Source: an uncultured Roseicyclus sp.
Lineage (GTDB): Bacteria > Pseudomonadota > Alphaproteobacteria > Rhodobacterales > Rhodobacteraceae
Length of the DNA stretch: 64,000 nt
Assembly (NCBI GenBank): GCA_947489665.1
Contig: CANLEH010000004.1
Coordinates: forward strand, 1-64,000
Direction of reading: 5' to 3'
Translations under genes and position numbers: made by a program
In this document: in pieces, positions 1 through 64,000 of the stretch
How positions within the stretch are numbered: position 1 is the first letter of the stretch
How the letters are laid out: the number at the start of each line of letters is the position of its first letter
The notes under the pieces: model-generated
What the model saw: only the letters and a program-made list of their open reading frames with translations
Told to the model about the DNA's origin: nothing
The model's database searches: none

Positions 1-168
<168 letters not shown>

Positions 169-204
169 GGTCGAGTTTCCACAGGAAACTCTGGCCAGAA
201 AGTG

Positions 205-251
205 CCGGGTGGCAGGGGTTTTTGCCTCGGCAAAAGCTCCCGAGAACCCGG
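205..251 (+). other. Long imperfect hairpin in the tuf 3' untranslated region
   Basis: Directly after tuf the sequence can fold into one extended hairpin. CCGGGT (205-210) pairs with ACCCGG (246-251), GGGG pairs inside with CTCCC, and TTTTGC-CTCG-GCAAAA forms the tip. No poly-T follows it; a separate terminator lies 25 nt downstream. It may stabilise the 3' end or be a processing site. Function is inferred only from the dyad. Confidence 0.45.
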
Positions 252-275
252 TGCCGACGACGGTTCAGAATAAAG

Positions 276-306
276 AAAGGCCCCGCCCCACCGGCGGGGC
301 CTTTTG
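276..306 (+). terminator. Rho-independent terminator after tuf
   Basis: AAAGGCCCCGCC and GGCGGGGCCTTTT form a 12-bp stem around a five-base loop, followed by a short T tract. It ends the tuf transcript, so rpsJ needs another promoter. Confidence 0.9.
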
Positions 307-444
307 CTTGAGAGGCCTTGCGTGCTCAAGGTTGAGCAGAGGGGTTAAGCCCCTGTCCCCAAACGAAAAGCTAAAATCCGTTAACCTTCCGCTAACCATG
401 ATCCGAGGCGAAATGGCGAAATGCACTCGCCCCACAGATACAAT

Positions 445-945
445 TTAGCGGTTTAGCAAATGGATCACGCCGGGCACCGCCGCGAGACCGATTGTCCAAG
501 CGTCAAAGGCGAACATTGGCCAACGGTCAAAAATTGTCTCTTTGCGCGACTTCTCTTGCCAGCGCCCGGGCCAGTCCATGTGTTTCTCAACTAATCGGCG
601 GACTCGCAGTCCGGCCCAAAAAAATGTGGCGACAAAGAATAAGATGAAGATTGTGGCGACCGTGGCGCCCAATCCTGTCAGTGCCATCGCGATAAAAAAC
701 GGAGTGAAGTGCTCAGTCGCTCTGTGACCGCCGATGTTGTAACGGTAGAATGGGGAGAAGCCCGATGCCACCTGGAGTGTAAGGATAAAGTAAATGGGCC
801 CGGAGATGATAAGCGCCGACATAAGAACAGGTTTGGCCGAAACGAAAACAGTGTCTACTGGTTCGCCGATATTTCTTTGTCCAAGACGTTCACCGCCATC
901 GACGGGCCGTCCGGCGGCCTGTCGATTTGCTGAAGCTGGGTGCAC
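445..945 (-). CDS. Hypothetical integral membrane protein
   Basis: A minus-strand gene of up to 166 residues between tuf and rpsJ. It has three clear hydrophobic stretches, around residues 39-61 ([18 protein letters not shown]), 82-110 ([19 protein letters not shown]) and the C-terminal 20 residues ([19 protein letters not shown]), joined by a basic loop. No family was recognised. The start is uncertain: the GTG at 945 gives a 41-residue N-terminus with a poor hydrophobic profile and no clear ribosome site, and the ATG at 822 (MSALIISG) is an alternative. Opposite orientation to the ribosomal genes marks it as an insertion in the normally tight tuf-rpsJ junction. Confidence 0.55.
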
Positions 946-1076
946 CGATTATTTTGTGCGATGACTTGGCTGCCATAAAGCGCAGCAGAAATGCCGTTGG
1001 ATCGACAGTCCCCGGCCCGTCGATGACGCGGCTTCGAGACCTGACGATGTCATGGTGCAATTCAGCTCGAATCTAC

Positions 1077-1105
1077 TTGCCAGTGCTTTCGCTGTCCCCT
1101 ATACG
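1077..1105 (+). promoter_or_regulatory. Predicted sigma70 promoter of the rpsJ module
   Basis: TTGCCA (1077-1082), a 17-nt spacer and TATACG (1100-1105) lie 121 nt before the rpsJ start. The same -35 and -10 hexamers with the same spacing occur before rpmC, and nearly so before rplO. The recurrence makes chance unlikely. The -35 lies within the plus-strand gap between the minus-strand membrane gene and rpsJ. Confidence 0.75.
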
Positions 1106-1226
1106 CCGCTCATCCAACGGGGTGCGCCATTGCGTGCCCCCATTTCGTTGGATCAAATCCGCGACGAGGGGTGCCGATGAGCGGCATTCGTCCAATCCGG
1201 TGAAACCCCGAAAGAAGGGGACAAGC

Positions 1227-1541
1227 ATGGCAGTTGCCAGCCAGAATATCCGTATCCGCCTCAAGGCGTTTGATTATCGGGTTCTCGACGCTTCCACGCA
1301 GGAAATCGTAAACACGGCCAAGCGCACCGGCGCGACGGTTCGTGGTCCGATCCCGCTGCCGAACAAGATCGAGAAGTTCACGGTTCTCCGTGGCCCGCAC
1401 GTCGACAAGAAATCCCGCGACCAGTGGGAAATCCGGACGCACAAGCGTCTGCTCGACATCGTTGACCCGACCCCGCAGACCGTGGACGCGCTGATGAAGC
1501 TCGACCTCGCCGCGGGCGTTGACGTTCAGATTTCGGTCTAA
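1227..1541 (+). CDS. rpsJ: 30S ribosomal protein S10
   Basis: 104 residues, with the S10 signatures [22 protein letters not shown] and [17 protein letters not shown]10 sits in the 30S head and also acts in NusB-dependent antitermination. A longer upstream frame exists, but the family starts at this ATG, which is preceded by an AAGGGG ribosome site. First gene of the S10 module; rplC follows 15 nt later. Confidence 0.98.
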
Positions 1542-1556
1542 GGAGGGTTACAGATT

Positions 1557-2429
1557 ATGTTGCGCTCTGGTGTGATCGCGAAAAAGGTCGGGATGACCCG
1601 CCTTTTCATGGAAGACGGCAAGCAGATCCCTGTGACCGTTCTTCAATTAGATAAACTTCAGGTGGTCGCGAAGAAGACCTCCGACAGCGACGGCTATTCG
1701 GCTGTTCAGCTTGGTGCCGGTACGGCAAAGGCCAAGCGGACGTCGGCGCCGATGCGCGGCCACTTCGCCAAGGCGAATGTGGAGCCCAAGCGCAAGCTGG
1801 TGGAATTCCGCGTTGATGCGGAGAACCTGCTGGATGTGGGCGAGGAAATCATCGCCGACCACTATTTCGAGGGTCAGTTCGTCGATGTGACGGGCACCTC
1901 GATCGGTAAGGGTTTTGCCGGTGCCATGAAGCGGCACAACTTCGGCGGCCTGCGCGCGACGCACGGTGTGTCGATTTCGCACCGTTCGCACGGTTCGACC
2001 GGTCAGTGTCAGGACCCGGGTCGCGTCTTCAAAGGCAAGAAGATGGCCGGTCACATGGGTGCTGCCCGTGTCACCACGCAGAACTTGCAGGTTGTGAAGA
2101 CCGACAGCGACCGTGGCCTGATCATGATCAAGGGCGCTGTTCCGGGTTCCAAGGGCGGCTGGGTGACGGTCAAGGATGCGGTGAAGAAGCCGTTCCCTGA
2201 GAACGCCATTCTGCCTGCTGCTCTGGCCTCTGCTGCTGCTGAAGCTGCGAAAGCGGCTGAAGAAGCGGCTGCTGCCGCTGCTGCGGAAGCTGAAGCGGAA
2301 GCGGCACGTCTGGCGGAAGAGCAGGCGGCTGCGGAAGCAGAAGCGCTGGCTCAGGCCGAAGCTGAAATCGCGGCTGAAGGCGACGCTGCCCCCGAGGGTG
2401 ACGATGCCGAGAAGAAGGACGGTGAATGA
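1557..2429 (+). CDS. rplC: 50S ribosomal protein L3 with Ala/Glu-rich C-terminal extension
   Basis: 290 residues; residues 1-220 form the L3 core ([17 protein letters not shown], then [16 protein letters not shown] with the Gln region that PrmB methylates in other bacteria). Residues 221-290 are almost wholly Ala, Glu and a few Gln, Asp and Lys, a predicted long helix or disordered tail absent from E. coli L3 (about 209 residues). L3 is an early 23S rRNA binding protein near the peptidyl transferase centre. AAGGAGGG precedes the ATG. The stop overlaps the start of rplD. Confidence 0.97.
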
Positions 2430-3049
2430 TGAAAGTCGACGTTATCAAACTGGACGGTAAGAAAGCCGGTTCGGTCGACCTGGACGAGGCCCTGTTCGGG
2501 CTGGAGCCACGCGCCGACATCCTGCATCGCGTCGTCCGCTGGCAGCGCAACAATGCGCAAGCCGGCACGCACAAGGTGAAGACCCGCTCGGAGACGAGCT
2601 ATTCCACCAAGAAGATCTATCGCCAGAAGGGCACCGGTGGCGCACGCCATGGTGACCGCAACGCGCCGATCTTCCGCAAAGGTGGTATCTACAAGGGTCC
2701 GACCCCGCGCAGCCACGGCCATGATCTGCCGAAGAAGTTCCGCAAGCTGGGTCTGCGCCATGCGCTTTCCGCGAAGGCTGCGGAAGGTCGTCTGGTCGTG
2801 ATCGACAGCATCGCATTGAAGGACGCAAAGACCTCTGCCCTTGCCAAACAGGTCAAGGAAATGGGTTGGAAGCGTGCGCTTATCATTGACGGTGCTGACG
2901 TGGACGCCAACTTCGCCCAGGCCGCGCGCAACATCGAGGGTCTCGATGTGCTGCCGACCATGGGTGCAAACGTCTATGACATCCTGAAGCGTGACACGCT
3001 GGTGATCACGAAGGCGGGTGTCGAAGCATTGGAGGCTCGCCTGAAATGA
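2429..3049 (+). CDS. rplD: 50S ribosomal protein L4
   Basis: 206 residues starting [10 protein letters not shown], with the L4 loop signature [14 protein letters not shown] and [14 protein letters not shown]4 lines the peptide exit tunnel; in enterobacteria it also represses its own operon. Two adjacent ATG codons exist (2426 and 2429). The second matches the family N-terminus and is used here; the first would add one Met. It overlaps rplC at its start and rplW at its end (ATGA), which implies translational coupling. Confidence 0.97.
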
Positions 3050-3342
3050 GTGCAGACGCCAAGCATTACGATGTGATCCGCAAGCCGCTGATCACCGAGA
3101 AAACCACGATGGCTTCCGAGAATGGGGCCGTGGTGTTCGAGGTGGCCATCGACGCGAACAAGCCCATGATCAAGGAAGCCGTTGAGGCCGTCTTTGGTGT
3201 GAAGGTGAAGGCCGTGAACACGACCATCACAAAGGGCAAGGTCAAGCGCTTCCGTGGCCAGCTCGGCACGCGGAAAGACGTCAAGAAGGCCTATGTGACG
3301 CTGGAAGAAGGCAACACGATCGACGTATCGACCGGCCTTTGA
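3046..3342 (+). CDS. rplW: 50S ribosomal protein L23
   Basis: 98 residues with the L23 pattern [14 protein letters not shown], then [14 protein letters not shown] and [14 protein letters not shown]23 forms the rim of the exit tunnel and docks SRP and trigger factor. It starts inside the rplD stop (ATGA). It is the last gene of this module: a strong terminator follows and rplB is displaced by 4.3 kb. Confidence 0.98.
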
Positions 3343-3365
3343 TCCTTGTGATCCACTGAATTCGG

Positions 3366-3400
3366 AAAACCCCGTCGCGTCTGCGGCGGGGTTTTTTCTT
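3366..3400 (+). terminator. Rho-independent terminator after rplW
   Basis: AACCCCGTCGC and GCGGCGGGGTT form the stem with loop GTCT, followed by a T-rich run. It separates rpsJ-rplW from the displaced rplB module. Confidence 0.93.
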
Positions 3401-3427
3401 TGAGCGAGCCCGGTGATCAAGGTCGGG

Positions 3428-4363
3428 TTAGCCCATCAATTGCCCCGCTTCTGGCACCCATTGGAATTCTGCATCACCGGTCTCCGGCGCGACATATCCC
3501 ACGGCGGGGAAGGGCATGTGGTAGCCCACGGCGGGCACGCGGTCTGCCGCGATCATGCCGAGGATATTTCGGCGGGCGGCGGCGGCGGCCTCTTTATCGG
3601 CATCGAAGCGCACCTCCCAATCGGGGCGTGCGAGCGACCAGACCGGGTGGTTGGCGAGATCGGCGAAAATGACGAGGCCTTCGCCCTCGCTTTCCAAGCG
3701 AAAGACCATGTGGCCAGGCGTATGTCCAAAGGCTGCGAGGCCGGTGACACCGGTGACAACATCGGCACCGTTGCCGATGAATGTCATTTGATCCGCCAGG
3801 GGGCGGACATTGGCCTCAAAACCGTCATTCTCAGCGCTGGCCCAATAATCGAACTCCGCCTCGCCCGTCACATAACGGGCATTGGCGAAAGTCGGCGCGC
3901 CTTCACGCATCAATCCGCCGATATGGTCGCCGTGCATGTGGGTGAGGACCAAGACATCGACTTGATCCGGTGTATACCCTGCGGAGGCGAGCGCCCCCGT
4001 GGTAGCCGCGGCGTTCAGACCGGCGTCGAAGAGGATCAGTTCAGATCCGGTGTTCACAAGCGTGGGCGTGAAGAAAAAGCGCATCGTGTCGGTGGGCAGG
4101 AAGTTCTGTTCGGACACGGCATCGAAGGTCTCTGCCGGGACGTTCATGCCGAAGATGCTTTGGGCATCTTCCCGGGCTGCGGTGCCGGCAAGGATTGTTG
4201 TGACCTCGAACTCGCCGACCATGAAGCGGCGATGCTGCGCGAAACTATCCCCGAGCATCGGGGCTTCAGCACGAGAAGCGCCTGCGGCGAGGCCAGCGAG
4301 GGGCGCGGCGGCGGCAGTGGCCATCAGGGCACGACGGGACAGGTAGGGGGTGGGCAGAGACAT
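3428..4363 (-). CDS. Exported metallo-beta-lactamase-fold hydrolase
   Basis: 311 residues. The N-terminus (SRRALMATAAAAPLAGLAAG, then SRAEA) looks like a twin-arginine-type signal peptide. The metal-binding motif HMHGDH is at 142-147; further likely ligands are H218 (HTPGH), D235 and H282. The overall layout resembles methyl parathion hydrolase, lactonase and glyoxalase II relatives, so hydrolysis of an ester, lactone or thioester in the periplasm is likely, but the substrate is unknown. It stands alone on the minus strand in the rplW-rplB insertion. A lactonase role is possible given the LuxI in this window, but nothing links the two directly. Confidence 0.85.
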   Translation of the reverse strand: MSLPTPYLSRRALMATAAAAPLAGLAAGASRAEAPMLGDSFAQHRRFMVGEFEVTTILAGTAAREDAQSIFGMNVPAETFDAVSEQNFLPTDTMRFFFTPTLVNTGSELILFDAGLNAAATTGALASAGYTPDQVDVLVLTHMHGDHIGGLMREGAPTFANARYVTGEAEFDYWASAENDGFEANVRPLADQMTFIGNGADVVTGVTGLAAFGHTPGHMVFRLESEGEGLVIFADLANHPVWSLARPDWEVRFDADKEAAAAARRNILGMIAADRVPAVGYHMPFPAVGYVAPETGDAEFQWVPEAGQLMG

Positions 4364-4563
4364 GGGACGGGCTCCGGTGATTGCGTTTCACCTGAAGGGT
4401 AGGAGGGAGGTGGTCGAAAGACCCATCACGGTTTCGTGAAGCTCCGCGACAGGCAATGCTGTGGCGCGCCTGCCCCATTAAGGCGCTGTCCTGACCGTTG
4501 TGTGGAACTGGCCCTTTCGCCCGGGGGCCGGTGTGGGGTTAAGTGGGGACAAGGGAGGCACGA

Positions 4564-6447
4564 TTGGACGCACTTGGACTGACGCTTGAAATGACAGTGG
4601 TCTTAGGGCTGCTGGCATTGACGGTCACGTTGTTCGTGACCGAGGTCGTGCGCATTGATCTGGCCGCGATTTCCGTGCTTGTGCTGCTGGGTTTGGTAAG
4701 CCAATTGCCCGGGCTGGGAAACATCGCGGACACGAGCGAGCTGTTCTCGGGGCTGGCCTCGAACGCGGTTGTGTCGATCATTGCGGTGATGATCATTGGC
4801 GCGGGCCTCGACAAGACCGGGATCATGTCGAAGGTGGCCGCCTTTATCCTGAAACATGGCGGGCGGACCGAAGCGCGGATTGTGCCGATCATCTCCGGCA
4901 CTGTGGGTGTGATTTCTTCTTTCATGCAGAATGTGGGTGCTGCGGCGTTGTTTCTGCCCGTGGTCAGCCGGATCAGCGTGCGGACGGAATTGCCGTTGAG
5001 CCGGTTGCTGATGCCGATGGGCTTTTGCGCCATCCTGGGCGGCACGATGACAATGGTGGGGTCTTCCCCGCTGATCCTGCTGAACGACCTGATCGCGAAT
5101 GCCAATGACAGCTTGCCCGCAGATCAGCAGATGGAGCCGTTTGGCCTGTTCGACGTTACGCCTATTGGCATCGCACTGATCCTGACGGGGATCCTGTATT
5201 TCGTGCTTTTGGGGCGTTGGGTTCTTCCCGGGCAACCAGATGCAGAGGACGCGACCAGCGGCCAATCGCTGCGGGAATATCTGCAGAAGATCTACGGACT
5301 GCACGCCGATATTTTCGAGGTGAGCATCCCGGTCGGCCATCCGTGCGAGGGGATGACGTTCGACGATCTGATGCAGGAGTATCACGTCTACATCATCGGC
5401 AGTGCCTATCGCGGGCAGCGTTGGTTTGCGCCGACGATCGATACGCCGATCACCACGCCTTGCCGCCTGGCGGTTCTGGGCCGGGGGCGGGATGTGAACA
5501 CGATGGTCCTCGATCGGGGCCTGACCATGCATTCGTCGCTGGATGTGTTCGCCGAGGATTATGCACCGACGAAATCGGGTGTGGCCGAGGTGGTTATCCC
5601 GCCGGGCTCATCGCTGATCGGGAAATGCGCGCATGATGTGATCTTCCGCAAGACCTACGGCGCAAGCATGCTGGCGATCCATCGCGACGAAGACACGCTC
5701 AGTTATGTCGAGACGGAGGATCACGCGCCCACGGCGATTGCCAACGTGCCCTTCAAGGCGGGTGATACGCTGGTGATCCATTCGACTTGGGAAGCGTTGA
5801 CGCGCCTGACCAAGGATCGCGATTTCGTGGTCGTGACCACCGACTTCCCGCAAGAGGAACTGCGCCCGACCAAGGTGGGATGGGCGCTGACCTTCTTCGC
5901 AGTGGCGCTTGTTATGATCCTGTTCACTGACATCTTGCTGTCTCTGTGTCTGCTGACCGGGGCTGTTGGGATGATCATCATGCGGGTGCTGTCGATTGAT
6001 GAGGCTTATCGCGCGGTCAGTTGGAGCACGGTGTTTTTGTTGGCGAGCCTGATCCCGCTGGGGCTGGCGGTGCAGAGCACGGGCACGGCGGAGTGGATTG
6101 CGGATCGCATCCTGATGCTGCTGGATGGCTGGCCGATCTGGGCCTTGCAGGCGGGCGTCGCGGTGCTGGCCACGATCTTCACGCTGATCATGTCGAACGT
6201 GGGGGCCACGGTTCTGCTGGTGCCACTGGCGGTGTCGATTGCGGTGGCGGCGGGCGGCAACCCGGCGATCTTCGCGCTGACCGTGGCGATTTCAACGTCG
6301 AACAGCTTCCTGATCCCGACCCATCAGGTGAACGCGCTGATCATGGGGCCGGCGGGGTACAAGGTGACGGACTTCATGAAGTCCGGCGGGATCATGACGG
6401 TGCTGTTTTTGGTGGTGTCGTTGGGGGTGATGGGGCTGTTGTTTTGA
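4564..6447 (+). CDS. SLC13-type permease with two central RCK_C (TrkA-C) domains
   Basis: About 627 residues. Transmembrane block 1 covers roughly the first 210 residues, two soluble TrkA-C/RCK_C-like modules follow (about 240-415, including VAEVVIPPGSSLIGK), and a second transmembrane block follows to the end. Motifs such as GFCAILGGTMTMVGSSPL and NVGATVLLVPLA fit the divalent anion:Na+ symporter (SLC13/CitMHS) superfamily. Substrates may be sulfate, dicarboxylate or similar; this is inference. I chose the TTG at 4564 because GGGAGG (4553-4558) lies 5 nt before it; a GTG at 4543 would lack a site and add seven residues. It is the largest gene of the rplW-rplB insertion. Confidence 0.85.
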   Translation: MDALGLTLEMTVVLGLLALTVTLFVTEVVRIDLAAISVLVLLGLVSQLPGLGNIADTSELFSGLASNAVVSIIAVMIIGAGLDKTGIMSKVAAFILKHGGRTEARIVPIISGTVGVISSFMQNVGAAALFLPVVSRISVRTELPLSRLLMPMGFCAILGGTMTMVGSSPLILLNDLIANANDSLPADQQMEPFGLFDVTPIGIALILTGILYFVLLGRWVLPGQPDAEDATSGQSLREYLQKIYGLHADIFEVSIPVGHPCEGMTFDDLMQEYHVYIIGSAYRGQRWFAPTIDTPITTPCRLAVLGRGRDVNTMVLDRGLTMHSSLDVFAEDYAPTKSGVAEVVIPPGSSLIGKCAHDVIFRKTYGASMLAIHRDEDTLSYVETEDHAPTAIANVPFKAGDTLVIHSTWEALTRLTKDRDFVVVTTDFPQEELRPTKVGWALTFFAVALVMILFTDILLSLCLLTGAVGMIIMRVLSIDEAYRAVSWSTVFLLASLIPLGLAVQSTGTAEWIADRILMLLDGWPIWALQAGVAVLATIFTLIMSNVGATVLLVPLAVSIAVAAGGNPAIFALTVAISTSNSFLIPTHQVNALIMGPAGYKVTDFMKSGGIMTVLFLVVSLGVMGLLF

Positions 6448-6484
6448 GTGGAGGTGGTCTTCGGTGTCGGCCCCTTACAATGGC

Positions 6485-6889
6485 TCAGTCCATAGGTGGC
6501 CAATTTGGCTTTGGCCCGAAGCGGTTTGATCCGTCTGTGCCTGCGGAGACATAGAAAAACAGCAGCACCAAGGCCCCAACCACGGGCACAAATCCAATCA
6601 AGATCCACCAACCGGAACGATCGGTGTCGTGCAGCCTGCGCACGCCGACCGCGATGTTGGGCAGGAGCACTGCAAGACTGACAAGCCACGACAGCGGCTG
6701 GCCAGAATTCGCATCGCCAAAATCGAAGCCGAGCAAGGGTGTGATTGCAAAGGCATCGACTATTTGTGTGCCAATAAGTACGATGATCAGGGCCAGAACC
6801 CACCACCACAATTCGGACCGCGAAGCGCGCCCTGAAAAGGTGGCATATTGGGTAAGGACACTGCGGACTGCGGATGTTAAGTTTTCCAA
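6485..6889 (-). CDS. DUF805 family membrane protein
   Basis: 134 residues. The DUF805 pattern is clear: YATFSGRASRSELWWW near the N-terminus, then GVRRLHDTDRSGWW and the C-terminal GSNRFGP. Four hydrophobic segments are expected. Function of the family is unknown. A longer frame reaches 7081, but the TTG at 6889 has AGAGG 6 nt upstream and gives the usual family N-terminus, so it is preferred. It converges with the SLC13 gene. Confidence 0.85.
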   Translation of the reverse strand: MENLTSAVRSVLTQYATFSGRASRSELWWWVLALIIVLIGTQIVDAFAITPLLGFDFGDANSGQPLSWLVSLAVLLPNIAVGVRRLHDTDRSGWWILIGFVPVVGALVLLFFYVSAGTDGSNRFGPKPNWPPMD

Positions 6890-7122
6890 TGGAGCCTCTT
6901 TTCTTCGGTTGGCTTCTCGACGGCTAGGCGTTGTGTCGCTGCGATGGCGCCAAAGCCAAAATTGAGGGGAACTATTTGCCCAAATTCCGAGGTTGGATTT
7001 AGTTGGTTCCCTTGTCAGCTCAATAATCGCATCATTCAGATAGTCAATCAGCTGAGCTTGCCTTGTGAGCTTGAAGGGCAAAGACAGCTAAGCATGGGCG
7101 AATTCTGAACTGGAGAGGTGAA

Positions 7123-7419
7123 ATGTCCAAATCAAGAATTCTTCTGGGGCTTTGTTTTGTTGCAGTCGCGACTTCAGCCCAAGCGTTCGACCGGCAGACG
7201 GTATCTGCCCTCAATGCGTGCCATGATTATCTGTGGACCGTTCCGGCGTTTGACGGGCTGCCAAATGCGGCGATTTCGGTTTACCCAGGGTCAGTTGACG
7301 GGGACACTATTGTGGTCAACTGGAATGTGTCTTGGGACCAACCCACGATCCGCGCTGCCGGGAATTGCACTGTGATCGGAGGAGAGGTTCAGGGATACGA
7401 GGATTACACGGGAGGTTGA
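7123..7419 (+). CDS. Small secreted protein of unknown function
   Basis: 98 residues with a signal peptide (LLGLCFVAVATSAQA, cleavage likely after residue 21), leaving a mature protein of about 77 residues with two Cys (ACHDY and GNCTV) that could form a disulfide. GGAGAGG precedes the ATG. No family recognised; probably periplasmic. It lies alone between DUF805 and the rplB leader. Confidence 0.65.
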   Translation: MSKSRILLGLCFVAVATSAQAFDRQTVSALNACHDYLWTVPAFDGLPNAAISVYPGSVDGDTIVVNWNVSWDQPTIRAAGNCTVIGGEVQGYEDYTGG

Positions 7420-7512
7420 TAAATCGGCGGTGTCGGTCACCCGCTCCCATGGCCTTACAAGGTCGGACGGGCGCTGGCCCAAACCAGCGGTCGCGAAAGG
7501 GCCGGTCAGCCC

Positions 7513-7541
7513 TTGACCCCCACCCTTCAACCCCCTAACAG
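7513..7541 (+). promoter_or_regulatory. Possible promoter upstream of rplB
   Basis: TTGACC (7513-7518), 17 nt and TAACAG (7536-7541). The -35 is good and the spacing equals the other ribosomal promoters here, but the -10 is weak. A hairpin with a T run lies just downstream. An alternative -10 (TATAAC, 7622-7627) has no matching -35. Confidence 0.35.
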
Positions 7542-7554
7542 ACCGCATCGGCAT

Positions 7555-7585
7555 AGCCCCGGATTCGTCCGGGGCTGTGTTTTTG
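7555..7585 (+). terminator. Hairpin with T run before rplB (terminator or attenuator)
   Basis: AGCCCCGGA and TCCGGGGCT form a 9-bp stem with loop TTCG, followed by GTGTTTTTGG. It lies 93 nt before the rplB start. It could end transcription of the cargo genes, or, if the 7513 promoter is real, act as a leader attenuator for rplB. Confidence 0.65.
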
Positions 7586-7677
7586 GTTGTATGGCCATCT
7601 CTACGGGCACCTACGGGGGCCTATAACATCAGGGTCCGCCTAGCGCGGATCCACCAAGCAAACGGAAGACAGTTAAC

Positions 7678-8520
7678 ATGGCACTCAAGTCGTATAAGCC
7701 GACGACGCCGGGCCAGCGTGGGCTGGTACTGATCGACCGTTCGGAGCTGTGGAAAGGACGTCCGGTCAAATCTCTCACCGAGGGTTTGACCAAGAAGGGC
7801 GGCCGGAACAACACCGGACGGATCACGGCGCGTCGTCGTGGTGGTGGGGCAAAACGCCTTTACCGTATCGTAGATTTCAAGCGCACCAAGTTCGACGTTG
7901 AAGCAACTGTCGTTCGGATCGAATATGACCCGAACCGGACCGCCTTCATCGCACTGGTGCAATACAGTGATGGTGAGCAGGCCTATATCCTTGCTCCGCA
8001 GCGTCTGGCGATTGGCGACAAGGTGGTTTCCTCCGCCAAAGCCGACATCAAGCCGGGCAACGCGATGCCGTTCTCGGGCCTGCCGATTGGTACCATCGTG
8101 CACAACATCGAGCTGAAGCCCGGCAAGGGTGGCCAGATCGCACGCGCCGCGGGCACCTATGCCCAGTTTGTCGGTCGTGATGGTGGTTACGCTCAGATCC
8201 GCCTGTCCTCGGGTGAGCTTCGCCTCGTCCGTCAGGAATGCATGGCAACGGTTGGCGCGGTGTCGAACCCCGACAACTCGAACCAGAACCTCGGTAAGGC
8301 CGGTCGTGTGCGTCACATGGGTAAGCGCCCGAGCGTTCGCGGTGTTGCCATGAACCCGATCGATCACCCGCATGGTGGTGGTGAGGGTCGTACTTCGGGT
8401 GGCCGTACGCCGGTGACACCTTGGGGTAACGACACCAAGGGCAAGCGTACCCGCAACAAGAACAAGGCGTCGCAGAAGCTGATCATCCGCTCGCGTCACG
8501 CCAAGAAGAAAGGGCGCTAA
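7678..8520 (+). CDS. rplB: 50S ribosomal protein L2
   Basis: 280 residues, full length. Conserved blocks: [29 protein letters not shown], and near the C-terminus [17 protein letters not shown], which contains the His near the peptidyl transferase centre. L2 is needed for subunit association. First gene of the second module rplB-rpsS-rplV-rpsC-rplP, with 3-14 nt spacings or overlaps. Confidence 0.98.
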
Positions 8521-8523
8521 GTC

Positions 8524-8802
8524 ATGAGCCGCTCCGTCTGGAAAGGGCCTTTTGTCGACTCTTACGTCCTCAAGAAGGCCGAAGCCGCGCGCGAAAGCGG
8601 GCGCAACGACGTGATCAAGATCTGGTCGCGCCGCTCCACCATCCTGCCCCAGTTCGTCGGTCTGACGTTCGGTGTGTACAACGGCCAGAAGCATGTGCCG
8701 GTGAACGTGACCGAAGACATGATTGGTCAGAAGTTCGGGGAATATTCGCCCACGCGCACCTATTACGGGCACGCGGCGGATAAGAAAGCCAAGAGGAAGT
8801 AA
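8524..8802 (+). CDS. rpsS: 30S ribosomal protein S19
   Basis: 92 residues, with SVWKGPFVD at the start and the family blocks [19 protein letters not shown] and [12 protein letters not shown]19 binds 16S rRNA in the 30S head with S13. It begins 3 nt after rplB, so it is clearly cotranscribed. Confidence 0.98.
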
Positions 8803-8805
8803 GCC

Positions 8806-9186
8806 ATGGGCAAGGATAAAAATCCCCGCCGCGTGGCGGACAACGAGGCGCGCGCCAAGCTGCGGATGCTGAAGACCAGCCCGCAGAAGCTGAACCTCGT
8901 TGCCGGCCTCATTCGCGGCAAGAAGGTGGAGAAGGCGTTGACCGACCTCACTTTCTCGAAAAAGCGTATCGCGATCGACGTGAAGAAATGCCTTCAGTCG
9001 GCCATCGCCAATGCGGAAAACAACCACGGTCTGGATGTCGACGAGCTTGTCGTGTCCGAGGCCTATGTGGGCAAGAACCTTGTGATGAAGCGCGGTCGTC
9101 CGCGGGCGCGTGGCCGGTTTGGCCGCATTCACAAGCCGTTTGCAGAACTGACCATCACGGTCCGTCAGGTTGAGGAGACCGCCTAA
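8806..9186 (+). CDS. rplV: 50S ribosomal protein L22
   Basis: 126 residues with [20 protein letters not shown] and the C-terminal [14 protein letters not shown] of the tunnel-reaching hairpin where erythromycin-resistance changes occur in other species. The TAA stop shares one base with the rpsC start. Confidence 0.98.
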
Positions 9187-9929
9187 TGGGACATAAGGTA
9201 AACCCCATCGGCATGCGTCTGCAGGTCAACCGGACCTGGGACAGCCGCTGGTACGCGAACACCAAGGAATATGGTGATCTGCTGCTGGAAGACATCAAGA
9301 TCCGCGAGTTCATCAAGAAGGGCTGGTGGGATCTGGTTGCCAAGCGTGACCGCCGCAACCCCGGTGATGCCGGGATCGCAAAGGTCATCATCGAGCGTCC
9401 GCACAAGAAGTGCCGTGTGACGATCCACTCGGCCCGTCCGGGTGTCATCATCGGCAAGAAGGGTGCGGATATCGAAGGCCTGCGCAAGGAATTGGCGAAG
9501 ATCACCGACTCGGAACTGCATCTCAACATCGTTGAGATCCGCAAGCCCGAGCTGGACGCGCAACTGGTGGCTGAGAGCATTGCTCAGCAGCTGGAACGCC
9601 GTGTGTCTTTCCGCCGTGCCATGAAGCGTGCCGTTCAAAACGCCATGCGCATGGGTGCCCTTGGCATCCGGGTCAACGTCGCGGGCCGCCTTGGCGGTGC
9701 CGAGATCGCCCGGACCGAGTGGTATCGTGAGGGCCGTGTGCCGCTTCACACCCTGCGTGCGGATATCGACTATGCACATGCCGAGGCCTCGACACCTTAT
9801 GGCATCATCGGCATCAAAACTTGGATCTTCAAAGGTGAGATCATGGAGCACGATCCGTCGGCCCGTGATCGCCGCAATCAGGAAATCCAGGAAAGCGGTG
9901 GGGCCTCGCGCCCGCGCCGTGACCGCTGA
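9186..9929 (+). CDS. rpsC: 30S ribosomal protein S3
   Basis: 247 residues. N-terminal [12 protein letters not shown], a KH domain with [12 protein letters not shown], and a C-terminal domain with [17 protein letters not shown]3 sits at the mRNA entry site and has helicase activity in the ribosome. Its start overlaps the rplV stop by one base (TAATG), indicating coupling. The C-terminal tail after residue 215 is rich in Arg and Glu, as usual for the group. Confidence 0.98.
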
Positions 9930-9942
9930 GGAGGTCTGATCA

Positions 9943-10356
9943 ATGTTGCAACCCAAACGGACAAAGTTCCGCAAGATGCACAAAGGCCGGATCAAAGGCG
10001 AAGCGAAGGGCGGGTCTGACCTGAACTTCGGCACCTTTGGTCTGAAAGCCCTGCAGCCCGAGCGCGTCACTGCGCGCCAAATCGAAGCCGCCCGTCGGGC
10101 CATGACGCGTCACATGAAGCGTCAGGGTCGCGTCTGGATCCGGATCTTCCCGGACACCCCGGTCACCTCCAAGCCCGTCGAAGTGCGTATGGGTAAGGGT
10201 AAGGGTTCAGTCGATTTCTGGGCCTGCAAGGTCAAGCCTGGCCGGATCATGTTCGAGATCGACGGTGTGTCGGAGCCGATCGCCCGTGAGGCCCTGCGCC
10301 TTGCTGCGATGAAGCTTCCGGTCAAGACCCGCACCGTGGTCCGCGAAGACTGGTAA
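9943..10356 (+). CDS. rplP: 50S ribosomal protein L16
   Basis: 137 residues, with [33 protein letters not shown] and [16 protein letters not shown]16 binds near the A-site tRNA elbow. GAGGAGG lies 9 nt before the ATG. It is the last gene of the second module: a terminator follows at 10446 and rpmC, its normal partner, is 5.6 kb away. Confidence 0.98.
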
Positions 10357-10445
10357 GGGTAGAGTCTGCCGCAGGCGGGCTCTCACCAGTGGCGCATTGG
10401 TGATTTCGCAGAAATTGCTCCAAGCCCACGCCGGTAAAGAAATCA

Positions 10446-10482
10446 GAAAGCCCCCGTCGACAGATCGGCGGGGGCTTTCCCT
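10446..10482 (+). terminator. Rho-independent terminator after rplP
   Basis: GAAAGCCCCCG and CGGGGGCTTTC form an 11-bp stem with a 12-base loop, followed by a weak pyrimidine-rich tail. It ends the second ribosomal module about 90 nt after rplP. Confidence 0.8.
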
Positions 10483-10516
10483 TGTCAGCTGTGCTGCTCT
10501 GGTGTCCCTTGGTGGA

Positions 10517-11032
10517 ATGGAACAGCTTGTCATCATACCGCGCCTGTCAGTCGGTCCGCTTGAATTCGGCACGAGCCAAGAGGCGGTCGCGGCGTTGCTT
10601 GGGCCGCCGCAGAACAGTTTCCGTATCGGCGGCGGTGGTGGTGTGTGCCAGATCTGGGATGGTTTGGCTTTTTCGTCCTGTGATTTCACGGAAGATCGCC
10701 TTGAGGCTCTCACCATCAACCGTAGCGTTGCAAAATCTGTTCTGCTTGGTGAAGTCGACCTGTTGCAGCAGCCACTGGATCAGATGCTGGCCGCACTGGA
10801 TCGAATGAACGGCGGCACCGATCAAATTCAGGGTGGGTCGCTTGCCTACGAGGAACTCGGGCTGGTCCTGAGCCAATTCGAGGATGCTGGGGCGCGAGAA
10901 TTGGTTTTGACCTCCCAAAGCATCGCAGCCGTTGAGCCGACACGGCCCATCGGGCTTCAGGGCGCGCTGGATTACTACCGGGCACAGAAGGGAACGGACC
11001 CCGCAGAAGATGCTTTCGGGCAATGGCCGTAG
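10517..11032 (+). CDS. Hypothetical cytoplasmic protein
   Basis: 171 residues, no signal peptide or membrane segment. The opening GPLEFGTSQEAVAALLGPP has the FG-x-s-x-x-E-V-x-x-x-L-G-P pattern of many small predicted immunity or assembly-type folds, followed by a Gly-rich GGGGGVCQIW and mostly amphipathic sequence. No family was recognised with confidence. The ATG at 10517 is chosen because the upstream part of the frame reads through the rplP terminator. First cargo gene after rplP, on the same strand. Confidence 0.6.
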   Translation: MEQLVIIPRLSVGPLEFGTSQEAVAALLGPPQNSFRIGGGGGVCQIWDGLAFSSCDFTEDRLEALTINRSVAKSVLLGEVDLLQQPLDQMLAALDRMNGGTDQIQGGSLAYEELGLVLSQFEDAGARELVLTSQSIAAVEPTRPIGLQGALDYYRAQKGTDPAEDAFGQWP

Positions 11033-11042
11033 TGTGCTGTGC

Positions 11043-11474
11043 CTAGCCCAACCGCACCTCTTCCAGATGGTTTTCGATGTGCATCAGGTGCGCCAGAGCG
11101 AACTGGTCCTTGCCGAGCGCGCCGAAGGCGAAGTGCGGGCGGAGCGCTCCGTTGAAGTCCCGGAAGGTTTCGAGGGACCTCACGAGACGATGAAGGCCTG
11201 CATCGGCTGACACGTCGCCGATGACTTCACCGGGGATCGGCTCATCAAGGCCGTGGCTCATCCGACCTCGCATCTTGAAGACTGTGAAGGCGAGTTTGCC
11301 AGCGGTCATCTGGAAGAGCTTCGGCTTCTCCTCCGGGTAGCCGGACATGGAGAACTCCACCCCTTGGGCGAGATGGCTGAAGGTGCGTCCCAGATCCCAG
11401 TCGCCAGTCGATTGGATGGCTGAAAGGTCCAGTTCGTCGAGGCGGCGAAACGCGGTGTCGAGGGCGTTGGTCAT
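11043..11474 (-). CDS. DUF1569 / DinB-like four-helix protein
   Basis: 143 residues, starting MTNALDTAFRRLDELD. WDLGRTFSHLAQGVEFSM and the C-terminal ALAHLMHIENHLEEV carry the spaced His residues of DUF1569-type DinB-like proteins, which form four-helix bundles that can hold a metal ion. The biochemical role is unknown; related enzymes include thiol S-transferases. A much longer frame exists upstream but overlaps the next gene. The neighbouring muramidase lies on the same strand 31 nt upstream. Confidence 0.65.
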   Translation of the reverse strand: MTNALDTAFRRLDELDLSAIQSTGDWDLGRTFSHLAQGVEFSMSGYPEEKPKLFQMTAGKLAFTVFKMRGRMSHGLDEPIPGEVIGDVSADAGLHRLVRSLETFRDFNGALRPHFAFGALGKDQFALAHLMHIENHLEEVRLG

Positions 11475-11505
11475 GGGGCCACTAGAGGCCGTCTGATTGT
11501 GCCGG

Positions 11506-12213
11506 TCAACCTGTGGGCCAGATCGCCTCCATCCCGCCGCTGAATTCGGCCCAAGACATCGTCGCGCGGTTGCCGGCGTAGCCTTGGTAGTAGGACCGTC
11601 CATTGGGGAGCGGCAGGCCGGCCCAGATGCGGGCGAGGTTGTGCATGAAGTCGCGGCGACCGAGTTCTCCCCCTTCGAACGCCTGCAGGCCTGCCTCGTC
11701 CAGCAGGACGGTTGCGAGGCTATCCTGCACCTCAGCCGTGAAGCGGACCTCCGGCCCATAGCCGCGGATCCGGGCGACGCGGCGCAGCGTGTCAGGGATG
11801 AACTGGTAGCGTCCGATGGCGTGGGGTTGGCCGGGGGTGGCGGTGATCCAGGCGTAAATCTCCCCAAGGGTCATCTGCGTGGGCGGACGCGGTGTGCGGA
11901 TGCGCGCGCCGTGCTGGACGGCGTCGTAGCCCGCTTGCCCGGCTTCAGCACGAGAAATCAAGGTGAGGAGCCGCGCGGTTGATTGGCCAACACCGGTGGG
12001 GGCGGGGGCGCGGACCGGAAAGGGCGCGAAGAAGCTGCCATCCTGTGTGCCCGCGAACAGTGATCCATTGATTGCGGTCGTGGAACCTAGGCCGCCTTCG
12101 ATCAGCGGTGCGGCTCGGGTGACGAGAGGCGCTACATCGGCCTTGGCCAGCCCTGCGATCAGGAAGATGAGCGTGAGGGGCAGGAAGAGTGCCCCGTAAA
12201 GCCGGTTTGCCAT
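11506..12213 (-). CDS. Exported lysozyme-like (GH104-type) muramidase
   Basis: 235 residues with an N-terminal hydrophobic signal (LFLPLTLIFLIAGLAKA). Residues about 85-235 resemble the phage-type lysozyme fold of the GH104 family: LISRAEAGQAGYDAVQHG supplies a Glu, and PHAIGRYQFIPDTL matches the diagnostic A-x-G-x-Y-Q-F segment. It would cleave peptidoglycan in the periplasm. The ATG at 12213 has GAGG 10 nt upstream; a TTG at 12222 is too close to it. No phage genes are near, so a host enzyme is more likely than a prophage remnant. Confidence 0.7.
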   Translation of the reverse strand: MANRLYGALFLPLTLIFLIAGLAKADVAPLVTRAAPLIEGGLGSTTAINGSLFAGTQDGSFFAPFPVRAPAPTGVGQSTARLLTLISRAEAGQAGYDAVQHGARIRTPRPPTQMTLGEIYAWITATPGQPHAIGRYQFIPDTLRRVARIRGYGPEVRFTAEVQDSLATVLLDEAGLQAFEGGELGRRDFMHNLARIWAGLPLPNGRSYYQGYAGNRATMSWAEFSGGMEAIWPTG

Positions 12214-12299
12214 TCTGGCCAAGCCTCAATCGTTCGTCTTGGGCGCAGCATGGCGGCAATATCTTTCCAAACCGTTGCCGCGCGCCTACACAAGCGCCC

Positions 12300-12920
12300 A
12301 TGGCTCAGATCAAATCCCTTTTCGCGACCCGACTTTATCACGCCAAGCTGGCCGAGTTCGGCCCGGCCGTGGATGGGGATGAGTTGATGGCCTCGTGCTT
12401 TTCCATCGCCGATGACGATGAGGCGGGGCAGGAATGGTGCGAGGAAAACGGGTTTCCGGGCTATACCTCTTACGCATCGCTGACGGACCTGCCGTGGCGG
12501 TTTCCGATTTTCGCGCAGGTGGTTGAGGCTCTGGACAAGCACGTTGCGGCGTTTGCGGAGGATCTGGAATTCGATCTGGAAGACCGCGCGCTCAAGCTGG
12601 AAGATATCTGGATCAACATCTTGCCCGAGGGGGGCATCCATACCTCTCATATCCATCCGCATTCTGTCATTTCGGGCACGACCTACGTGGCGGTGCCGCC
12701 GGGTGCGCGGTCGATCAAGCTGGAAGACCCGCGCCATGCGATGATGATGGCCGCGCCTGCGCGCAAGGCGGATGCGCGGGAGGAGTTGCGGGCCTTCGTC
12801 TACCCCAACCCGCAAGCCGGGGACGTACTGTTGTGGGAAAGCTGGCTGCGCCACGAAGTGCCCATGAACATGGATGAAGATGACCGGATTAGTGTCAGCT
12901 TCAATTACAGCTGGGCCTGA
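12300..12920 (+). CDS. 2OG-Fe(II) oxygenase of the TIGR02466 type
   Basis: 206 residues. SHIHPHSVISGTTYV (116-130) and WLRHEV (182-187) supply His ligands, and R197 in DRISVSFN is placed to bind 2-oxoglutarate. These match the putative 2OG-Fe(II) oxygenase family TIGR02466. The substrate is unknown. The next gene is a methyltransferase on the same strand, 69 nt downstream, which invites a link, but no pathway is known. Confidence 0.78.
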   Translation: MAQIKSLFATRLYHAKLAEFGPAVDGDELMASCFSIADDDEAGQEWCEENGFPGYTSYASLTDLPWRFPIFAQVVEALDKHVAAFAEDLEFDLEDRALKLEDIWINILPEGGIHTSHIHPHSVISGTTYVAVPPGARSIKLEDPRHAMMMAAPARKADAREELRAFVYPNPQAGDVLLWESWLRHEVPMNMDEDDRISVSFNYSWA

Positions 12921-12989
12921 AGGCTTTTCTTGCACGAGGACGTTGCCTCGTGTTCTGGTGCGCCAAACAAAAACAGGCGGAGCAGGCAC

Positions 12990-13649
12990 ATGGCGAGCGG
13001 AAACCCAATAACGTACCTCACGGAGGCATCGCGGCGAGAGAGCTTTGAGTTCTTCAAGGAGCATATGGAGCAGTCCATGCTGTTCCGAAACCAAGACAGA
13101 AATCGCGACTATGCAATCAACCGTGCGATCAAGAACGGGATCGAGGATGGTCTTTACGTCGAGTTCGGTGTTGCAGGTGGTGACGGCTCCCGCCGGTTCG
13201 GGGAGGCATTGAAGCCCCATGGCCTGGCGCTGACTGGCTTCGACAGTTTCGAAGGGTTGGAAGAGGATTGGACCGGCATTCAGACAGGCCGCGAGGCGGG
13301 CGCATTCACCCAAGGGGGAAAATTGCCGAAAGTGCCGGGCAATGTGACGCTGGTGAAGGGCTGGGTGCAGGACACGCTTCCGGACTATCTGAAGGATACT
13401 GGAAAAAGGCCGTTCGCCTTCGTGCATCTGGATATGGATACCTACACACCGACCGCTTATTCACTGAAGGCGATCAAGAAGCGGCTGGTGAAGGGAACGG
13501 TGATCCTGTTTGACGAGCTATATGGTTATCCCGGTTGGAAGCACCACGAATACAAGGCCCTGACCGAGGTGCTGAAGGAAGACGATTACCAATATATCAG
13601 CTTCTCGGTTGAGAGCGTGGCGATTGAGATATTGCGCAAGCCGAAATGA
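12990..13649 (+). CDS. TylF/MycF-like class I SAM-dependent methyltransferase
   Basis: 219 residues. YVEFGVAGGDGSRRF is SAM-binding motif I, LTGFDSFEGLEEDW is the motif II region seen in TylF/MycF-type O-methyltransferases, and HLDMDTYTPTAYSL followed by LFDELYGYPGW gives the metal-binding Asp residues. Likely a Mg2+-dependent O-methyltransferase acting on a small molecule or sugar. Start MASGNPIT at 12990 has GGCGGAG upstream. Confidence 0.78.
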   Translation: MASGNPITYLTEASRRESFEFFKEHMEQSMLFRNQDRNRDYAINRAIKNGIEDGLYVEFGVAGGDGSRRFGEALKPHGLALTGFDSFEGLEEDWTGIQTGREAGAFTQGGKLPKVPGNVTLVKGWVQDTLPDYLKDTGKRPFAFVHLDMDTYTPTAYSLKAIKKRLVKGTVILFDELYGYPGWKHHEYKALTEVLKEDDYQYISFSVESVAIEILRKPK

Positions 13650-13652
13650 TGG

Positions 13653-14270
13653 TCACTCGGCAGGAATGATTGCGTTTGGTGACTGCGACCGTCCCAGTGC
13701 GATGGCACCCAGGATCGCGGTGTAGAGTGTCAGCAGGTAGAGCGGATAGGCAATCAAGACGGGCTCCCATGCGCCTACGGCGAGGGTTGCGAGGGCCGAG
13801 GCGATCCAGAACGTGACCCAGGTCGAGAGTGTCTCGGACTGAGGGTCACAATAGGCTTTCGCTACGGTAAGGGCTCCACCCAGCAGGCTGATCGAGATGG
13901 TGATGCCGAGGGCGTAGGCTGAATTGGCGGTGAAGTACCACAAGATAAGGCCGAAGGCCGCAAGGGCGAGGACCGCCCAATCGCCGGGGCGCAGGAAACG
14001 GCCAACACCACAGATGATGGACATTGCGAAGACAAGGATCGTGCCGCCGACTTGGACGACTGCAAAGCCGAGGGAGGCCATGGCACCTTCGCTGATTTGC
14101 GAGGCCAGCGCGACGGAGCCCAGGATGGACCAGATCAGCCAGCACGCGCGCTGGGGCTGCGTGCGGCCGGTGATGATGTCGCGAAGGTACGGCAGGTAGC
14201 CCACGGTGCTGAGCGCGGCAGAGGCGAGGCCGAGCCAGATCAATACGTCGATGGAAACCCAAAGGTCCAT
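13653..14270 (-). CDS. Multi-pass membrane protein, PQ-loop-like
   Basis: 205 residues with about seven hydrophobic segments. The first pair (LIWLGLASAALSTVGYLPYL, then RTQPQRACWLIW) resembles a PQ-loop/SWEET repeat with the Pro-Gln dipeptide at a helix end. Small-solute transport is possible but unproven. Convergent with the methyltransferase gene, with 3 nt between stops. Confidence 0.6.
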   Translation of the reverse strand: MDLWVSIDVLIWLGLASAALSTVGYLPYLRDIITGRTQPQRACWLIWSILGSVALASQISEGAMASLGFAVVQVGGTILVFAMSIICGVGRFLRPGDWAVLALAAFGLILWYFTANSAYALGITISISLLGGALTVAKAYCDPQSETLSTWVTFWIASALATLAVGAWEPVLIAYPLYLLTLYTAILGAIALGRSQSPNAIIPAE

Positions 14271-14361
14271 GAAAGCCCCGAAACCAATACGTCAAATCAA
14301 TAGGGTGACGTTAAGGGAAACGGGACGTTCGGGTAGTGCGGGAAACCTTACTCTCAGACGA

Positions 14362-15003
14362 TCAGATGTGCCCGAGATAGTAGCCGATGGCCTCGGCGAG
14401 TTCCGTTTCCTCGTAGCCGAAATGGGAGCGGATGACGGATTCGAGGTGCCGGAAGATGGCGGCGGCCTTACCGAAGTTTTCGTCCGTGGGGTCAGCGATG
14501 AGTGCGTCGGCGGCGCGGTCGAGGCGGATGAGGAGCTCGTGCACGACCTCATGCTCGGCCTTCAGCTTGGCGACGATCTCGGCGAAAAGGCCGGAGCCTG
14601 CGGCCTCGATCCGGGGGAACATGTCGGCGGCCTCGATATCGTGGTGCATCATCAGGATGCGGCATTCTTGCCCACAGAGGGAGCCAAAGGCGCGCAGGTT
14701 TTCGGACATGTCGAGGGACAGGACGATCCGCTTGAGATGCTCGGGCGGGGCGTCCCCGGCCTCGATCCGGGCAAGGACGGCACTGAGGCGGGCCATCTCC
14801 ATCAGGTAGTGACGGTGGATGAGGGCGAGTTGCTTGCCCTGTTGGCGGTGCTGGTCGGTTGCCTCGGGGACCGGCGGCGGCGTGGGGCGGGCGGCCTCGT
14901 CGAGGGTTAGGGCGGTGAGCGGGAGGGTGGAGAGGTTGGGCATGGGGAGAGTTTTGACTACGATGGAGTTATCGAGAGTGGGTGGACGCAACTGCACCAG
15001 CAT
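14362..15003 (-). CDS. Hemerythrin HHE-domain protein
   Basis: 213 residues. After a proline-rich N-terminus (about 1-50) come the di-iron ligand positions of hemerythrin: H63/H65 (LIHRHYLME), H120-H121 with E125 (MMHHDIEAADMFP), H151 and H155 (AEHEVVHELL) and H194 with E198 (SHFGYEE). Such proteins bind O2 or NO, or sense oxygen or iron. Cytosolic; no partner domain. The start at 15003 has GGAG 13 nt upstream, slightly far. Confidence 0.85.
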   Translation of the reverse strand: MLVQLRPPTLDNSIVVKTLPMPNLSTLPLTALTLDEAARPTPPPVPEATDQHRQQGKQLALIHRHYLMEMARLSAVLARIEAGDAPPEHLKRIVLSLDMSENLRAFGSLCGQECRILMMHHDIEAADMFPRIEAAGSGLFAEIVAKLKAEHEVVHELLIRLDRAADALIADPTDENFGKAAAIFRHLESVIRSHFGYEETELAEAIGYYLGHI

Positions 15004-15077
15004 GTGTTCTGCTTACTCCAGAGTGGGCGCACTGTCGGTGAAAGAACGGATGCTTATCGAGCGAAGAGGAGCCAAGA

Positions 15078-15803
15078 TTGACCAGGCTTGAAAAAATGCT
15101 GAGCGTTGGCCTCGAAGGCTGGGTGAACTTCGAGAGGGCGTGTAAGCGAACTGAGTTGTTGAGCGAAGCCTACTTGTCTTTGCCTATCGCACAAATCCTT
15201 AACTCACATACCGGCAAACGAGTAGTTTCTGAATTTCGTCATCCGATTTTGGCACCACTGTCTTCTACCTCTGGAAGACGACCGACAACTGATTTCGTTG
15301 TCTGTGATCACGACGATGCAATTGCCGTTGCGATTGAGTCCAAATGGGTTGGCCGTTCGAGTCCTACTCCAAAAATGATTTTGTGGGACTTGATGCGCTT
15401 GGAGCTTATCCGCCGTGAATTTGACGCAGAGTGCTTCTTCATTATGGCAGGAACAAAGAAGAAGCTTGAAGCCCTATCCAACAAAGCCGGGTTCAAGGAC
15501 AAAAAGTCCAAAGGTCGTGGGCGTCCCTTGCTGAGGCTTGACGCCAATGCTCTCAATCGTGTGCGGCTGGACTCCACAGATGTCTTTCGCAGGAAAATTC
15601 TCAGAGAAATCTACAGCAAGTATCAGGAGGTAGAATTCCCAACAGCACTTGCCACGAGACGTGCATCGCCATTGATGACTGAGGCCAAGAACCGCGCGTA
15701 TCAGGTGTATGTATGGAGGCTTATTGATACGACTGCTTCATTGGCAAAGCCAACAAACAGTATTCATTTTCATATTAACCCGGCGGATCGAAAAAAAGCC
15801 TAG
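15078..15803 (+). CDS. Low-GC orphan protein with a PD-(D/E)XK nuclease-like core
   Basis: 241 residues from a TTG preceded by GAGGAG at 6 nt. Residues 52-89 read like a restriction-endonuclease core: E52 (SEFRHP), D72 (TTDFVVCD), then a hydrophobic strand ending E87-S-K89 (AVAIESKWV). No methylase or antitoxin adjoins it. Two 60-base lines I counted inside the gene are 43% and 45% GC, far below the surrounding ribosomal genes. It may be a nuclease of an anti-phage or toxin type, or a decayed restriction enzyme; the assignment rests on motif spacing only. Confidence 0.6.
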   Translation: MTRLEKMLSVGLEGWVNFERACKRTELLSEAYLSLPIAQILNSHTGKRVVSEFRHPILAPLSSTSGRRPTTDFVVCDHDDAIAVAIESKWVGRSSPTPKMILWDLMRLELIRREFDAECFFIMAGTKKKLEALSNKAGFKDKKSKGRGRPLLRLDANALNRVRLDSTDVFRRKILREIYSKYQEVEFPTALATRRASPLMTEAKNRAYQVYVWRLIDTTASLAKPTNSIHFHINPADRKKA

Positions 15804-15827
15804 TCGGGTTCCGCTCGGAACTACCGC

Positions 15828-15856
15828 TTGCCAACCGCCCCTAACCCCCCTATACG
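15828..15856 (+). promoter_or_regulatory. Predicted sigma70 promoter of the rpmC module
   Basis: TTGCCA (15828-15833), 17 nt, TATACG (15851-15856), 83 nt before rpmC. The hexamers and spacing are the same as for the rpsJ promoter. It restarts ribosomal transcription just after the low-GC cargo gene. Confidence 0.78.
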
Positions 15857-15939
15857 GCCCCCTCATTCACCGAACTCCACGGGAATCAGCGTAACCCGCC
15901 CATGCGGCGCGCCCTCGTGATGTTGAAAGGAAAAAGGCG

Positions 15940-16146
15940 ATGAACGCCCAGGAACTGCGTGACAAGACGCCGGACCAGCTTCGTGATGAGCTGACGGCGC
16001 TCAAGAAGGAGGCCTTCAACCTCCGCTTCCAGCAGGCCACCGGCCAGCTCGAAAACACTGCTCGTATGCGTCAGGTTCGCCGTGACGCCGCGCGCGTCAA
16101 GACCATTCTGAACGAAAAAGCGGCCGCTGCCGCAGCGGAGGCCTGA
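15940..16146 (+). CDS. rpmC: 50S ribosomal protein L29
   Basis: 68 residues, with the L29 pattern [16 protein letters not shown] and [20 protein letters not shown]; the tail is Ala-rich. L29 sits by the tunnel exit next to L23. First gene of the third module (rpmC to rpmD); GAAAGG precedes the ATG. Confidence 0.97.
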
Positions 16147-16149
16147 TCT

Positions 16150-16380
16150 ATGCCCAAGCGTATTTTGACCGGCACCGTGACCAGCGACGCCAACGAACAG
16201 ACCGTGACCGTTTCCGTGGAGCGCCGCTTCAAGCACCCGGTCATGCAGAAGACCATCCGGAAGTCCAAGAAGTATCGGGCACATGATCCGGAGAACACGT
16301 TCAAGGTAGGTGACACAGTCCGCATTCAGGAATGTGCCCCTGTCTCGAAATCCAAGCGCTGGGAGGTTCTCGCTTCCTGA
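16150..16380 (+). CDS. rpsQ: 30S ribosomal protein S17
   Basis: 76 residues: [19 protein letters not shown], then [18 protein letters not shown] and the OB-fold ending [18 protein letters not shown]. Primary 16S rRNA binder. It starts 3 nt after rpmC. Confidence 0.97.
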
Positions 16381-16460
16381 GAAGCGTCAACCTTTCGGTT
16401 TGATCGAAACCCCCGGGCCAATGTGCAAACTGCCGGTTCGGGACGTCGGGAGAAACCAAT

Positions 16461-16829
16461 ATGATCCAGATGCAGACCAATCTGGATGTTGCTGACAATA
16501 GCGGCGCTCGCCGTGTTCAGTGCATCAAGGTCCTGGGTGGTTCCAAACGCAAGTACGCCTCTGTGGGCGACATCATCGTGGTGTCGGTCAAAGAGGCTAT
16601 TCCGCGTGGTCGTGTGAAGAAGGGTGATGTCCGTAAGGCCGTCGTCGTTCGCACCGCCAAGGAAGTGCGTCGTGAGGATGGCACCGCCATTCGCTTCGAC
16701 CGCAACGCCGCCGTCATCCTCAACAACAACAACGAGCCGATCGGCACCCGTATCTTCGGGCCGGTTGTTCGTGAGCTGCGCGCGAAGAACTTCATGAAGA
16801 TCATCTCGCTTGCGCCGGAGGTGCTGTAA
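16461..16829 (+). CDS. rplN: 50S ribosomal protein L14
   Basis: 122 residues beginning [18 protein letters not shown], with [13 protein letters not shown] and [13 protein letters not shown] at the end, all diagnostic. L14 contacts the 30S subunit and is the docking site of RsfS. An 80-nt gap separates it from rpsQ; I see no terminator there. Confidence 0.98.
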
Positions 16830-16830
16830 G

Positions 16831-17136
16831 ATGGCAGCTAAGCTCAAGAAGGGCGACAAGGTCGTCGTGCTTGCCGGTAAGGACAAGGGCAAGGAAGGCG
16901 AAATCGCCTCCGTGAACCCCAAGGCCGGCAAAGCCATTGTGGACGGCGTGAACATCGCCATCCGTCACACCAAGCAAAGCCAGTCCAGCCAAGGTGGCCG
17001 CATCCCTCAGGCGATGCCCATCGACCTGTCGAACCTTGCCCTGCTGGATAGCAACGGCAAAGCAACCCGCGTTGGCTTCCGTGAGGAAGACGGCAAGAAG
17101 GTCCGCTTCGCCAAGACCACGGGGGACGTGATCTGA
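16831..17136 (+). CDS. rplX: 50S ribosomal protein L24
   Basis: 101 residues with a KOW motif ([18 protein letters not shown]) and [13 protein letters not shown]24 is an assembly initiator protein. The ATG at 16831 gives the family N-terminus MAAKLKKGD; an upstream GTG frame lacks homology. Its stop overlaps the rplE start by one base. Confidence 0.97.
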
Positions 17137-17696
17137 TGCTGGATACCGCCAACTACACCCCGCGTCTGAAGGCCGCTTACAAGGATGCCATCAAGGCAGC
17201 CATGAAAGAGGAATTCGGCTACAAGAACGACATGCAGATCCCGCGCCTTGAGAAGATCGTTCTCAACATCGGCGCCGGGGCTGAAAGCGTGAAGGATTCC
17301 AAGAAGGCCAAATCGGCTCAGGAAGATCTGACCGCCATCGCAGGCCAGCACGCTGTCATCACCAAAGCAAAGAAGTCCATCGCTGGCTTCCGCGTTCGGG
17401 AAGACATGCCGCTTGGCACGAAGGTCACGCTGCGCGGCGACCGCATGTACGACTTCCTTGACCGCCTCACCACCATCGCAATGCCCCGCATTCGCGACTT
17501 CCGTGGTGTGAAGCCGTCGTTCGACGGTCGTGGCAACTTTGCCATGGGCATCAAGGAGCACATCGTTTTCCCCGAGATCAACTTCGACAAAGTCGACGAA
17601 GTCTGGGGCATCGACGTGATCATTGTCACAACGGCGGACACGGACGCCGAGGCGAAGTCGCTTCTGAAGCACTTCAACATGCCGTTCAACGCCTGA
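17136..17696 (+). CDS. rplE: 50S ribosomal protein L5
   Basis: 186 residues: [28 protein letters not shown], and [19 protein letters not shown]5 binds 5S rRNA and touches P-site tRNA. TGATG overlap with rplX indicates coupled translation. Confidence 0.98.
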
Positions 17697-17714
17697 CGCG
17701 AGAGGAATAGACAC

Positions 17715-18020
17715 ATGGCCAAAGTTTCCATGGTTCAACGTGAACTCAAGCGTCAGCGCCTGGTGGAGAAGTATGCCGCCAAGCGTGCCGCGCTGAAAGA
17801 GATCGCAAATGACGAAGACAAGCCGATGGAAGAGCGCTTCAAGGCGCGTCTGAAACTGGCGAAACTGCCGCGCAACAGCTCGGCCACCCGTCTTCACAAC
17901 CGTTGCCAGCTGACCGGTCGCCCGAAGGCGTATTACCGCAAGCTGAAAATGTCGCGGATCAAGCTGCGTGATTTGGCCTCCAACGGTCAGATCCCCGGCA
18001 TGGTCAAGTCGAGCTGGTAA
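17715..18020 (+). CDS. rpsN: 30S ribosomal protein S14 (zinc-free type)
   Basis: 101 residues, with [20 protein letters not shown] and the C-terminal [15 protein letters not shown]. Only one Cys is present, so it is the long form without a zinc ribbon. S14 is in the 30S head near S3 and S10. GAGAGGAAT precedes the start. Confidence 0.98.
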
Positions 18021-18032
18021 GGAGCAGATAAG

Positions 18033-18425
18033 ATGAATGATCCTATCGGCGATATGCTGACCCGCATCCGCAATAGCCAGATGCGCGGTAAATCCACGGT
18101 CGAGACCCCGGCCTCCAAGCAGCGTGCGCGCGTTTTGGATGTGCTGGCGGACGAAGGCTATATCCGCGGCTACGAGCCCACGACTGGCAAAGACGGTCAC
18201 CCCGCCTTTGAAATCAGCCTGAAGTACTATGAAGGCACCCCGGTGATCCGTGAGCTCAAGCGCGTGTCGAAACCCGGCCGCCGCGTCTACATGAGCGTGG
18301 GCGACATCCCGCAGGTCCGTCAGGGTCTGGGTGTGTCGATCGTATCCACCTCAAAGGGCGTCATGTCCGATGCAAACGCTCGCAGCCAGAATGTTGGCGG
18401 CGAAGTGCTTTGCACCATCTTCTAA
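18033..18425 (+). CDS. rpsH: 30S ribosomal protein S8
   Basis: 130 residues: [16 protein letters not shown], then [18 protein letters not shown] and the C-terminal [10 protein letters not shown]8 is a primary 16S rRNA binder; in E. coli it represses the spc operon. AAGGAG lies upstream and 12 nt separate it from rpsN. Confidence 0.98.
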
Positions 18426-18437
18426 GGAGATCTGGCA

Positions 18438-18971
18438 ATGTCTCGTATTGGTAAAAGACCGGTCGAGCTGCCCGGGGGTGTCGAAGCCTCCGTGTCGGGT
18501 CAGACCATCGAAGTGAAGGGCCCCAAGGGTGCCCGCAACTTCACCGCAACCGACGATGTTTCGTTGGCCGTGGCGGACAACGCCATCACTGTTGAGCCGC
18601 GCGGCAAGTCCAAGCGCGCGCGTCAGCAGTGGGGCATGTCCCGCACCATGGTGCAGAACCTCGTCACCGGCGTCACCGACGGTTTCAAGAAAGAGCTTGA
18701 GATCACCGGCGTTGGTTACCGTGCACAGATGCAGGGCAACACCCTGAAGCTGTCGCTCGGCTATAGCCATGACGTCGATTTCGAAGTGCCCGCCGGTGTG
18801 ACCGTCACCTGCCCGAAGAACACCGAAGTGGTGATCGAGGGCAACGACCAACAGCTTGTTGGTCAGGTGGCTGCGAACATTCGTGAGTGGCGTGCGCCCG
18901 AGCCCTACAAAGGCAAAGGCATTCGCTACAAGGGTGAGTATATCTTCCGTAAGGAAGGCAAGAAGAAGTAA
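18438..18971 (+). CDS. rplF: 50S ribosomal protein L6
   Basis: 177 residues: [12 protein letters not shown], then [19 protein letters not shown] and the C-terminal [21 protein letters not shown]6 has two related domains and lies at the base of the stalk. AAGGAG is 9 nt before the ATG; 12 nt follow the rpsH stop. Confidence 0.98.
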
Positions 18972-18982
18972 GGGCTGGCACC

Positions 18983-19342
18983 ATGGCTATGAGCAAACGC
19001 GATCTGTTCCAGAAGCGCCGCCTGCGCAACCGGAACAAAATGAAGAAGATGGCTGCAGGGCGCGCGCGTCTTTCGGTTCATCGTTCGAACAAGAACATCA
19101 GCGTCCAGCTGATCGACGATGTGGAAGGCCGCACGCTCGCGTCCGCGTCTTCCCTCGAATCGTCGCTCGGCGTGGTCGGAAAGAACAATGTGGAGGCCGC
19201 CGCAAAGGTGGGCGCCGCGATTGCCGAGCGGGCGAAGAAGGCCGGGATCGAAGAATGCTATTTCGACCGCGGCGGCTTCCTGTTCCACGGGCGTGTGAAG
19301 GCCTTGGCCGATGCCGCGCGTGAAGGTGGTCTGAAGTTCTAA
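18983..19342 (+). CDS. rplR: 50S ribosomal protein L18
   Basis: 119 residues with [20 protein letters not shown] and the ending [21 protein letters not shown]18 binds 5S rRNA together with L5. It starts 11 nt after rplF. A 115-nt gap before rpsE holds a small GC-rich dyad but no clear terminator. Confidence 0.97.
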
Positions 19343-19457
19343 GAGACCTTGAAGGGCGTCCCTCGGGGCGCCCTCGATGATCCCGGGGCCCTGTTGCTCA
19401 CGAGGATTGAGATAACTCCGGCGCGATCCTCGCGCTTTGATTTGAAGGAATTGCCAT

Positions 19458-20033
19458 ATGGCAGAACGTGAAAATAGAGGGCGCGGCCGCGGTCGCAACC
19501 GTGAAGAGGAAACGCCGGAATTTGCCGACCGTCTGGTTGCGATCAACCGCGTTTCCAAGACCGTGAAGGGTGGTAAGCGTTTCGGCTTCGCCGCTCTCGT
19601 CGTGGTTGGTGACCAGCGTGGTCGCGTGGGCTTCGGCAAAGGTAAGGCCAAAGAGGTGCCCGAGGCGATCCGCAAGGCGACCGAGCAGGCCAAGCGCAAC
19701 CTGATCCGCGTGCCGCTGAAGGAAGGCCGCACGTTGCACCACGACATTCTGGGCCGTCACGGCGCAGGCAAGGTTGTGATGCGGACCGCACCGGAAGGGA
19801 CCGGGATCATCGCAGGTGGTCCGATGCGCGCCGTGTTTGAGATGTTGGGTGTGAAGGACGTCGTGTCGAAGTCGACCGGTTCGCAGAACCCTTACAACAT
19901 GATCCGTGCCACGCTGGACGGTTTGCGCAAGGAAAGCTCGCCCCGTCAGGTGGCAGCGCGTCGCGGCAAGAAGGTCGCCGACATTCTGCCCAAGCGCGAT
20001 GACGCCCCCGCGGCAGAGACTGAGGAGGCCTGA
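19458..20033 (+). CDS. rpsE: 30S ribosomal protein S5
   Basis: 191 residues. A basic N-terminus (RGRGRGRN) leads into [17 protein letters not shown], then [19 protein letters not shown]5 lies at the mRNA entry and affects decoding fidelity. GAAGGAATTGCCAT precedes the ATG. Confidence 0.98.
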
Positions 20034-20038
20034 GACCC

Positions 20039-20227
20039 ATGGCAAAAACCATCGTCGTCAAGCAGGTGGGCTCGCCCATCCGCCGCCCGCAGGAACAGCG
20101 TGCCACGCTGATCGGCCTGGGCCTGAACAAGATGCACAAAACCCGCGAGCTGGAGGATACCCCTTCCGTCCGCGGTATGATCAACAAGATCCCGCATCTC
20201 GTGGAGATCGTCGAAGAGCGCGGCTAA
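20039..20227 (+). CDS. rpmD: 50S ribosomal protein L30
   Basis: 62 residues: [15 protein letters not shown], then [19 protein letters not shown], and the C-terminal LVEIVEE. It begins 5 nt after rpsE. L30 normally precedes rplO directly; here a terminator and a foreign gene intervene. Confidence 0.97.
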
Positions 20228-20249
20228 GCGCCTTCGAATTGGTTAATGA

Positions 20250-20286
20250 AAGGCTGCCCCACCGTACGGTGGGGCGGCTTTTTTTA
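20250..20286 (+). terminator. Rho-independent terminator after rpmD
   Basis: A strong GC stem (GCCCCACCGT and ACGGTGGGGC, extended by AAG and a G-rich flank) is followed by a run of seven T. It closes the third ribosomal module. Confidence 0.95.
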
Positions 20287-20355
20287 TGGGATTTAAATCA
20301 ATTCAGTCTATTTTTCTTTACACAGACCATAAACGACAAGGGCCTCGGCGCGAAT

Positions 20356-20832
20356 ATGCCCATCGAATTTTCAACATGCCTCGAGCGTGACCTGCTTTAC
20401 GCGCGTTGGTGGGGTTACGTCGATTTCGACCAGTTCCAGGCGAATTTCGATGCTTATCTCAACGACAAGTATTACGTGCCCGGGCGACCGGAATTGATCG
20501 ACCATTCGGGCATTACCGAGCTGGACATCAATTTTGATATCATGCGCACGTTGCTGCGCACGGTGAATGAACAGTCGCCCTCGATTATCGTCGACACCCA
20601 CACGGTCATCTATTCGCCGAACGACACTGTTTTCGGAGTCGGGCGGATGTACCAGCTCCTCTCCGAGCTGGCCCATGGCATTCGCGTGGAGATTTTCCGA
20701 ACCGAGGAAGAGGCGTTAGCGGCGCTGGAATTGCTCGACACTTACAAGAGCTTTGCGGATCTGTTGGAAGACAATGATTTCAAGCCGGCCTGCCGCCGTG
20801 CGCAGGGCTCTGCGCAGGAGACGATCGCCTAA
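20356..20832 (+). CDS. STAS/SpoIIAA-like small protein inserted between rpmD and rplO
   Basis: 158 residues without signal or membrane segments. The N-terminal part (IEFSTCLERDLLYARWWGYVDFDQF) and the central block (PELIDHSGITELDINF, IIVDTHTVIYSP) resemble the alpha/beta STAS-SEC14-like folds found in short regulatory proteins. The C-terminal tail, PACRRAQGSAQETIA, looks unstructured. A longer frame starting inside rpsE is a shadow; the ATG at 20356 follows the terminator. The AT-rich upstream 70 nt may hold a promoter. Function unknown. Confidence 0.6.
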   Translation: MPIEFSTCLERDLLYARWWGYVDFDQFQANFDAYLNDKYYVPGRPELIDHSGITELDINFDIMRTLLRTVNEQSPSIIVDTHTVIYSPNDTVFGVGRMYQLLSELAHGIRVEIFRTEEEALAALELLDTYKSFADLLEDNDFKPACRRAQGSAQETIA

Positions 20833-20857
20833 CGGCTGACTGCCCATACATGCCCTC

Positions 20858-20886
20858 TTGCGGTGTGCGGTCTGTTTCCTTATACG
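20858..20886 (+). promoter_or_regulatory. Predicted sigma70 promoter of the rplO-secY-adk module
   Basis: TTGCGG (20858-20863), 17 nt, TATACG (20881-20886), 93 nt before rplO. Third case of the TATACG -10 at exact 17-nt spacing among the re-start points of the superoperon. Confidence 0.75.
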
Positions 20887-20979
20887 CGCCCGGTGTTCTT
20901 CGGGGCATTCTACATTAACGTAAGCCGCGTCCCTCCCATTTTCGCTTCAAGGGAGGTGTTCCGGCAAAGGAGAAGCGAC

Positions 20980-21453
20980 ATGAAACTGCATGAATTGCGG
21001 GACAATCCCGGTGCAACCAAACGGCGCAAGCGCGTGGGCCGCGGCCCGGGTTCGGGCATGGGTAAGACCGCTGGCCGTGGTATCAAAGGCCAGAAATCCC
21101 GTTCGGGTGTGGCAATCAACGCCTATGAAGGCGGCCAGATGCCCCTCTACCAGCGCTTGCCAAAGCGCGGCTTCAACAAGCCAAATCGCAAGAAATTCGC
21201 TGTTGTGAACCTGGGCCTGATCCAGAAGTTCGTAGACGCCGGCAAGATCGATGCGAAATCCGAGATCACCGAAGATGCGCTGGTCGCGTCCGGCCTCGTG
21301 CGCCGCAAACTGGACGGTGTGCGTGTTCTGGCGAAAGGCGACGTTTCAGCCAAGCTGAACATCAACGTGACTGGCGCCTCAAAGGCGGCTGTTGAGGCCG
21401 TCGAAAAGGCCGGCGGTTCGCTGACCGTGGCTGCGGCTGCTGCGGCGGAGTAA
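20980..21453 (+). CDS. rplO: 50S ribosomal protein L15
   Basis: 157 residues: [20 protein letters not shown], then [20 protein letters not shown] and [13 protein letters not shown]15 is a late assembly protein of the 50S subunit. The ATG has GGAGAAG upstream; an earlier in-frame start is a shadow. The C-terminus ends in an Ala run. Confidence 0.98.
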
Positions 21454-21586
21454 CCCGTTCGGGGTGTTAATCACCCCGTAACGCTTGTGGGCGGGGCCCT
21501 CTCCGCCTACATCCTACCCCAAGGAATTCCTGCGCCGCAGGGGCCCCGCAAAGGGCCCGGCGGCTTTAGCGCATAAGAGAGACGGC

Positions 21587-22957
21587 ATGGCATCAGCAGC
21601 GGAGCAAATGGCCTCCAACATGAGCTGGAGCGCGTTTGGCAAAGCGACAGAGCTTCGCCAACGGATCTGGTTCACCCTGGGCCTTCTGATCATCTACCGG
21701 ATCGGCACCTATATTCCGGTGCCTGGCATCGACGCGATCGAGTTGCAGAACTTCTTCGATCAAGCGGCGGCTGGTCTTGGTGGCGTTCTGAACATGTTCA
21801 CCGGTGGCGCGCTGTCGCGCATGGGTGTCTTTGCGCTTGGCATCATGCCCTACATCTCGGCCTCGATCATCGTGCAGCTTATGTCGGCCATGGTGCCGGC
21901 GATGGAGCAGCTGAAGAAAGAGGGTGAGCAGGGCCGCAAGAAGCTGAACCAATGGACGCGCTACGGCACGGTGGTTTTGGCGACCGCGCAGGCCTACGGG
22001 CTTGCCGTTTCGATGGAATCTGGTGGACTTGTGACCGATCCGGGCTGGTTCTTCCGCGCGGCCTGCGTGATCACGCTTGTCGGTGGCACGATGTTCCTGA
22101 TGTGGTTGGGTGAACAGATCACCCAGCGTGGCATTGGCAACGGCATCTCGCTGATTATCTTCGTTGGTATCATCGCGGAAATCCCCGCTGCTTTGGCGCA
22201 GTTCTTCGAGTCGGGTCGCCAGGGTGCACTCAGCACGCCTGCGATCCTCGGCGTGATTGTGATGCTGATCGGCACGCTCTTCTTCGTTGTGTTCATGGAG
22301 CGCAGCTTGAGGAAGATACACATTCAGTATCCGCGTCGTCAGGTGGGTATGAAGGTCTATGACGGCGGGTCGAGCCACCTGCCCGTGAAGGTGAACCCGG
22401 CGGGTGTGATCCCGGCGATCTTCGCCTCGTCGCTTTTGCTGCTGCCCACGACGCTGACCACCTTTGGTGGAGCTGAGGGCAATGGCCCGGTCATGGGCTG
22501 GATCCTTGCAAACTTCGGGCCCGGTCAGCCGCTGTACCTGCTGTTCTTCGCGTCCATGATCATCTTCTTCACGTATTTCTATACGCTGAACGTCTCGTTC
22601 AAGACCGAGGATGTGGCCGACAATCTAAAGAACCAGAACGGCTTTATTCCTGGCATTCGCCCGGGCGCACGGACGGCGGAGTATCTGGAATATGTGGTGC
22701 GCCGCATCCTGGTGCTTGGCTCGGCCTATCTTGCGCTGGTTTGTCTCATGCCAGAAATTGTGCGGACAAACCTGGCGATTACTGCTTACTTTGGCGGCAC
22801 TTCGATTCTCATCATCGTTTCGGTGGGGATGGATACGGTACAGCAGATCCAATCACATCTGTTGGCCCACCAATACGAAGGCCTGCTCGAAAAGTCCCAG
22901 CTCCGCGGGCGCAAGAGTGGCGCCAAGAAACCGCGGAAGGGACCGGCGCGTCGATGA
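21587..22957 (+). CDS. secY: Preprotein translocase channel subunit SecY
   Basis: 456 residues with ten predicted transmembrane helices. [27 protein letters not shown], and the cytosolic loop [17 protein letters not shown] are SecY signatures. It forms the protein-conducting channel in the inner membrane. The stop overlaps adk (ATGA). The ATG at 21587 gives the usual N-terminus [14 protein letters not shown]. Confidence 0.98.
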
Positions 22958-23532
22958 ACATCATTCTTTTGGGCCCGCCGGGTGCGGGTAAGGGAACGCA
23001 GGCCTCGCGCCTTGTCGAAGCACGCGGCATGACGCAGTTGTCCACGGGGGACATGCTGCGGGAAGCCAAGACAAGCGGCACCGAGATGGGCCAGAAGGTG
23101 GCCGAGGTTATGGCCAAGGGCCATCTGGTGACGGATGAGATCGTCATCGGCCTGATCCGCGAAAAGTTGGAAACCGGTGGCAATGGTTTCATCTTTGACG
23201 GCTTCCCCCGGACGCTGCCTCAGGCTGACGCGCTCGAGCAGCTGCTTGCAGATATGGGCCAAAGCCTTGATGCGGTGATCGAGATGCGTGTCGACAAGGA
23301 TGAAGTCCTGGTCGAGCGTGTTGTCAACCGTGCCGCCGAAGCTGTCGCCGCGGGTAAGGAACCGCGCGCGGACGATACAGCAGAAGCGATGCAGGAACGC
23401 CTGTTCGTCTATTACAAACAGACCTCGCCTCTGCTTGGTTATTACTATGCCAAGGGGATGCTTCGGGGTGTTGAAGGCCTCGGCACGATGGACGAAGTTG
23501 CTGCCGAGATTGCGGGCATCATGGACGCCTGA
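22954..23532 (+). CDS. adk: Adenylate kinase (short-lid form)
   Basis: 192 residues: [17 protein letters not shown] (P-loop), [11 protein letters not shown] (AMP site), [10 protein letters not shown]. The LID region between VVNRAAE and RADD is short and lacks the four zinc Cys. It converts AMP and ATP to two ADP. ATGA overlap with secY, the normal spc-operon partner. Confidence 0.97.
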
Positions 23533-23542
23533 TCCGGGCCTA

Positions 23543-23571
23543 TTGACCTTTTGGTCATCAAGTCATAATTA
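23543..23571 (+). promoter_or_regulatory. Predicted promoter of the alpha module (rpsM-rplQ)
   Basis: TTGACC (23543-23548), 17 nt, TAATTA (23566-23571), in the 161-nt gap after adk. CATAAT at 15-nt spacing is an overlapping alternative. Its -10 differs from the TATACG of the other modules. Confidence 0.5.
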
Positions 23572-23693
23572 CCGCCATCTCCGCAGGAATCACCCTGCCA
23601 GGATGCATTGCAAGCCCGGGAAAAACCGCCCGGGCTTACGTTGTGAAAAAAGGGCCTGGGGTTACGGGCTCGCAACCGAAGGATACGCCACAC

Positions 23694-24062
23694 ATGGCAC
23701 GTATTGCCGGGGTCAATATCCCCACCGCAAAGCGCGTTCCGATCGCGCTGACCTACATCACCGGAATTGGTCACACCTCCGCCGCAGCCATCTGCGAAGC
23801 CGTTGGCATCGATGCCGCGCGCCGCGTGAATGAGCTGTCGGACGCAGAGGTTCTGCAAATCCGCGAGCACATTGACGCCAATTACAACGTCGAAGGTGAC
23901 CTGCGCCGCGAGACGCAGATGAACATCAAGCGTCTGATGGACCTGGGCTGCTACCGCGGTCTGCGCCATCGCCGTAACCTGCCCGTCCGCGGTCAGCGCA
24001 CGCACACCAACGCTCGTACCCGCAAAGGCCCCGCAAAGGCCATTGCCGGTAAGAAGAAATAA
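23694..24062 (+). CDS. rpsM: 30S ribosomal protein S13
   Basis: 122 residues: [24 protein letters not shown], then the tail [18 protein letters not shown] and RTRKGPAK. S13 bridges to the 50S subunit and contacts P-site tRNA. The upstream in-frame extension lacks family homology, so the ATG at 23694 is used. Confidence 0.98.
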
Positions 24063-24077
24063 GGGAGGGCTGGACAC

Positions 24078-24467
24078 ATGGCACGTGATCGTCGTCCCGC
24101 GAAGAAGAAGGTTTCCAAGAACATCGCCACTGGCGTTGCGCATGTGAACTCTTCGTTCAACAACACCAAGATCCTAATCTCTGACGTGCAGGGCAACGCC
24201 ATTTCGTGGTCGTCCGCTGGCACTATGGGCTTCAAGGGTAGCCGTAAATCCACACCGTTCGCCGCCCAGATGGCTGCGGAAGATGCGGGCAAGAAGGCGC
24301 AGGACCACGGCGTGAAAACGCTTGAGGTCGAAGTTCAGGGCCCCGGTTCGGGCCGTGAAAGTGCACTGCGCGCCCTGGCGGCCCTCGGCTTCCAGATCAC
24401 GTCGATCCGCGACGTGACCCCGATGGCCCATAACGGCTGCCGCCCACCGAAGCGCCGTCGCGTCTAA
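24078..24467 (+). CDS. rpsK: 30S ribosomal protein S11
   Basis: 129 residues: [18 protein letters not shown], then [19 protein letters not shown] and the ending [16 protein letters not shown]11 lies on the 30S platform near the E site. AGGGAGGG precedes the ATG; 15 nt after rpsM. Confidence 0.98.
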
Positions 24468-24484
24468 GGTCAGAAGAATTCCTG

Positions 24485-24510
24485 CCGGGCTGCGGTTTTC
24501 CGTGGCCCGG
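24485..24510 (+). other. Hairpin in the rpsK-rpoA gap
   Basis: CCGGGC and GCCCGG enclose an inner CGG-TTTT-CCG dyad; a five-T run follows about 10 nt later. It may attenuate or process the transcript between S11 and RpoA, whose needed amounts differ. Confidence 0.35.
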
Positions 24511-24575
24511 ATTCGTCATTTTTACCTCGAGTGTGTCCGGGATGGATCCCCCCGACACGAGCATGGAGGCGACGC

Positions 24576-25592
24576 ATGATCCACAAAAATTGGCAAGAGC
24601 TGATCAAGCCCACCCAGCTGGTAGTCCAGCCTGGGACCGACCCGGCGCGGAAGGCAACTGTCGTTGCTGAACCGCTTGAGCGGGGCTTCGGCCTGACGCT
24701 TGGGAACGCGCTGCGCCGCGTTCTGATGTCCTCGCTGCAAGGCGCGGCCATCACCTCCGTCCAAATCGACGGCGTTCTGCACGAGTTCTCCAGCGTGGCT
24801 GGTGTGCGGGAAGACGTGACTGACATCGTGCTGAACCTGAAGGGTGTCGCGATCCGCATGGAAGCCGAAGGGCCCAAGCGCGTTTCGATCTCTGCCAAGG
24901 GCCCGCGCGTAGTGACGGCTGGCGACATCTCGGAGTCTGCAGGCATCGAGATCCTGAACAAGGATCACGTGATCTGTCACCTCGACGATGGCGCAGACCT
25001 CTACATCGAACTGACGGTTAACACTGGCAAAGGCTATGTTGCGGCTGACAAGAACCGACCGGAAGATGCACCCATCGGCCTGATGCCAATCGATGCCATC
25101 TATTCGCCGGTCAAGAAGGTGTCCTATGACGTGCAGCCGACCCGTGAAGGTCAGGTGCTCGACTATGACAAACTGACGCTCAAGCTGGAAACCGACGGCT
25201 CCGTCACGCCGGACGATGCCGTGGCCTATGCCGCGCGGATCATCCAGGACCAGCTGTCGATCTTCGTGAACTTCGACGAGCCGGAATCGGCGACCCGTCA
25301 GGACGACGAGGATGATCTGGAATTCAACCCGCTTCTGTTGAAGAAGGTTGATGAGCTGGAGCTTTCGGTCCGCTCCGCGAACTGCCTCAAGAACGACAAC
25401 ATCGTCTACATCGGGGACCTGATTCAGAAGACCGAAGCAGAGATGCTGCGCACGCCGAACTTTGGCCGCAAGTCGCTCAATGAGATCAAGGAAGTGCTGT
25501 CCGGTATGGGCCTGCACCTCGGTATGGATATCGTGGACTGGCCGCCCGACAACATTGAAGAACTGGCGAAGAAGTACGAAGACAACTTCTAA
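24576..25592 (+). CDS. rpoA: RNA polymerase alpha subunit
   Basis: 338 residues. N-terminal assembly domain with [12 protein letters not shown], then [17 protein letters not shown]; a flexible linker near 235-250; C-terminal domain with [19 protein letters not shown] for UP-element and activator contact. The ATG at 24576 follows GGAGGCGACGC. In the usual place between rpsK and rplQ. Confidence 0.98.
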
Positions 25593-25723
25593 GCTGCTGA
25601 ATGAATGCCCGGTCGCGCCGGGGATTATTCGGGTCTTAACGCCCCAAGGAGAGGGCCCCGCACGCATGGGGCCCCAGACAAAGCAAAAACGCCCGTAGAG
25701 GGCACCTGAATTGGAGAAGACAC

Positions 25724-26143
25724 ATGCGTCACGCCCGCGGATACCGCCGCCTGAACCGGACCCACGAACACCGCAAGGCGATGTTCTCGAACATGGCCGG
25801 CTCGCTGATTGAACATGAACAGATCAAGACGACCTTGCCCAAAGCAAAGGAACTGCGTCCGATCGTTGAAAAGCTGATCACGCTTGCCAAGCGCGGCGAC
25901 CTGCACGCGCGCCGCCAGGCTGCATCGCAGCTGAAGCAAGACCAGTTTGTCACCAAGCTGTTTGACGTTTTGGGCCCGCGCTATGCGGAACGCCAGGGCG
26001 GTTACATCCGCATCATGAAGGCGGGCTTCCGCTATGGCGACATGGCGCCGATGGCGATCATCGAATTCGTTGACCGCGATGTTGACGCCAAGGGCGCCGC
26101 AGACCGTGCGCGTGTTGAAGAAGAGGACGCCGTCGAAGGCTGA
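25724..26143 (+). CDS. rplQ: 50S ribosomal protein L17
   Basis: 139 residues: [20 protein letters not shown], then [20 protein letters not shown] and [14 protein letters not shown]17 lies near the exit tunnel. A 131-nt gap with a GGCCCC dyad separates it from rpoA. TGGAGAAG precedes the start. Last gene of the alpha module. Confidence 0.98.
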
Positions 26144-26168
26144 TCCCTTTGCAGCGGCTACTTGATTG

Positions 26169-26200
26169 AACCCTCCGGCCGTGTCGGAGGGTTTTCTCTT
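26169..26200 (+). terminator. Rho-independent terminator after rplQ
   Basis: AACCCTCCG and CGGAGGGTT form a 9-bp stem with a 7-base loop, then TTTCTCTTT. End of the alpha module. Confidence 0.9.
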
Positions 26201-26222
26201 TGGCAGGAGGCTTTTGGGGGCT

Positions 26223-26390
26223 CTAGTGTAGTTTGCCCGTGTGCGGTGAAGGCGTCGGCAAGTGGATGCCGGCCACGACAAAATCTGCATCCAAAGGCGA
26301 TTGCCCCAGGAATTCGAGTAGGTCACGGCGCGTTTCAGAAGATAACTTCATGAGACGCGCGAAAAGATCGGGTTCGATCCTTTTGGTCAT
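26223..26390 (-). CDS. Small 55-residue frame divergent from luxR
   Basis: The reverse strand from ATG 26390 to TAG 26223 encodes 55 residues, starting MTKRIEPDLFARLMKLSSE and continuing TRRDLLEFLGQSPLDADF. The N-terminal 30 residues are an amphipathic, charged helix. AAGGTGAG lies 5 nt before the ATG, a good ribosome site. The frame fills most of the gap between rplQ and luxR and points away from luxR, so its promoter would overlap the luxR control region. No family recognised. It could be a modulator or a chance frame; codon use looks gene-like. Confidence 0.5.
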   Translation of the reverse strand: MTKRIEPDLFARLMKLSSETRRDLLEFLGQSPLDADFVVAGIHLPTPSPHTGKLH

Positions 26391-26425
26391 TCGTCTCACC
26401 TTGCGTTAGCGCTTGATCATCCGGC

Positions 26426-26454
26426 TTGACCCCGTTTCGGGCAACCTATCTAAA
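26426..26454 (+). promoter_or_regulatory. Predicted luxR promoter
   Basis: TTGACC (26426-26431), 17 nt, TCTAAA (26449-26454). Its -10 overlaps the left end of the 18-bp palindrome, giving a promoter-operator layout just before luxR. Confidence 0.5.
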
Positions 26455-26469
26455 TGGACATGTCCATTT
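26452..26469 (+). promoter_or_regulatory. Perfect 18-bp palindrome at the luxR start
   Basis: AAATGGACATGTCCATTT reads the same on both strands. It overlaps the predicted -10 and the likely transcription start and ends 10 nt before the luxR ATG. It is the right size for a dimeric regulator site, but does not match the classic lux-box consensus closely. Binding would probably repress. Confidence 0.6.
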
Positions 26470-26479
26470 GGTGGGTTAG

Positions 26480-27091
26480 ATGACAAAAGCGCCGGTTCTA
26501 GACCTATTGCTGCACGAGCTTTCGTTGGCGGCCCCTGCCGGGTTCGCCGTGGGTCTGCATATTCGCTACGTCTCTCCGCTAATCATGGTGAACACATATC
26601 CCGACTCCTGGCAGGAGGTTTACACGTCAAAGCTCTACGGTCTGCGCGACCCCACCTTGGCTTGGGGGCTAAGCCATACGGGGACACGTCGTTGGAGCCA
26701 GATTGGCCTTCCTGACCCGTTCGGGATCCTGAAGGAATCTGCGGAATACGGCCTGAGATACGGGATGATCGCATCCATCGGTCCGATGTCTTCGCGCACC
26801 ATCGCCGGGGCCAGCCGCGAAGATCGCGAGTTCACCGAAGACGAGATGGAGCTTGTTTATCGGATCGTGCACCGCATGCATGATCTGTCCGAACCGCCGG
26901 CCCGCCTGTCCAAGGCTCAGGCCGACGCACTGAAATGCATCGCGGAGGGGGACCGCCATGCAGCTGCTGCCGCAAAGCTCGGCATATCCGAAAGCGCCTT
27001 CAAGGCGCGACTGACGTCTGCGCGTCAGAAGCTGATGGCCCGAACGACGGCAGAAGCCGTTCAAAGGGCCAAGGAGTACGGGTTGATCTGA
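26480..27091 (+). CDS. LuxR-family quorum-sensing regulator
   Basis: 203 residues. The N-terminal autoinducer-binding domain (about 15-135) holds W44, Y48, D57-P58 and W72, in the order of the ligand pocket residues of TraR/LuxR. The C-terminal HTH (143-200) has LSKAQADALKCIAEGDRH, then AAAKLGISESAFKARLTSAR and AEAVQRAKEYGLI. It would bind an acyl-homoserine lactone and regulate genes. It is shorter than most LuxR proteins (about 235-250). luxI follows 79 nt later. A palindrome covers its promoter. Confidence 0.9.
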   Translation: MTKAPVLDLLLHELSLAAPAGFAVGLHIRYVSPLIMVNTYPDSWQEVYTSKLYGLRDPTLAWGLSHTGTRRWSQIGLPDPFGILKESAEYGLRYGMIASIGPMSSRTIAGASREDREFTEDEMELVYRIVHRMHDLSEPPARLSKAQADALKCIAEGDRHAAAAAKLGISESAFKARLTSARQKLMARTTAEAVQRAKEYGLI

Positions 27092-27170
27092 GCGTCAGGG
27101 GTCGCAGCCCCGCATGAGAGCCAACTGCGTGGTGTTTCGAAATACGCGATTCACCTCATTGGAGACTCAT

Positions 27171-27758
27171 ATGCAAATGACGACACTCTCGTTCGAGAAC
27201 TTCCACCGGCATGGGCCGTTGTTCACGAACATGCTGAAAGCACGACACCGGACATTCATTGAAGAAATGGGCTGGGAGATCCCCTCCGAAGACGGGATGG
27301 AGTTTGACCAGTACGACACGGCGCAGAGCCGGTGGGTTTGCGTCCATGATGGCCTTCGCGTGCTGGCCGGGGTGCGGCTGACGCCGACGACGGCGTCTTG
27401 CGGGATCTACAGCTATATGGTGCGGGACGCGCAGCGGGGGTTGCTGGACTCGATCCCCGCCAATCTGCTGGATGATCCGGCTCCGATTGCGGAGCATATC
27501 TGGGACGCCAACCGTCTGTTCGTGGCTGAGGGCGTGGAAACTGAGATCCGGCGGGACGTCCAGATGTCGCTTATGGGTCATATGGTTCGGTCGGCGCGGG
27601 AGCTGGGGGCCACGACGCTTTTGGGGCTACTGCCCATCGGCATCCCGCGGCTCGGCCGCCGCCTTGGCATTGATATGGAGGCCGGAGGGCCGATCATGAA
27701 GATCGGCGGCGTGGCGCATCGGTGCTACTTTGTCTCGATGGCCTCGAAAATGCACTGA
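27171..27758 (+). CDS. Acyl-homoserine-lactone synthase, LuxI family
   Basis: 195 residues. The conserved LuxI positions are present: R25 and F29 (LKARHRTFIEEMGW), W35, D46 and D49 (EFDQYDT), R69 (GVRLTPT) and D112-R115 (IWDANRLFV, where Asp replaces the common Glu). It makes the autoinducer from acyl-ACP and SAM in the cytoplasm. GGAG lies 6 nt before the ATG at 27171; an upstream GTG is less likely. Chain length of the product cannot be told. Confidence 0.92.
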   Translation: MQMTTLSFENFHRHGPLFTNMLKARHRTFIEEMGWEIPSEDGMEFDQYDTAQSRWVCVHDGLRVLAGVRLTPTTASCGIYSYMVRDAQRGLLDSIPANLLDDPAPIAEHIWDANRLFVAEGVETEIRRDVQMSLMGHMVRSARELGATTLLGLLPIGIPRLGRRLGIDMEAGGPIMKIGGVAHRCYFVSMASKMH

Positions 27759-27770
27759 AACGGAGGATTC

Positions 27771-27802
27771 AAGTGGTTTGTGCAAGCTTGCACAAACCAC
27801 TT
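27771..27802 (+). repeat. 32-bp perfect palindrome after luxI
   Basis: AAGTGGTTTGTGCAAG at 27771-27786 is followed by its exact reverse complement at 27787-27802, with no spacer. No T tract follows on either side, so it is not a standard terminator. It overlaps the -35 of a possible rarA promoter. It may be a regulator site or a cruciform or mRNA 3' element. Confidence 0.75.
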
Positions 27803-27816
27803 AAACCTATGATAAA
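27788..27816 (+). promoter_or_regulatory. Possible rarA promoter
   Basis: TTGCAC (27788-27793), 17 nt, GATAAA (27811-27816). The -35 lies inside the right arm of the 32-bp palindrome. AT-rich DNA follows to the rarA start. Confidence 0.4.
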
Positions 27817-27891
27817 TAACAACAAAAGAGATTTCTTTAACCTTTTCTTTACCCTTGCCGCCACTGTGGCGCGGGCGTAGCTTTGCCCATT

Positions 27892-29202
27892 ATGGCTGAT
27901 CTCTTCGACACATCTGCGGCGGCGCAGGACGCCTCCACAGGACCGCGACCGCTGGCGGATCGGTTGCGGCCCGCCGCATTGTCGGAGGTCATCGGTCAGC
28001 AGCACATTTTGGGGCCGGAGGGCAGTTTGCGCGTGATGCTGGACTCCGGGTCGCTGTCGAGCCTGATCTTCTGGGGGCCGCCGGGCGTGGGCAAGACCAC
28101 GATTGCGCGCCTACTGGCCGACGAGACCGACCTGCATTTCGTCCAGATCAGCGCGATTTTCACCGGCGTGCCAGACCTGCGCAAAGTGTTCGAGGGCGCG
28201 AAACTGCGCCGCCAGAACGGCAAGGGCACACTTCTGTTCGTCGACGAAATCCACCGTTTCAACAAGGCGCAGCAGGACAGCTTCCTGCCGCATATGGAGG
28301 ACGGCACGATCCTTCTGGTGGGGGCGACCACAGAGAACCCCTCGTTCGAGTTGAATGCGGCTGTCATGTCGCGGTCTCAGGTCATGGTTCTTGAGCGCTT
28401 GAGCGACGACGATCTTGAGGCTCTGCTGCTGCGGGCCGAAGCGGAGCTGGACCGCAAGCTGCCCTTGCTGCCCGATGCGCGGGTCAGCTTGCGCGAGATG
28501 GCCGATGGTGATGGGCGCGCGTTGCTTAATCTGGTGGAACAGGTCGCGGCCTGGAATGTTGAGCCGCTCGATACCAAGGCGTTGGGTGCGCGTTTGCAGC
28601 GGCGCGCCGCGCAATACGACAAGTCAGGCGACGCCCATTACAACCTGATCTCTGCCTTGCATAAGTCGATGCGGGGCAGCGACCCGGATGCGTGCCTTTA
28701 TTGGTTCGCACGGATGCTGGAGGGGGGCGAGGACCCACGCTATCTCGCGCGGCGTATGGTGCGGATGGCGGTGGAAGATGTCGGGCTGGCCGACCCGCAG
28801 GCGCAGCGCGTCTGTCTGGATGCGTGGGAGACGTATGAGCGGTTGGGGTCGCCCGAGGGCGAGCTTGCGTTGTCTCAGGCGATCATCTACCTGGCGCTCG
28901 CCCCGAAATCGAACGCGAACTACGTGGCTTATAAGGCGGCGCGCGCTTCGGCGAAATCGACCGGCTCGTCCATGCCGCCAAAGCATATCCTGAATGCGCC
29001 GACGTCCATGATGAAAGATCAGGGCTACGGCGAGGGCTATGCTTATGACCACGATCATGAGGACGGGTTTTCGGGGGCGAACTACTTCCCCGATACGATG
29101 TCGCGCGCGCGGTTCTATGAGCCGAAGGAACGCGGGTTCGAACGCGATCTGAAGAAGCGCGTGGAATGGTTCGACGGGTTGAGGAAGAAGCGCGGCAAGT
29201 GA
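27892..29202 (+). CDS. rarA: Replication-associated recombination ATPase RarA (MgsA)
   Basis: 436 residues: MADLFDTSAAAQDAS, then PLADRLRPAALSEVIGQQH, Walker A GPPGVGKTT, Walker B LLFVDEIHRFNK, and GATTENPSFELNAAVMSR. The C-terminal half has the MgsA domain (CLYWFARMLEGGEDPRYLAR). Acts at stalled forks with SSB. I start at ATG 27892; a TTG 9 nt upstream is possible. No obvious ribosome site. Confidence 0.95.
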   Translation: MADLFDTSAAAQDASTGPRPLADRLRPAALSEVIGQQHILGPEGSLRVMLDSGSLSSLIFWGPPGVGKTTIARLLADETDLHFVQISAIFTGVPDLRKVFEGAKLRRQNGKGTLLFVDEIHRFNKAQQDSFLPHMEDGTILLVGATTENPSFELNAAVMSRSQVMVLERLSDDDLEALLLRAEAELDRKLPLLPDARVSLREMADGDGRALLNLVEQVAAWNVEPLDTKALGARLQRRAAQYDKSGDAHYNLISALHKSMRGSDPDACLYWFARMLEGGEDPRYLARRMVRMAVEDVGLADPQAQRVCLDAWETYERLGSPEGELALSQAIIYLALAPKSNANYVAYKAARASAKSTGSSMPPKHILNAPTSMMKDQGYGEGYAYDHDHEDGFSGANYFPDTMSRARFYEPKERGFERDLKKRVEWFDGLRKKRGK

Positions 29203-29248
29203 CAGGCGATACGTTGACATCCCAACCCGCCCGGCGCATCCCGCCCCT

Positions 29249-29626
29249 ATGACAGCGATCCTGCAAGTGGCCTTTGGCGGCGCCGTTGGTGCCGTGCTTC
29301 GATACCTGATGGGTATCGGCATGATCCGGCTGCTCGGGCACAGCGCGTTCCCCTTGCCGATCCTGACGGTGAACATCGTAGGCTCGTTCCTGATGGGGGT
29401 CTTTGTGGTGGTCGCCGCGCAGCGCGGGCTGACGCATTTGTCGCCCTTTGTGATGACGGGCCTGTTGGGCGGGTTCACGACCTTCTCCGCCTTTTCGCTG
29501 GAGGCTGTGACGCTGTATGAGCGCGGCGATGTCGGGCAGACGGCACTGTATGTGGGGGCTTCGGTGGTTCTATCGATTGGTGGGCTGATGTTAGGCCTCT
29601 GGGTCGCGCGGGGGATGTTCGCATGA
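29249..29626 (+). CDS. crcB: Fluoride channel CrcB (Fluc)
   Basis: 125 residues, four helices. GGAVGAVLRYLMG, NIVGSFLMGVFV and GLLGGFTTFSAFSLE are the Fluc signatures; the TTFS/F region lines the F- pore. Dual-topology dimer in the inner membrane exporting fluoride. No fluoride riboswitch was seen upstream. The stop overlaps the next start (ATGA). Confidence 0.95.
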   Translation: MTAILQVAFGGAVGAVLRYLMGIGMIRLLGHSAFPLPILTVNIVGSFLMGVFVVVAAQRGLTHLSPFVMTGLLGGFTTFSAFSLEAVTLYERGDVGQTALYVGASVVLSIGGLMLGLWVARGMFA

Positions 29627-30672
29627 GTGGTGTCCAGACGGTTGAGGTTGGCCCGGATGAGGGCGATCAGCGGTTGGACCGCTGGTTTCGCAAGCGGTTC
29701 CCGCAGGTCTCTCAAGGCCGGATCGAGAAGATGTGCCGCAAGGGCGAGATTCGCGTTGATGGGGGACGGGTGAAGAGTTCGACCCGTGTGGAGGTGGGGC
29801 AGAGCGTGCGCGTGCCGCCGCTGCCTGATACGGCCGCGCCGGTGGTGCACAAGCAGCCCAAGATCAGCGACGCAGATGCGGAGATGATGCGGGAAGCTGT
29901 GATCTATCGGGACGATCATATCATCGCGCTGAACAAGCCAGCTGGCTTGCCGTCGCAAGGGGGTTCGGGGCAGAGCCGCCATGTGGATGGGTTGAGCGAG
30001 GCTTTGAAGTTCGGGTTCGAAGAGAAGCCGAGGCTGGTGCATCGGCTCGACAAGGACACATCGGGCGTTTTGCTGATGGCGCGGACGCGGGCCAGTGCCA
30101 AGGCGCTGACCGATGCTTTCAGGGCGCGCGAGACGCGCAAAATCTATTGGGCCGCCGTCGCCGGTACGCCGCTGCCCAAGATGGGCACGATCAAGTACGG
30201 GCTGGTGAAAGCGCCGGGCCATGGCAAGGGCGGCGAGAACGAGAAGATGCGTGCGGTCATGCCCGATGAGGTGCGCAGCATTGAAGGGGCCAAGCGGGCG
30301 GAGACGGATTACGCGGTACTGTCGAACCTTGGCGGGCGCGTTTCGTGGTGTGCTTTGGTGCCGATTACGGGGCGGACGCATCAGCTGCGCGCGCACATGG
30401 CCGAGATCGGGCATCCGATCATCGGCGATGGGAAATACGGCGGCTCGGGCCAGGAAAACCTGGGCGACGGCTGGGGCGCGCAATTGGGCGGTGAGATCAG
30501 CCGCAAGCTGCATCTTCATGCGCGGAGCCTTTCGTTTCAGCATCCGATTGGCGGGGCCCAAGTGAACCTGATTGCACCACTGTCTGAGCATATGGCGAAG
30601 ACGTGGGAGACGTTGGGATGGCAGGCCTCGGACGTGCCGGCGGATCCGTTTGCGGAGGATGAATGGACCTGA
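29623..30672 (+). CDS. rluC: RluA-family 23S rRNA pseudouridine synthase (RluC-like)
   Basis: 349 residues. An S4 RNA-binding domain (about 15-75: DQRLDRWFRKRFPQVSQGRI) precedes the synthase domain with the catalytic Asp in LVHRLDKDTSGVLLMA and ITGRTHQLRAHM. It probably modifies 23S rRNA sites like RluC; the exact sites are inferred. ATGA overlap with crcB and overlap with the HAD gene suggest an operon. Confidence 0.9.
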   Translation: MSGVQTVEVGPDEGDQRLDRWFRKRFPQVSQGRIEKMCRKGEIRVDGGRVKSSTRVEVGQSVRVPPLPDTAAPVVHKQPKISDADAEMMREAVIYRDDHIIALNKPAGLPSQGGSGQSRHVDGLSEALKFGFEEKPRLVHRLDKDTSGVLLMARTRASAKALTDAFRARETRKIYWAAVAGTPLPKMGTIKYGLVKAPGHGKGGENEKMRAVMPDEVRSIEGAKRAETDYAVLSNLGGRVSWCALVPITGRTHQLRAHMAEIGHPIIGDGKYGGSGQENLGDGWGAQLGGEISRKLHLHARSLSFQHPIGGAQVNLIAPLSEHMAKTWETLGWQASDVPADPFAEDEWT

Positions 30673-31334
30673 AGCTGGTCATCTTCGATGTGGACGGCAC
30701 GCTGGTCGACAGCCAGGCGCATATCTTGGCGTCGATGAAAGGCGCGTTCGAGGCGCATGGTATGGCGGTGCCGCCACGTGAGGCAGTGCTGGGGATCGTG
30801 GGCTTGTCGCTGCCGGAGGCCTTTGCACGGCTGGTGCCGGAGCGGGCGGAGTTGGCGGGTCGTTTGACCGAGGCTTACAAGGACACGTTCGCGGGGCTGC
30901 GGATGTCGGGTGAGGGTGCTTCACCCCTCTATCCCGGTGCGGCGGAGGTGTTGGCCGGATTGGCGGCACGGGACGACGTGCTGTTGGGGGTGGCAACGGG
31001 CAAGAGCAAGCGAGGGCTCGACCATCTGATCGAGCTGCACGGCTGGGCGCGGGTGTTTCAGACGGTGCAGGTCGCCGATTTCCATCCCTCCAAACCGCAT
31101 CCGTCGATGGTGCAGGCGTGCTTGGCCGAGACAGGGGTTGAGGCGGGCAGGGCCGTGATGGTGGGTGATACAAGTTTCGATATGGAGATGGCGCGCGCGG
31201 GGTCGGTGACGGCGCTGGCGGTTGGCTGGGGATATCACCCCGAAGATGCGCTGGTGCAGGCCGGGGCTGTGCGCGTGGTGGAGCGGTTCGTGGATATGCC
31301 CGCTGCGTTAGAAGAATGTTGGGCCTTCGCATGA
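30663..31334 (+). CDS. HAD-family phosphatase, phosphoglycolate phosphatase-like
   Basis: 223 residues: nucleophile motif FDVDGTLVDS (8-17), VATGKSKRG (motif II), HPSKPHPSM (Lys), and VMVGDTSFDMEMARAG (motif III/IV). Cap is helical, as in Gph. Substrate may be phosphoglycolate or another phosphomonoester. The start lies 10 nt inside rluC and the end overlaps the ATP12 gene. Confidence 0.88.
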   Translation: MDLKLVIFDVDGTLVDSQAHILASMKGAFEAHGMAVPPREAVLGIVGLSLPEAFARLVPERAELAGRLTEAYKDTFAGLRMSGEGASPLYPGAAEVLAGLAARDDVLLGVATGKSKRGLDHLIELHGWARVFQTVQVADFHPSKPHPSMVQACLAETGVEAGRAVMVGDTSFDMEMARAGSVTALAVGWGYHPEDALVQAGAVRVVERFVDMPAALEECWAFA

Positions 31335-32044
31335 CGGAATGGAAAGCAAAGCGGTTCTGGACCGAGGTAAATGTGCGCGCGGAAGATGGTGGGTTCCGGG
31401 TGTTGCTAGACGCGCGGGCGCTCAACACACCGGGCAAGCTGCCGCTGGTCATGCCGACGCGCGCGATGGCTGATGCAGTGGCCGAGGAATGGCGGGCGCA
31501 GGAGGGGCATATTCAACCGCTGACCATGCCCAACACGCGCTCTGCAAATTCGGCGATTGAGCGAGTCGCGCCACAGCATGCCGAGATCTGTGCGATGCTG
31601 TCAGCCTACGGCGAAACCGATCTGCTGTGCTATCGGGCGGAGGGGCCGCTTGAGTTGACGCAACGTCAGAAAGGCGCTTGGGATCCGATGCTGGATTGGG
31701 CCGCGGATCGCTATGGCGCCCGCTTGGTGCCAGTGGCGGGCGTCTTGCCGGTTGAGCAGGATCCCGACGCCCTGCGCGCATTGTCCAAGCGGGTGTTGCG
31801 CACTGAGGCGTTTCCGCTGACGGCTCTGCATGACCTGATCACGTTGACCGGGTCTTTGGTGCTCGGTTTGGCGATCGCAGATGGCCACATTTCGGCCAAC
31901 GAAGCATGGCTTTTGAGCCGAATCGATGAGGATTGGCAAATCTCCCAATGGGGCGAAGATGACGAGGCCACGCAGATGGCAGAGGCAAAGCGCAGCCAAT
32001 TGCTTCATGCCGAGCGGTTCTTGTCGCTATGCTCTGAGAACTGA
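31331..32044 (+). CDS. ATP12-type F1-ATPase assembly chaperone
   Basis: 237 residues: WKAKRFWTEVNV, then ALNTPGKLPLVMPTRAMADAVAEEW and MPNTRSANSAIERV, typical of ATP12. The family binds the alpha subunit during F1 assembly and occurs in alphaproteobacteria and mitochondria. ATGA overlap with the HAD gene. Last gene of this operon. Confidence 0.92.
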   Translation: MTEWKAKRFWTEVNVRAEDGGFRVLLDARALNTPGKLPLVMPTRAMADAVAEEWRAQEGHIQPLTMPNTRSANSAIERVAPQHAEICAMLSAYGETDLLCYRAEGPLELTQRQKGAWDPMLDWAADRYGARLVPVAGVLPVEQDPDALRALSKRVLRTEAFPLTALHDLITLTGSLVLGLAIADGHISANEAWLLSRIDEDWQISQWGEDDEATQMAEAKRSQLLHAERFLSLCSEN

Positions 32045-32279
32045 CGTTTCTTCGGGCATGGGCCAGTGCCTGTTGCATAAAATGCAGGCAGCGTACGCTG
32101 AGCGGCCTGCAAACGAAGTGTTTCCAGTGTGTTTTGAGCGCCCGATGCCCTTGACCTTGTGCACAGGATTTGCCCATTTTGGCAGCGGCGGGGGGCGAAA
32201 AGCCCCTCCCGGCATATGCCAACGCCCGAAGGGCAAATAATATGATCCCTTAGGGCGATCCCACAGGAAGAGGTTAACA

Positions 32280-33311
32280 ATGAAAAAATCCGTACTTCTC
32301 GGCACGCTCGCCGTAGCCGGTGTTGCATCGGGCGCAGCGTTTGCTGACGGCCACGGCGACACCACGCTGGGCCAGATCCAAGAGCGCGGCTCGCTGAACT
32401 GCGGCGTGACCACCGGTCTGACCGGCTTCGCAGCCCCCAACGCCGAAGGCGAGTGGGAAGGCTTCGACGTCGGCGTGTGCCGCGCGGTTGCTGCAGCTGT
32501 TCTTGGCGATCCGACCGCCGTTGAATTCGTTCCGACCACTGGCCAGACCCGCTTTACTGCGCTGGCTTCGGGCGAAGTCGACATGCTGGCTCGTAACACC
32601 ACCTGGACGTTCTCGCGCGATGTCGACCTCGCGTTCGAATTCACCGGTGTTAACTATTACGATGGTCAGGGCTTCATGGTCCCCCGTGAACTCGGCGTTT
32701 CGTCGGCCCTGGAACTGGACGGCGCAACCGTCTGCATCCAGACCGGTACCACGACCGAACTGAACCTTGCTGACTTCTTCTCCTCGAACAACATGAGCTA
32801 CGAGCCCGTGCCGATCGAGACCAACGCAGAAGCACAGCAGCAGTACCTGGCCGGTGCTTGCGACGTTTACACCACGGATGCCTCGGGCCTGGCCGCAACG
32901 CGCGCCACGTTCGAAGATCCGTCGGCGCACGTCGTTCTGCCCGAGATCGTCTCGAAAGAGCCGCTCGGCCCGCTGGTTCGCCACGGCGACCACGAGTGGG
33001 GCGACATCGTTCGCTGGACGCTGAACGCTCTGATCACTGCTGAAGAGCTCGGCGTGACCTCGGCCAATGTTGGCGAAATCGGTGGCACCACCGAGAACCC
33101 GGAAATCCGCCGCCTGCTCGGCACCGAGGGTGAACTGGGCGCAATGCTCGGCCTCGAAGCGGATTGGGCTGCCAACGCAATCGCAGCCGTGGGCAACTAC
33201 GGTGAGCTGTTCGAAGGCAATATCGGCGAATCCACCCCGATCGGTCTGGCCCGCGGCCTGAACGCTCAGTGGACCGATGGCGGCCTGCTCTACAGCCCGC
33301 CCTTCCGGTAA
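32280..33311 (+). CDS. bztA: Glutamate/glutamine/aspartate/asparagine-binding protein BztA
   Basis: 343 residues. Signal peptide ends near A22 (GVASGAAFA). The SBP_bac_3 domain has RGSLNCGVTTGLTGFAAP, DVGVCRAVAAAVLG and LARNTTWTFSRD, typical of the AapJ/BztA branch. Periplasmic binding component. GGAAGAGG precedes the ATG. First gene of bztABCD; a hairpin after it probably raises its relative abundance. Confidence 0.95.
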   Translation: MKKSVLLGTLAVAGVASGAAFADGHGDTTLGQIQERGSLNCGVTTGLTGFAAPNAEGEWEGFDVGVCRAVAAAVLGDPTAVEFVPTTGQTRFTALASGEVDMLARNTTWTFSRDVDLAFEFTGVNYYDGQGFMVPRELGVSSALELDGATVCIQTGTTTELNLADFFSSNNMSYEPVPIETNAEAQQQYLAGACDVYTTDASGLAATRATFEDPSAHVVLPEIVSKEPLGPLVRHGDHEWGDIVRWTLNALITAEELGVTSANVGEIGGTTENPEIRRLLGTEGELGAMLGLEADWAANAIAAVGNYGELFEGNIGESTPIGLARGLNAQWTDGGLLYSPPFR

Positions 33312-33320
33312 GACCTAAAA

Positions 33321-33357
33321 ACGAGAGGGCGCGAGCGTAAAGTTCGCGCCCTTCTCA
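33321..33357 (+). terminator. Hairpin between bztA and bztB
   Basis: GAGAGGGCGCGA and TTCGCGCCCTTCTC form a long stem with an 8-base loop; the tail is only weakly T-rich. A partial terminator or mRNA-stabilising stem is common after binding-protein genes. Confidence 0.7.
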
Positions 33358-33448
33358 TATACAGACAAACGTAAGTTGCAGTGATGCAAGGGACCGCAAA
33401 AGACGGCCCGTACCGCAACAACGAAACCAACGACAGGGGGCCACAGAG

Positions 33449-34726
33449 ATGGCAACGATGACCGACCCACCGGTGGAGGGGTTCCGGCTAAGCCAGCTTA
33501 TCTACGACACGCGCTACAGATCGATGACGATCCAGGTGGTTGCATTTGTCCTGATCATGCTTGGTCTAGTCTGGCTGGCGAACAACGTCGTCACCAACCT
33601 TCAAGCACTGGGCAAAGACTTTGACTTCGGTTTCCTCGGCAATCGCGCCGGGTACGACATCAACCAGCGCCTTGTTGAGTATTCGAATGACTCGACCCAC
33701 GGTCGAGCCGCCATTGTCGGCATCCTGAACACCCTTTTGGTGGCTGTTCTAGGCTGTATCACGGCCACTGTGCTGGGTGTGTTCGCTGGTGTTCTGCGCC
33801 TGTCGAAGAACTGGATTGTGTCACGCCTGATGTCGGTCTACGTCGAAGGCTTCCGCAACATTCCGCTGCTGCTTTGGATCCTTGTGATCTTCGCGGTCAT
33901 GACGGAAGGCACACCGCAGCCGCGCGATTTCCGCGGCGAGGATGCTGAAGCGTCGATGATCCTTGGCGACAGCGTCGCCATCACGAACCGCGGCATCTAT
34001 ATTCCCAACCTTGTCTTCAATCGCTCGCTTGGTGGTAACGAGGTTGATGCGGATACCGGCGCGGTGATTGCATCGCAGAGCGCCGGGGACATCATCTTGC
34101 TGCTTGCTGTGATCATTGCAGGCTTCCTGGCATCCGGCTTTATCGGACGCCGTGCGACCGCCATTCAGGAAAAGACAGGCGTTCGCCCGCCGGGCACGTT
34201 CTGGATGCGATTAGGGGCCGTGGTTGTACCCGCCTTGATCGTGTTGGTCGCATTGGGTGCAACGCTGGAATACCCCGAATTGCGCGGCTTCAACTTCGCT
34301 GACGGCATTCACCTTCGGAACTCCCTGATCGCGCTATGGTTCGCCCTGTCGCTTTATACCGGAGCCTTCATCGCCGAGATTGTGCGGGCCGGTATCATGG
34401 CGGTCAGCAAGGGCCAGACCGAGGCGGCCTTCGCACTGGGTATGCGTCCAAGCTGGACCATGAACCTTGTGATCCTGCCGCAAGCGCTGCGGGTGATCAT
34501 TCCGCCGCTGATTTCGCAATTCCTGAACCTGACCAAGAACTCCTCTTTGGCGATTGCCGTGGGGTACATGGATGTGCGGTCCACCCTTGGGGGGATCACG
34601 ATCAACCAGACCGGTCGGGAATTGGAAGGGATGCTTTTGTTGGGCCTGTTCTACTTGATCACGTCGCTGATCATTTCTGGCGCGATGAACATCTACAACA
34701 ATTCCGTCAAGTTGCAGGAGCGTTGA
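33449..34726 (+). CDS. bztB: Amino-acid ABC transporter permease BztB
   Basis: 425 residues, a long form with an extra N-terminal helix (MTIQVVAFVLIMLGLVWL) and an insert near 160-215, as in BztB/AapQ. The EAA-loop region (QTEAAFALGMRPSWTMN) contacts the ATPase. Inner-membrane channel half. GGGGG lies upstream of the ATG; 2 nt before bztC. Confidence 0.94.
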   Translation: MATMTDPPVEGFRLSQLIYDTRYRSMTIQVVAFVLIMLGLVWLANNVVTNLQALGKDFDFGFLGNRAGYDINQRLVEYSNDSTHGRAAIVGILNTLLVAVLGCITATVLGVFAGVLRLSKNWIVSRLMSVYVEGFRNIPLLLWILVIFAVMTEGTPQPRDFRGEDAEASMILGDSVAITNRGIYIPNLVFNRSLGGNEVDADTGAVIASQSAGDIILLLAVIIAGFLASGFIGRRATAIQEKTGVRPPGTFWMRLGAVVVPALIVLVALGATLEYPELRGFNFADGIHLRNSLIALWFALSLYTGAFIAEIVRAGIMAVSKGQTEAAFALGMRPSWTMNLVILPQALRVIIPPLISQFLNLTKNSSLAIAVGYMDVRSTLGGITINQTGRELEGMLLLGLFYLITSLIISGAMNIYNNSVKLQER

Positions 34727-34727
34727 T

Positions 34728-36050
34728 ATGAGCGAGATTCATGCTGAAACCGCCTATGTCCGCACAGAGATGTTGCCGGAGCAGGCGCCGCCGATCACCG
34801 CGGCTGGGCCGGTCAAGTGGATGCGGGAGAACCTGTTTTCTTCACCGCTGAATGCGATCCTGACGGTGCTGTCGATCATCGTGATCTACTATGTCTTGCA
34901 AGGCATCCTTCCATGGATGGTCAACGGCATCTGGAATGCGGACTCGCTGAGCGAGTGTCGCGAAATCCGGGATGCGCGGGGCGGCTCGAGTGAGCATGGC
35001 CACGGGGTGGCTTGTTGGGCCGTGTTGGGCGACCGTTGGCACCAGCTGACTTTCGGGTTCTACCCGTCCGACCTGTACTGGCGGCCGATCCTTGCGCTGG
35101 CCTTGTTCCTTGCGGCCCTTGCGCCGGTGCTGTTCGACACGGTGCCGCGCAAGATGTTCATCCTGACGGCGGCCGCGCCCTTCATCTGCGCCTGGCTTTT
35201 GTGGGGCGGCACCATTTGGGGTCCGCTGATGATTGCCGTGGGCTTTGTGATCGGTTGGGCGATCTTCAAGTTCGGGGCGCCTGCCATTGGCGCGTTGAGC
35301 GCAACGATTGCCGCGATCCTTATCCCGATCCTCTACTGGCTGTTCATCGCGGGTCCTATTGCTGGCGCTTTGTCCGGCGCGATCCCGATTGGGATCGAGG
35401 CCGTACCTTCCGACGATTTTGGGGGCTTCCTTCTGGCCTTCGTGATCGGCGCCTCGGGGATCATCCTGTCGATGCCGTTGGGGATTGTTTTGGCCCTCGG
35501 GCGGCAGTCGGATCTGTTCATCATCAACAAGTTCTCGGTGATCTTCATTGAGGTGATCCGGGGCGTGCCGCTGATCGTGTGGCTGTTCACGGCGTCACTG
35601 TTGCTGAACTACTTCCTGCCACCGGGCACGAACTTTGACCTGATGCTGCGCGTGATCATCATGGTGACGCTGTTCTCCTCGGCCTATATCGCGGAGGTGA
35701 TCCGGGGTGGCTTGGCCGCCTTGCCGCGGGGTCAGTATGAGGGGGCTGACAGCCTTGGTCTGAACTACTGGCAGTCCATGCAGCTGATCATCCTGCCGCA
35801 GGCATTGAAAATCTCGATCCCTGGTATCGTGTCGTCGTTCATCGGCCTCTTCAAGGACACCGTTCTGGTGGTCTTTGTGGGCCTCAGCGATCCAATCGGT
35901 TTCTCGAACCTGATCCGGGCGACGACCGACTGGAACGGGATCTACTGGGAACTCTTCATCTTCATCGGGCTGTGCTTCTTCATCTGTTGCTACGGCATGT
36001 CCCGGTATTCGCAATATCTCGAGCGCAAACTGCGCACCGATCACCGTTAA
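34728..36050 (+). CDS. bztC: Amino-acid ABC transporter permease BztC
   Basis: 440 residues. Long N-terminal segment with several helices (including PILALALFLAALAPVLF) before the permease core; the EAA loop reads YEGADSLGLNYWQSMQ. Forms the heteromeric channel with BztB. It ends 14 nt before bztD. Confidence 0.94.
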   Translation: MSEIHAETAYVRTEMLPEQAPPITAAGPVKWMRENLFSSPLNAILTVLSIIVIYYVLQGILPWMVNGIWNADSLSECREIRDARGGSSEHGHGVACWAVLGDRWHQLTFGFYPSDLYWRPILALALFLAALAPVLFDTVPRKMFILTAAAPFICAWLLWGGTIWGPLMIAVGFVIGWAIFKFGAPAIGALSATIAAILIPILYWLFIAGPIAGALSGAIPIGIEAVPSDDFGGFLLAFVIGASGIILSMPLGIVLALGRQSDLFIINKFSVIFIEVIRGVPLIVWLFTASLLLNYFLPPGTNFDLMLRVIIMVTLFSSAYIAEVIRGGLAALPRGQYEGADSLGLNYWQSMQLIILPQALKISIPGIVSSFIGLFKDTVLVVFVGLSDPIGFSNLIRATTDWNGIYWELFIFIGLCFFICCYGMSRYSQYLERKLRTDHR

Positions 36051-36064
36051 AGGAGGCCTGATCC

Positions 36065-36862
36065 ATGGCTGATACAAACATGGCAGAAGAGCGCGAAATC
36101 GACCGCTCGCAAATGAAGGTCTCCGACGAGGTGGCCATTGAAATCACGGGGATGAACAAGTGGTACGGGACGTTCCACGTTCTGCGCGACATCAACCTGA
36201 CCGTGCAGCGGGGCGAGCGGATCGTGATTTGCGGGCCGTCCGGATCGGGCAAGTCGACCCTTATCCGGTGCATCAATGCGCTGGAGGAGCATCAGCAGGG
36301 CAGGATCACAGTGGACGGCACGCTGCTGTCCAACGACCTCAAAAACATCGACAAGATCCGGTCCGAAGTTGGCATGTGCTTCCAGCACTTCAACCTATTC
36401 CCGCATCTGACGATCCTGGAGAACTGCACGCTGGCACCGATCTGGGTCCGCAAAACGCCCAAGAAGGAAGCCGAAGAGACGGCGATGTATTTCCTTGAGA
36501 AAGTGAAGATCCCGGAACAGGCCGACAAGTACCCCGGCCAGCTTTCGGGCGGTCAGCAGCAGCGTGTGGCCATTGCCCGTTCGCTGTGCATGCGTCCGCG
36601 CATCATGCTGTTTGACGAGCCAACTTCGGCCCTTGACCCGGAGATGATCAAGGAAGTGCTCGACACCATGATCCAGCTGGCCGAGGAAGGCATGACCATG
36701 CTGTGTGTGACCCACGAGATGGGTTTTGCCCGTCAGGTCGCCAACCGCGTGATCTTCATGGATGCTGGTCAGATCGTGGAACAGAACGAGCCGGAAGAGT
36801 TCTTCACGAACCCGCAGTCTGAGCGCACGCAATTGTTCCTGAGCCAGATCCTGGGTCACTGA
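36065..36862 (+). CDS. bztD: Amino-acid ABC transporter ATPase BztD
   Basis: 265 residues. Walker [11 protein letters not shown]-loop [12 protein letters not shown], signature LSGGQQQR, Walker [14 protein letters not shown]-loop VTHEMGF. Energises BztBC. Preceded by AAAGGAGG. Confidence 0.96.
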
Positions 36863-36886
36863 ACGCGTTCGATTTGCACGTCAATT

Positions 36887-36925
36887 GCGCCCGTCCCTTC
36901 AAAGAGGGGCGGGCGTTAACTTTTT
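36887..36925 (+). terminator. Rho-independent terminator after bztD
   Basis: GCGCCCGTCCC and GGGGCGGGCGT pair, followed within four bases by a five-T run. End of the bzt operon. Confidence 0.88.
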
Positions 36926-36954
36926 GCATTTTCATGGAACAAAGATGGGCGCGA

Positions 36955-37455
36955 TCACGCCGGATCAGGGAGATCCCTTGGGGTGGTGAAGTGGATGACG
37001 TCGCCGGAGGCAAGGTCTGACCACGATGTCCCGATGCGGAACACAGTTGTTGCGCCGGTTGGATACATGCCGAAACGCTCGTCACCCGGAGGGGTTTCCG
37101 CCAGCGCCCAAGCCAATTCACCAATGCCGGGGTTGTGACCGATCACGGCGATTGTGTTGCCAGTTTCGGCCCGGATTGCGCTGAGGATTGCAGGCGGGTC
37201 CGCGAGGTAGAGATCGCGGCTGAGCGTCGGAGCAGGGGCGCCGGGCAATTGCGAGGCGATCCCGGCCCAGGTTTCGCGTGTACGAATTGCGTCAGAGCAA
37301 AGCACCATGTCCGGGGCCAGCCCCTCGGCCAACAGAAAGGCGCCAAGGCGGGGCGCCGCACGCTTGCCGCGCGGGTTCAGAGGGCGGGCGTGATCCTCCT
37401 GATTGGCCGTCCAATCGGACTTGCAGTGGCGGATGAGGATCAGCGTGTGGGTCAT
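36955..37455 (-). CDS. SixA-like phosphohistidine phosphatase
   Basis: 166 residues starting MTHTLILIRHCKSDW; the RH catalytic motif is at 9-10, with VIGHNPGIGELAW supplying the second His. The histidine-phosphatase fold fits SixA-like removal of phosphate from His or sugars. ATGA overlap with the upstream gene. Start at 37455; a longer frame is a shadow. Confidence 0.85.
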   Translation of the reverse strand: MTHTLILIRHCKSDWTANQEDHARPLNPRGKRAAPRLGAFLLAEGLAPDMVLCSDAIRTRETWAGIASQLPGAPAPTLSRDLYLADPPAILSAIRAETGNTIAVIGHNPGIGELAWALAETPPGDERFGMYPTGATTVFRIGTSWSDLASGDVIHFTTPRDLPDPA

Positions 37456-38099
37456 CTGTGGAAGTGCCGCATATGATAGGCCGATTGCGCGGGGTCGCGG
37501 GGATAGTCCTGGCTGACCGGGCAGGCGCGGCGGGCCTTGCAGCCGTTTTCCATACAATCAGCACCTTCGGGCGTATCGAGAAAAGCGTGGCAGGCGGCGG
37601 TGTCGTAGCCATCTTCGCTGAGCGCGTCGACGGGGCAAGCGGTTTCACACGGGGCGGCGCAGAGCAAGCACGGCGTGAGACGCGGTGGCGTTAGCTCGAT
37701 CTTCTCTCGCACGGCGAGGGCGCCTCGGAAGGAGATCATGAGGCCCTGATCATTGTGGACGAGCAGCGAGACCGGGCTTGAATGGATCGAGCCGGATTTC
37801 GTGGCCCAGGAAATAAACGGATGCCAAGGCGAGCCACCGAAGGGAAAGAGGGAGGCCGCATCGACTTCGTCGGCGATCGCGTCAATGACGCGCTGCGACC
37901 AGCGATCCATCATATCGGGCTGGCCATCTTGCGCCTCGGGTTGTGTCTGGAACCAGGCCCAGAAGCCGGGCTCCATTGGGGCGAGGAGCACGAGCGTGCC
38001 AGCGCCATCTGGCGCGTTGTCATCGGGCCCCGGGTGGAAGGCGCCCACGATGGTCAGGTGGTGGGCGGCGGCAGCGGTTGCGATCGTCTCGTAATCCAT
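37452..38099 (-). CDS. Ferredoxin-like iron-sulfur protein
   Basis: 215 residues. The C-terminal part has CLLCAAPCETACPVDAL and later CMENGCKARRACPV, giving two Cys clusters for [4Fe-4S] centres. The N-terminal part is unlike known enzymes but resembles the soluble half of QueG-like or ferredoxin-domain proteins. ATG 38099 has AGGG 8 nt upstream, 5 nt past the argB stop; GTG 38108 would overlap argB. Confidence 0.75.
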   Translation of the reverse strand: MDYETIATAAAAHHLTIVGAFHPGPDDNAPDGAGTLVLLAPMEPGFWAWFQTQPEAQDGQPDMMDRWSQRVIDAIADEVDAASLFPFGGSPWHPFISWATKSGSIHSSPVSLLVHNDQGLMISFRGALAVREKIELTPPRLTPCLLCAAPCETACPVDALSEDGYDTAACHAFLDTPEGADCMENGCKARRACPVSQDYPRDPAQSAYHMRHFHR

Positions 38100-38104
38100 G
38101 TGTG

Positions 38105-38962
38105 TCACGCCCTGATCATTGAGCCGGCGCCGTGTTCTGTAAACAGCTCCAGCAGCACAGCGTTTGGGACACGACCATCGACAATGGTGCAGGCGCGCAC
38201 TCCGGCGCGGACGGCCTTGAGCGCCGTTTCGGTCTTTGGGATCATGCCACCAGCGATGGTGCCGTCCGCGGTCATGGCATCGACGTCCGCCGCGCTGAGT
38301 TCGGTGACAACATCCCCGTCGGCATTCTTGACGCCCGCCACGTTGGTCAACAGCAAAAGGCGGTCGGCTTGCAGGGCTGCCGCAATGGCACCGGCGGCGG
38401 TGTCACCGTTTATGTTGAAGGTCTCGCCTGCGCGGCCCATGCCGAGGGGTGCGATGACAGGGATCATATCGTCTTCGAACAGGTTGTTGAGGACGGCAGG
38501 GTCTATATGCGCCGGCTCACCCACGAAGCCCAGATCGGGATTGGCGGGGTCGCAGGTGATGAGGTTGGCGTCTTTTCCCGAAAGCCCCACGGCCTTGCCG
38601 CCTTCTGCATTGATCGCCTGTACGATGCGCTTGTTCACACGGCCTGACAGCACCATTTCGACCACCTCAACCGTGGCGGCGTCGGTCACGCGTTTGCCAT
38701 CCTTAAAGGTGCTTTCAATGCCCAGTTTGGCAAGCATGTCGTTGATCATGGGGCCGCCACCGTGGACAACCACCGGGTTCACGCCGACCTGACGCAGCAG
38801 GACAATATCGCGCGCGAAGCTGGCCATCTCATCGTCGTCGCCCATCGCGTTGCCGCCGAATTTGACCACAATAATGGCGTCGTTGAACCGTTGCAGGTAG
38901 GGCAGCGCCTCGCTGAGCGTGCGGGCGGTTGCAAGGTAGTCGCGGGTCATCTGTTTTCTCAT
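38105..38962 (-). CDS. argB: Acetylglutamate kinase
   Basis: 285 residues: [22 protein letters not shown], and [16 protein letters not shown]. It phosphorylates N-acetylglutamate in arginine synthesis. An alternative start (MTRDYL) is 12 nt in. Same-strand neighbours: engB upstream, the ferredoxin-like gene downstream. Confidence 0.97.
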
Positions 38963-39090
38963 GGGCTGGCGCCGGAATCGTGCTGAAGTGTCGGGAGGGT
39001 AGGATGGAGAGGTCTTGGGGGCCAGCCCCCAAACCCCCGGAGTTTTCGGGCAAGATGAAAAGGCGCGGCGCGCGTTAACCTTAATCGGGG

Positions 39091-39741
39091 TTAAAGGGTC
39101 GCGATGGTGGCGCGCAAAGTGGCAATGCCATCGCCCTTTTCCGAGCTGGTCAGGATCATCTCGGGGAAGGCGGCGGGGTGTTTAGCAAGCGCCTCTCGCG
39201 TGCGTTTCAGCGAGGTCTCACGGTCTTTGCCTTTTACCTTGTCTGCCTTGGTCAGCACGGCCTGAAAAGGGACGGCGGCGACGTCGAGGAGCGTCATGAT
39301 CTCATCATCGACGGGCTTTGCGCCGTGGCGCGCGTCGATCAGGACAAATGCCCGGCGCAGCGTGGCGCGGCCCCGGAGGTAGGCCTTGAGGAGCGCCTGC
39401 CACTGCTTGACGACAGGTAGGGGGGCGTCGGCATAGCCGTAGCCGGGCAGGTCCACGAGGTAATGGCTGTCGGTGAGAGTGAAGTAGTTGATTTCCTGCG
39501 TGCGGCCGGGTGTGTTTGAGGCGCGGGCGAGGCCTTTGCGGTTTGTGAGCGCGTTGATGAGGGTGGATTTGCCCACGTTGGAGCGACCTGCGAAACAGAC
39601 TTCGGTACGGTCGGCGGGGGGCAGGCCGTCCATCGCGACGACGCCTTTGAGGAAATCCGCGCCTGCCGCGAAAAGCTTGCGGCCGCGTTCGGCCGTTGCA
39701 TCGTCTGGGGCGTCGGCAAGTGGGAAGGGCAGGGTGTTCAT
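39091..39741 (-). CDS. engB: Ribosome biogenesis GTPase EngB (YsxC/YihA)
   Basis: 216 residues: G1 [15 protein letters not shown]2/G3 [12 protein letters not shown] and [11 protein letters not shown]4 LTKADKVKG. Needed for late 50S assembly. The start overlaps the MOSC gene stop. 128 nt to argB, no clear terminator. Confidence 0.96.
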
Positions 39742-40475
39742 GTGAGGCTAACCGTGTCGCCTTTGGCGATGGGGCCGCCCGTTCGAACCATGGCGTAGAT
39801 GCCGAAATCCTGATGGCCCCAACCGTCTTCCAAGGCGCGCAGCGTGTTGGCGTCGCGTTTGCCGGTCTCGGGGTTCGCCTCGGTCGCCCGGCAGCGGGTG
39901 ATGCGTTCCACGACTTCGAGGCGTGCGTCGCCGATGGCCAGGGTCTTGCCAACGAGGTCGAATTCCTCCCACGGGGCGAGGCCGTCGACGATGAGGTTGC
40001 CGCGGAAGCGGCGAACATCGAGCGTTTGGCCAATTTTCTGGCCGAGCGCGCGGAGTGAGGACGGGTTCAGGATTGAGATCGAGGCGAAGGGCGCATCGCT
40101 CATCCCCTCAGGCGGGGATTGGACAAGTGCTGCGGGGGCCTTGCGTTCAGCCGGGTAGATTGGCTGCAGCCAGTCGAACAGGGCAGCCTGATCCTGCGCC
40201 GGGTCAATAGCGATATCGGGCCGCTCGGGGTGGGACAGATGCACAAGGCCGCCGTCCGTGCGCGCCATGACCGCCATTAGCGACGGTCCCTTTGCCCCGC
40301 GCAGAAAGTTGCGGCACGAGCGCCAGCCCTCGGACGCATCACCACCGTCCTCGAGGACGGCCCAGGCCCGGTCGAGCGGAAGTGGCAAGCCTTCTGACAG
40401 CGCGACCTGATCCAACAGCTCCGCGCCAATCCCTTTGATCGGGTAGCGCCAGATCTGGTCGAGCGTCCAGGTCAT
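39738..40475 (-). CDS. MOSC-domain protein
   Basis: 245 residues. N-terminal beta-barrel domain (LDQIWRYPIKGIGAELL) and C-terminal MOSC domain with ITRCRATEANPETGKRD, where the Cys is the expected molybdenum/sulfur ligand. Such proteins act in molybdenum cofactor sulfuration or in N-hydroxylated base reduction. Usually next to yidC and engB in this group. ATG 40475 overlaps the yidC stop. Confidence 0.85.
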   Translation of the reverse strand: MTWTLDQIWRYPIKGIGAELLDQVALSEGLPLPLDRAWAVLEDGGDASEGWRSCRNFLRGAKGPSLMAVMARTDGGLVHLSHPERPDIAIDPAQDQAALFDWLQPIYPAERKAPAALVQSPPEGMSDAPFASISILNPSSLRALGQKIGQTLDVRRFRGNLIVDGLAPWEEFDLVGKTLAIGDARLEVVERITRCRATEANPETGKRDANTLRALEDGWGHQDFGIYAMVRTGGPIAKGDTVSLT

Positions 40476-42361
40476 GCCCCGTCTTTCGGCTTTTTCGCGA
40501 AGCTTCTGCGGATATTGCCAAAGACGTCGGGTTTGTACCCCTGGCTGCGCATGATCAGATATTGTTGGCTGAACGTCAGCGTGTTGTTCGCGATCCAGTA
40601 GACCAGCAGGCCCGATGCGAAGCTGCCGAGCATGAACATGAAGACCCATGGCAGCCATGCGAAGATCATCGCCTGTGTCGGATCCGTGGGCGCCGGGTTC
40701 AGCTTTTGCTGGAGCCACATTGTGATGCCAAGGAGGATCGGAAGGATGCCGATGAAGATCAGCGCCATGATGCTTTCCGGCTCGGGCGCGGCGTTGGGCA
40801 GCAGTCCAAACAGGTTGATAATGGATGAGCTGTCGGGTGCGCTGAGGTCGTTCAGCCAGCCAAAGAACGGCGCGTGGCGCAGTTCCAGCGTGACGAAGAT
40901 CACCTTGTAGAGCGAGAAGAAGATGGGGATCTGCAACAGGATCGGCAGACAGCCACCCGCCGGGTTCACCTTGTTCTTGCGGTAAAGCTCCATCATACCC
41001 TTCTGAAGCTTCTCACGGTCGTCACCGGCGCTTTCCTTAAGCTTCTCCATCTCGGGCTGAAGCTCTTTCATCTTCGCCATCGACACGTAGGAGCGGTAGG
41101 CGAGTGGGAAGAGGATGGCCTTGATGATGAACGTCAGGGCAATGATTGAGATACCCATATTGCCGATCCAGCCATTCAGCCAGTGCAGCAGCCAGAAGAT
41201 CGGTTTGGTCAAGAAGTAGAACCAGCCCCAATCGATCGAGTCGATGAAGCGGGCAACCTCGGGTCGGTCGGGGTCCTGTTCAGCCCCGAAGAGCGAGGCG
41301 ATCATGCCCGGCTCCGCGTTTTCATAGTCGCGGATGACCTCAGCCTCTTTCGCGCCTGCGAAGAGTTGCGTGGTCACTTCTGAGGTCTCACCTGGCGCGA
41401 TGGCCATGAAGGGGAGGCGCGCTTCGGTCTGGTAGATGTCGGCGGAGGGGACGTATTTGATGACGGTTGTGAACGGCTGACCATCTTCGGGGATCAGCGT
41501 CGTCATCCAGTACTTGTCTGTGAAGCCGATCCAGCCATTGGCTTCGACATCGACAAGCTCTGCCGGGGCACCTTCGCGGTCGATCACATCGAGGTCGGGC
41601 AGATCATCGTAGCTGATTTCGTCCAGCGTGCCGTCGACTTTGCGCACGACGCCTTCGTGCAGGATGAAGAAATTCTGCAAGTCCGAGGGCAGGCCATGGC
41701 GCGCCACGATGCCGTAGGGTGCCAGAGTGACCTCAACCTCGGTCGTGTTTTCGACCGACTGGGTGACCTGGAACATGTAGTTTTCGTCGATTTCGATGGT
41801 GCGACGGAAGACCAAACCGCTGCCATTGTCCCAGCTGAGCGTTACGGGGCTGTCGGGGGTGAGCGTTTCGCCGCTTTCAAGCTCCCAAGGCGTATTTGAC
41901 GTGGGCACATCATCGTAGGTCATGCCCGAGGAGGGGCGCCAGCCGTAGAGGGCGTAGTAGGGATCGTCGCTGCCAACTGGGGCAAGGAGGCGGACGATTT
42001 CGTCGCCGTCGACTTCGGTAAAGTAGTTGCGCAGCGAAAGATCATCGATCCGACCGCCAAGCAGCGAGATCGAGCCTTCGACGGATGGGGTCTCAATCGG
42101 AATACGGGCGGCTTCGGCAAGCGCCACTTCGACCGGCGTGCCTTCATCGCCTGCGGCGACCGTTGTGCCAGCGTCTTCTACGGGTGGGGTGAGCGCGATG
42201 CCTGTTTCACCGGTGACGGGATCGACGCCGGTTTCTGCCGCGGGTGGCAGGGCATTGGGGTCTTCCACCGGTTCTGGTGGCGGGAACAGGAGAAACCAAA
42301 CAAGAATGACGACAAAGCTGAGCCCTGTGGCAAGGATCAGGTTTCTGTTCTGATCGTCCAT
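40472..42361 (-). CDS. yidC: Membrane protein insertase YidC
   Basis: 629 residues. TM1 is RNLILATGLSFVVILVWFLL, followed by an acidic low-complexity linker and a large periplasmic domain (to about 370), then the conserved five-helix insertase domain with ISIIALTFIIKAILFPLAYR and NPAGGCLPILLQIPIFFSLY. It inserts membrane proteins with or without SecYEG. Its usual companions yidD-rnpA-rpmH are 4.2 kb upstream here. Confidence 0.97.
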   Translation of the reverse strand: MDDQNRNLILATGLSFVVILVWFLLFPPPEPVEDPNALPPAAETGVDPVTGETGIALTPPVEDAGTTVAAGDEGTPVEVALAEAARIPIETPSVEGSISLLGGRIDDLSLRNYFTEVDGDEIVRLLAPVGSDDPYYALYGWRPSSGMTYDDVPTSNTPWELESGETLTPDSPVTLSWDNGSGLVFRRTIEIDENYMFQVTQSVENTTEVEVTLAPYGIVARHGLPSDLQNFFILHEGVVRKVDGTLDEISYDDLPDLDVIDREGAPAELVDVEANGWIGFTDKYWMTTLIPEDGQPFTTVIKYVPSADIYQTEARLPFMAIAPGETSEVTTQLFAGAKEAEVIRDYENAEPGMIASLFGAEQDPDRPEVARFIDSIDWGWFYFLTKPIFWLLHWLNGWIGNMGISIIALTFIIKAILFPLAYRSYVSMAKMKELQPEMEKLKESAGDDREKLQKGMMELYRKNKVNPAGGCLPILLQIPIFFSLYKVIFVTLELRHAPFFGWLNDLSAPDSSSIINLFGLLPNAAPEPESIMALIFIGILPILLGITMWLQQKLNPAPTDPTQAMIFAWLPWVFMFMLGSFASGLLVYWIANNTLTFSQQYLIMRSQGYKPDVFGNIRRSFAKKPKDGA

Positions 42362-42549
42362 TTCGGCGATACCTCTCCGCGCGTTTGCCCTTAGATAAAA
42401 GGCATTTGGACCAATCCAAGGGGGGATTGGCCAATTCCCAGCGGTTCAACAGAAGGGGCGCGTGAAGGTCAAGGGGCGAAATCGGCGCGGGAGGTGTCGT
42501 TTCACGTTGATTGAGCGAGCATGTAATGATTGTAGTTGCGCAACGGGGA

Positions 42550-44079
42550 TCACCCCGCGCGACGCTGTTCTAGCGCGATGGTCTTGTGAGCTTGGGTCGG
42601 CGATGTAAGCCAGGCATGGATCTGATCCGGTTTCATCGGGCGGGCAATGCCGAAGCCCTGAAGATGATGGCACCCAATCTGCGCCAAAAAGTCAGCCTCG
42701 TGCGAGGTCTCGACGCCGGTGGCGACTGTCTGAATCTCCATCGCGTCGGCCAGGGACACGATCGCGCGCAACATGCGATCTTTGTCCGGGTCTGCCTCAC
42801 TTCCAACCACCAAGGCGCGGTCGATCTTGACGCGGTCAACGGAGAATCTTTGCAGCGCGGCCAAGGGGATCGCCCCGGTTCCTACTGCTTCGAGGTCAAG
42901 CGTATGTCCGTTTTCTTTCAGGGCGATCAGGTTCGCCACAACCGCGTCACTCGGTTCTTGAGCGGCTATGTCAGGCGAAATCTCGAGGGCCAGTCTGTCT
43001 GCATTCAAACCATAGCGTTCAAGTTCGAATGCGAAACTGTCGGGAAGGTCCGGATCCTGAAGTTCGTCGCTGGAGACATTGATCGAGATAGTGGGCACAT
43101 GGGCCTGGGCAGCATCAAGTTCGGCCAGCACTTTCAGCGCGCGATGCGTCAAGGTTTGGCCAAGTAATCGCATATGCCCGGCGGATCGCAGCGCAGGCAT
43201 GATCTCAGCCGGTCCTAGCAAACCATGTTGCGGATGCTGCCAACGTGCCAGAGTTTCAACCCCTGTTACAGCACCGGTTTGTGCGCAGATTTGCGGCTGG
43301 AACCACACATCTATTGCGCCAGAATGGATGGCGTCTTCAACTTCACCGGCAAGCTCAGATTCCGCCGTCTGGGCGCGGCCCATTCCGTTGGCATAGGCGA
43401 GGATACTGCCAGGGCCGTGCAGCTTGGCCGCCGAAAGGGCGGCTTCGGCGGCTTTGAATGTCGCGGTGGCGACATCGTTTGCACGGCGGCGCAACGAGGC
43501 ATGTCCGATAGTGACCGTTAGGCGAACTGTTGCGCCGTGAAGTGGCAATGGATCTTTGGCGACATCTGACAGCCGTGCCGCGACTGTATCGCGAATGCCG
43601 AGCCGCGCGGCTGGCATGTCCCCCAGAACAATCCCGAAGCGTGACTCACCCAACTGACACAGCACATCGTCTGCCCGAAGTGCCGCTCTAAGCCGATCCT
43701 CAAGGCGTTGGGCGACGAACTGGGAGGAATCATGCCCCCAAGTGTCAACAAGATTGGACCAATCGTCGATTTGCAAAATCAAGCAAACAGTATCGCGGCT
43801 TTCGTTTTGTGCGATCTGCGATAGGGCATCTATCATTGAAGCTTTGCCAAGTTGCAGCCCGGACGTGACCACGCCAGGCCTCGCACGCGTCGGGAGCAAA
43901 ACGGACACCGCCAGCAAACCCGACAAGCCGAGTGCAGTGACCAATGCAACATTCTGAAACCCAAGGAATTCCGCCGCCAGTACCAATATCGGGAAGAGCG
44001 CCAATACTTCGAGCCGGCCCAACGCCGAGTTTGCCAAAAGGCTGATGTGTTGCCTTGTGCCCGGTCTTGTGTCGCTCAT
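42550..44079 (-). CDS. Degenerate GGDEF-EAL protein, probably non-catalytic
   Basis: 509 residues: two N-terminal helices (about 20-62), a GGDEF-like domain (75-230) and an EAL-like domain (242-500). The active-site GGDEF reads GESRF (144-148). In the EAL domain, EAL reads ETL (275-277); N334, E366, K418 and E457 are kept, but the catalytic DD pair is EA (397-398). Both activities look lost, so it may bind c-di-GMP or a partner rather than turn it over. It lies within the insertion between yidC and yidD. Confidence 0.82.
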   Translation of the reverse strand: MSDTRPGTRQHISLLANSALGRLEVLALFPILVLAAEFLGFQNVALVTALGLSGLLAVSVLLPTRARPGVVTSGLQLGKASMIDALSQIAQNESRDTVCLILQIDDWSNLVDTWGHDSSQFVAQRLEDRLRAALRADDVLCQLGESRFGIVLGDMPAARLGIRDTVAARLSDVAKDPLPLHGATVRLTVTIGHASLRRRANDVATATFKAAEAALSAAKLHGPGSILAYANGMGRAQTAESELAGEVEDAIHSGAIDVWFQPQICAQTGAVTGVETLARWQHPQHGLLGPAEIMPALRSAGHMRLLGQTLTHRALKVLAELDAAQAHVPTISINVSSDELQDPDLPDSFAFELERYGLNADRLALEISPDIAAQEPSDAVVANLIALKENGHTLDLEAVGTGAIPLAALQRFSVDRVKIDRALVVGSEADPDKDRMLRAIVSLADAMEIQTVATGVETSHEADFLAQIGCHHLQGFGIARPMKPDQIHAWLTSPTQAHKTIALEQRRAG

Positions 44080-44138
44080 GTATAACGCCCGCTGAAGTTG
44101 GTGGCCTTCGGGTTAGCGCATACAGGGTTTACAGCACG

Positions 44139-45002
44139 TTAATCGCCTTCGGTGGAGCCTGTGTCAGCGGCGGTATTTCTTGGAAAAAGTGTCGAAAAAT
44201 CGAACAATTCCGGGTCCAGAAGATGTGAGGGCCGGGCGCTCATGAGGGCTGAAAACATCTTGCCTCGACGCCCGGGGCTGCGTGCCTCCCATTCATCAAG
44301 CATGCCTTTGATTTGTTGCCTCTGAAGGCCGTCTTGCGACCCGCAGAGATCGCAGGGAATGATTGGGTAGTTCATGGCGCGCGAGAACGTCTCACAATCT
44401 GCTTCGGCCACATGGGCGAGGGGGCGCAGAACCATCAGGTCGCCTTCGTCGTTGACCAGCTTGGGCGGCATGGTCGCCAGCTTTCCGCCGTGAAAGAGAT
44501 TCAGGAAAAACGTCTCCAGAATATCGTCGCGATGATGGCCGAGGACGACGGCGGAGCATCCCTCCTCCCGCGCAATGCGATAGAGGTTGCCGCGCCGGAG
44601 CCGCGAGCACAGCGCGCAGTAGGTGCGCCCGGCGGGCACTTTGTCGACGACGATGGAATAGGTGTCCTGGTATTCGATGCGGTGGGGCACGCCCATCCGT
44701 TCCAGAAATTCTGGCAGAACCGTCGCCGGGAAACCGGGCTGACCCTGATCGAGATTGCAGGCAAGGATGTCGACCGGCAGAAGGCCACGCCATTGAAGCT
44801 CGGTCAAGGCCGCGAGAAGGGTGTAGCTATCCTTGCCGCCGGACAGGCAGACAAGCCAGCGGTCGCCTTTGCGCGCCATGCCATAACGATCAATCGCCTC
44901 GCGCGTGTCGCGGATCAGACGCTTGCGCAACTTCTTGAATTCCGTCGTGGAGGGCGCGCCATTGAACAGCGGGTGGATGTCGTCGTGATCTGAATCGAGC
45001 AT
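44139..45002 (-). CDS. ttcA: tRNA 2-thiocytidine synthetase TtcA
   Basis: 287 residues: PP-loop [12 protein letters not shown], with [10 protein letters not shown] and [16 protein letters not shown] holding the iron-sulfur/thiolation Cys pairs. It thiolates C32 of some tRNAs. Start at 45002 ([11 protein letters not shown]); the longer frame upstream is a shadow overlapping the next gene. Confidence 0.95.
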
Positions 45003-45078
45003 GGGCGCAGCTATGCGGCGCGGGGGCCGTGCGTCAAGATGGCTTGCCGGGGCGGCTTGGCGGTTTAGATGCCCGATC

Positions 45079-45606
45079 ATGATGAAACGTATTCTGATCA
45101 TTCTGGCCCTTGTCGGCCTTGCAGCCTGCGGGCGGCCCTCCCTTACGGATCAGCCGTTGAGTGACCGTCAATTGAACCTTGAGGAGTTCTTTGATGGGCG
45201 TTTGACGGCCTATGGCCAGTTCCAGGATGTCTTTGGCGAAGTGCGCCGCCGTTTCACGGTGGACATTCACGGCACATGGGATGGCCAAAACCTGCGTTTG
45301 GTGGAGGATTTCGTGTACGAGGACGGCTTGACCGAGCAGCGCATCTGGACCCTGACGCAGACGAGCCCAGACACTTGGGTGGGGTCGGCACCCGGTGTCA
45401 TTGGAACGGCGACGGGACGCGAAGTCGGAGATACGTTCAACTGGCAATACACGATTGACTTGCCGTTGCCGGATCGCGAGCCCTTGCGCGTGACCTTCGA
45501 CGATTGGATGTGGCAGTTGACCGAGGATCGTCTGCTCAACCGCGCCTATATGAGTCGGTTTGGTGTGCCAATTGGCGAAGTGATCATTACTTTTGAGCGT
45601 CAATAA
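45079..45606 (+). CDS. DUF3833-type lipoprotein
   Basis: 175 residues. Lipoprotein signal with LAAC (lipobox, Cys at 17). The mature part reads [20 protein letters not shown], then [15 protein letters not shown], characteristic of DUF3833. Probably outer-membrane attached; role unknown. Divergent from ttcA. Confidence 0.85.
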
Positions 45607-45675
45607 TCTGCGTACGAATTTTGGGAAATCGCACAAATAGGGTAAAAGGCTCCATTCGTATTTCGGAGCTGCATT

Positions 45676-46569
45676 ATGAATTTCTTTTTTACCCGGCGTG
45701 AATATGACGCTGCCAGTGATACTTTCACCACCAAAATCTCGCCAGATACCAATTACGTCTACTTGCCCCGCGATAACAGCAACAAGGGGCACCGCCTTTC
45801 GCAAGCGGATTGGCTAGGCAAACTCTCCAACGCCATGGTTGTGCCTGAGGTTCTGGTCTTTGTGCACGGGTTCAATACGACACAGGCGACCATGCTGACG
45901 CGCCTGCGAAAGCTGAGAAAAGGGTTACAAGCCAACGGCTTTGAGGGGCTGGTTGTTGGCTATTCCTGGCCCAATCGCGAACGTCTGACAGGCTATGGTG
46001 CCGACCGGCGGGACGTTCCGAAAATCGGGGCGTCGCTTTTGACCCACGGTATTCAGCCTATTCAATCCATGGCCAAAAAACCCAAGGTCCATGTGCTGTG
46101 CCATTCCATGGGCTCGTATGTATTCCTGAATTCACTGTCGAACCTGACCACTGCGCAGAAAACTGGGCAGTTGGCGTTTGTTGCAGCGGATATTGACGCA
46201 AGCTGGATGCGACCGGGCGAGGATGCAGAGAAGGTGGTCCACGACCATACCGAGCGGCTGACGAATTACTACAGTCCGATCGACCGTGTCCTGGATTTGT
46301 CTGCCACATGGATCCACGGAGAGCCCCGGGTCGGCGGTGTTGGTCTGTCGCGGCTCGCCAAGCCGTCGCAGCAGGATGTGGCATGTTCGAACCGGTATCA
46401 GGCGCGCCCCGAGCCGCCCAAGAAGGACCGGGTGAATTCGCATACATGGTATTTTGATGATGAAGTCTGGATGAAGGATTTAGCGCAGGTGATGCTTGGC
46501 CGGTCCGCTTCGCAAATTACAACGCGTTTGCCGTCAACGCAGCCGCCAGATCAGGTGCTGAGGCCATAA
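45676..46569 (+). CDS. DUF900-type alpha/beta hydrolase
   Basis: 297 residues: LVFVHGFNTTQ (oxyanion region), VVGYSWPN, and the nucleophile elbow LCHSMGSYV (Ser). Typical of the DUF900 esterase/lipase-like family. No signal peptide, so cytosolic. GGAG lies 9 nt before the ATG. Substrate unknown. Confidence 0.85.
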   Translation: MNFFFTRREYDAASDTFTTKISPDTNYVYLPRDNSNKGHRLSQADWLGKLSNAMVVPEVLVFVHGFNTTQATMLTRLRKLRKGLQANGFEGLVVGYSWPNRERLTGYGADRRDVPKIGASLLTHGIQPIQSMAKKPKVHVLCHSMGSYVFLNSLSNLTTAQKTGQLAFVAADIDASWMRPGEDAEKVVHDHTERLTNYYSPIDRVLDLSATWIHGEPRVGGVGLSRLAKPSQQDVACSNRYQARPEPPKKDRVNSHTWYFDDEVWMKDLAQVMLGRSASQITTRLPSTQPPDQVLRP

Positions 46570-46577
46570 AGGGGCTC

Positions 46578-46799
46578 TTAGTCCGGCACGTTGTCGATCC
46601 CTGAGCCGCCCCAGGGATGGCACCGCAGGATGCGGCGGGTGGCAAGCCATGTGCCTTTGAGCGCACCGTGTTTGCGAAGGGCCTCCATCGCATAGGTGGA
46701 GCAGGTTGGGTGGTATCGGCAATTGCTGCCAAGCCACGGGCTAATGGCCGCCCGGTAGAAGCGGATGGGGAGCGAAATGATGAACGCCAGCGGGCTCAT
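46578..46799 (-). CDS. yidD: Membrane insertion efficiency factor YidD
   Basis: 73 residues: [19 protein letters not shown], then [16 protein letters not shown] and RILRCHPWG. Helps YidC-dependent insertion. ATGA overlap with rnpA. Confidence 0.96.
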
Positions 46800-47179
46800 T
46801 TATGGACCTTCTGCAAGGCCCGGACGAGGTCGGCCTGCAATTCGGTGAAGGGTCGGTTGGCTGTGGCGTCCTTGCGGCCGATCAGGACGTAATCCCAGCC
46901 ATCACGCCCCTCGACGGGCAGGACCGCGCGCGCAATTTCGCGCAGGCGGCGCTTGGCGCGGTTGCGGGCGACGGCATTGCCGACTTTTTTGGAGCATGTG
47001 TAGCCGATACGAATGCCCTCGGCTTCACCCGGTTTGCGTTCGCGGGCCTGAAGCAAAAAGGCAGGGCACGGCATTCGGCGGGCAGAGGCTGCACGCAAGA
47101 AATCAGGCCGATTGCGCAAGGTATGAACAGACAAAGCCCCCGGCGAGGCGACGCTCGGCGGAGGCTTCAAATCCGACAT
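46796..47179 (-). CDS. rnpA: Ribonuclease P protein component
   Basis: 127 residues. [20 protein letters not shown] with RLREIAR is the RnpA RNA-binding motif; [11 protein letters not shown] near the N-terminus. It joins the RNase P RNA to mature tRNA 5' ends. A proline-rich 15-residue N-terminus precedes the core. Downstream of rpmH by 10 nt. Confidence 0.95.
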
Positions 47180-47189
47180 GAAGTGCCGA

Positions 47190-47327
47190 TCAGGCGCTGA
47201 GCGACTTCCGACCGCGGGCGCGGCGGGCGTTCAGGATCTTGCGCCCGGCTTTGGTGGCCATGCGTGCACGGAACCCGTGGCGACGCTTGCGCACGAGGTT
47301 GGACGGCTGGAACGTGCGTTTGGACAT
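47190..47327 (-). CDS. rpmH: 50S ribosomal protein L34
   Basis: A 45-residue frame: [20 protein letters not shown], then [19 protein letters not shown] and the end RKSLSA. This is L34 in full. ATG at 47327, TGA at 47190-47192. First gene of rpmH-rnpA-yidD. Confidence 0.96.
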
Positions 47328-47406
47328 GTGTCTCGCTCCGAATTACTGGTTGGCCGGAGGGCGCCGGATGCGACCCTCGAACGGCAGGAATAACATTGAA
47401 GCCCGG

Positions 47407-47435
47407 CCAATAGGCAAAGGCCGGGGCGGAGTCAA
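47407..47435 (-). promoter_or_regulatory. Predicted rpmH promoter
   Basis: On the minus strand TTGACT (47435-47430), 17 nt, TATTGG (47412-47407), 80 nt before rpmH. A GC-rich inverted repeat (GCCCGGCC and GGCCGGGGC, 47401-47427) overlaps it and may end the upstream DUF523 gene. Confidence 0.55.
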
Positions 47436-47448
47436 CAAACCAGATCGC

Positions 47449-47952
47449 CTATTGCCCGGAATTTTCCGCTTCTTCCAGCGCACGGGCGAGATCGTTCAAT
47501 TGATGTTGGGCAAAAACCCGCACCCCGGCGGCCCGCAGCCTTGCCGCAACAACACCTTCGCCCTGATGTGTCTGGCCGTTGAAATCACCGGAATAGACGC
47601 GAGAGGAGCCGCAGGACGGACTGCCATCGGTCAACAGTGCAAAGCGGCAGCCGTTTTCTTTAGCGACCTCCAGCGCAAGATTTGCACCGTTTACAAAGTC
47701 AGCGGTCATATCGAGGCCGTCCTTGTCATAGACGGCGCCACGCCCCCGCAGAACAGCTTGGGCCGTTGCGCCTGGCGCAATCTCGGCCGGGGCGCGGGGT
47801 GTCGGAAGGCCAGCGGCCATTTCGGGACACAGGCTGATCAGGCGTCCTTCAGCGCGCCAGGTGGCCAAGAGCTGGTTTTCCAGCGTCTTGGATTTGCCGT
47901 CGTAGCGGACCCGAGCGCCCATCAGGCAGGAACTGATCAGTACCTTTTCCAC
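47449..47952 (-). CDS. DUF523 family protein
   Basis: 167 residues: SCLMGARVRYDGKSK, then LCPEMAAGLPTPR and LLTDGSPSCGSSRVYSG, the DUF523 signature with conserved Cys. Role unknown. The GTG at 47952 gives the family N-terminus VEKVLISSCLMG; GGGGGA lies just upstream. An earlier in-frame GTG/ATG (47979) would add nine residues. Confidence 0.85.
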   Translation of the reverse strand: MEKVLISSCLMGARVRYDGKSKTLENQLLATWRAEGRLISLCPEMAAGLPTPRAPAEIAPGATAQAVLRGRGAVYDKDGLDMTADFVNGANLALEVAKENGCRFALLTDGSPSCGSSRVYSGDFNGQTHQGEGVVAARLRAAGVRVFAQHQLNDLARALEEAENSGQ

Positions 47953-48126
47953 GTATCCCCCGGGGAACTGAAACATCACTTTGCCCGTTTGTTACGAGTT
48001 TTCGCGGGCAAGGTCACGAAATCCTGCATTCGCGTCACGTCGCATCACTCGCGCGTGAGGGGGGATATCGCCCTTGCGCCGGATGTCGCATCTAGGGTCC
48101 AACTCACGGGACAAGGAAATTGGGAA

Positions 48127-48861
48127 ATGTCGGACAGCGTGTCAGACCCGCAGAACTCAGGACTAGGGCGTTACTTTCCGCTGATCGCTGTCGTGATCGG
48201 TGCGGGCATCGGCTACTATTTCTTCCGCGACTATCTCAGTTTTCAGGCCCTGGCCGATAACCGCGAGGCGCTGCTGGCCTTTCGGGACGCCAATTATGTG
48301 CTGACGGCGGCCCTGTTCATCTTGGCTTATGCGTTGATTGTGGCGTTCTCGCTGCCCGGCGCTACGATCGCCACCCTGACGGGTGGGTTCTTGTTTGCGA
48401 CCTTTCCGGGCGCCTTGTTCAATATCACCGGTGCGACCGTTGGGGCGACCGCCATTTTCCTGGCCGCGCAGACCAGCTTTGGCGCGCGGATCGGGGCGCG
48501 GTTGGAGGGCTCGGAAGGTATCACAAAGCGCTTCAAAGATGCCATTGATGAGAACCAGTGGTCGGCGCTGTTCTTGCTGCGGCTGGTTCCGGCCGTTCCG
48601 TTTTTCGTCGCAAACGTCCTGCCGGCCTTGTTTGAGGTCCCGGTGCGTCGCTACGTGATCACCACGTTCTTCGGGATCATGCCCGGTGCGATTGTGTATA
48701 CCTCTGTCGGGGCCGGTCTTGGAGACGTCTTCGCGCGGGGCGAGACCCCAAACCTTGGCATTATCTTCGAGCCGCAGGTATTGCTTCCAATCCTTGGCCT
48801 GTGTGCACTTGCGGCACTTCCAGTTGCGCTCAAAGCTCTGCGCGGCAAAAAAGGGATTTGA
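48127..48861 (+). CDS. TVP38/TMEM64 (VTT/DedA-like) membrane protein
   Basis: 244 residues, about six hydrophobic segments. FSLPGATIATLTGGFLFATF, then LLRLVPAVPFFVANVLPALF and FFGIMPGAIVYTSVGAGLG match the VTT domain. Family members are linked to lipid or small-molecule transport. The ATG at 48127 has AAGGA upstream. The next gene (flavoprotein) starts 3 nt later; the pair recurs in many bacteria. Confidence 0.88.
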   Translation: MSDSVSDPQNSGLGRYFPLIAVVIGAGIGYYFFRDYLSFQALADNREALLAFRDANYVLTAALFILAYALIVAFSLPGATIATLTGGFLFATFPGALFNITGATVGATAIFLAAQTSFGARIGARLEGSEGITKRFKDAIDENQWSALFLLRLVPAVPFFVANVLPALFEVPVRRYVITTFFGIMPGAIVYTSVGAGLGDVFARGETPNLGIIFEPQVLLPILGLCALAALPVALKALRGKKGI

Positions 48862-48864
48862 TCC

Positions 48865-50283
48865 ATGGCCACGATTGAGACGGACATCTGCGTCATCGGC
48901 GCAGGCTCTGGCGGCTTGTCTGTGGCGGCTGGTGCCGTGCAGATGGGCGCGAAAGTGGTCTTGCTGGAAGGCCACAAGATGGGCGGGGATTGCCTGAACT
49001 ATGGCTGTGTTCCCTCGAAGGCTCTGCTCGCCGCCGGGCACAAGGCCCATGGAACGTCAGAAGGCGCGTTTGGCGTGGCCGGTCATGCACCAAACCCAGA
49101 CTACGCCGCTGCCAAAGACCACGTCCATGCCGTGATTGCCGAGATAGAGCCAGTGGACAGCCAGGACCGGTTCGAGGGCCTTGGTGTCCATGTCATCCGT
49201 CAATTCGGACGTTTCATAAGTGAGACCGAGGTTCAGGCGGGCGAAGACACGATCAAGGCACGGCGCTTTGTGATTGCCACGGGCTCACGCCCCTTCGTGC
49301 CGCCGATCCCGGGGCTCGCGGATGTGCCATACCACACGAACGAGACGATTTTCGATCTGCGTGAGCGGCCCGAGCATCTGATCATCATTGGCGGTGGCCC
49401 CATCGGACTTGAAATGGCCCAGGCCCACCGCCGTCTTGGCAGCAAAGTCACCGTTCTTGAAGGCGACAAAGCCATGGGCAAGGATGACCCAGAGGCCGCC
49501 GCCATCGTGTTGGAAAACCTGCGCGCGGAGGGCATCGAGATCATCGAGGGCGCCTTGGCCAGTCAGATCAGCGGATCCGAAGGCGCCATCACCGTCGAGA
49601 CCAAGGATGGCACGCGTTATGAGGGCACGCATCTTTTGGTGGCGGTCGGTCGGCAGGTCAATGTCGACAAGCTCGATCTGGAAAAGGCCGGCGTGGATTA
49701 TGACCGGCGCGGTGTGACGGTTGATGCGGGTCTGCGGTCCACCAACAAGCGGGTCTATGCTGTTGGCGATGTGGCCGGAGGCTACCAGTTCACCCATGTC
49801 GCGGGATACCATGCCGGTGTCATCATTCGCCCCATGTTGTTTGGCCTGCCCGCAAAGGCACGCACCGATCATATTCCCTGGGCGACCTACACGTCGCCGG
49901 AACTGGCGCAGGTCGGCCTGACGGAAGCGCAAGCCAAAGAAAAGCATGGAGACGGCGTGTTCATCGCTAAGGCTGAATTCCATCACAACGATCGCGGCAT
50001 CGCGACCGGTCAGACCAAGGGCTTTGCCAAGGTCATGGTTGTGAAAGGCAGGCCAGTGGGTGCCACAATCGTTGGGCCACAGGCGGGTGATCTGATTCAG
50101 ATCTGGTCCATGGCAATCGCAAACAAGATGAAGATGAGCGCAGTCGCCGGCATGATTGCGCCCTACCCAACGCTGGGAGAGATTAACAAACGGGCCGCAA
50201 GCGCGTATTTCTCACCCAAGCTGTTCGAAAGCGACACGGTCAAGAAGGTCGTGCGGTTCGTGCAACGGTTCGGGCGTCCTTAG
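48865..50283 (+). CDS. MerA-like class I pyridine-nucleotide disulfide oxidoreductase
   Basis: 472 residues: FAD motif CVIGAGSGGLSVAAGAVQMG, redox-active disulfide GGDCLNYGCVPSK, NAD(P)H motif IIGGGPIGLEMA, and VYAVGDVAGGYQFTHVAGYH. No N-terminal HMA domain and no vicinal C-terminal Cys pair, so mercuric reduction is unlikely. It probably reduces a low-molecular thiol or quinone partner of the TVP38 protein; that is inference. Confidence 0.88.
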   Translation: MATIETDICVIGAGSGGLSVAAGAVQMGAKVVLLEGHKMGGDCLNYGCVPSKALLAAGHKAHGTSEGAFGVAGHAPNPDYAAAKDHVHAVIAEIEPVDSQDRFEGLGVHVIRQFGRFISETEVQAGEDTIKARRFVIATGSRPFVPPIPGLADVPYHTNETIFDLRERPEHLIIIGGGPIGLEMAQAHRRLGSKVTVLEGDKAMGKDDPEAAAIVLENLRAEGIEIIEGALASQISGSEGAITVETKDGTRYEGTHLLVAVGRQVNVDKLDLEKAGVDYDRRGVTVDAGLRSTNKRVYAVGDVAGGYQFTHVAGYHAGVIIRPMLFGLPAKARTDHIPWATYTSPELAQVGLTEAQAKEKHGDGVFIAKAEFHHNDRGIATGQTKGFAKVMVVKGRPVGATIVGPQAGDLIQIWSMAIANKMKMSAVAGMIAPYPTLGEINKRAASAYFSPKLFESDTVKKVVRFVQRFGRP

Positions 50284-50332
50284 GCGCCCGGTCACGCAAC
50301 AGGGCCTTCGGGCCCATTCGGGGGGGCGGCGA

Positions 50333-51718
50333 TTGGCCAACTCACTGTCAGGGCGATTTCTGATCCTCACCATCATCTTCGTGATGCTGGCGGAGGTCTT
50401 CATTTTCGTCCCCTCCATCGCCCGCTTCCGCGAGGATTATCTGCTGGCGCGCCTTGAACGGGCGCAAATCGCCTCGCTTGCGCTATTGGCGACCGACGGC
50501 ATGATTGATGACGATCTGGAATACGAGCTTCTGGAAAATGCCGAGGTCTTGAACGTCGTGTTGAGGCGCGATGCAGTGCGTCAGTTGATCCTTTCTACCG
50601 ATGGAATGGAGCCGATTTCGGGCACGTTCGACCTGCGCGACGCACCCGCATGGGAGCTGATCCGCGACGCGACCATGCGCATTCTGGAGACCGAGGATCA
50701 GAATATCCGGGTGATCGGAGAGCCTGTGCGCGAAGCGGGCTTGCTGATTGAAGTGACCATGGAAACCGCTCCGTTGCGGATGGCGATGATCGACTATGGT
50801 CAGCGGATCCTGGTGCTGTCAGCCGCCATTTCCATCTTTACCGCCCTACTGTTGTTTGTGGCAGTGCGCATCTTGATGGTGAACCCGATCAAACGCGTTG
50901 TCGGCTCGATGATGAGCTATGCCGAAGCGCCGGAAGACGCCAACCGGATCATCCAGCCCCAAGGCTCCGTGAGAGAGTTGCGGAACGCCGAGGAGGCGTT
51001 GAACGGGATGCAGACGCAGTTGACCAGCCTTTTGCGGCAGCGCGAGCGTCTGGCGCAGTTGGGGGAGGCCGTCGCAAAGATCAGCCACGACCTGCGTAAC
51101 ATGCTTTCGGTCGCGACACTTGTTGCCGACAGGCTTGAGACCGTCCCGGACCCGACGGTGCAACGCATCGCACCCAAGCTGATCAATTCATTGAACCGCG
51201 CCATCAATCTGACCGAGGCAACCTTGGCCTTTGGCCGCGCGGAGGAGCCTGCGCCAAAGTTGGATCGCTTGCCCCTTGAGCCGTTGGTCGACGATGTTCT
51301 GGACAATGACAACCTTGCGCAGGGCGATGGCGATGTAAGTTATACCGCCGACGTGCCGCGTGACATGCACGTTCGTGCGGATGGAGAACAACTTCATCGC
51401 GTGCTCTCAAATCTTGTCCGTAACGCGCGACAGGCCATTGCCGCCACCCATATGCCGGGTGAGGTCAAGATCTCGGCGATGGAGTTGGACAATGGGTGGT
51501 GCATCGAGATTTGCGACACAGGCCCCGGTCTTCCGGCCAAAGCGCGTGACAACCTGTTCAAGCCGTTCTCGTCAGCACAAAAGGCGGGGGGTACGGGCCT
51601 GGGTCTTGCGATCTGCTCTGAGATCATTCGAGGTCACGGTGGCAGGCTTGACCTCAAGAAAAGTGACGAAGAGGGGACGACCTTTACGCTTTTCCTGCCG
51701 GCTGGCATGACCTCCTGA
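50333..51718 (+). CDS. Orphan sensor histidine kinase
   Basis: 461 residues from TTG 50333, which has a GGGGGGCGG site 3 nt upstream. TM1 9-30, periplasmic loop 31-155, TM2 158-182, HAMP-like region, H-box AKISHDLRNML (H252), N-box LSNLVRNARQA, G1 DTGPGLP and G2 GGTGLGLAI. No response regulator adjoins it. 49 nt separate it from the flavoprotein, so it may be cotranscribed. Confidence 0.9.
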   Translation: MANSLSGRFLILTIIFVMLAEVFIFVPSIARFREDYLLARLERAQIASLALLATDGMIDDDLEYELLENAEVLNVVLRRDAVRQLILSTDGMEPISGTFDLRDAPAWELIRDATMRILETEDQNIRVIGEPVREAGLLIEVTMETAPLRMAMIDYGQRILVLSAAISIFTALLLFVAVRILMVNPIKRVVGSMMSYAEAPEDANRIIQPQGSVRELRNAEEALNGMQTQLTSLLRQRERLAQLGEAVAKISHDLRNMLSVATLVADRLETVPDPTVQRIAPKLINSLNRAINLTEATLAFGRAEEPAPKLDRLPLEPLVDDVLDNDNLAQGDGDVSYTADVPRDMHVRADGEQLHRVLSNLVRNARQAIAATHMPGEVKISAMELDNGWCIEICDTGPGLPAKARDNLFKPFSSAQKAGGTGLGLAICSEIIRGHGGRLDLKKSDEEGTTFTLFLPAGMTS

Positions 51719-51725
51719 TTGGCCC

Positions 51726-51753
51726 TTGCGCTGCACGGACACCGGGGTTAAAC
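51726..51753 (+). promoter_or_regulatory. Possible tRNA-Arg promoter
   Basis: TTGCGC (51726-51731), 16 nt, TTAAAC (51748-51753). It would place the start a few bases before the tRNA. Confidence 0.4.
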
Positions 51754-51764
51754 GACCGCATCGT

Positions 51765-51841
51765 GCGCTGGTAGCTCAGTTGGATAGAGTACTTGACTAC
51801 GAATCAAGGGGTCGGGGGTTCGAATCCTCCCCAGCGCGCCA
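51765..51841 (+). tRNA. tRNA-Arg (anticodon ACG)
   Basis: 77 nt. Acceptor GCGCTGG pairs with CCAGCGC, discriminator G and encoded CCA (51839-51841). Anticodon stem-loop CTTGACTACGAATCAAG holds ACG, read as ICG after deamination, decoding CGU/CGC/CGA. T loop GGTTCGAATCC is present. It marks the border with the region that follows. Confidence 0.95.
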
Positions 51842-52734
51842 TCCAAACATGAAACCCATAAAGAAATTCGTGAGACAATGGCGTCTTGGGGCTGAGAAAT
51901 GGCCCGTAGCCAATGCATTTTGGGATGGGTGATGTTTGTTTCCCTGAAAACCCTCCCTCTCGGTCGAGTTGTGAAGCCGATTTTCCGTGCAAGTGAGGCC
52001 CGAAACGAGTCAGTCGGTTTGGGCCGAATGCAGATGGTTGCCGATCCGAGTTTCCGTTTCATCGTGCAGTTCGGACAAGGCATGTCTCTAGGACAAACTA
52101 GCACGATGCCTATCTTGACGCTCACAGCAGCCATGAAGTGATGCAGGTAGTTCGTAAACGGAACCTAGAGACGACAGAGCAAACGGACCGGTATTTTGCT
52201 CATGCTCGTGTTCCTCATCCAGATTAGGGGTTTGAGATTCGTTTGGAAGAACTTAGCGGCGGAGTTCGGTTGGTCTATCATCTCTGGATCCTCGAAAATG
52301 GTAAGGAAAAATATAACTGATTCAATATTCTAGTACCCTTCTTGTGGGGCTAAGGCTTGTCGCGCGCTGGGATACAGAAGGCGCTAGACGCGGCGATTTC
52401 TAGGCTCCAAAAAAACTGCTCGATTGAGAATTGAGAGCTGCGCGCAGTGGTAGTCACACGGGACTGCAAAGAGTGAGCTAACCGAGAGGACGCTCACCTT
52501 TTGGCGCGCTTAGGCAAGATGCAGAAACGAAGCGCCTGAACATAGGTCGATGCGCGACCTAGATTTTGGCTCTTTCTGTCTAATAGTCAGAAGGCACAAC
52601 CAATCTTGCTCTTAAACAAGGGACTCGATTCGACAAACCGGAACGCAGCCCAAGACGCTTGGAAAAAGATATTGTGTGGCGTAAGCATCCGCGACTACGT
52701 CCTTGAATCCGGACCTTGAGGCGGTACTCACTGC
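51842..52734 (+). other. Gene-poor stretch between tRNA-Arg and the polysaccharide locus
   Basis: No convincing gene in 893 nt. GC is lower than the flanks in places (40% in the line 52261-52320). The frame at 51899-52141 and its antisense partners derive from the tRNA and have no ribosome site. It may be a decayed island border. No terminal repeat of the tRNA 3' end was seen inside the window. Confidence 0.7.
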
Positions 52735-53769
52735 ATGAAACTTGAAGGCGCAACCGTCCTGATCACTGGCGGCACGGGATCATTTGGCAAGACAATGCTC
52801 CGTTCCTTGTTGGGCGATGGCGCCGAACAGGTTCGCGTGTTCAGCCGTGACGAGGAAAAACAGGACGCTCTGCGGGTCAGCCTGCGTGATGACCGGGTCC
52901 GCTACTACATAGGTGATATTCGGGACCGTTCGAGCATCGCGAACGCGATGAAGGGCGTTGACTGCGTGTTTCATGCTGCAGCGTTGAAACAGGTGCCCTC
53001 ATGCGAATTTTTTCCCATGGAGGCGGTTCGCACAAACGTTTTGGGCTCAGAAAACGTTATCCGCTCGGCCGTTGAAGCGAAGGTAAAAAGCCTTGTCTGC
53101 CTTTCCACTGACAAGGCGGTTTTTCCGGTGAATGCAATGGGCCTTTCCAAGGCCATGATGGAAAAGCTGGCCCAGTGTGTGGCACGCGAATTGGGCGATC
53201 AGAGCGAGACCACGATCTCATGCGTTCGCTACGGCAACGTAATGTATTCGCGTGGCTCAGCCATACCACTCTTCGTCAAACAACTGAAAACGGGCAAGCC
53301 GATTACGTTAACCGAACCGACGATGACTCGCTTTCTCATGCCGCTCCGAGACTCTGTGGAGTTGGTGCGGTACGCGTTCGAGCATGCCAATCAAGGCGAC
53401 CTCTTCATCAAGAAAGCACCGGCTGCGACGATCCTGAATCTTGTTGAGGCGCTGAAACAATTGTTCGACGTACCGGATCATCCGATTGAACTCATTGGAT
53501 GGCGGCACGCGGAAAAGCTCTACGAGACGCTGGCTTCCGCGCAGGAATTGGCGACTTCGGAGGATATGGGCGATTACTACCGCATCCGCCTCGACATCCG
53601 CGATCTGAACTACAAGCCGTTCTTCAGCGAAGGCGATGACAAACTCGTCGTTCAGGAAGACTACCATTCCCACAATACCGAACGTCTCAACGTTTCTGAG
53701 ATAAAAAAGCTGCTTCTGAGCTTGCCAGAGGTGCAGGCGGAGTTGGCTGGGTGGTCGGCTTCGCGCTAA
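52735..53769 (+). CDS. capE: UDP-GlcNAc 4,6-dehydratase/5-epimerase, CapE/FnlA/WbjB type
   Basis: 344 residues. Rossmann motif LITGGTGSFGKTML, HAAALKQVPSCEF and STDKAVFPVNAMGLSKAMME, where Met stands in the YxxxK position, as in CapE/FlaA1-type dehydratases. First step to UDP-L-FucNAc. A weak GAGG lies 13 nt before the ATG. First gene of the polysaccharide locus. Confidence 0.92.
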   Translation: MKLEGATVLITGGTGSFGKTMLRSLLGDGAEQVRVFSRDEEKQDALRVSLRDDRVRYYIGDIRDRSSIANAMKGVDCVFHAAALKQVPSCEFFPMEAVRTNVLGSENVIRSAVEAKVKSLVCLSTDKAVFPVNAMGLSKAMMEKLAQCVARELGDQSETTISCVRYGNVMYSRGSAIPLFVKQLKTGKPITLTEPTMTRFLMPLRDSVELVRYAFEHANQGDLFIKKAPAATILNLVEALKQLFDVPDHPIELIGWRHAEKLYETLASAQELATSEDMGDYYRIRLDIRDLNYKPFFSEGDDKLVVQEDYHSHNTERLNVSEIKKLLLSLPEVQAELAGWSASR

Positions 53770-53795
53770 CGCTTTCAACCGAAGGATTTTCGGCA

Positions 53796-54566
53796 ATGAC
53801 AAATCAGACAGGGACAGGCCTCATCACGAACCAGAAGTCCATAGCGTTGCGCATCAAGCGCGTTGTGGGGCATCGGGTATGGCGGGTCATCACCCGGCCG
53901 ATTGCGTTTGGCTTGAAGCTGATGCCGCAGTCATTGGTGTTCAAAGTTGGCATGGCTTTGCGCAAGAACAGCTATCCCTATTGCCTGATCACCGAGGGCG
54001 ACACCGCAATTCAAGTTGGTGCACCCGCCGACCTGTTGCGCATTGGACGTTCACGGGCCGTCTTCTTTGCGATGCGGGTCGGTGCTTCGGGTCATGTCTT
54101 TATCTTCGAACCGGAACCCAATTCCGCCAAGGCCATGCGCGACTATTTGCAACGCAACGGGATGAAAGACCGCGCCACGGTGGTCGAAAAGGGGTGTTGG
54201 TCCTCGGATCGGGTATTGCGTTTTTGGTCCAATCCAGATCATCCGGCCTCTAACCTTTTGGAAGACGTCTCAAAATGGGACGAAACGGAATTGCGCGCGC
54301 GTCAGTATCAGCCCAGCGAGGTGCCGGTCACAACGATCGACGGCGTTCTGGACGCGGCGAATGTCACCACCGTCAAGATGGTCAGCATCACGACAAACGG
54401 ATCGGAAGATGAGATCCTGTCGGGGGCAGAAAAAACGCTGGCCAAGGCCGACTACCTTGCGTTGGCAGAAACCGGTGAAGAGGTTCACGCGCTCGCCCAG
54501 AGTGTCGGCTTTCGCAACATGGCGCTGGATGACCGTGGCTTCACGGCGGCCCGCATCGTAGAGTAG
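53796..54566 (+). CDS. FkbM-like methyltransferase with altered SAM motif
   Basis: 256 residues. AIQVGAPADLLRIG (71-84) sits where FkbM proteins have DVGANxG, so the SAM-binding motif I has changed (VGAP). VFIFEPEPNSAKAM follows the family pattern, and the C-terminal VTTIDGVLDA and VKMVSITTNGSEDEILSGA also fit. It lies between the first two FucNAc genes, so it may methylate a sugar of the glycan, or be inactive. AAGGA precedes the ATG by 10 nt. Confidence 0.65.
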   Translation: MTNQTGTGLITNQKSIALRIKRVVGHRVWRVITRPIAFGLKLMPQSLVFKVGMALRKNSYPYCLITEGDTAIQVGAPADLLRIGRSRAVFFAMRVGASGHVFIFEPEPNSAKAMRDYLQRNGMKDRATVVEKGCWSSDRVLRFWSNPDHPASNLLEDVSKWDETELRARQYQPSEVPVTTIDGVLDAANVTTVKMVSITTNGSEDEILSGAEKTLAKADYLALAETGEEVHALAQSVGFRNMALDDRGFTAARIVE

Positions 54567-54580
54567 GGACAGAGGGGGGC

Positions 54581-55708
54581 GTGGCAATTCGGATCGTCGT
54601 TACCGGTGCACGGGGATTGATCGGCTGGCACGCCCATGCTCGGCTTCATGCCGCGAATTGCGCAGCTTCATTCAAAGGTGCGCCTACGCCGTTTGAGATT
54701 GTGCCATTGGGGCACGCGGAGTTCGATGACGATGCTACACTTGAAGCGGCCATAACAGGCGCGGAAGCGGTTTTGCATTTTGCCGGTGTGAACCGTGCCC
54801 CCGACGACGAGGTCGAAGCCGCAAACCCCGCGATCGCCCGGCGGCTGGTCGCTGCGTGTCGCGCGGTTGAGGCCGCGCCCCATATCGTTTACGCCAACTC
54901 AACCCATGCGAGCTCAGACACGCCATATGGGCGGTCCAAACGCATCGCAGGCGACATCCTTAGCGCATATGCACCGCGTTACACCGACCTTATTCTGCCC
55001 CATATCTTCGGGGAGGGCGCGAGGCCGCGCTACAACAACGTGACGGCAACGCTCATCGATGACATCCTGGCCGGACGCCCGTTGCAGGTGAACCCCGATG
55101 GCAAGGTTTCCCTGTGTCATGCTGGCAGTGCTGCGCAGGCAGCCATCGATGCGGTTGTGACGGGCCGTGCAGAGACGGTCGCCTTGGAAGGCAGGCCGTT
55201 GTCCGTCCCGGACCTTTGCGAGACGCTGACGGGCTTTCATGCCTCGATGCAAGCGAATGTCTATCCCGATCTGTCGGACCCGTTCGATGTGGCGCTTTTC
55301 AACAGCTACCGAGCGGCCACTTATCCCGACGGCTGGCCGCGTCCGCTGAAACTGAACACCGATGCCCGCGGCACGCTTTTCGAAGCGGTCAAAGGCGGTG
55401 GTGGCGGGCAGACCTTCCTGTCGACAACTGAGCCGGGCGTCACCCGTGGCGATCACTTTCACCTGTCGAAGGTTGAACGCTTCCTTGTCGTGCAGGGCGA
55501 CGCCGTGATCCGTATCCGCAAGGTGTTGAGCGAAGAAGTCTGGGAATATCGTGTGTGTGGCGAAACGCCGGCACCGGTCGACATGCCCACGCTCCACACC
55601 CACTCCATCAAAAATGTAGGTACGGGTCCGCTGCTTACGCTGTTCTGGACGCATGATCTCTTCGATCCGGTCAACCCGGACACCTACGCTGACAAGGTAT
55701 TGCGATGA
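54581..55708 (+). CDS. capF: CapF/FnlB/WbjC-type epimerase-reductase with cupin domain
   Basis: 375 residues from GTG. N-terminal SDR domain with IVVTGARGLIGWHAHARL and YGRSKRIAGDIL; C-terminal cupin with GVTRGDHFHLSKVERFLV. In UDP-L-FucNAc synthesis this enzyme makes the 3-epimer and reduces C4. The upstream AGAGGGGGGC is a good ribosome site. ATGA overlap with the next gene. Confidence 0.92.
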   Translation: MAIRIVVTGARGLIGWHAHARLHAANCAASFKGAPTPFEIVPLGHAEFDDDATLEAAITGAEAVLHFAGVNRAPDDEVEAANPAIARRLVAACRAVEAAPHIVYANSTHASSDTPYGRSKRIAGDILSAYAPRYTDLILPHIFGEGARPRYNNVTATLIDDILAGRPLQVNPDGKVSLCHAGSAAQAAIDAVVTGRAETVALEGRPLSVPDLCETLTGFHASMQANVYPDLSDPFDVALFNSYRAATYPDGWPRPLKLNTDARGTLFEAVKGGGGGQTFLSTTEPGVTRGDHFHLSKVERFLVVQGDAVIRIRKVLSEEVWEYRVCGETPAPVDMPTLHTHSIKNVGTGPLLTLFWTHDLFDPVNPDTYADKVLR

Positions 55709-56850
55709 GCAAGCTCAAAGTCATGACCATCCTGGGGACCCGCCCCGAAATCATCCGGCTTTCGCGGGTGATGGCGCGGCTCGATGCGCACGCCGATCAC
55801 ATCATCACTCATACCGGGCAAAATTACGACTACGAACTCAACGAGGTCTTTTTCGAGGATCTAGGCGCGCGGAAACCTGACCATTTCCTTGATGTGGGCG
55901 GGGGCACCCTGGGCGAAACCCTGGGCGGCATTCTGACCAGGTCAGAGGCTGTTTTGTCTGAGGAGCGCCCTGATGCGGTGCTGATCCTGGGGGATACGAA
56001 CTCTGCCATCGCGGCCATTATGGCACGGCGCATGAAAATCCCGGTCTATCACATGGAAGCGGGCAACCGATCGTTTGACCGCAACGTACCCGAGGAAACC
56101 AATCGACGCATTGTGGACCACATCGCCGATTTCAACCTTGTCTACACCGAACACGCCCGCCGGCACCTTTTGTCCGAGGGGCTGGAGCACAGGCGGATCA
56201 ATCTGACCGGATCACCCATGCGCGAGGTACTTGACCATTATCGCGACCAGATCGAGGCTTCAGATGTCGTGGCGCGATTGGGGCTGAAGAAGCGCCGCTA
56301 TCTGATAGCCTCGCTGCACCGCGAGGAAAACGTCGATAATCGCGCGCGCCTCACGGAATTGGTCGGCGCCCTGAATGCACTGGCCCAGCGGCACGACATG
56401 CCCGTGATCCTTTCGACCCATCCCCGCACCCGGAAACGGCTTGAGGCGTTTGACCTGCGCTTCGACGACCGCGTGCAGGATATGAAGCCCTTTGGCTTCC
56501 ATGACTACAACAACCTTCAGAAACACGCCTTCTGCGCGATCTCCGACAGCGGGACCATTGCCGAAGAAGCGTCGATCCTCGGATTTCCCGCGATCAGCCC
56601 GCGGGACGCCATCGAACGACCCGAGGCGGTCGATGTTGGATGTATCCTCATGACCGGCGTCGACCAGGACACCATTCTGTCGGGAGTTGACACGGTGACA
56701 CGGCTGTTCGCCGAGCGGGAGGCCGCGGGGCATCCTCATCCGGTGCCGGACGACTACTGCATCACGAACACGTCCGAACGCGTGCTGGCGCTGATCATGG
56801 GGACTGCGAAGCTGTCGAACCAATGGGACGGAATTCGCATCAATGACTGA
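55705..56850 (+). CDS. capG: UDP-GlcNAc-2-epimerase-like, CapG/FnlC/WbjD type
   Basis: 381 residues: VMTILGTRPEIIRLSRVMA, then GDTNSAIAAIMARRMKIPVYHMEAG-like block and SDSGTIAEEASILGFPAIS. Third enzyme of the UDP-L-FucNAc pathway (C2 epimerisation). It follows capF with a 4-nt overlap and leads into the sulfotransferase with an 8-nt overlap. Confidence 0.92.
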   Translation: MSKLKVMTILGTRPEIIRLSRVMARLDAHADHIITHTGQNYDYELNEVFFEDLGARKPDHFLDVGGGTLGETLGGILTRSEAVLSEERPDAVLILGDTNSAIAAIMARRMKIPVYHMEAGNRSFDRNVPEETNRRIVDHIADFNLVYTEHARRHLLSEGLEHRRINLTGSPMREVLDHYRDQIEASDVVARLGLKKRRYLIASLHREENVDNRARLTELVGALNALAQRHDMPVILSTHPRTRKRLEAFDLRFDDRVQDMKPFGFHDYNNLQKHAFCAISDSGTIAEEASILGFPAISPRDAIERPEAVDVGCILMTGVDQDTILSGVDTVTRLFAEREAAGHPHPVPDDYCITNTSERVLALIMGTAKLSNQWDGIRIND

Positions 56851-57703
56851 ACCCGCAATTCCTGCTCCGGTCGTGCTGATTGGCGCGGCGCGTTCGGGCA
56901 CAAAGTATCTGCGCGACGTGCTGAACGCATCCGGTGCGTTGGCGCGAGTCCCGTATGACGTCAATTACATCTGGCGCTTTGGGCAGAAGGATTTGCCCCA
57001 TGACCATCTGGACCCCGCCACGCTGACCGAAAAGCAGCGGCGGTTCATCCGGCGCGAGCTGGCGCGACTTTCAAAACGAAAGGGAACCGAGGCAATCCTT
57101 GAGAAAACGGTTTCGAACACACTCAGGGTCCCGTTCGTAGAGGCCGTCCTGCCGGGCGCGCGTTACGTGCACCTTATTCGCGATGGGCGCGACGTGACCG
57201 AAAGCGCGATGCGGCTTTGGCAGGCGCCACCGGACTGGAGAGCGCTTTGGACGAAACTGCGGGCGTTGCCGCTGGCGAACTTGGGCTATGTGGCGTGGTT
57301 TGCGAAGAACTTCCTGCGTGGACGGGCCAAAGGCCGCCAGGGCGGCAGCATTTGGGGCCCGCGCTTCAAAGGGGCGGCTGAAATGGCCAAAACCGCTCCG
57401 CTTGCCGACATATGTGCCACTCAATGGGCCGTATCGGTGGAGACGGCTCATGCCGATCTGGCCAACATCCCGTCCGACCGGGTCTTCGAGATCCGGTACG
57501 AGGACCTTGTCGCTGGGACCGAGGCGCTTGAAGCTTTGATCGACTGGTTGGGCCTGCCCGATGCAGATGCCGTGCTTGCACGTCACGCCGCTGAACTGCG
57601 TCCGCCCCGCCCGGCCAAGTGGTGCGAGCTGCCTGACACGGACCGTTCCGCTATCACCCGCATTACCGCCCCGGTGTTGGGACGCTTGGGGTACTGCCCA
57701 TGA
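56843..57703 (+). CDS. Sulfotransferase 1
   Basis: 286 residues. The PAPS 5'-phosphosulfate loop is VLIGAARSGTKYL (11-23) and the 3'-phosphate motif is HLIRDGRDVTES. No membrane segment seen. Likely transfers sulfate to the glycan or a lipid acceptor. It overlaps both neighbours, so it belongs to the polysaccharide operon. Confidence 0.85.
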   Translation: MTEPAIPAPVVLIGAARSGTKYLRDVLNASGALARVPYDVNYIWRFGQKDLPHDHLDPATLTEKQRRFIRRELARLSKRKGTEAILEKTVSNTLRVPFVEAVLPGARYVHLIRDGRDVTESAMRLWQAPPDWRALWTKLRALPLANLGYVAWFAKNFLRGRAKGRQGGSIWGPRFKGAAEMAKTAPLADICATQWAVSVETAHADLANIPSDRVFEIRYEDLVAGTEALEALIDWLGLPDADAVLARHAAELRPPRPAKWCELPDTDRSAITRITAPVLGRLGYCP

Positions 57704-58854
57704 GCCCCATGAATGTTCCTTTCTTCCGCCCCTCTATCGGCGAGGCCGAGATCGAGGCTGTAACCGCCGCCATGCGGTCGGGGTGGCTGACCACGGGGCC
57801 CAATGCCGCCGCTTTCGAGACCGAGCTGGCCGAGGCCTTGGGCGATGGTACGTTGACAGTGGCGGTCAATTCGGCGACTGCCGCGCTGCATTTGGGGCTC
57901 GACGCGCTGGGTGTGGTGGCAGGCGACGAGGTGATCGTTCCCACGCTCACCTTCACCGCGACCGCCGAGGTCGTGCGCTATTTGGGAGCCACGCCTGTCT
58001 TCGTGGACATGGACCCCGCCACTCTGTGCCTAGACATGGCAGCGCTTGAGGCCGCAATAACACCCAAAACGCGGGTCATCATGCCGGTGCATTTTGCGGG
58101 GTATCCCTGTGACATGGTGGCACTGCGCCGCGTTGCAGACTCCCACGGCCTCAAGATCCTCGACGATGCGGCCCATGCGCTGCCGTCACAGGCGGGCAAT
58201 GCCACCATCGGAAGCCCCGCCGCCGGGGCCGACGCCACAGCGCTGAGTTTCTATGCCAACAAAACGATGACCACCGGTGAGGGCGGCGCATTGACGACCG
58301 CCGATCCCGAGATCGCCCGCCGCGCTCGGGTCATGCGGCTCCACGGTATCGATCGGGACGTGTTCAACCGTTTCACCGATGTGAAAGCCTCGTGGATCTA
58401 CGATGTCGTGGAACCGGGGTTCAAATATAACCTCACCGACATGGCCGCCGCCCTTGGCCGCGTGCAACTGCGCCAAATCGAAGCCTTCCGTGCCGCGCGC
58501 ACTGCACGCGTTGCGCGATACGATGCCGCGCTTGCGGACCTGCCGCTGACACTGCCGCCCCATGCACCGGACGGCAGCCTGCATTCCTGGCACCTTTATA
58601 TCGTGCAGGTCCAAGACGATGCTCCCGTCGAGCGCAACACGCTTATCGACGAGCTCAACGCGCGGGGCATTGGAACGTCCGTCCATTATCGGCCCCTTCA
58701 CCAGATGAGTGTCTGGAAACCGTACAGCGTGGGGCGGACCTTTCCTGTAGCCGACGCCTACTTCGAGCGTTGTGTGACGCTTCCGCTTTTCATGGCGATG
58801 ACGGAAGCTGAACAGGAGTACGTCATTGCCGCGCTGCGCGAGCTGTTGGGATGA
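57700..58854 (+). CDS. DegT/DnrJ/EryC1-family sugar aminotransferase
   Basis: 384 residues: MNVPFFRPSIGEAEIEAV, SGWLTTGP, and the PLP Lys K188 in FYANKTMTTGEGG; D156 (LDDAAHA) contacts the cofactor. It would aminate a nucleotide keto-sugar, adding a second amino sugar to the repeat unit. Only one 4-keto donor enzyme (CapE) is in the window, so its substrate is unclear. Confidence 0.9.
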   Translation: MSPMNVPFFRPSIGEAEIEAVTAAMRSGWLTTGPNAAAFETELAEALGDGTLTVAVNSATAALHLGLDALGVVAGDEVIVPTLTFTATAEVVRYLGATPVFVDMDPATLCLDMAALEAAITPKTRVIMPVHFAGYPCDMVALRRVADSHGLKILDDAAHALPSQAGNATIGSPAAGADATALSFYANKTMTTGEGGALTTADPEIARRARVMRLHGIDRDVFNRFTDVKASWIYDVVEPGFKYNLTDMAAALGRVQLRQIEAFRAARTARVARYDAALADLPLTLPPHAPDGSLHSWHLYIVQVQDDAPVERNTLIDELNARGIGTSVHYRPLHQMSVWKPYSVGRTFPVADAYFERCVTLPLFMAMTEAEQEYVIAALRELLG

Positions 58855-59525
58855 AACGGTCGGTCGACATCATGGCTGCGGTAGTGGCCCTTTTTTTGAC
58901 CGCGCCACTTCTACTGATCGGCATCATCGGGATCAAAGTTACAAGCCCCGGTCCGATGCTTTACCGCGCAAAGCGGGTGGGAAAGGGCGGTACCCTTTTT
59001 GAGATGCTAAAATTGCGGTCCATGCATGTCACGGATGGTGGGCCGGTTATCACATCTCGAGGAGACTCTCGCATTTTTGCTTGGGGCCGTTTCCTGCGTG
59101 CCTCGAAGATCGACGAGTTGCCTCAGCTTTTCAACGTGCTTCGGGGCGATATGTCAGTGGTGGGCCCCCGCCCCGAAGACCCCGCCATCGTGCACGCCGC
59201 GTATGAGCCTTGGATGATGGAGACGCTCGACGTGCGTCCTGGCCTGACAAGTCCAGGGTCGGTCTATTACTACATGAACAGCGAGGACCTCATCGACGAT
59301 GCTGATCCCGAGGGCAGCTATATTCGCGACCTCCTGCCGATGAAACTTGCCGTCGAGCGCGTTTATATCGACCGCGCCACAGTGCTGAGCGACATTCAGG
59401 TGATTTTTCAGACTGCTTGGGCCGTAGTGGCCGTGGCAACCAGCCTTCCAGGGCCTGCTGCCAGTGCCGACATTCCTGCCGCTCGGGTGTATCTCGCCGG
59501 TTCCAAGCTTGATTCAGCGCAATGA
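58851..59525 (+). CDS. Initiating phosphoglycosyl transferase (bacterial sugar transferase)
   Basis: 224 residues. One re-entrant N-terminal helix (IMAAVVALFLTAPLLLIGII), then GPMLYRAKRVGKGG, ASKIDELPQLFNVLRGDM (catalytic Asp-Glu) and SVVGPRPEDP. It transfers a sugar phosphate to undecaprenyl phosphate on the cytoplasmic face and starts the glycan. PglC/WcaJ-like, short form. ATGA overlaps on both sides. Confidence 0.93.
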   Translation: MKRSVDIMAAVVALFLTAPLLLIGIIGIKVTSPGPMLYRAKRVGKGGTLFEMLKLRSMHVTDGGPVITSRGDSRIFAWGRFLRASKIDELPQLFNVLRGDMSVVGPRPEDPAIVHAAYEPWMMETLDVRPGLTSPGSVYYYMNSEDLIDDADPEGSYIRDLLPMKLAVERVYIDRATVLSDIQVIFQTAWAVVAVATSLPGPAASADIPAARVYLAGSKLDSAQ

Positions 59526-60694
59526 AAATCCTGATCACCCACCGCTACTACTGGCCTGACACCCCGCCTTTTGCCGCGATCCTGCGGCAGATGGCACTCG
59601 GCTTTTCCGAAATGGGGCACGAGGTTTCAGTGTTTTCGTCCAAGCCCTCCTATCGCGAGAGGGCAACCATCGACGGGATCGAGGATGGCCGGGTCGCGGT
59701 CCGGCGCATTGGCACGTTCCCTGAAAAACAAAGCGGAGCATTGCTACGAGGCCTCAACGCATTGCTCTATTCGCTGGCCGCGTTTGTTTTTGTTTTCCGT
59801 TCGCGGGCGGATGTTGTGCTGGCCTCCACCTTTCCGCCGGTATTGGCAGGCGTGGCCGTAAGCCTTGCGGCAAAGCTTTCCGGCGCACACTTTGTCTACC
59901 ACATGATGGATGTTCACCCTGAAGTGTCTGAAAACAGTGGCGGGATCATGGGCAAGAGTCCCGTCGCCGCGCTATTCCGCTGGCTGGACAATGGCACGCT
60001 CAGACGTGCAGCAAAAATCGTGGTCTTGTCAGAGGACATGGCCGATACGCTGCGCGCGCGAGGGATAGGGCCGCTTGATATCGAAGTGATCAACAATTTT
60101 GAGTTGGGGGAAGGCACACTCCAAGCCCCAGTGCCACCGACGGAGCCTTCCGCTAAGCCGCCGCACTTCATCTTTGCTGGCAATATGGGCCGCTTTCAGC
60201 AAGTCCCACTCTTGGTTGAAGGTCTCGCCGCCGCATTCGAAGCTCGACCGGAGGCGCGGCTAACGCTGCTAGGTGACGGGGTAGTCGTACCCGAACTCAA
60301 AGCACGCTATGCGAACCATCCACAGATAGAGTTCCTTCCCTTTTGCCCATTCGAAGAGGCTCAAAAAATCATCGTGGCGGCGCGAGTTGGGCTTGTTTCA
60401 CTGGCGCCGGGCATTTTCCGCACGTCCAATCCCTCAAAGGTGCTCACATATACGGGTCAGGGGCTTGCTATTTTGGCTCTTGTCGAACCGCAAAGCAGCC
60501 TGTCGCGAGACATCAATTCATCGGGCATTGGCCGAGCCACCCGCGCTATGAGTGTCGAGGCCGTCGCAGAAGCCGCGCTCGCCCTCATCGATTCACCTCC
60601 CTCTGCCGCGACCATCGCCGCTTGGCATGCCGAAAACGGCAGCCGATCAGCTGCACTCGCCAAATGGAGACACTTGCTCGGGGCCTTGGGCTGA
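59522..60694 (+). CDS. GT4 glycosyltransferase, WbuB-like
   Basis: 390 residues: ILITHRYYWPDTPPFAA, GLNALLYSLAAFVF-type region, and GNMGRFQQVPLLVEG with a C-terminal PSKVLTYTGQGLAILAL. The layout fits WbuB, a family linked to L-FucNAc transfer, agreeing with the neighbouring FucNAc genes. It is cotranscribed with the sugar transferase. A 268-nt gap follows, with only short frames of doubtful worth. Confidence 0.85.
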   Translation: MKILITHRYYWPDTPPFAAILRQMALGFSEMGHEVSVFSSKPSYRERATIDGIEDGRVAVRRIGTFPEKQSGALLRGLNALLYSLAAFVFVFRSRADVVLASTFPPVLAGVAVSLAAKLSGAHFVYHMMDVHPEVSENSGGIMGKSPVAALFRWLDNGTLRRAAKIVVLSEDMADTLRARGIGPLDIEVINNFELGEGTLQAPVPPTEPSAKPPHFIFAGNMGRFQQVPLLVEGLAAAFEARPEARLTLLGDGVVVPELKARYANHPQIEFLPFCPFEEAQKIIVAARVGLVSLAPGIFRTSNPSKVLTYTGQGLAILALVEPQSSLSRDINSSGIGRATRAMSVEAVAEAALALIDSPPSAATIAAWHAENGSRSAALAKWRHLLGALG

Positions 60695-60962
60695 TGCGTG
60701 GGCCCCTTTATGCTTTACGTGAACCGACCTTTGCAGCCACAAAGAAAGACCTATCTTCGTGACCGACACCGAAAATCGCCGGCAAGCTGTTCGCTGTGAA
60801 AATCAGACTCGCTTTCGGCTGGCACGTTTTGCGTTGCGCCCCGTTTCCTATTTCGAAAAGTCTGGGCGATGCGCTGCGGGCACCCTACCAACGATGCTGC
60901 AAAAAGGTCTGCGGCATTTGTGGCTACAATTGAATTTCGCCCGGTTGAGTGGTCCTTGATCC

Positions 60963-61736
60963 ATGGCCAACTTTCTTACAAGACACCCGGCGCCCCTCCG
61001 CTCTGTCTGGCGGCGCATCCACGGACCGCTCAATTCGAGGATGTTCCAAACGCTCCACGTCAATGAATTTCCAAAATGTGGCGGAACATGGCTGTGCAAA
61101 GTATTGGCCCAAGGATTGGGCTGGCGCTTCGACGATAATGCGTATCCATGGTTCGGAAACTCGCTGATCAAACACCACCGACTAACACTGCCGGGGATCC
61201 AGCCCAAAAGGGTCATCACTTTGGTGCGGGACCCGCGTGACGTGGCGGTGTCCTTCTTTCACTATAGCCGCTCTCTCAAAAGCGACAGTGCGTTCAATTC
61301 GGGGATCGTGGCCCTAATGGCCGAAGACGTCTTCAAAGCGGAGCAATCTGAAGAAGAGGCGCTTGAAAGGTTTGTCACGCACATGGTCAAGGATCCGGTC
61401 TTTCCGCGCTTCACATGGGGCCAATTCTATGGCCATGCAGCCCGTGAAGGCAGCCACTTCGTGCGGTATGAAGACCTGCGCGCTGATACGTTCGGCACAT
61501 TGGTTCGTGCATGTGAGGCTTTGGGCCAGAGCTTCGATCCCGCCAAGCTCCAATCCGCCGTGGCCGCCCATGATATCGGGCGCGTCCTGGCTGCGCGCGA
61601 GGACGGTGACGATCCTAGGAAATACTTCGTCCGCAGTGGCAAAGTGGGCGAGGGAATGGAAGTGCTGTCTCGCCGGTCACTGAAGCAAATCGAAGCCGAT
61701 GCAGGGACCCTTTTGCAGCGATTTGGTTATCAATGA
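60963..61736 (+). CDS. Sulfotransferase 2
   Basis: 257 residues. PSB loop FPKCGGTWL (36-44), 3' motif LVRDPRDVAVSFFHYSRS, and FVRYEDLRADTFGTL. It differs from sulfotransferase 1 in length and motifs, so it is not a duplicate. Probably sulfates the glycan. Its end overlaps the flippase-like gene (ATGA). Confidence 0.88.
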   Translation: MANFLTRHPAPLRSVWRRIHGPLNSRMFQTLHVNEFPKCGGTWLCKVLAQGLGWRFDDNAYPWFGNSLIKHHRLTLPGIQPKRVITLVRDPRDVAVSFFHYSRSLKSDSAFNSGIVALMAEDVFKAEQSEEEALERFVTHMVKDPVFPRFTWGQFYGHAAREGSHFVRYEDLRADTFGTLVRACEALGQSFDPAKLQSAVAAHDIGRVLAAREDGDDPRKYFVRSGKVGEGMEVLSRRSLKQIEADAGTLLQRFGYQ

Positions 61737-62890
61737 GCCGGCTCCTGCTCTCCGGCGTCTATGTCGGCGCGAGCTTTGGCGCTTCGATCTTGATCGTGGT
61801 CTTGATTGTGCGCGACGCATCCGAGGCTGAAAGGGCGGCATTTTTTCTGTATCAGGCGGTGTATTTCCCACTCTTCACGTTGCTGTCGCAGTCCAAGATG
61901 CTGATGATGTTTCGTGCAGATGGCCAGCGCCAAGGTGTGCTTGCGATAGATTTCGGAGCCTTTGTGTTGGCGCTGATCGCGTTAGCGGCCCTAGGACGCA
62001 CAGGCTATTTCGAACCGTTGGATATTTTGCTCTATTCTGCCGCGCTCCCGCTCTCTTTTTGGGGAACAACTGGGCTTGCCCAAATTCAATATGATGCGAG
62101 CTCCCGGCTTTCGCCCATCATCCCCATCCTTACCGCGTTCGCACGGGTTAGTGCTTGTTGCGGAGCGATAGCGCTCGGTTGGACGCCCGCGGTCAGCTTC
62201 TTGGCCGCCGCGCTGGCTTGGTATGTAGTCCCGGCTGCCGGACAAAGACTTCTGCGGCAGCGGGTTCAGGTGTCGGTGCGTGAAATGCGCAATAGTCATC
62301 CCACCTCGGCTCGTGATTGGGTGCCAGTACTCTTTTTTGTTGGGGTTGGCAGTCTGTCCTTTCAATGGGATCGATTGCTCTACTCGCAAATCCCTGCACC
62401 CGAACTCATTGCGACAACTGGTGCGTTGATGACATGGGCGCTCTCGCCGGTTTCCACCTTTTTCGCCACGATCTTCCGCGCCGACGCGCGAGACATCTTT
62501 TCCAACCCGAACCGCCATCAGACAGCATTCGATACAAGAGGCTATCTACGACGTGTCATGATCTTTGCTGGCGGAGCTGCGCTTTATGCCGCATGCGTAG
62601 GTGCCTTTTGGATCCCGCTGAATGCTTTAGCGTTCCCGTTTCTCGAGGCGCCAGTATGGTGGTTTTGGCTTCTTGTAACTGCAATCGTCCTTGACCGCGC
62701 CGGACACATGCTTGTCTATACCTGCAACGCATCGCACGTTTATCGACGCGCTGCTTTGGTCAAGGTTACCTTGATTACTGCGGCAGTCTTTGCGTACTTG
62801 CATTCCGGAAACGACGGTATTGCTTTAGCCTACAGCCTCTATACAGCTGTGGCCGGAGCGTATCTGGTGATACTCCTAAGATGGAGATAG
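61733..62890 (+). CDS. Multi-pass membrane protein, likely Wzx-type flippase
   Basis: 385 residues with about ten hydrophobic segments, no large soluble part. Length and position between the sulfotransferase and a polymerase-like gene fit an oligosaccharide flippase of the MATE/PST superfamily; sequence similarity is too weak for more. It may also be a general transporter. The next gene begins 5 nt later. Confidence 0.6.
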   Translation: MSRLLLSGVYVGASFGASILIVVLIVRDASEAERAAFFLYQAVYFPLFTLLSQSKMLMMFRADGQRQGVLAIDFGAFVLALIALAALGRTGYFEPLDILLYSAALPLSFWGTTGLAQIQYDASSRLSPIIPILTAFARVSACCGAIALGWTPAVSFLAAALAWYVVPAAGQRLLRQRVQVSVREMRNSHPTSARDWVPVLFFVGVGSLSFQWDRLLYSQIPAPELIATTGALMTWALSPVSTFFATIFRADARDIFSNPNRHQTAFDTRGYLRRVMIFAGGAALYAACVGAFWIPLNALAFPFLEAPVWWFWLLVTAIVLDRAGHMLVYTCNASHVYRRAALVKVTLITAAVFAYLHSGNDGIALAYSLYTAVAGAYLVILLRWR

Positions 62891-62894
62891 ACCA

Positions 62895-64000
62895 GTGAAC
62901 GTAGCTCGAGTGAAATTTCCTTTGCTAAGAAGGTCTTCCCGCGTTGTCTCGCCGCTGGTCATATTGATTTTTGCCGCGACCGCATTCGAGCTGATGGTAC
63001 GGCTACCCTACGTAGCGTACGTAATGAATTCTGCGACAACTGGGAACGCAGTGCGGGTTCATTTTTTTTCCGTCTATGACCCGGTGGACGTCATCTTTAT
63101 TGGGCTCAGCCTACTGGCGTGTGCTGTTATGCTCATGGCCCTAATCGTGCTCGTCATGCGCCCGGTTTACAGTGTTCCGTCTGTCGGCTTTGACCTGCCG
63201 CGTATTTCTGCCGGGATATACGTCATAGCTGCTGCAGTATTCCTGGCCTCTTTCGCGGCTGTGCTGATGGTGGGAAGCCAAGCACTGCTTGAAGCCTTCT
63301 CGTCAAAACGGTCGGAACTGGGGGAGAGGGGGCTCTTATGGGCGCTTCTGAAGGTCGCGGTCTTCATGCACCTGGTGTGCTGCCTGCTTTATATTCGTGC
63401 AGTCCAGACAGGACGGACATTTGACAAAGTGCTTTTTTGGGCCAGCCTGGTAACCCTCTGTTCGACGACGTTGGTTTTTTCCCAGCGCGCTATTTTGATT
63501 AGCTTCGTAATTGAGATGATCTACATTCAGCTACTGTTGGGGACATTTCGTCTACGGCGAATTTTCCTTATTGGACTGCTCGTTGCCGCAGTCCTTGTGG
63601 CAGTCTCGGCGTTGCGCCCCGGGGTCCAGTTCGCCAGTATTTGGGAGGGTCTGCTCTTCGGCGCCGAGCGGATAGTGTATTCGCGCTATTTCTTCGACTT
63701 CGCCAAACTCGGGACGGTGTTTCTCTGGGACAGCGAGACGACTTGGCTCGGTCCGGTCTCAGTGGGCTTTCTGTTCGAGCCGTTCCTCGGCGATCGGGTG
63801 ATCTTTTACAAAGAAATCGGTCCGATTATCGCGTCGGAAGCCTATCTCTACCGCACTGAGAATGGCATTACGCCTGGCGCGTATCTCGAGGCAATTCTGT
63901 CTTTCGGTGTAGTGGGCGGAGTCCTCTTTCTCAGCCTTGCGATTGCTAGTTTTCTGGCGCTGGAGAAGAGGATTATCACCGGCTGTTTCCAATCGATAGG
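62895..64000 (+). CDS. Wzy/O-antigen-polymerase-like membrane protein (partial)
   Basis: A frame from GTG 62895 stays open for 368 codons to the window end. It has at least eight hydrophobic segments, including VSPLVILIFAATAFELM and FIGLSLLACAVMLMALIVLV. The pattern of helices with a large polar loop near residues 265-320 fits a Wzy-type polymerase or ligase. The stop lies outside. RBS: GGAG 9 nt upstream. Confidence is limited by the low conservation of such proteins. Confidence 0.6.
   Translation, partial: MNVARVKFPLLRRSSRVVSPLVILIFAATAFELMVRLPYVAYVMNSATTGNAVRVHFFSVYDPVDVIFIGLSLLACAVMLMALIVLVMRPVYSVPSVGFDLPRISAGIYVIAAAVFLASFAAVLMVGSQALLEAFSSKRSELGERGLLWALLKVAVFMHLVCCLLYIRAVQTGRTFDKVLFWASLVTLCSTTLVFSQRAILISFVIEMIYIQLLLGTFRLRRIFLIGLLVAAVLVAVSALRPGVQFASIWEGLLFGAERIVYSRYFFDFAKLGTVFLWDSETTWLGPVSVGFLFEPFLGDRVIFYKEIGPIIASEAYLYRTENGITPGAYLEAILSFGVVGGVLFLSLAIASFLALEKRIITGCFQSI

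Follow-up and report, generated by a model that had tools for sequence, protein, structure and literature searches.

What is an open reading frame (ORF) of unusually low GC content doing between the ribosomal protein genes rplP and rpmC of an uncultured Roseicyclus species, and what might its product do? The locus lies in a window of 64,000 nucleotides (contig CANLEH010000004.1, positions 1 to 64,000), which is the whole stretch of DNA that was analyzed. An earlier note on this DNA had described the ORF as an orphan, nuclease-like gene inside the ribosomal operon and had suggested that it could be a stand-alone defense or abortive-infection nuclease. The sequence comparisons presented here suggest that ORF 15078-15803 probably encodes a virus-defense enzyme and is not part of the ribosome machinery.

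A foreign gene between rplP and rpmC

The features of the locus are as follows.

9943 to 10356, forward strand: rplP (ribosomal protein L16), one border of the variable slot, named by reading
14362 to 14943, reverse strand: hemerythrin-domain protein, the divergent left neighbor, identified with Pfam
14944 to 15827, no strand: foreign insert carrying the ORF, delimited by the ends of DNA homology to same-genus genomes
15067 to 15071, forward strand: AGGAG ribosome-binding site with a 6-nt spacer to the TTG, read from the sequence
15078 to 15803, forward strand: nuclease-like ORF of 241 codons with a TTG start, of no known family
15828 to 15856, forward strand: promoter-like element of rpmC, TTGCCA-17 nt-TATACG, conserved in the genus
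15940 to 16146, forward strand: rpmC (ribosomal protein L29), the right neighbor, named by reading

ORF 15078-15803 is a real gene, and it is of foreign, low-GC origin. Its coordinates, its 241 codons, its TTG start and the AGGAG upstream of it are exactly as first described, and the two lines of sequence for which a GC content of 43-45% had been reported came to 43.3% and 45.0%. The GC content of the whole ORF is 48.3% compared to 59.5% for the window, and the lowest value among 726-base stretches that do not overlap it is 49.7%, at 51912. That stretch belongs to a second low-GC region of the window (51900-54566), where the ORF 3' of it (52735-53769) looks nucleotide-sugar dehydratase-like and the next one (53751-54566) FkbM-type methyltransferase-like, both by eye only. 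The window protein had no match in Pfam, PADLOC, NCBIfam or PHROGs even at E 10. A search of PDB sequences gave nothing credible for it (one row, E 0.64), and the four-row family profile returned only two rows there, at E 0.43 or worse. As a control on PADLOC, ten ordinary genes of the window were scanned at E 0.01, and none of them had a match. A promoter scan detected no sigma-70-like site around the ORF, which means little because the same scan missed the conserved rpmC element. The repeats flanking the ORF are short and chance-like, and no target-site duplication was seen.

The end of rplP (10356) and the start of rpmC (15940) are 5.6 kb apart, and unrelated genes lie on both strands between them, including a DUF1569 gene, a 2OG-Fe(II) oxygenase, a TylF-like methyltransferase, the hemerythrin-domain gene and others. 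Homology on the left to G006, the sole other genome with the same left flank and hemerythrin start, stops at 14947, and G006 has a different ORF of 53% GC at the position of the insert. In all 12 other genomes of the genus, DNA homology to the window restarts at 15822-15863 and the content to the left of that point differs. With the last gene in common (2OG, TylF or the gene at 13653) as the starting point, rpmC is 248 bp away in three of these genomes and 700-2,798 bp away in the other nine. Among nine cargo proteins tested, a sample that left out the ORFs of L030, L033 and L039 and the second ORF of L032, there were two SUKH-1 proteins, one BrnA antitoxin, one FkbM methyltransferase, one LysR regulator and four proteins without a family. 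The gap at 10357-15939 (L028-L039 in the relatives) is a variable cargo slot of the genus that accepts foreign genes. The window gene itself is present as a single copy in 1 of the 13 genomes and is absent from the 12 others. Because the flanking homology breaks off and the cargo differs across the genus, the ORF can be assigned to an insert of ~0.9 kb, and this insert is positioned so that the rpmC element stays intact. Two side observations concern the slot in other genomes. The hemerythrin gene of G006 looks truncated or replaced, as the match to the 213-aa hemerythrin ORF is confined there to residues 20-80 (L036 1375-1557). The two SUKH-1 proteins sit in two different genomes, and one of them matches the PADLOC model PDC-M40A as well.

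The TTGC, the 17-nt spacing and the TAT of the promoter-like element are kept at the same place 5' of rpmC in all 13 genomes of the genus, and because of this conservation an independent transcription of the ribosomal genes that follow the slot is probably possible. The earlier description of the gene as lying inside the ribosomal operon is correct as to position and otherwise misleading, because the gap is a variable cargo slot that holds unrelated genes in both orientations and because rpmC is preceded by its own conserved promoter-like element. The absence of an adjacent methylase or antitoxin, also remarked on earlier, was confirmed to the extent that none of the seven neighbors scanned with Pfam belongs to a DNA methylase or antitoxin family. 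The TylF-like methyltransferase, which is of the small-molecule kind, is 1.4 kb from the ORF. The gaps around the ORF measure 134 bp to the hemerythrin start and 24 bp to the rpmC element, into which short unannotated peptides could fit.

A rare family of distant relatives

Five distant relatives of the window protein were found (G147, G755, G1044, L041 and L042), and their identity to it is 19-27%. When the window protein was searched against 61 relatives at E 0.001, it matched only itself. One clear relative, G147, was present in 394 genomes of the bacterial family; apart from the protein itself, this search gave seven rows with E values of 0.1 or lower, and L007, L008 and L009 were left out of the reading. 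Profile searches found G755 in 385 genomes of the class and G1044 in 398 genomes of the phylum, the weak row L014 of the latter search being left out of the reading. Further or overlapping sets of 198, 39 and 350 genomes returned only G1044, G755 and G1044 again, respectively. Of eight scans of viral contigs, one found L041, two found L042, one gave a hit that was rejected and four gave nothing. The L041 member is 79% identical to the G1044 member and the L042 member is about 63-64% identical to the G755 member, so that the six family members amount to about four lineages. The family is rare within the sets searched. Plasmid and phage record collections held no match for the members tried or for the whole L041 stretch, E. 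coli genomes held no match to the DNA of the G1044 member, and neither the L041 nor the L042 member matched a PADLOC model at E 0.1. A literature search by words rather than by sequence found no paper on this nuclease-like family.

Several other candidates were rejected. Read by eye, L003 proved to be a permease-like ORF, L006 a TRAP-transporter-like ORF and L005 a region without a matching ORF, and L012 was rejected after reading as well. L043 has a short peptide in common with the family but no ExK motif. L002, from Azonexus, is a DUF2726 protein instead of a member, and it was all that a scan of genome contigs found. Matches of the G147 member to AdeR (E 0.085) and of the L042 member to a VapB-type antitoxin model (E 0.053) were below the cut-off and were read as chance, as were two unrelated model matches of the G755 member (E 0.018 and 0.094).

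Conserved residues, profile comparison and fold

The six-row alignment has ten invariant columns out of 241 (W15, E30, D72, E87, K89, T97, D104, L108, G125 and W213). The spacing of a PD-(D/E)XK core had been attributed to E52, D72, E87 and K89; the last three are invariant in all six members, whereas E52 is not conserved and E30 is the conserved acidic residue upstream. The codons concerned, all defined on the six-row alignment, are the following.

15165 to 15167, forward strand: codon of E30, invariant in six of six
15291 to 15293, forward strand: codon of D72, invariant in six of six, the candidate metal-binding aspartate
15336 to 15344, forward strand: codons of E87-S88-K89, the ExK motif, with E and K invariant in six of six

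D72 was misplaced in a two-row MAFFT alignment and was aligned in BLASTP. The motif alone proves little because its bare form, D-x(10-20)-[DE]-x-K, is found in 12 of the 63 window ORFs that do not overlap and have at least 100 aa. If all positions are equally likely to be invariant, the chance that D72, E87 and K89 all fall within ten invariant columns out of 241 is 5e-5. Additionally, the comparison of the G1044 and L041 genes gave a dN of 0.135 and a dS of 1.25, a value above 1 and so imprecise, and the resulting ratio of ~0.11 points to purifying selection on the protein in this pair, as distinct from the window copy. For the second close pair (G755 and L042), dS was not obtained.

Comparison profiles were built from genomes of the bacterial family for DUF2726 (five sequences), Mrr and SduA (a single sequence), with GNAT as a contrast; Mrr and SduA are presumed here to be REase-fold families. 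In hhalign, the six-row profile scored 30.9 over 73 columns against DUF2726 with a probability of only 25.5%. This score is above all 60 column shuffles (maximum 17.05) and above the reversed profile (8.8), and the alignment puts E30, D72 and E87 onto the E, D and E of DUF2726. The scores for Mrr (12.2) and GNAT (8.4) were inside their own shuffle ranges, and that for the unshuffled, one-sequence SduA profile (12.8) was under its reversed control (15.7). DUF2726 is described as a REase-fold DNase that is fused to an AbiJ N-terminal or abortive-infection domain (PMC3710099). The nuclease-like reading is supported because D72, E87 and K89 are kept across very diverged relatives and because of this profile match, and on such sequence evidence the nuclease ancestry of the family appears fairly well supported.

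AlphaFold gave a pLDDT of 39.6 for the window protein from a single sequence and a pLDDT of 40.4 with a pTM of 0.42 from three sequences. Both low-confidence models contain two helices, strands at ~72-78 and 82-88, a helix at 98-115 and a strand at ~119-124, and the single-sequence model alone adds a strand at 49-54; this order roughly resembles an alpha-beta-beta-beta-alpha-beta core. Foldseek with the weak model returned nothing at E 0.001 or better and ranked GNAT at the top. VIA-align with the weak model returned Tdp2 and DNase I (Z up to 7.3), a splicing endonuclease (6.2) and archaeal Hjc resolvases (4.8-5.9), all of them short of a Z of 8; for lower values the tool cautions that the arrangement may be a common one. 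The models being poor, these fold searches would neither support nor exclude a PD-(D/E)XK fold. Structure prediction and a fold search had been suggested as a check for a four-stranded nuclease core: the order of strands and helices roughly fits, the fold searches are mixed, and such a core is not demonstrable in two models of low confidence.

Genomic surroundings of the family

Four of the six members lie within integrase elements or viral contigs. The L041 gene comes directly after a phage integrase at the start of a viral contig, with a PrtN-like gene beyond it; the single neighbor scanned with PADLOC gave no match. In the viral contig L042 the member is preceded by a RelA_SpoT gene, a DUF5131 gene and a third gene, and all three match PADLOC models named PDC and are read as candidate defense systems. 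The third gene, which is assumed here to be TcmP-like, had only a sub-threshold GMT-wHTH match in Pfam. The G1044 member belongs to an island.

L045 7084 to 19425: ssrA-integrase island of G1044, with a PD-Lambda-4 pair and a partial PD-T7-1-like gene

The order in this island is the tmRNA (ssrA) gene, an integrase, a 410-aa gene, the nuclease-like member and, 3.7 kb on, the PD-Lambda-4 pair. PADLOC matched three of the five neighbors scanned and did not match the other two. The B protein of the pair matched over the full profile, the match of the A protein began at profile position 84 and ran to the last position, 1283, and the 410-aa gene has a weak partial match to PD-T7-1 (E 1.6e-5). This last gene was rejected as a family member as it has no resemblance to the family. 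The G755 member is adjacent to a VapE-like gene with an integrase 6 kb off, and two of ten proteins of that element have weak PADLOC matches. The G147 member (L046 9472-10206) has a GC content of 43% within a context of 62% and lies tail to tail with rpoD (named by reading), with an overlap of 33 nt in which its last codons are the complement of the rpoD 3' end. Across the family the members have 43-48% GC in contexts of 47-62%, the contrast being small for G1044 and L042 (contexts of 48% and 47%).

An all-against-all comparison of frames of at least 50 aa within 5 kb found no neighbor common to the six contexts; its four between-context matches were all antisense inside the nuclease genes themselves. 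Because no neighbor within 5 kb is common to the six contexts, the protein seems to act alone, which agrees with the stand-alone nuclease proposed in the earlier note.

Comparison with known systems

The family resembles DUF2726 (PF10881) in having conserved E, D and E residues in the same order and register, and the window protein has a short local match to the Azonexus DUF2726 protein (L002). However, the Pfam model gives no match to the window protein even at E 10, two aligned DUF2726 proteins (L051 and L002) lack the K of ExK, and the present family has W15, D104, L108 and G125 as invariant residues. Unlike a Type II restriction-modification system, ORF 15078-15803 has no adjacent cognate DNA methylase.

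A functional selection in E. coli is reported to include 11 defense systems with DNA-binding or DNA-cleaving parts that are often REase-like, only one of which has a methylase; 7 of the 11 give direct immunity, and integrases are near several (PMC9519451). The likeness to that set is that its genes were unannotated, have a small REase-like region, mostly lack a methylase and are often near integrases or prophages. The difference is that the window protein has no match in PADLOC, which includes at least the PD-T7-1 and PD-Lambda-4 models. P4-like elements are described as carrying small defense slots of high turnover beside the integrase (PMC9122126). Such P2/P4-like hotspots are cargo loci between conserved genes. 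The site where the L041 member sits is comparable, and the rplP-rpmC slot is similar in form, but the window slot is flanked by ribosomal genes of the chromosome instead of being part of a phage, and it holds mixed cargo. By analogy with these two sources, the present family would behave genetically in much the same way as their defense cargo.

What the gene may do

On balance, and with modest confidence, the gene is taken to be a stand-alone PD-(D/E)XK-type nuclease of a rare, unnamed family that is carried as mobile anti-phage cargo; here we infer the fold, DNA as the substrate and the defense role. The family would move in prophages, satellites and islands, and in this genome it would have landed in a cargo slot that precedes the rpmC promoter. 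E30, D72, E87 and K89 would form a metal-dependent site that cuts the DNA of incoming phages or rival elements. The cutting would take place without any methylase, and the cell may be spared by recognition of modified or replicating phage DNA or by activity during infection only. The mode could be direct restriction or the killing of the infected cell (abortive infection). A defense role, as first suggested for this gene, is plausible by association with the integrase-proximal site in the viral contig L041, the candidate defense genes of L042 and the PD-Lambda-4 pair of G1044. That association does not extend to every member, since defense or candidate defense genes were found near only two of the six (L042 and G1044), in scans that covered neighbors of all members but the G147 copy, and the window copy has none. 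A broader reading, which is held more tentatively, is that the family constitutes an unnamed single-gene anti-phage system. This would be a PD-(D/E)XK DNase of ~215-245 aa, without a methylase, helicase or partner, that is spread through prophage integrase sites, satellites and islands in at least two classes of one phylum (presumably the Alpha- and Gammaproteobacteria) and is also found as chromosomal cargo by ribosomal and sigma-factor genes.

The alternative that survives best, an unlikely one, is that the protein is a mobile element's own DNA-processing nuclease, such as a Holliday-junction resolvase or a recombination or repair enzyme, that was left behind or captured and has no defense role. 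The presence of members in viral contigs or integrase elements would fit this, as would the archaeal Hjc among the VIA-align rows, which were obtained with a poor model. However, L041 adjoins an integrase and L042 and G1044 adjoin defense-like genes rather than a recognized replication or recombination module, there was no PHROG match, and the family is rare in the sets searched.

It is more improbable still that the protein is not a nuclease and that the residue match is a coincidence. The frequency of the bare motif among window ORFs speaks for coincidence, as does the poor model, which ranks GNAT and EEP-type nucleases first, together with the low hhalign probability for DUF2726. Against this, D72, E87 and K89 are all among the ten invariant columns, and the DUF2726 match exceeds every shuffle while the GNAT match is at noise level. 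Very unlikely is the possibility that the gene was acquired and now lies inert in this genome, intact but not expressed, which would agree with a single copy missing from the rest of the genus and with a region where the promoter scan found no sigma-70-like site; yet the full-length frame, the ribosome-binding site and all invariant residues are kept, and that scan was also blind to the rpmC element. Least probable is a selfish endonuclease of the free-standing homing type, whose spread would depend on cuts near conserved housekeeping genes, since, although two members are next to strongly conserved genes (rpmC for the window copy, rpoD for the G147 copy), four are in integrase elements or viral contigs, the varied cargo of the rpmC slot indicates that no special site is needed, and only 1 of 13 same-genus genomes has the gene.

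If the reading as mobile anti-phage cargo is right, a small single-gene nuclease family that is absent from the four curated libraries searched would join the candidate phage-defense enzymes, and the candidate catalytic residues of the family would have been named. For the genus itself, the rplP-rpmC gap takes foreign genes while rpmC retains its own promoter-like element.
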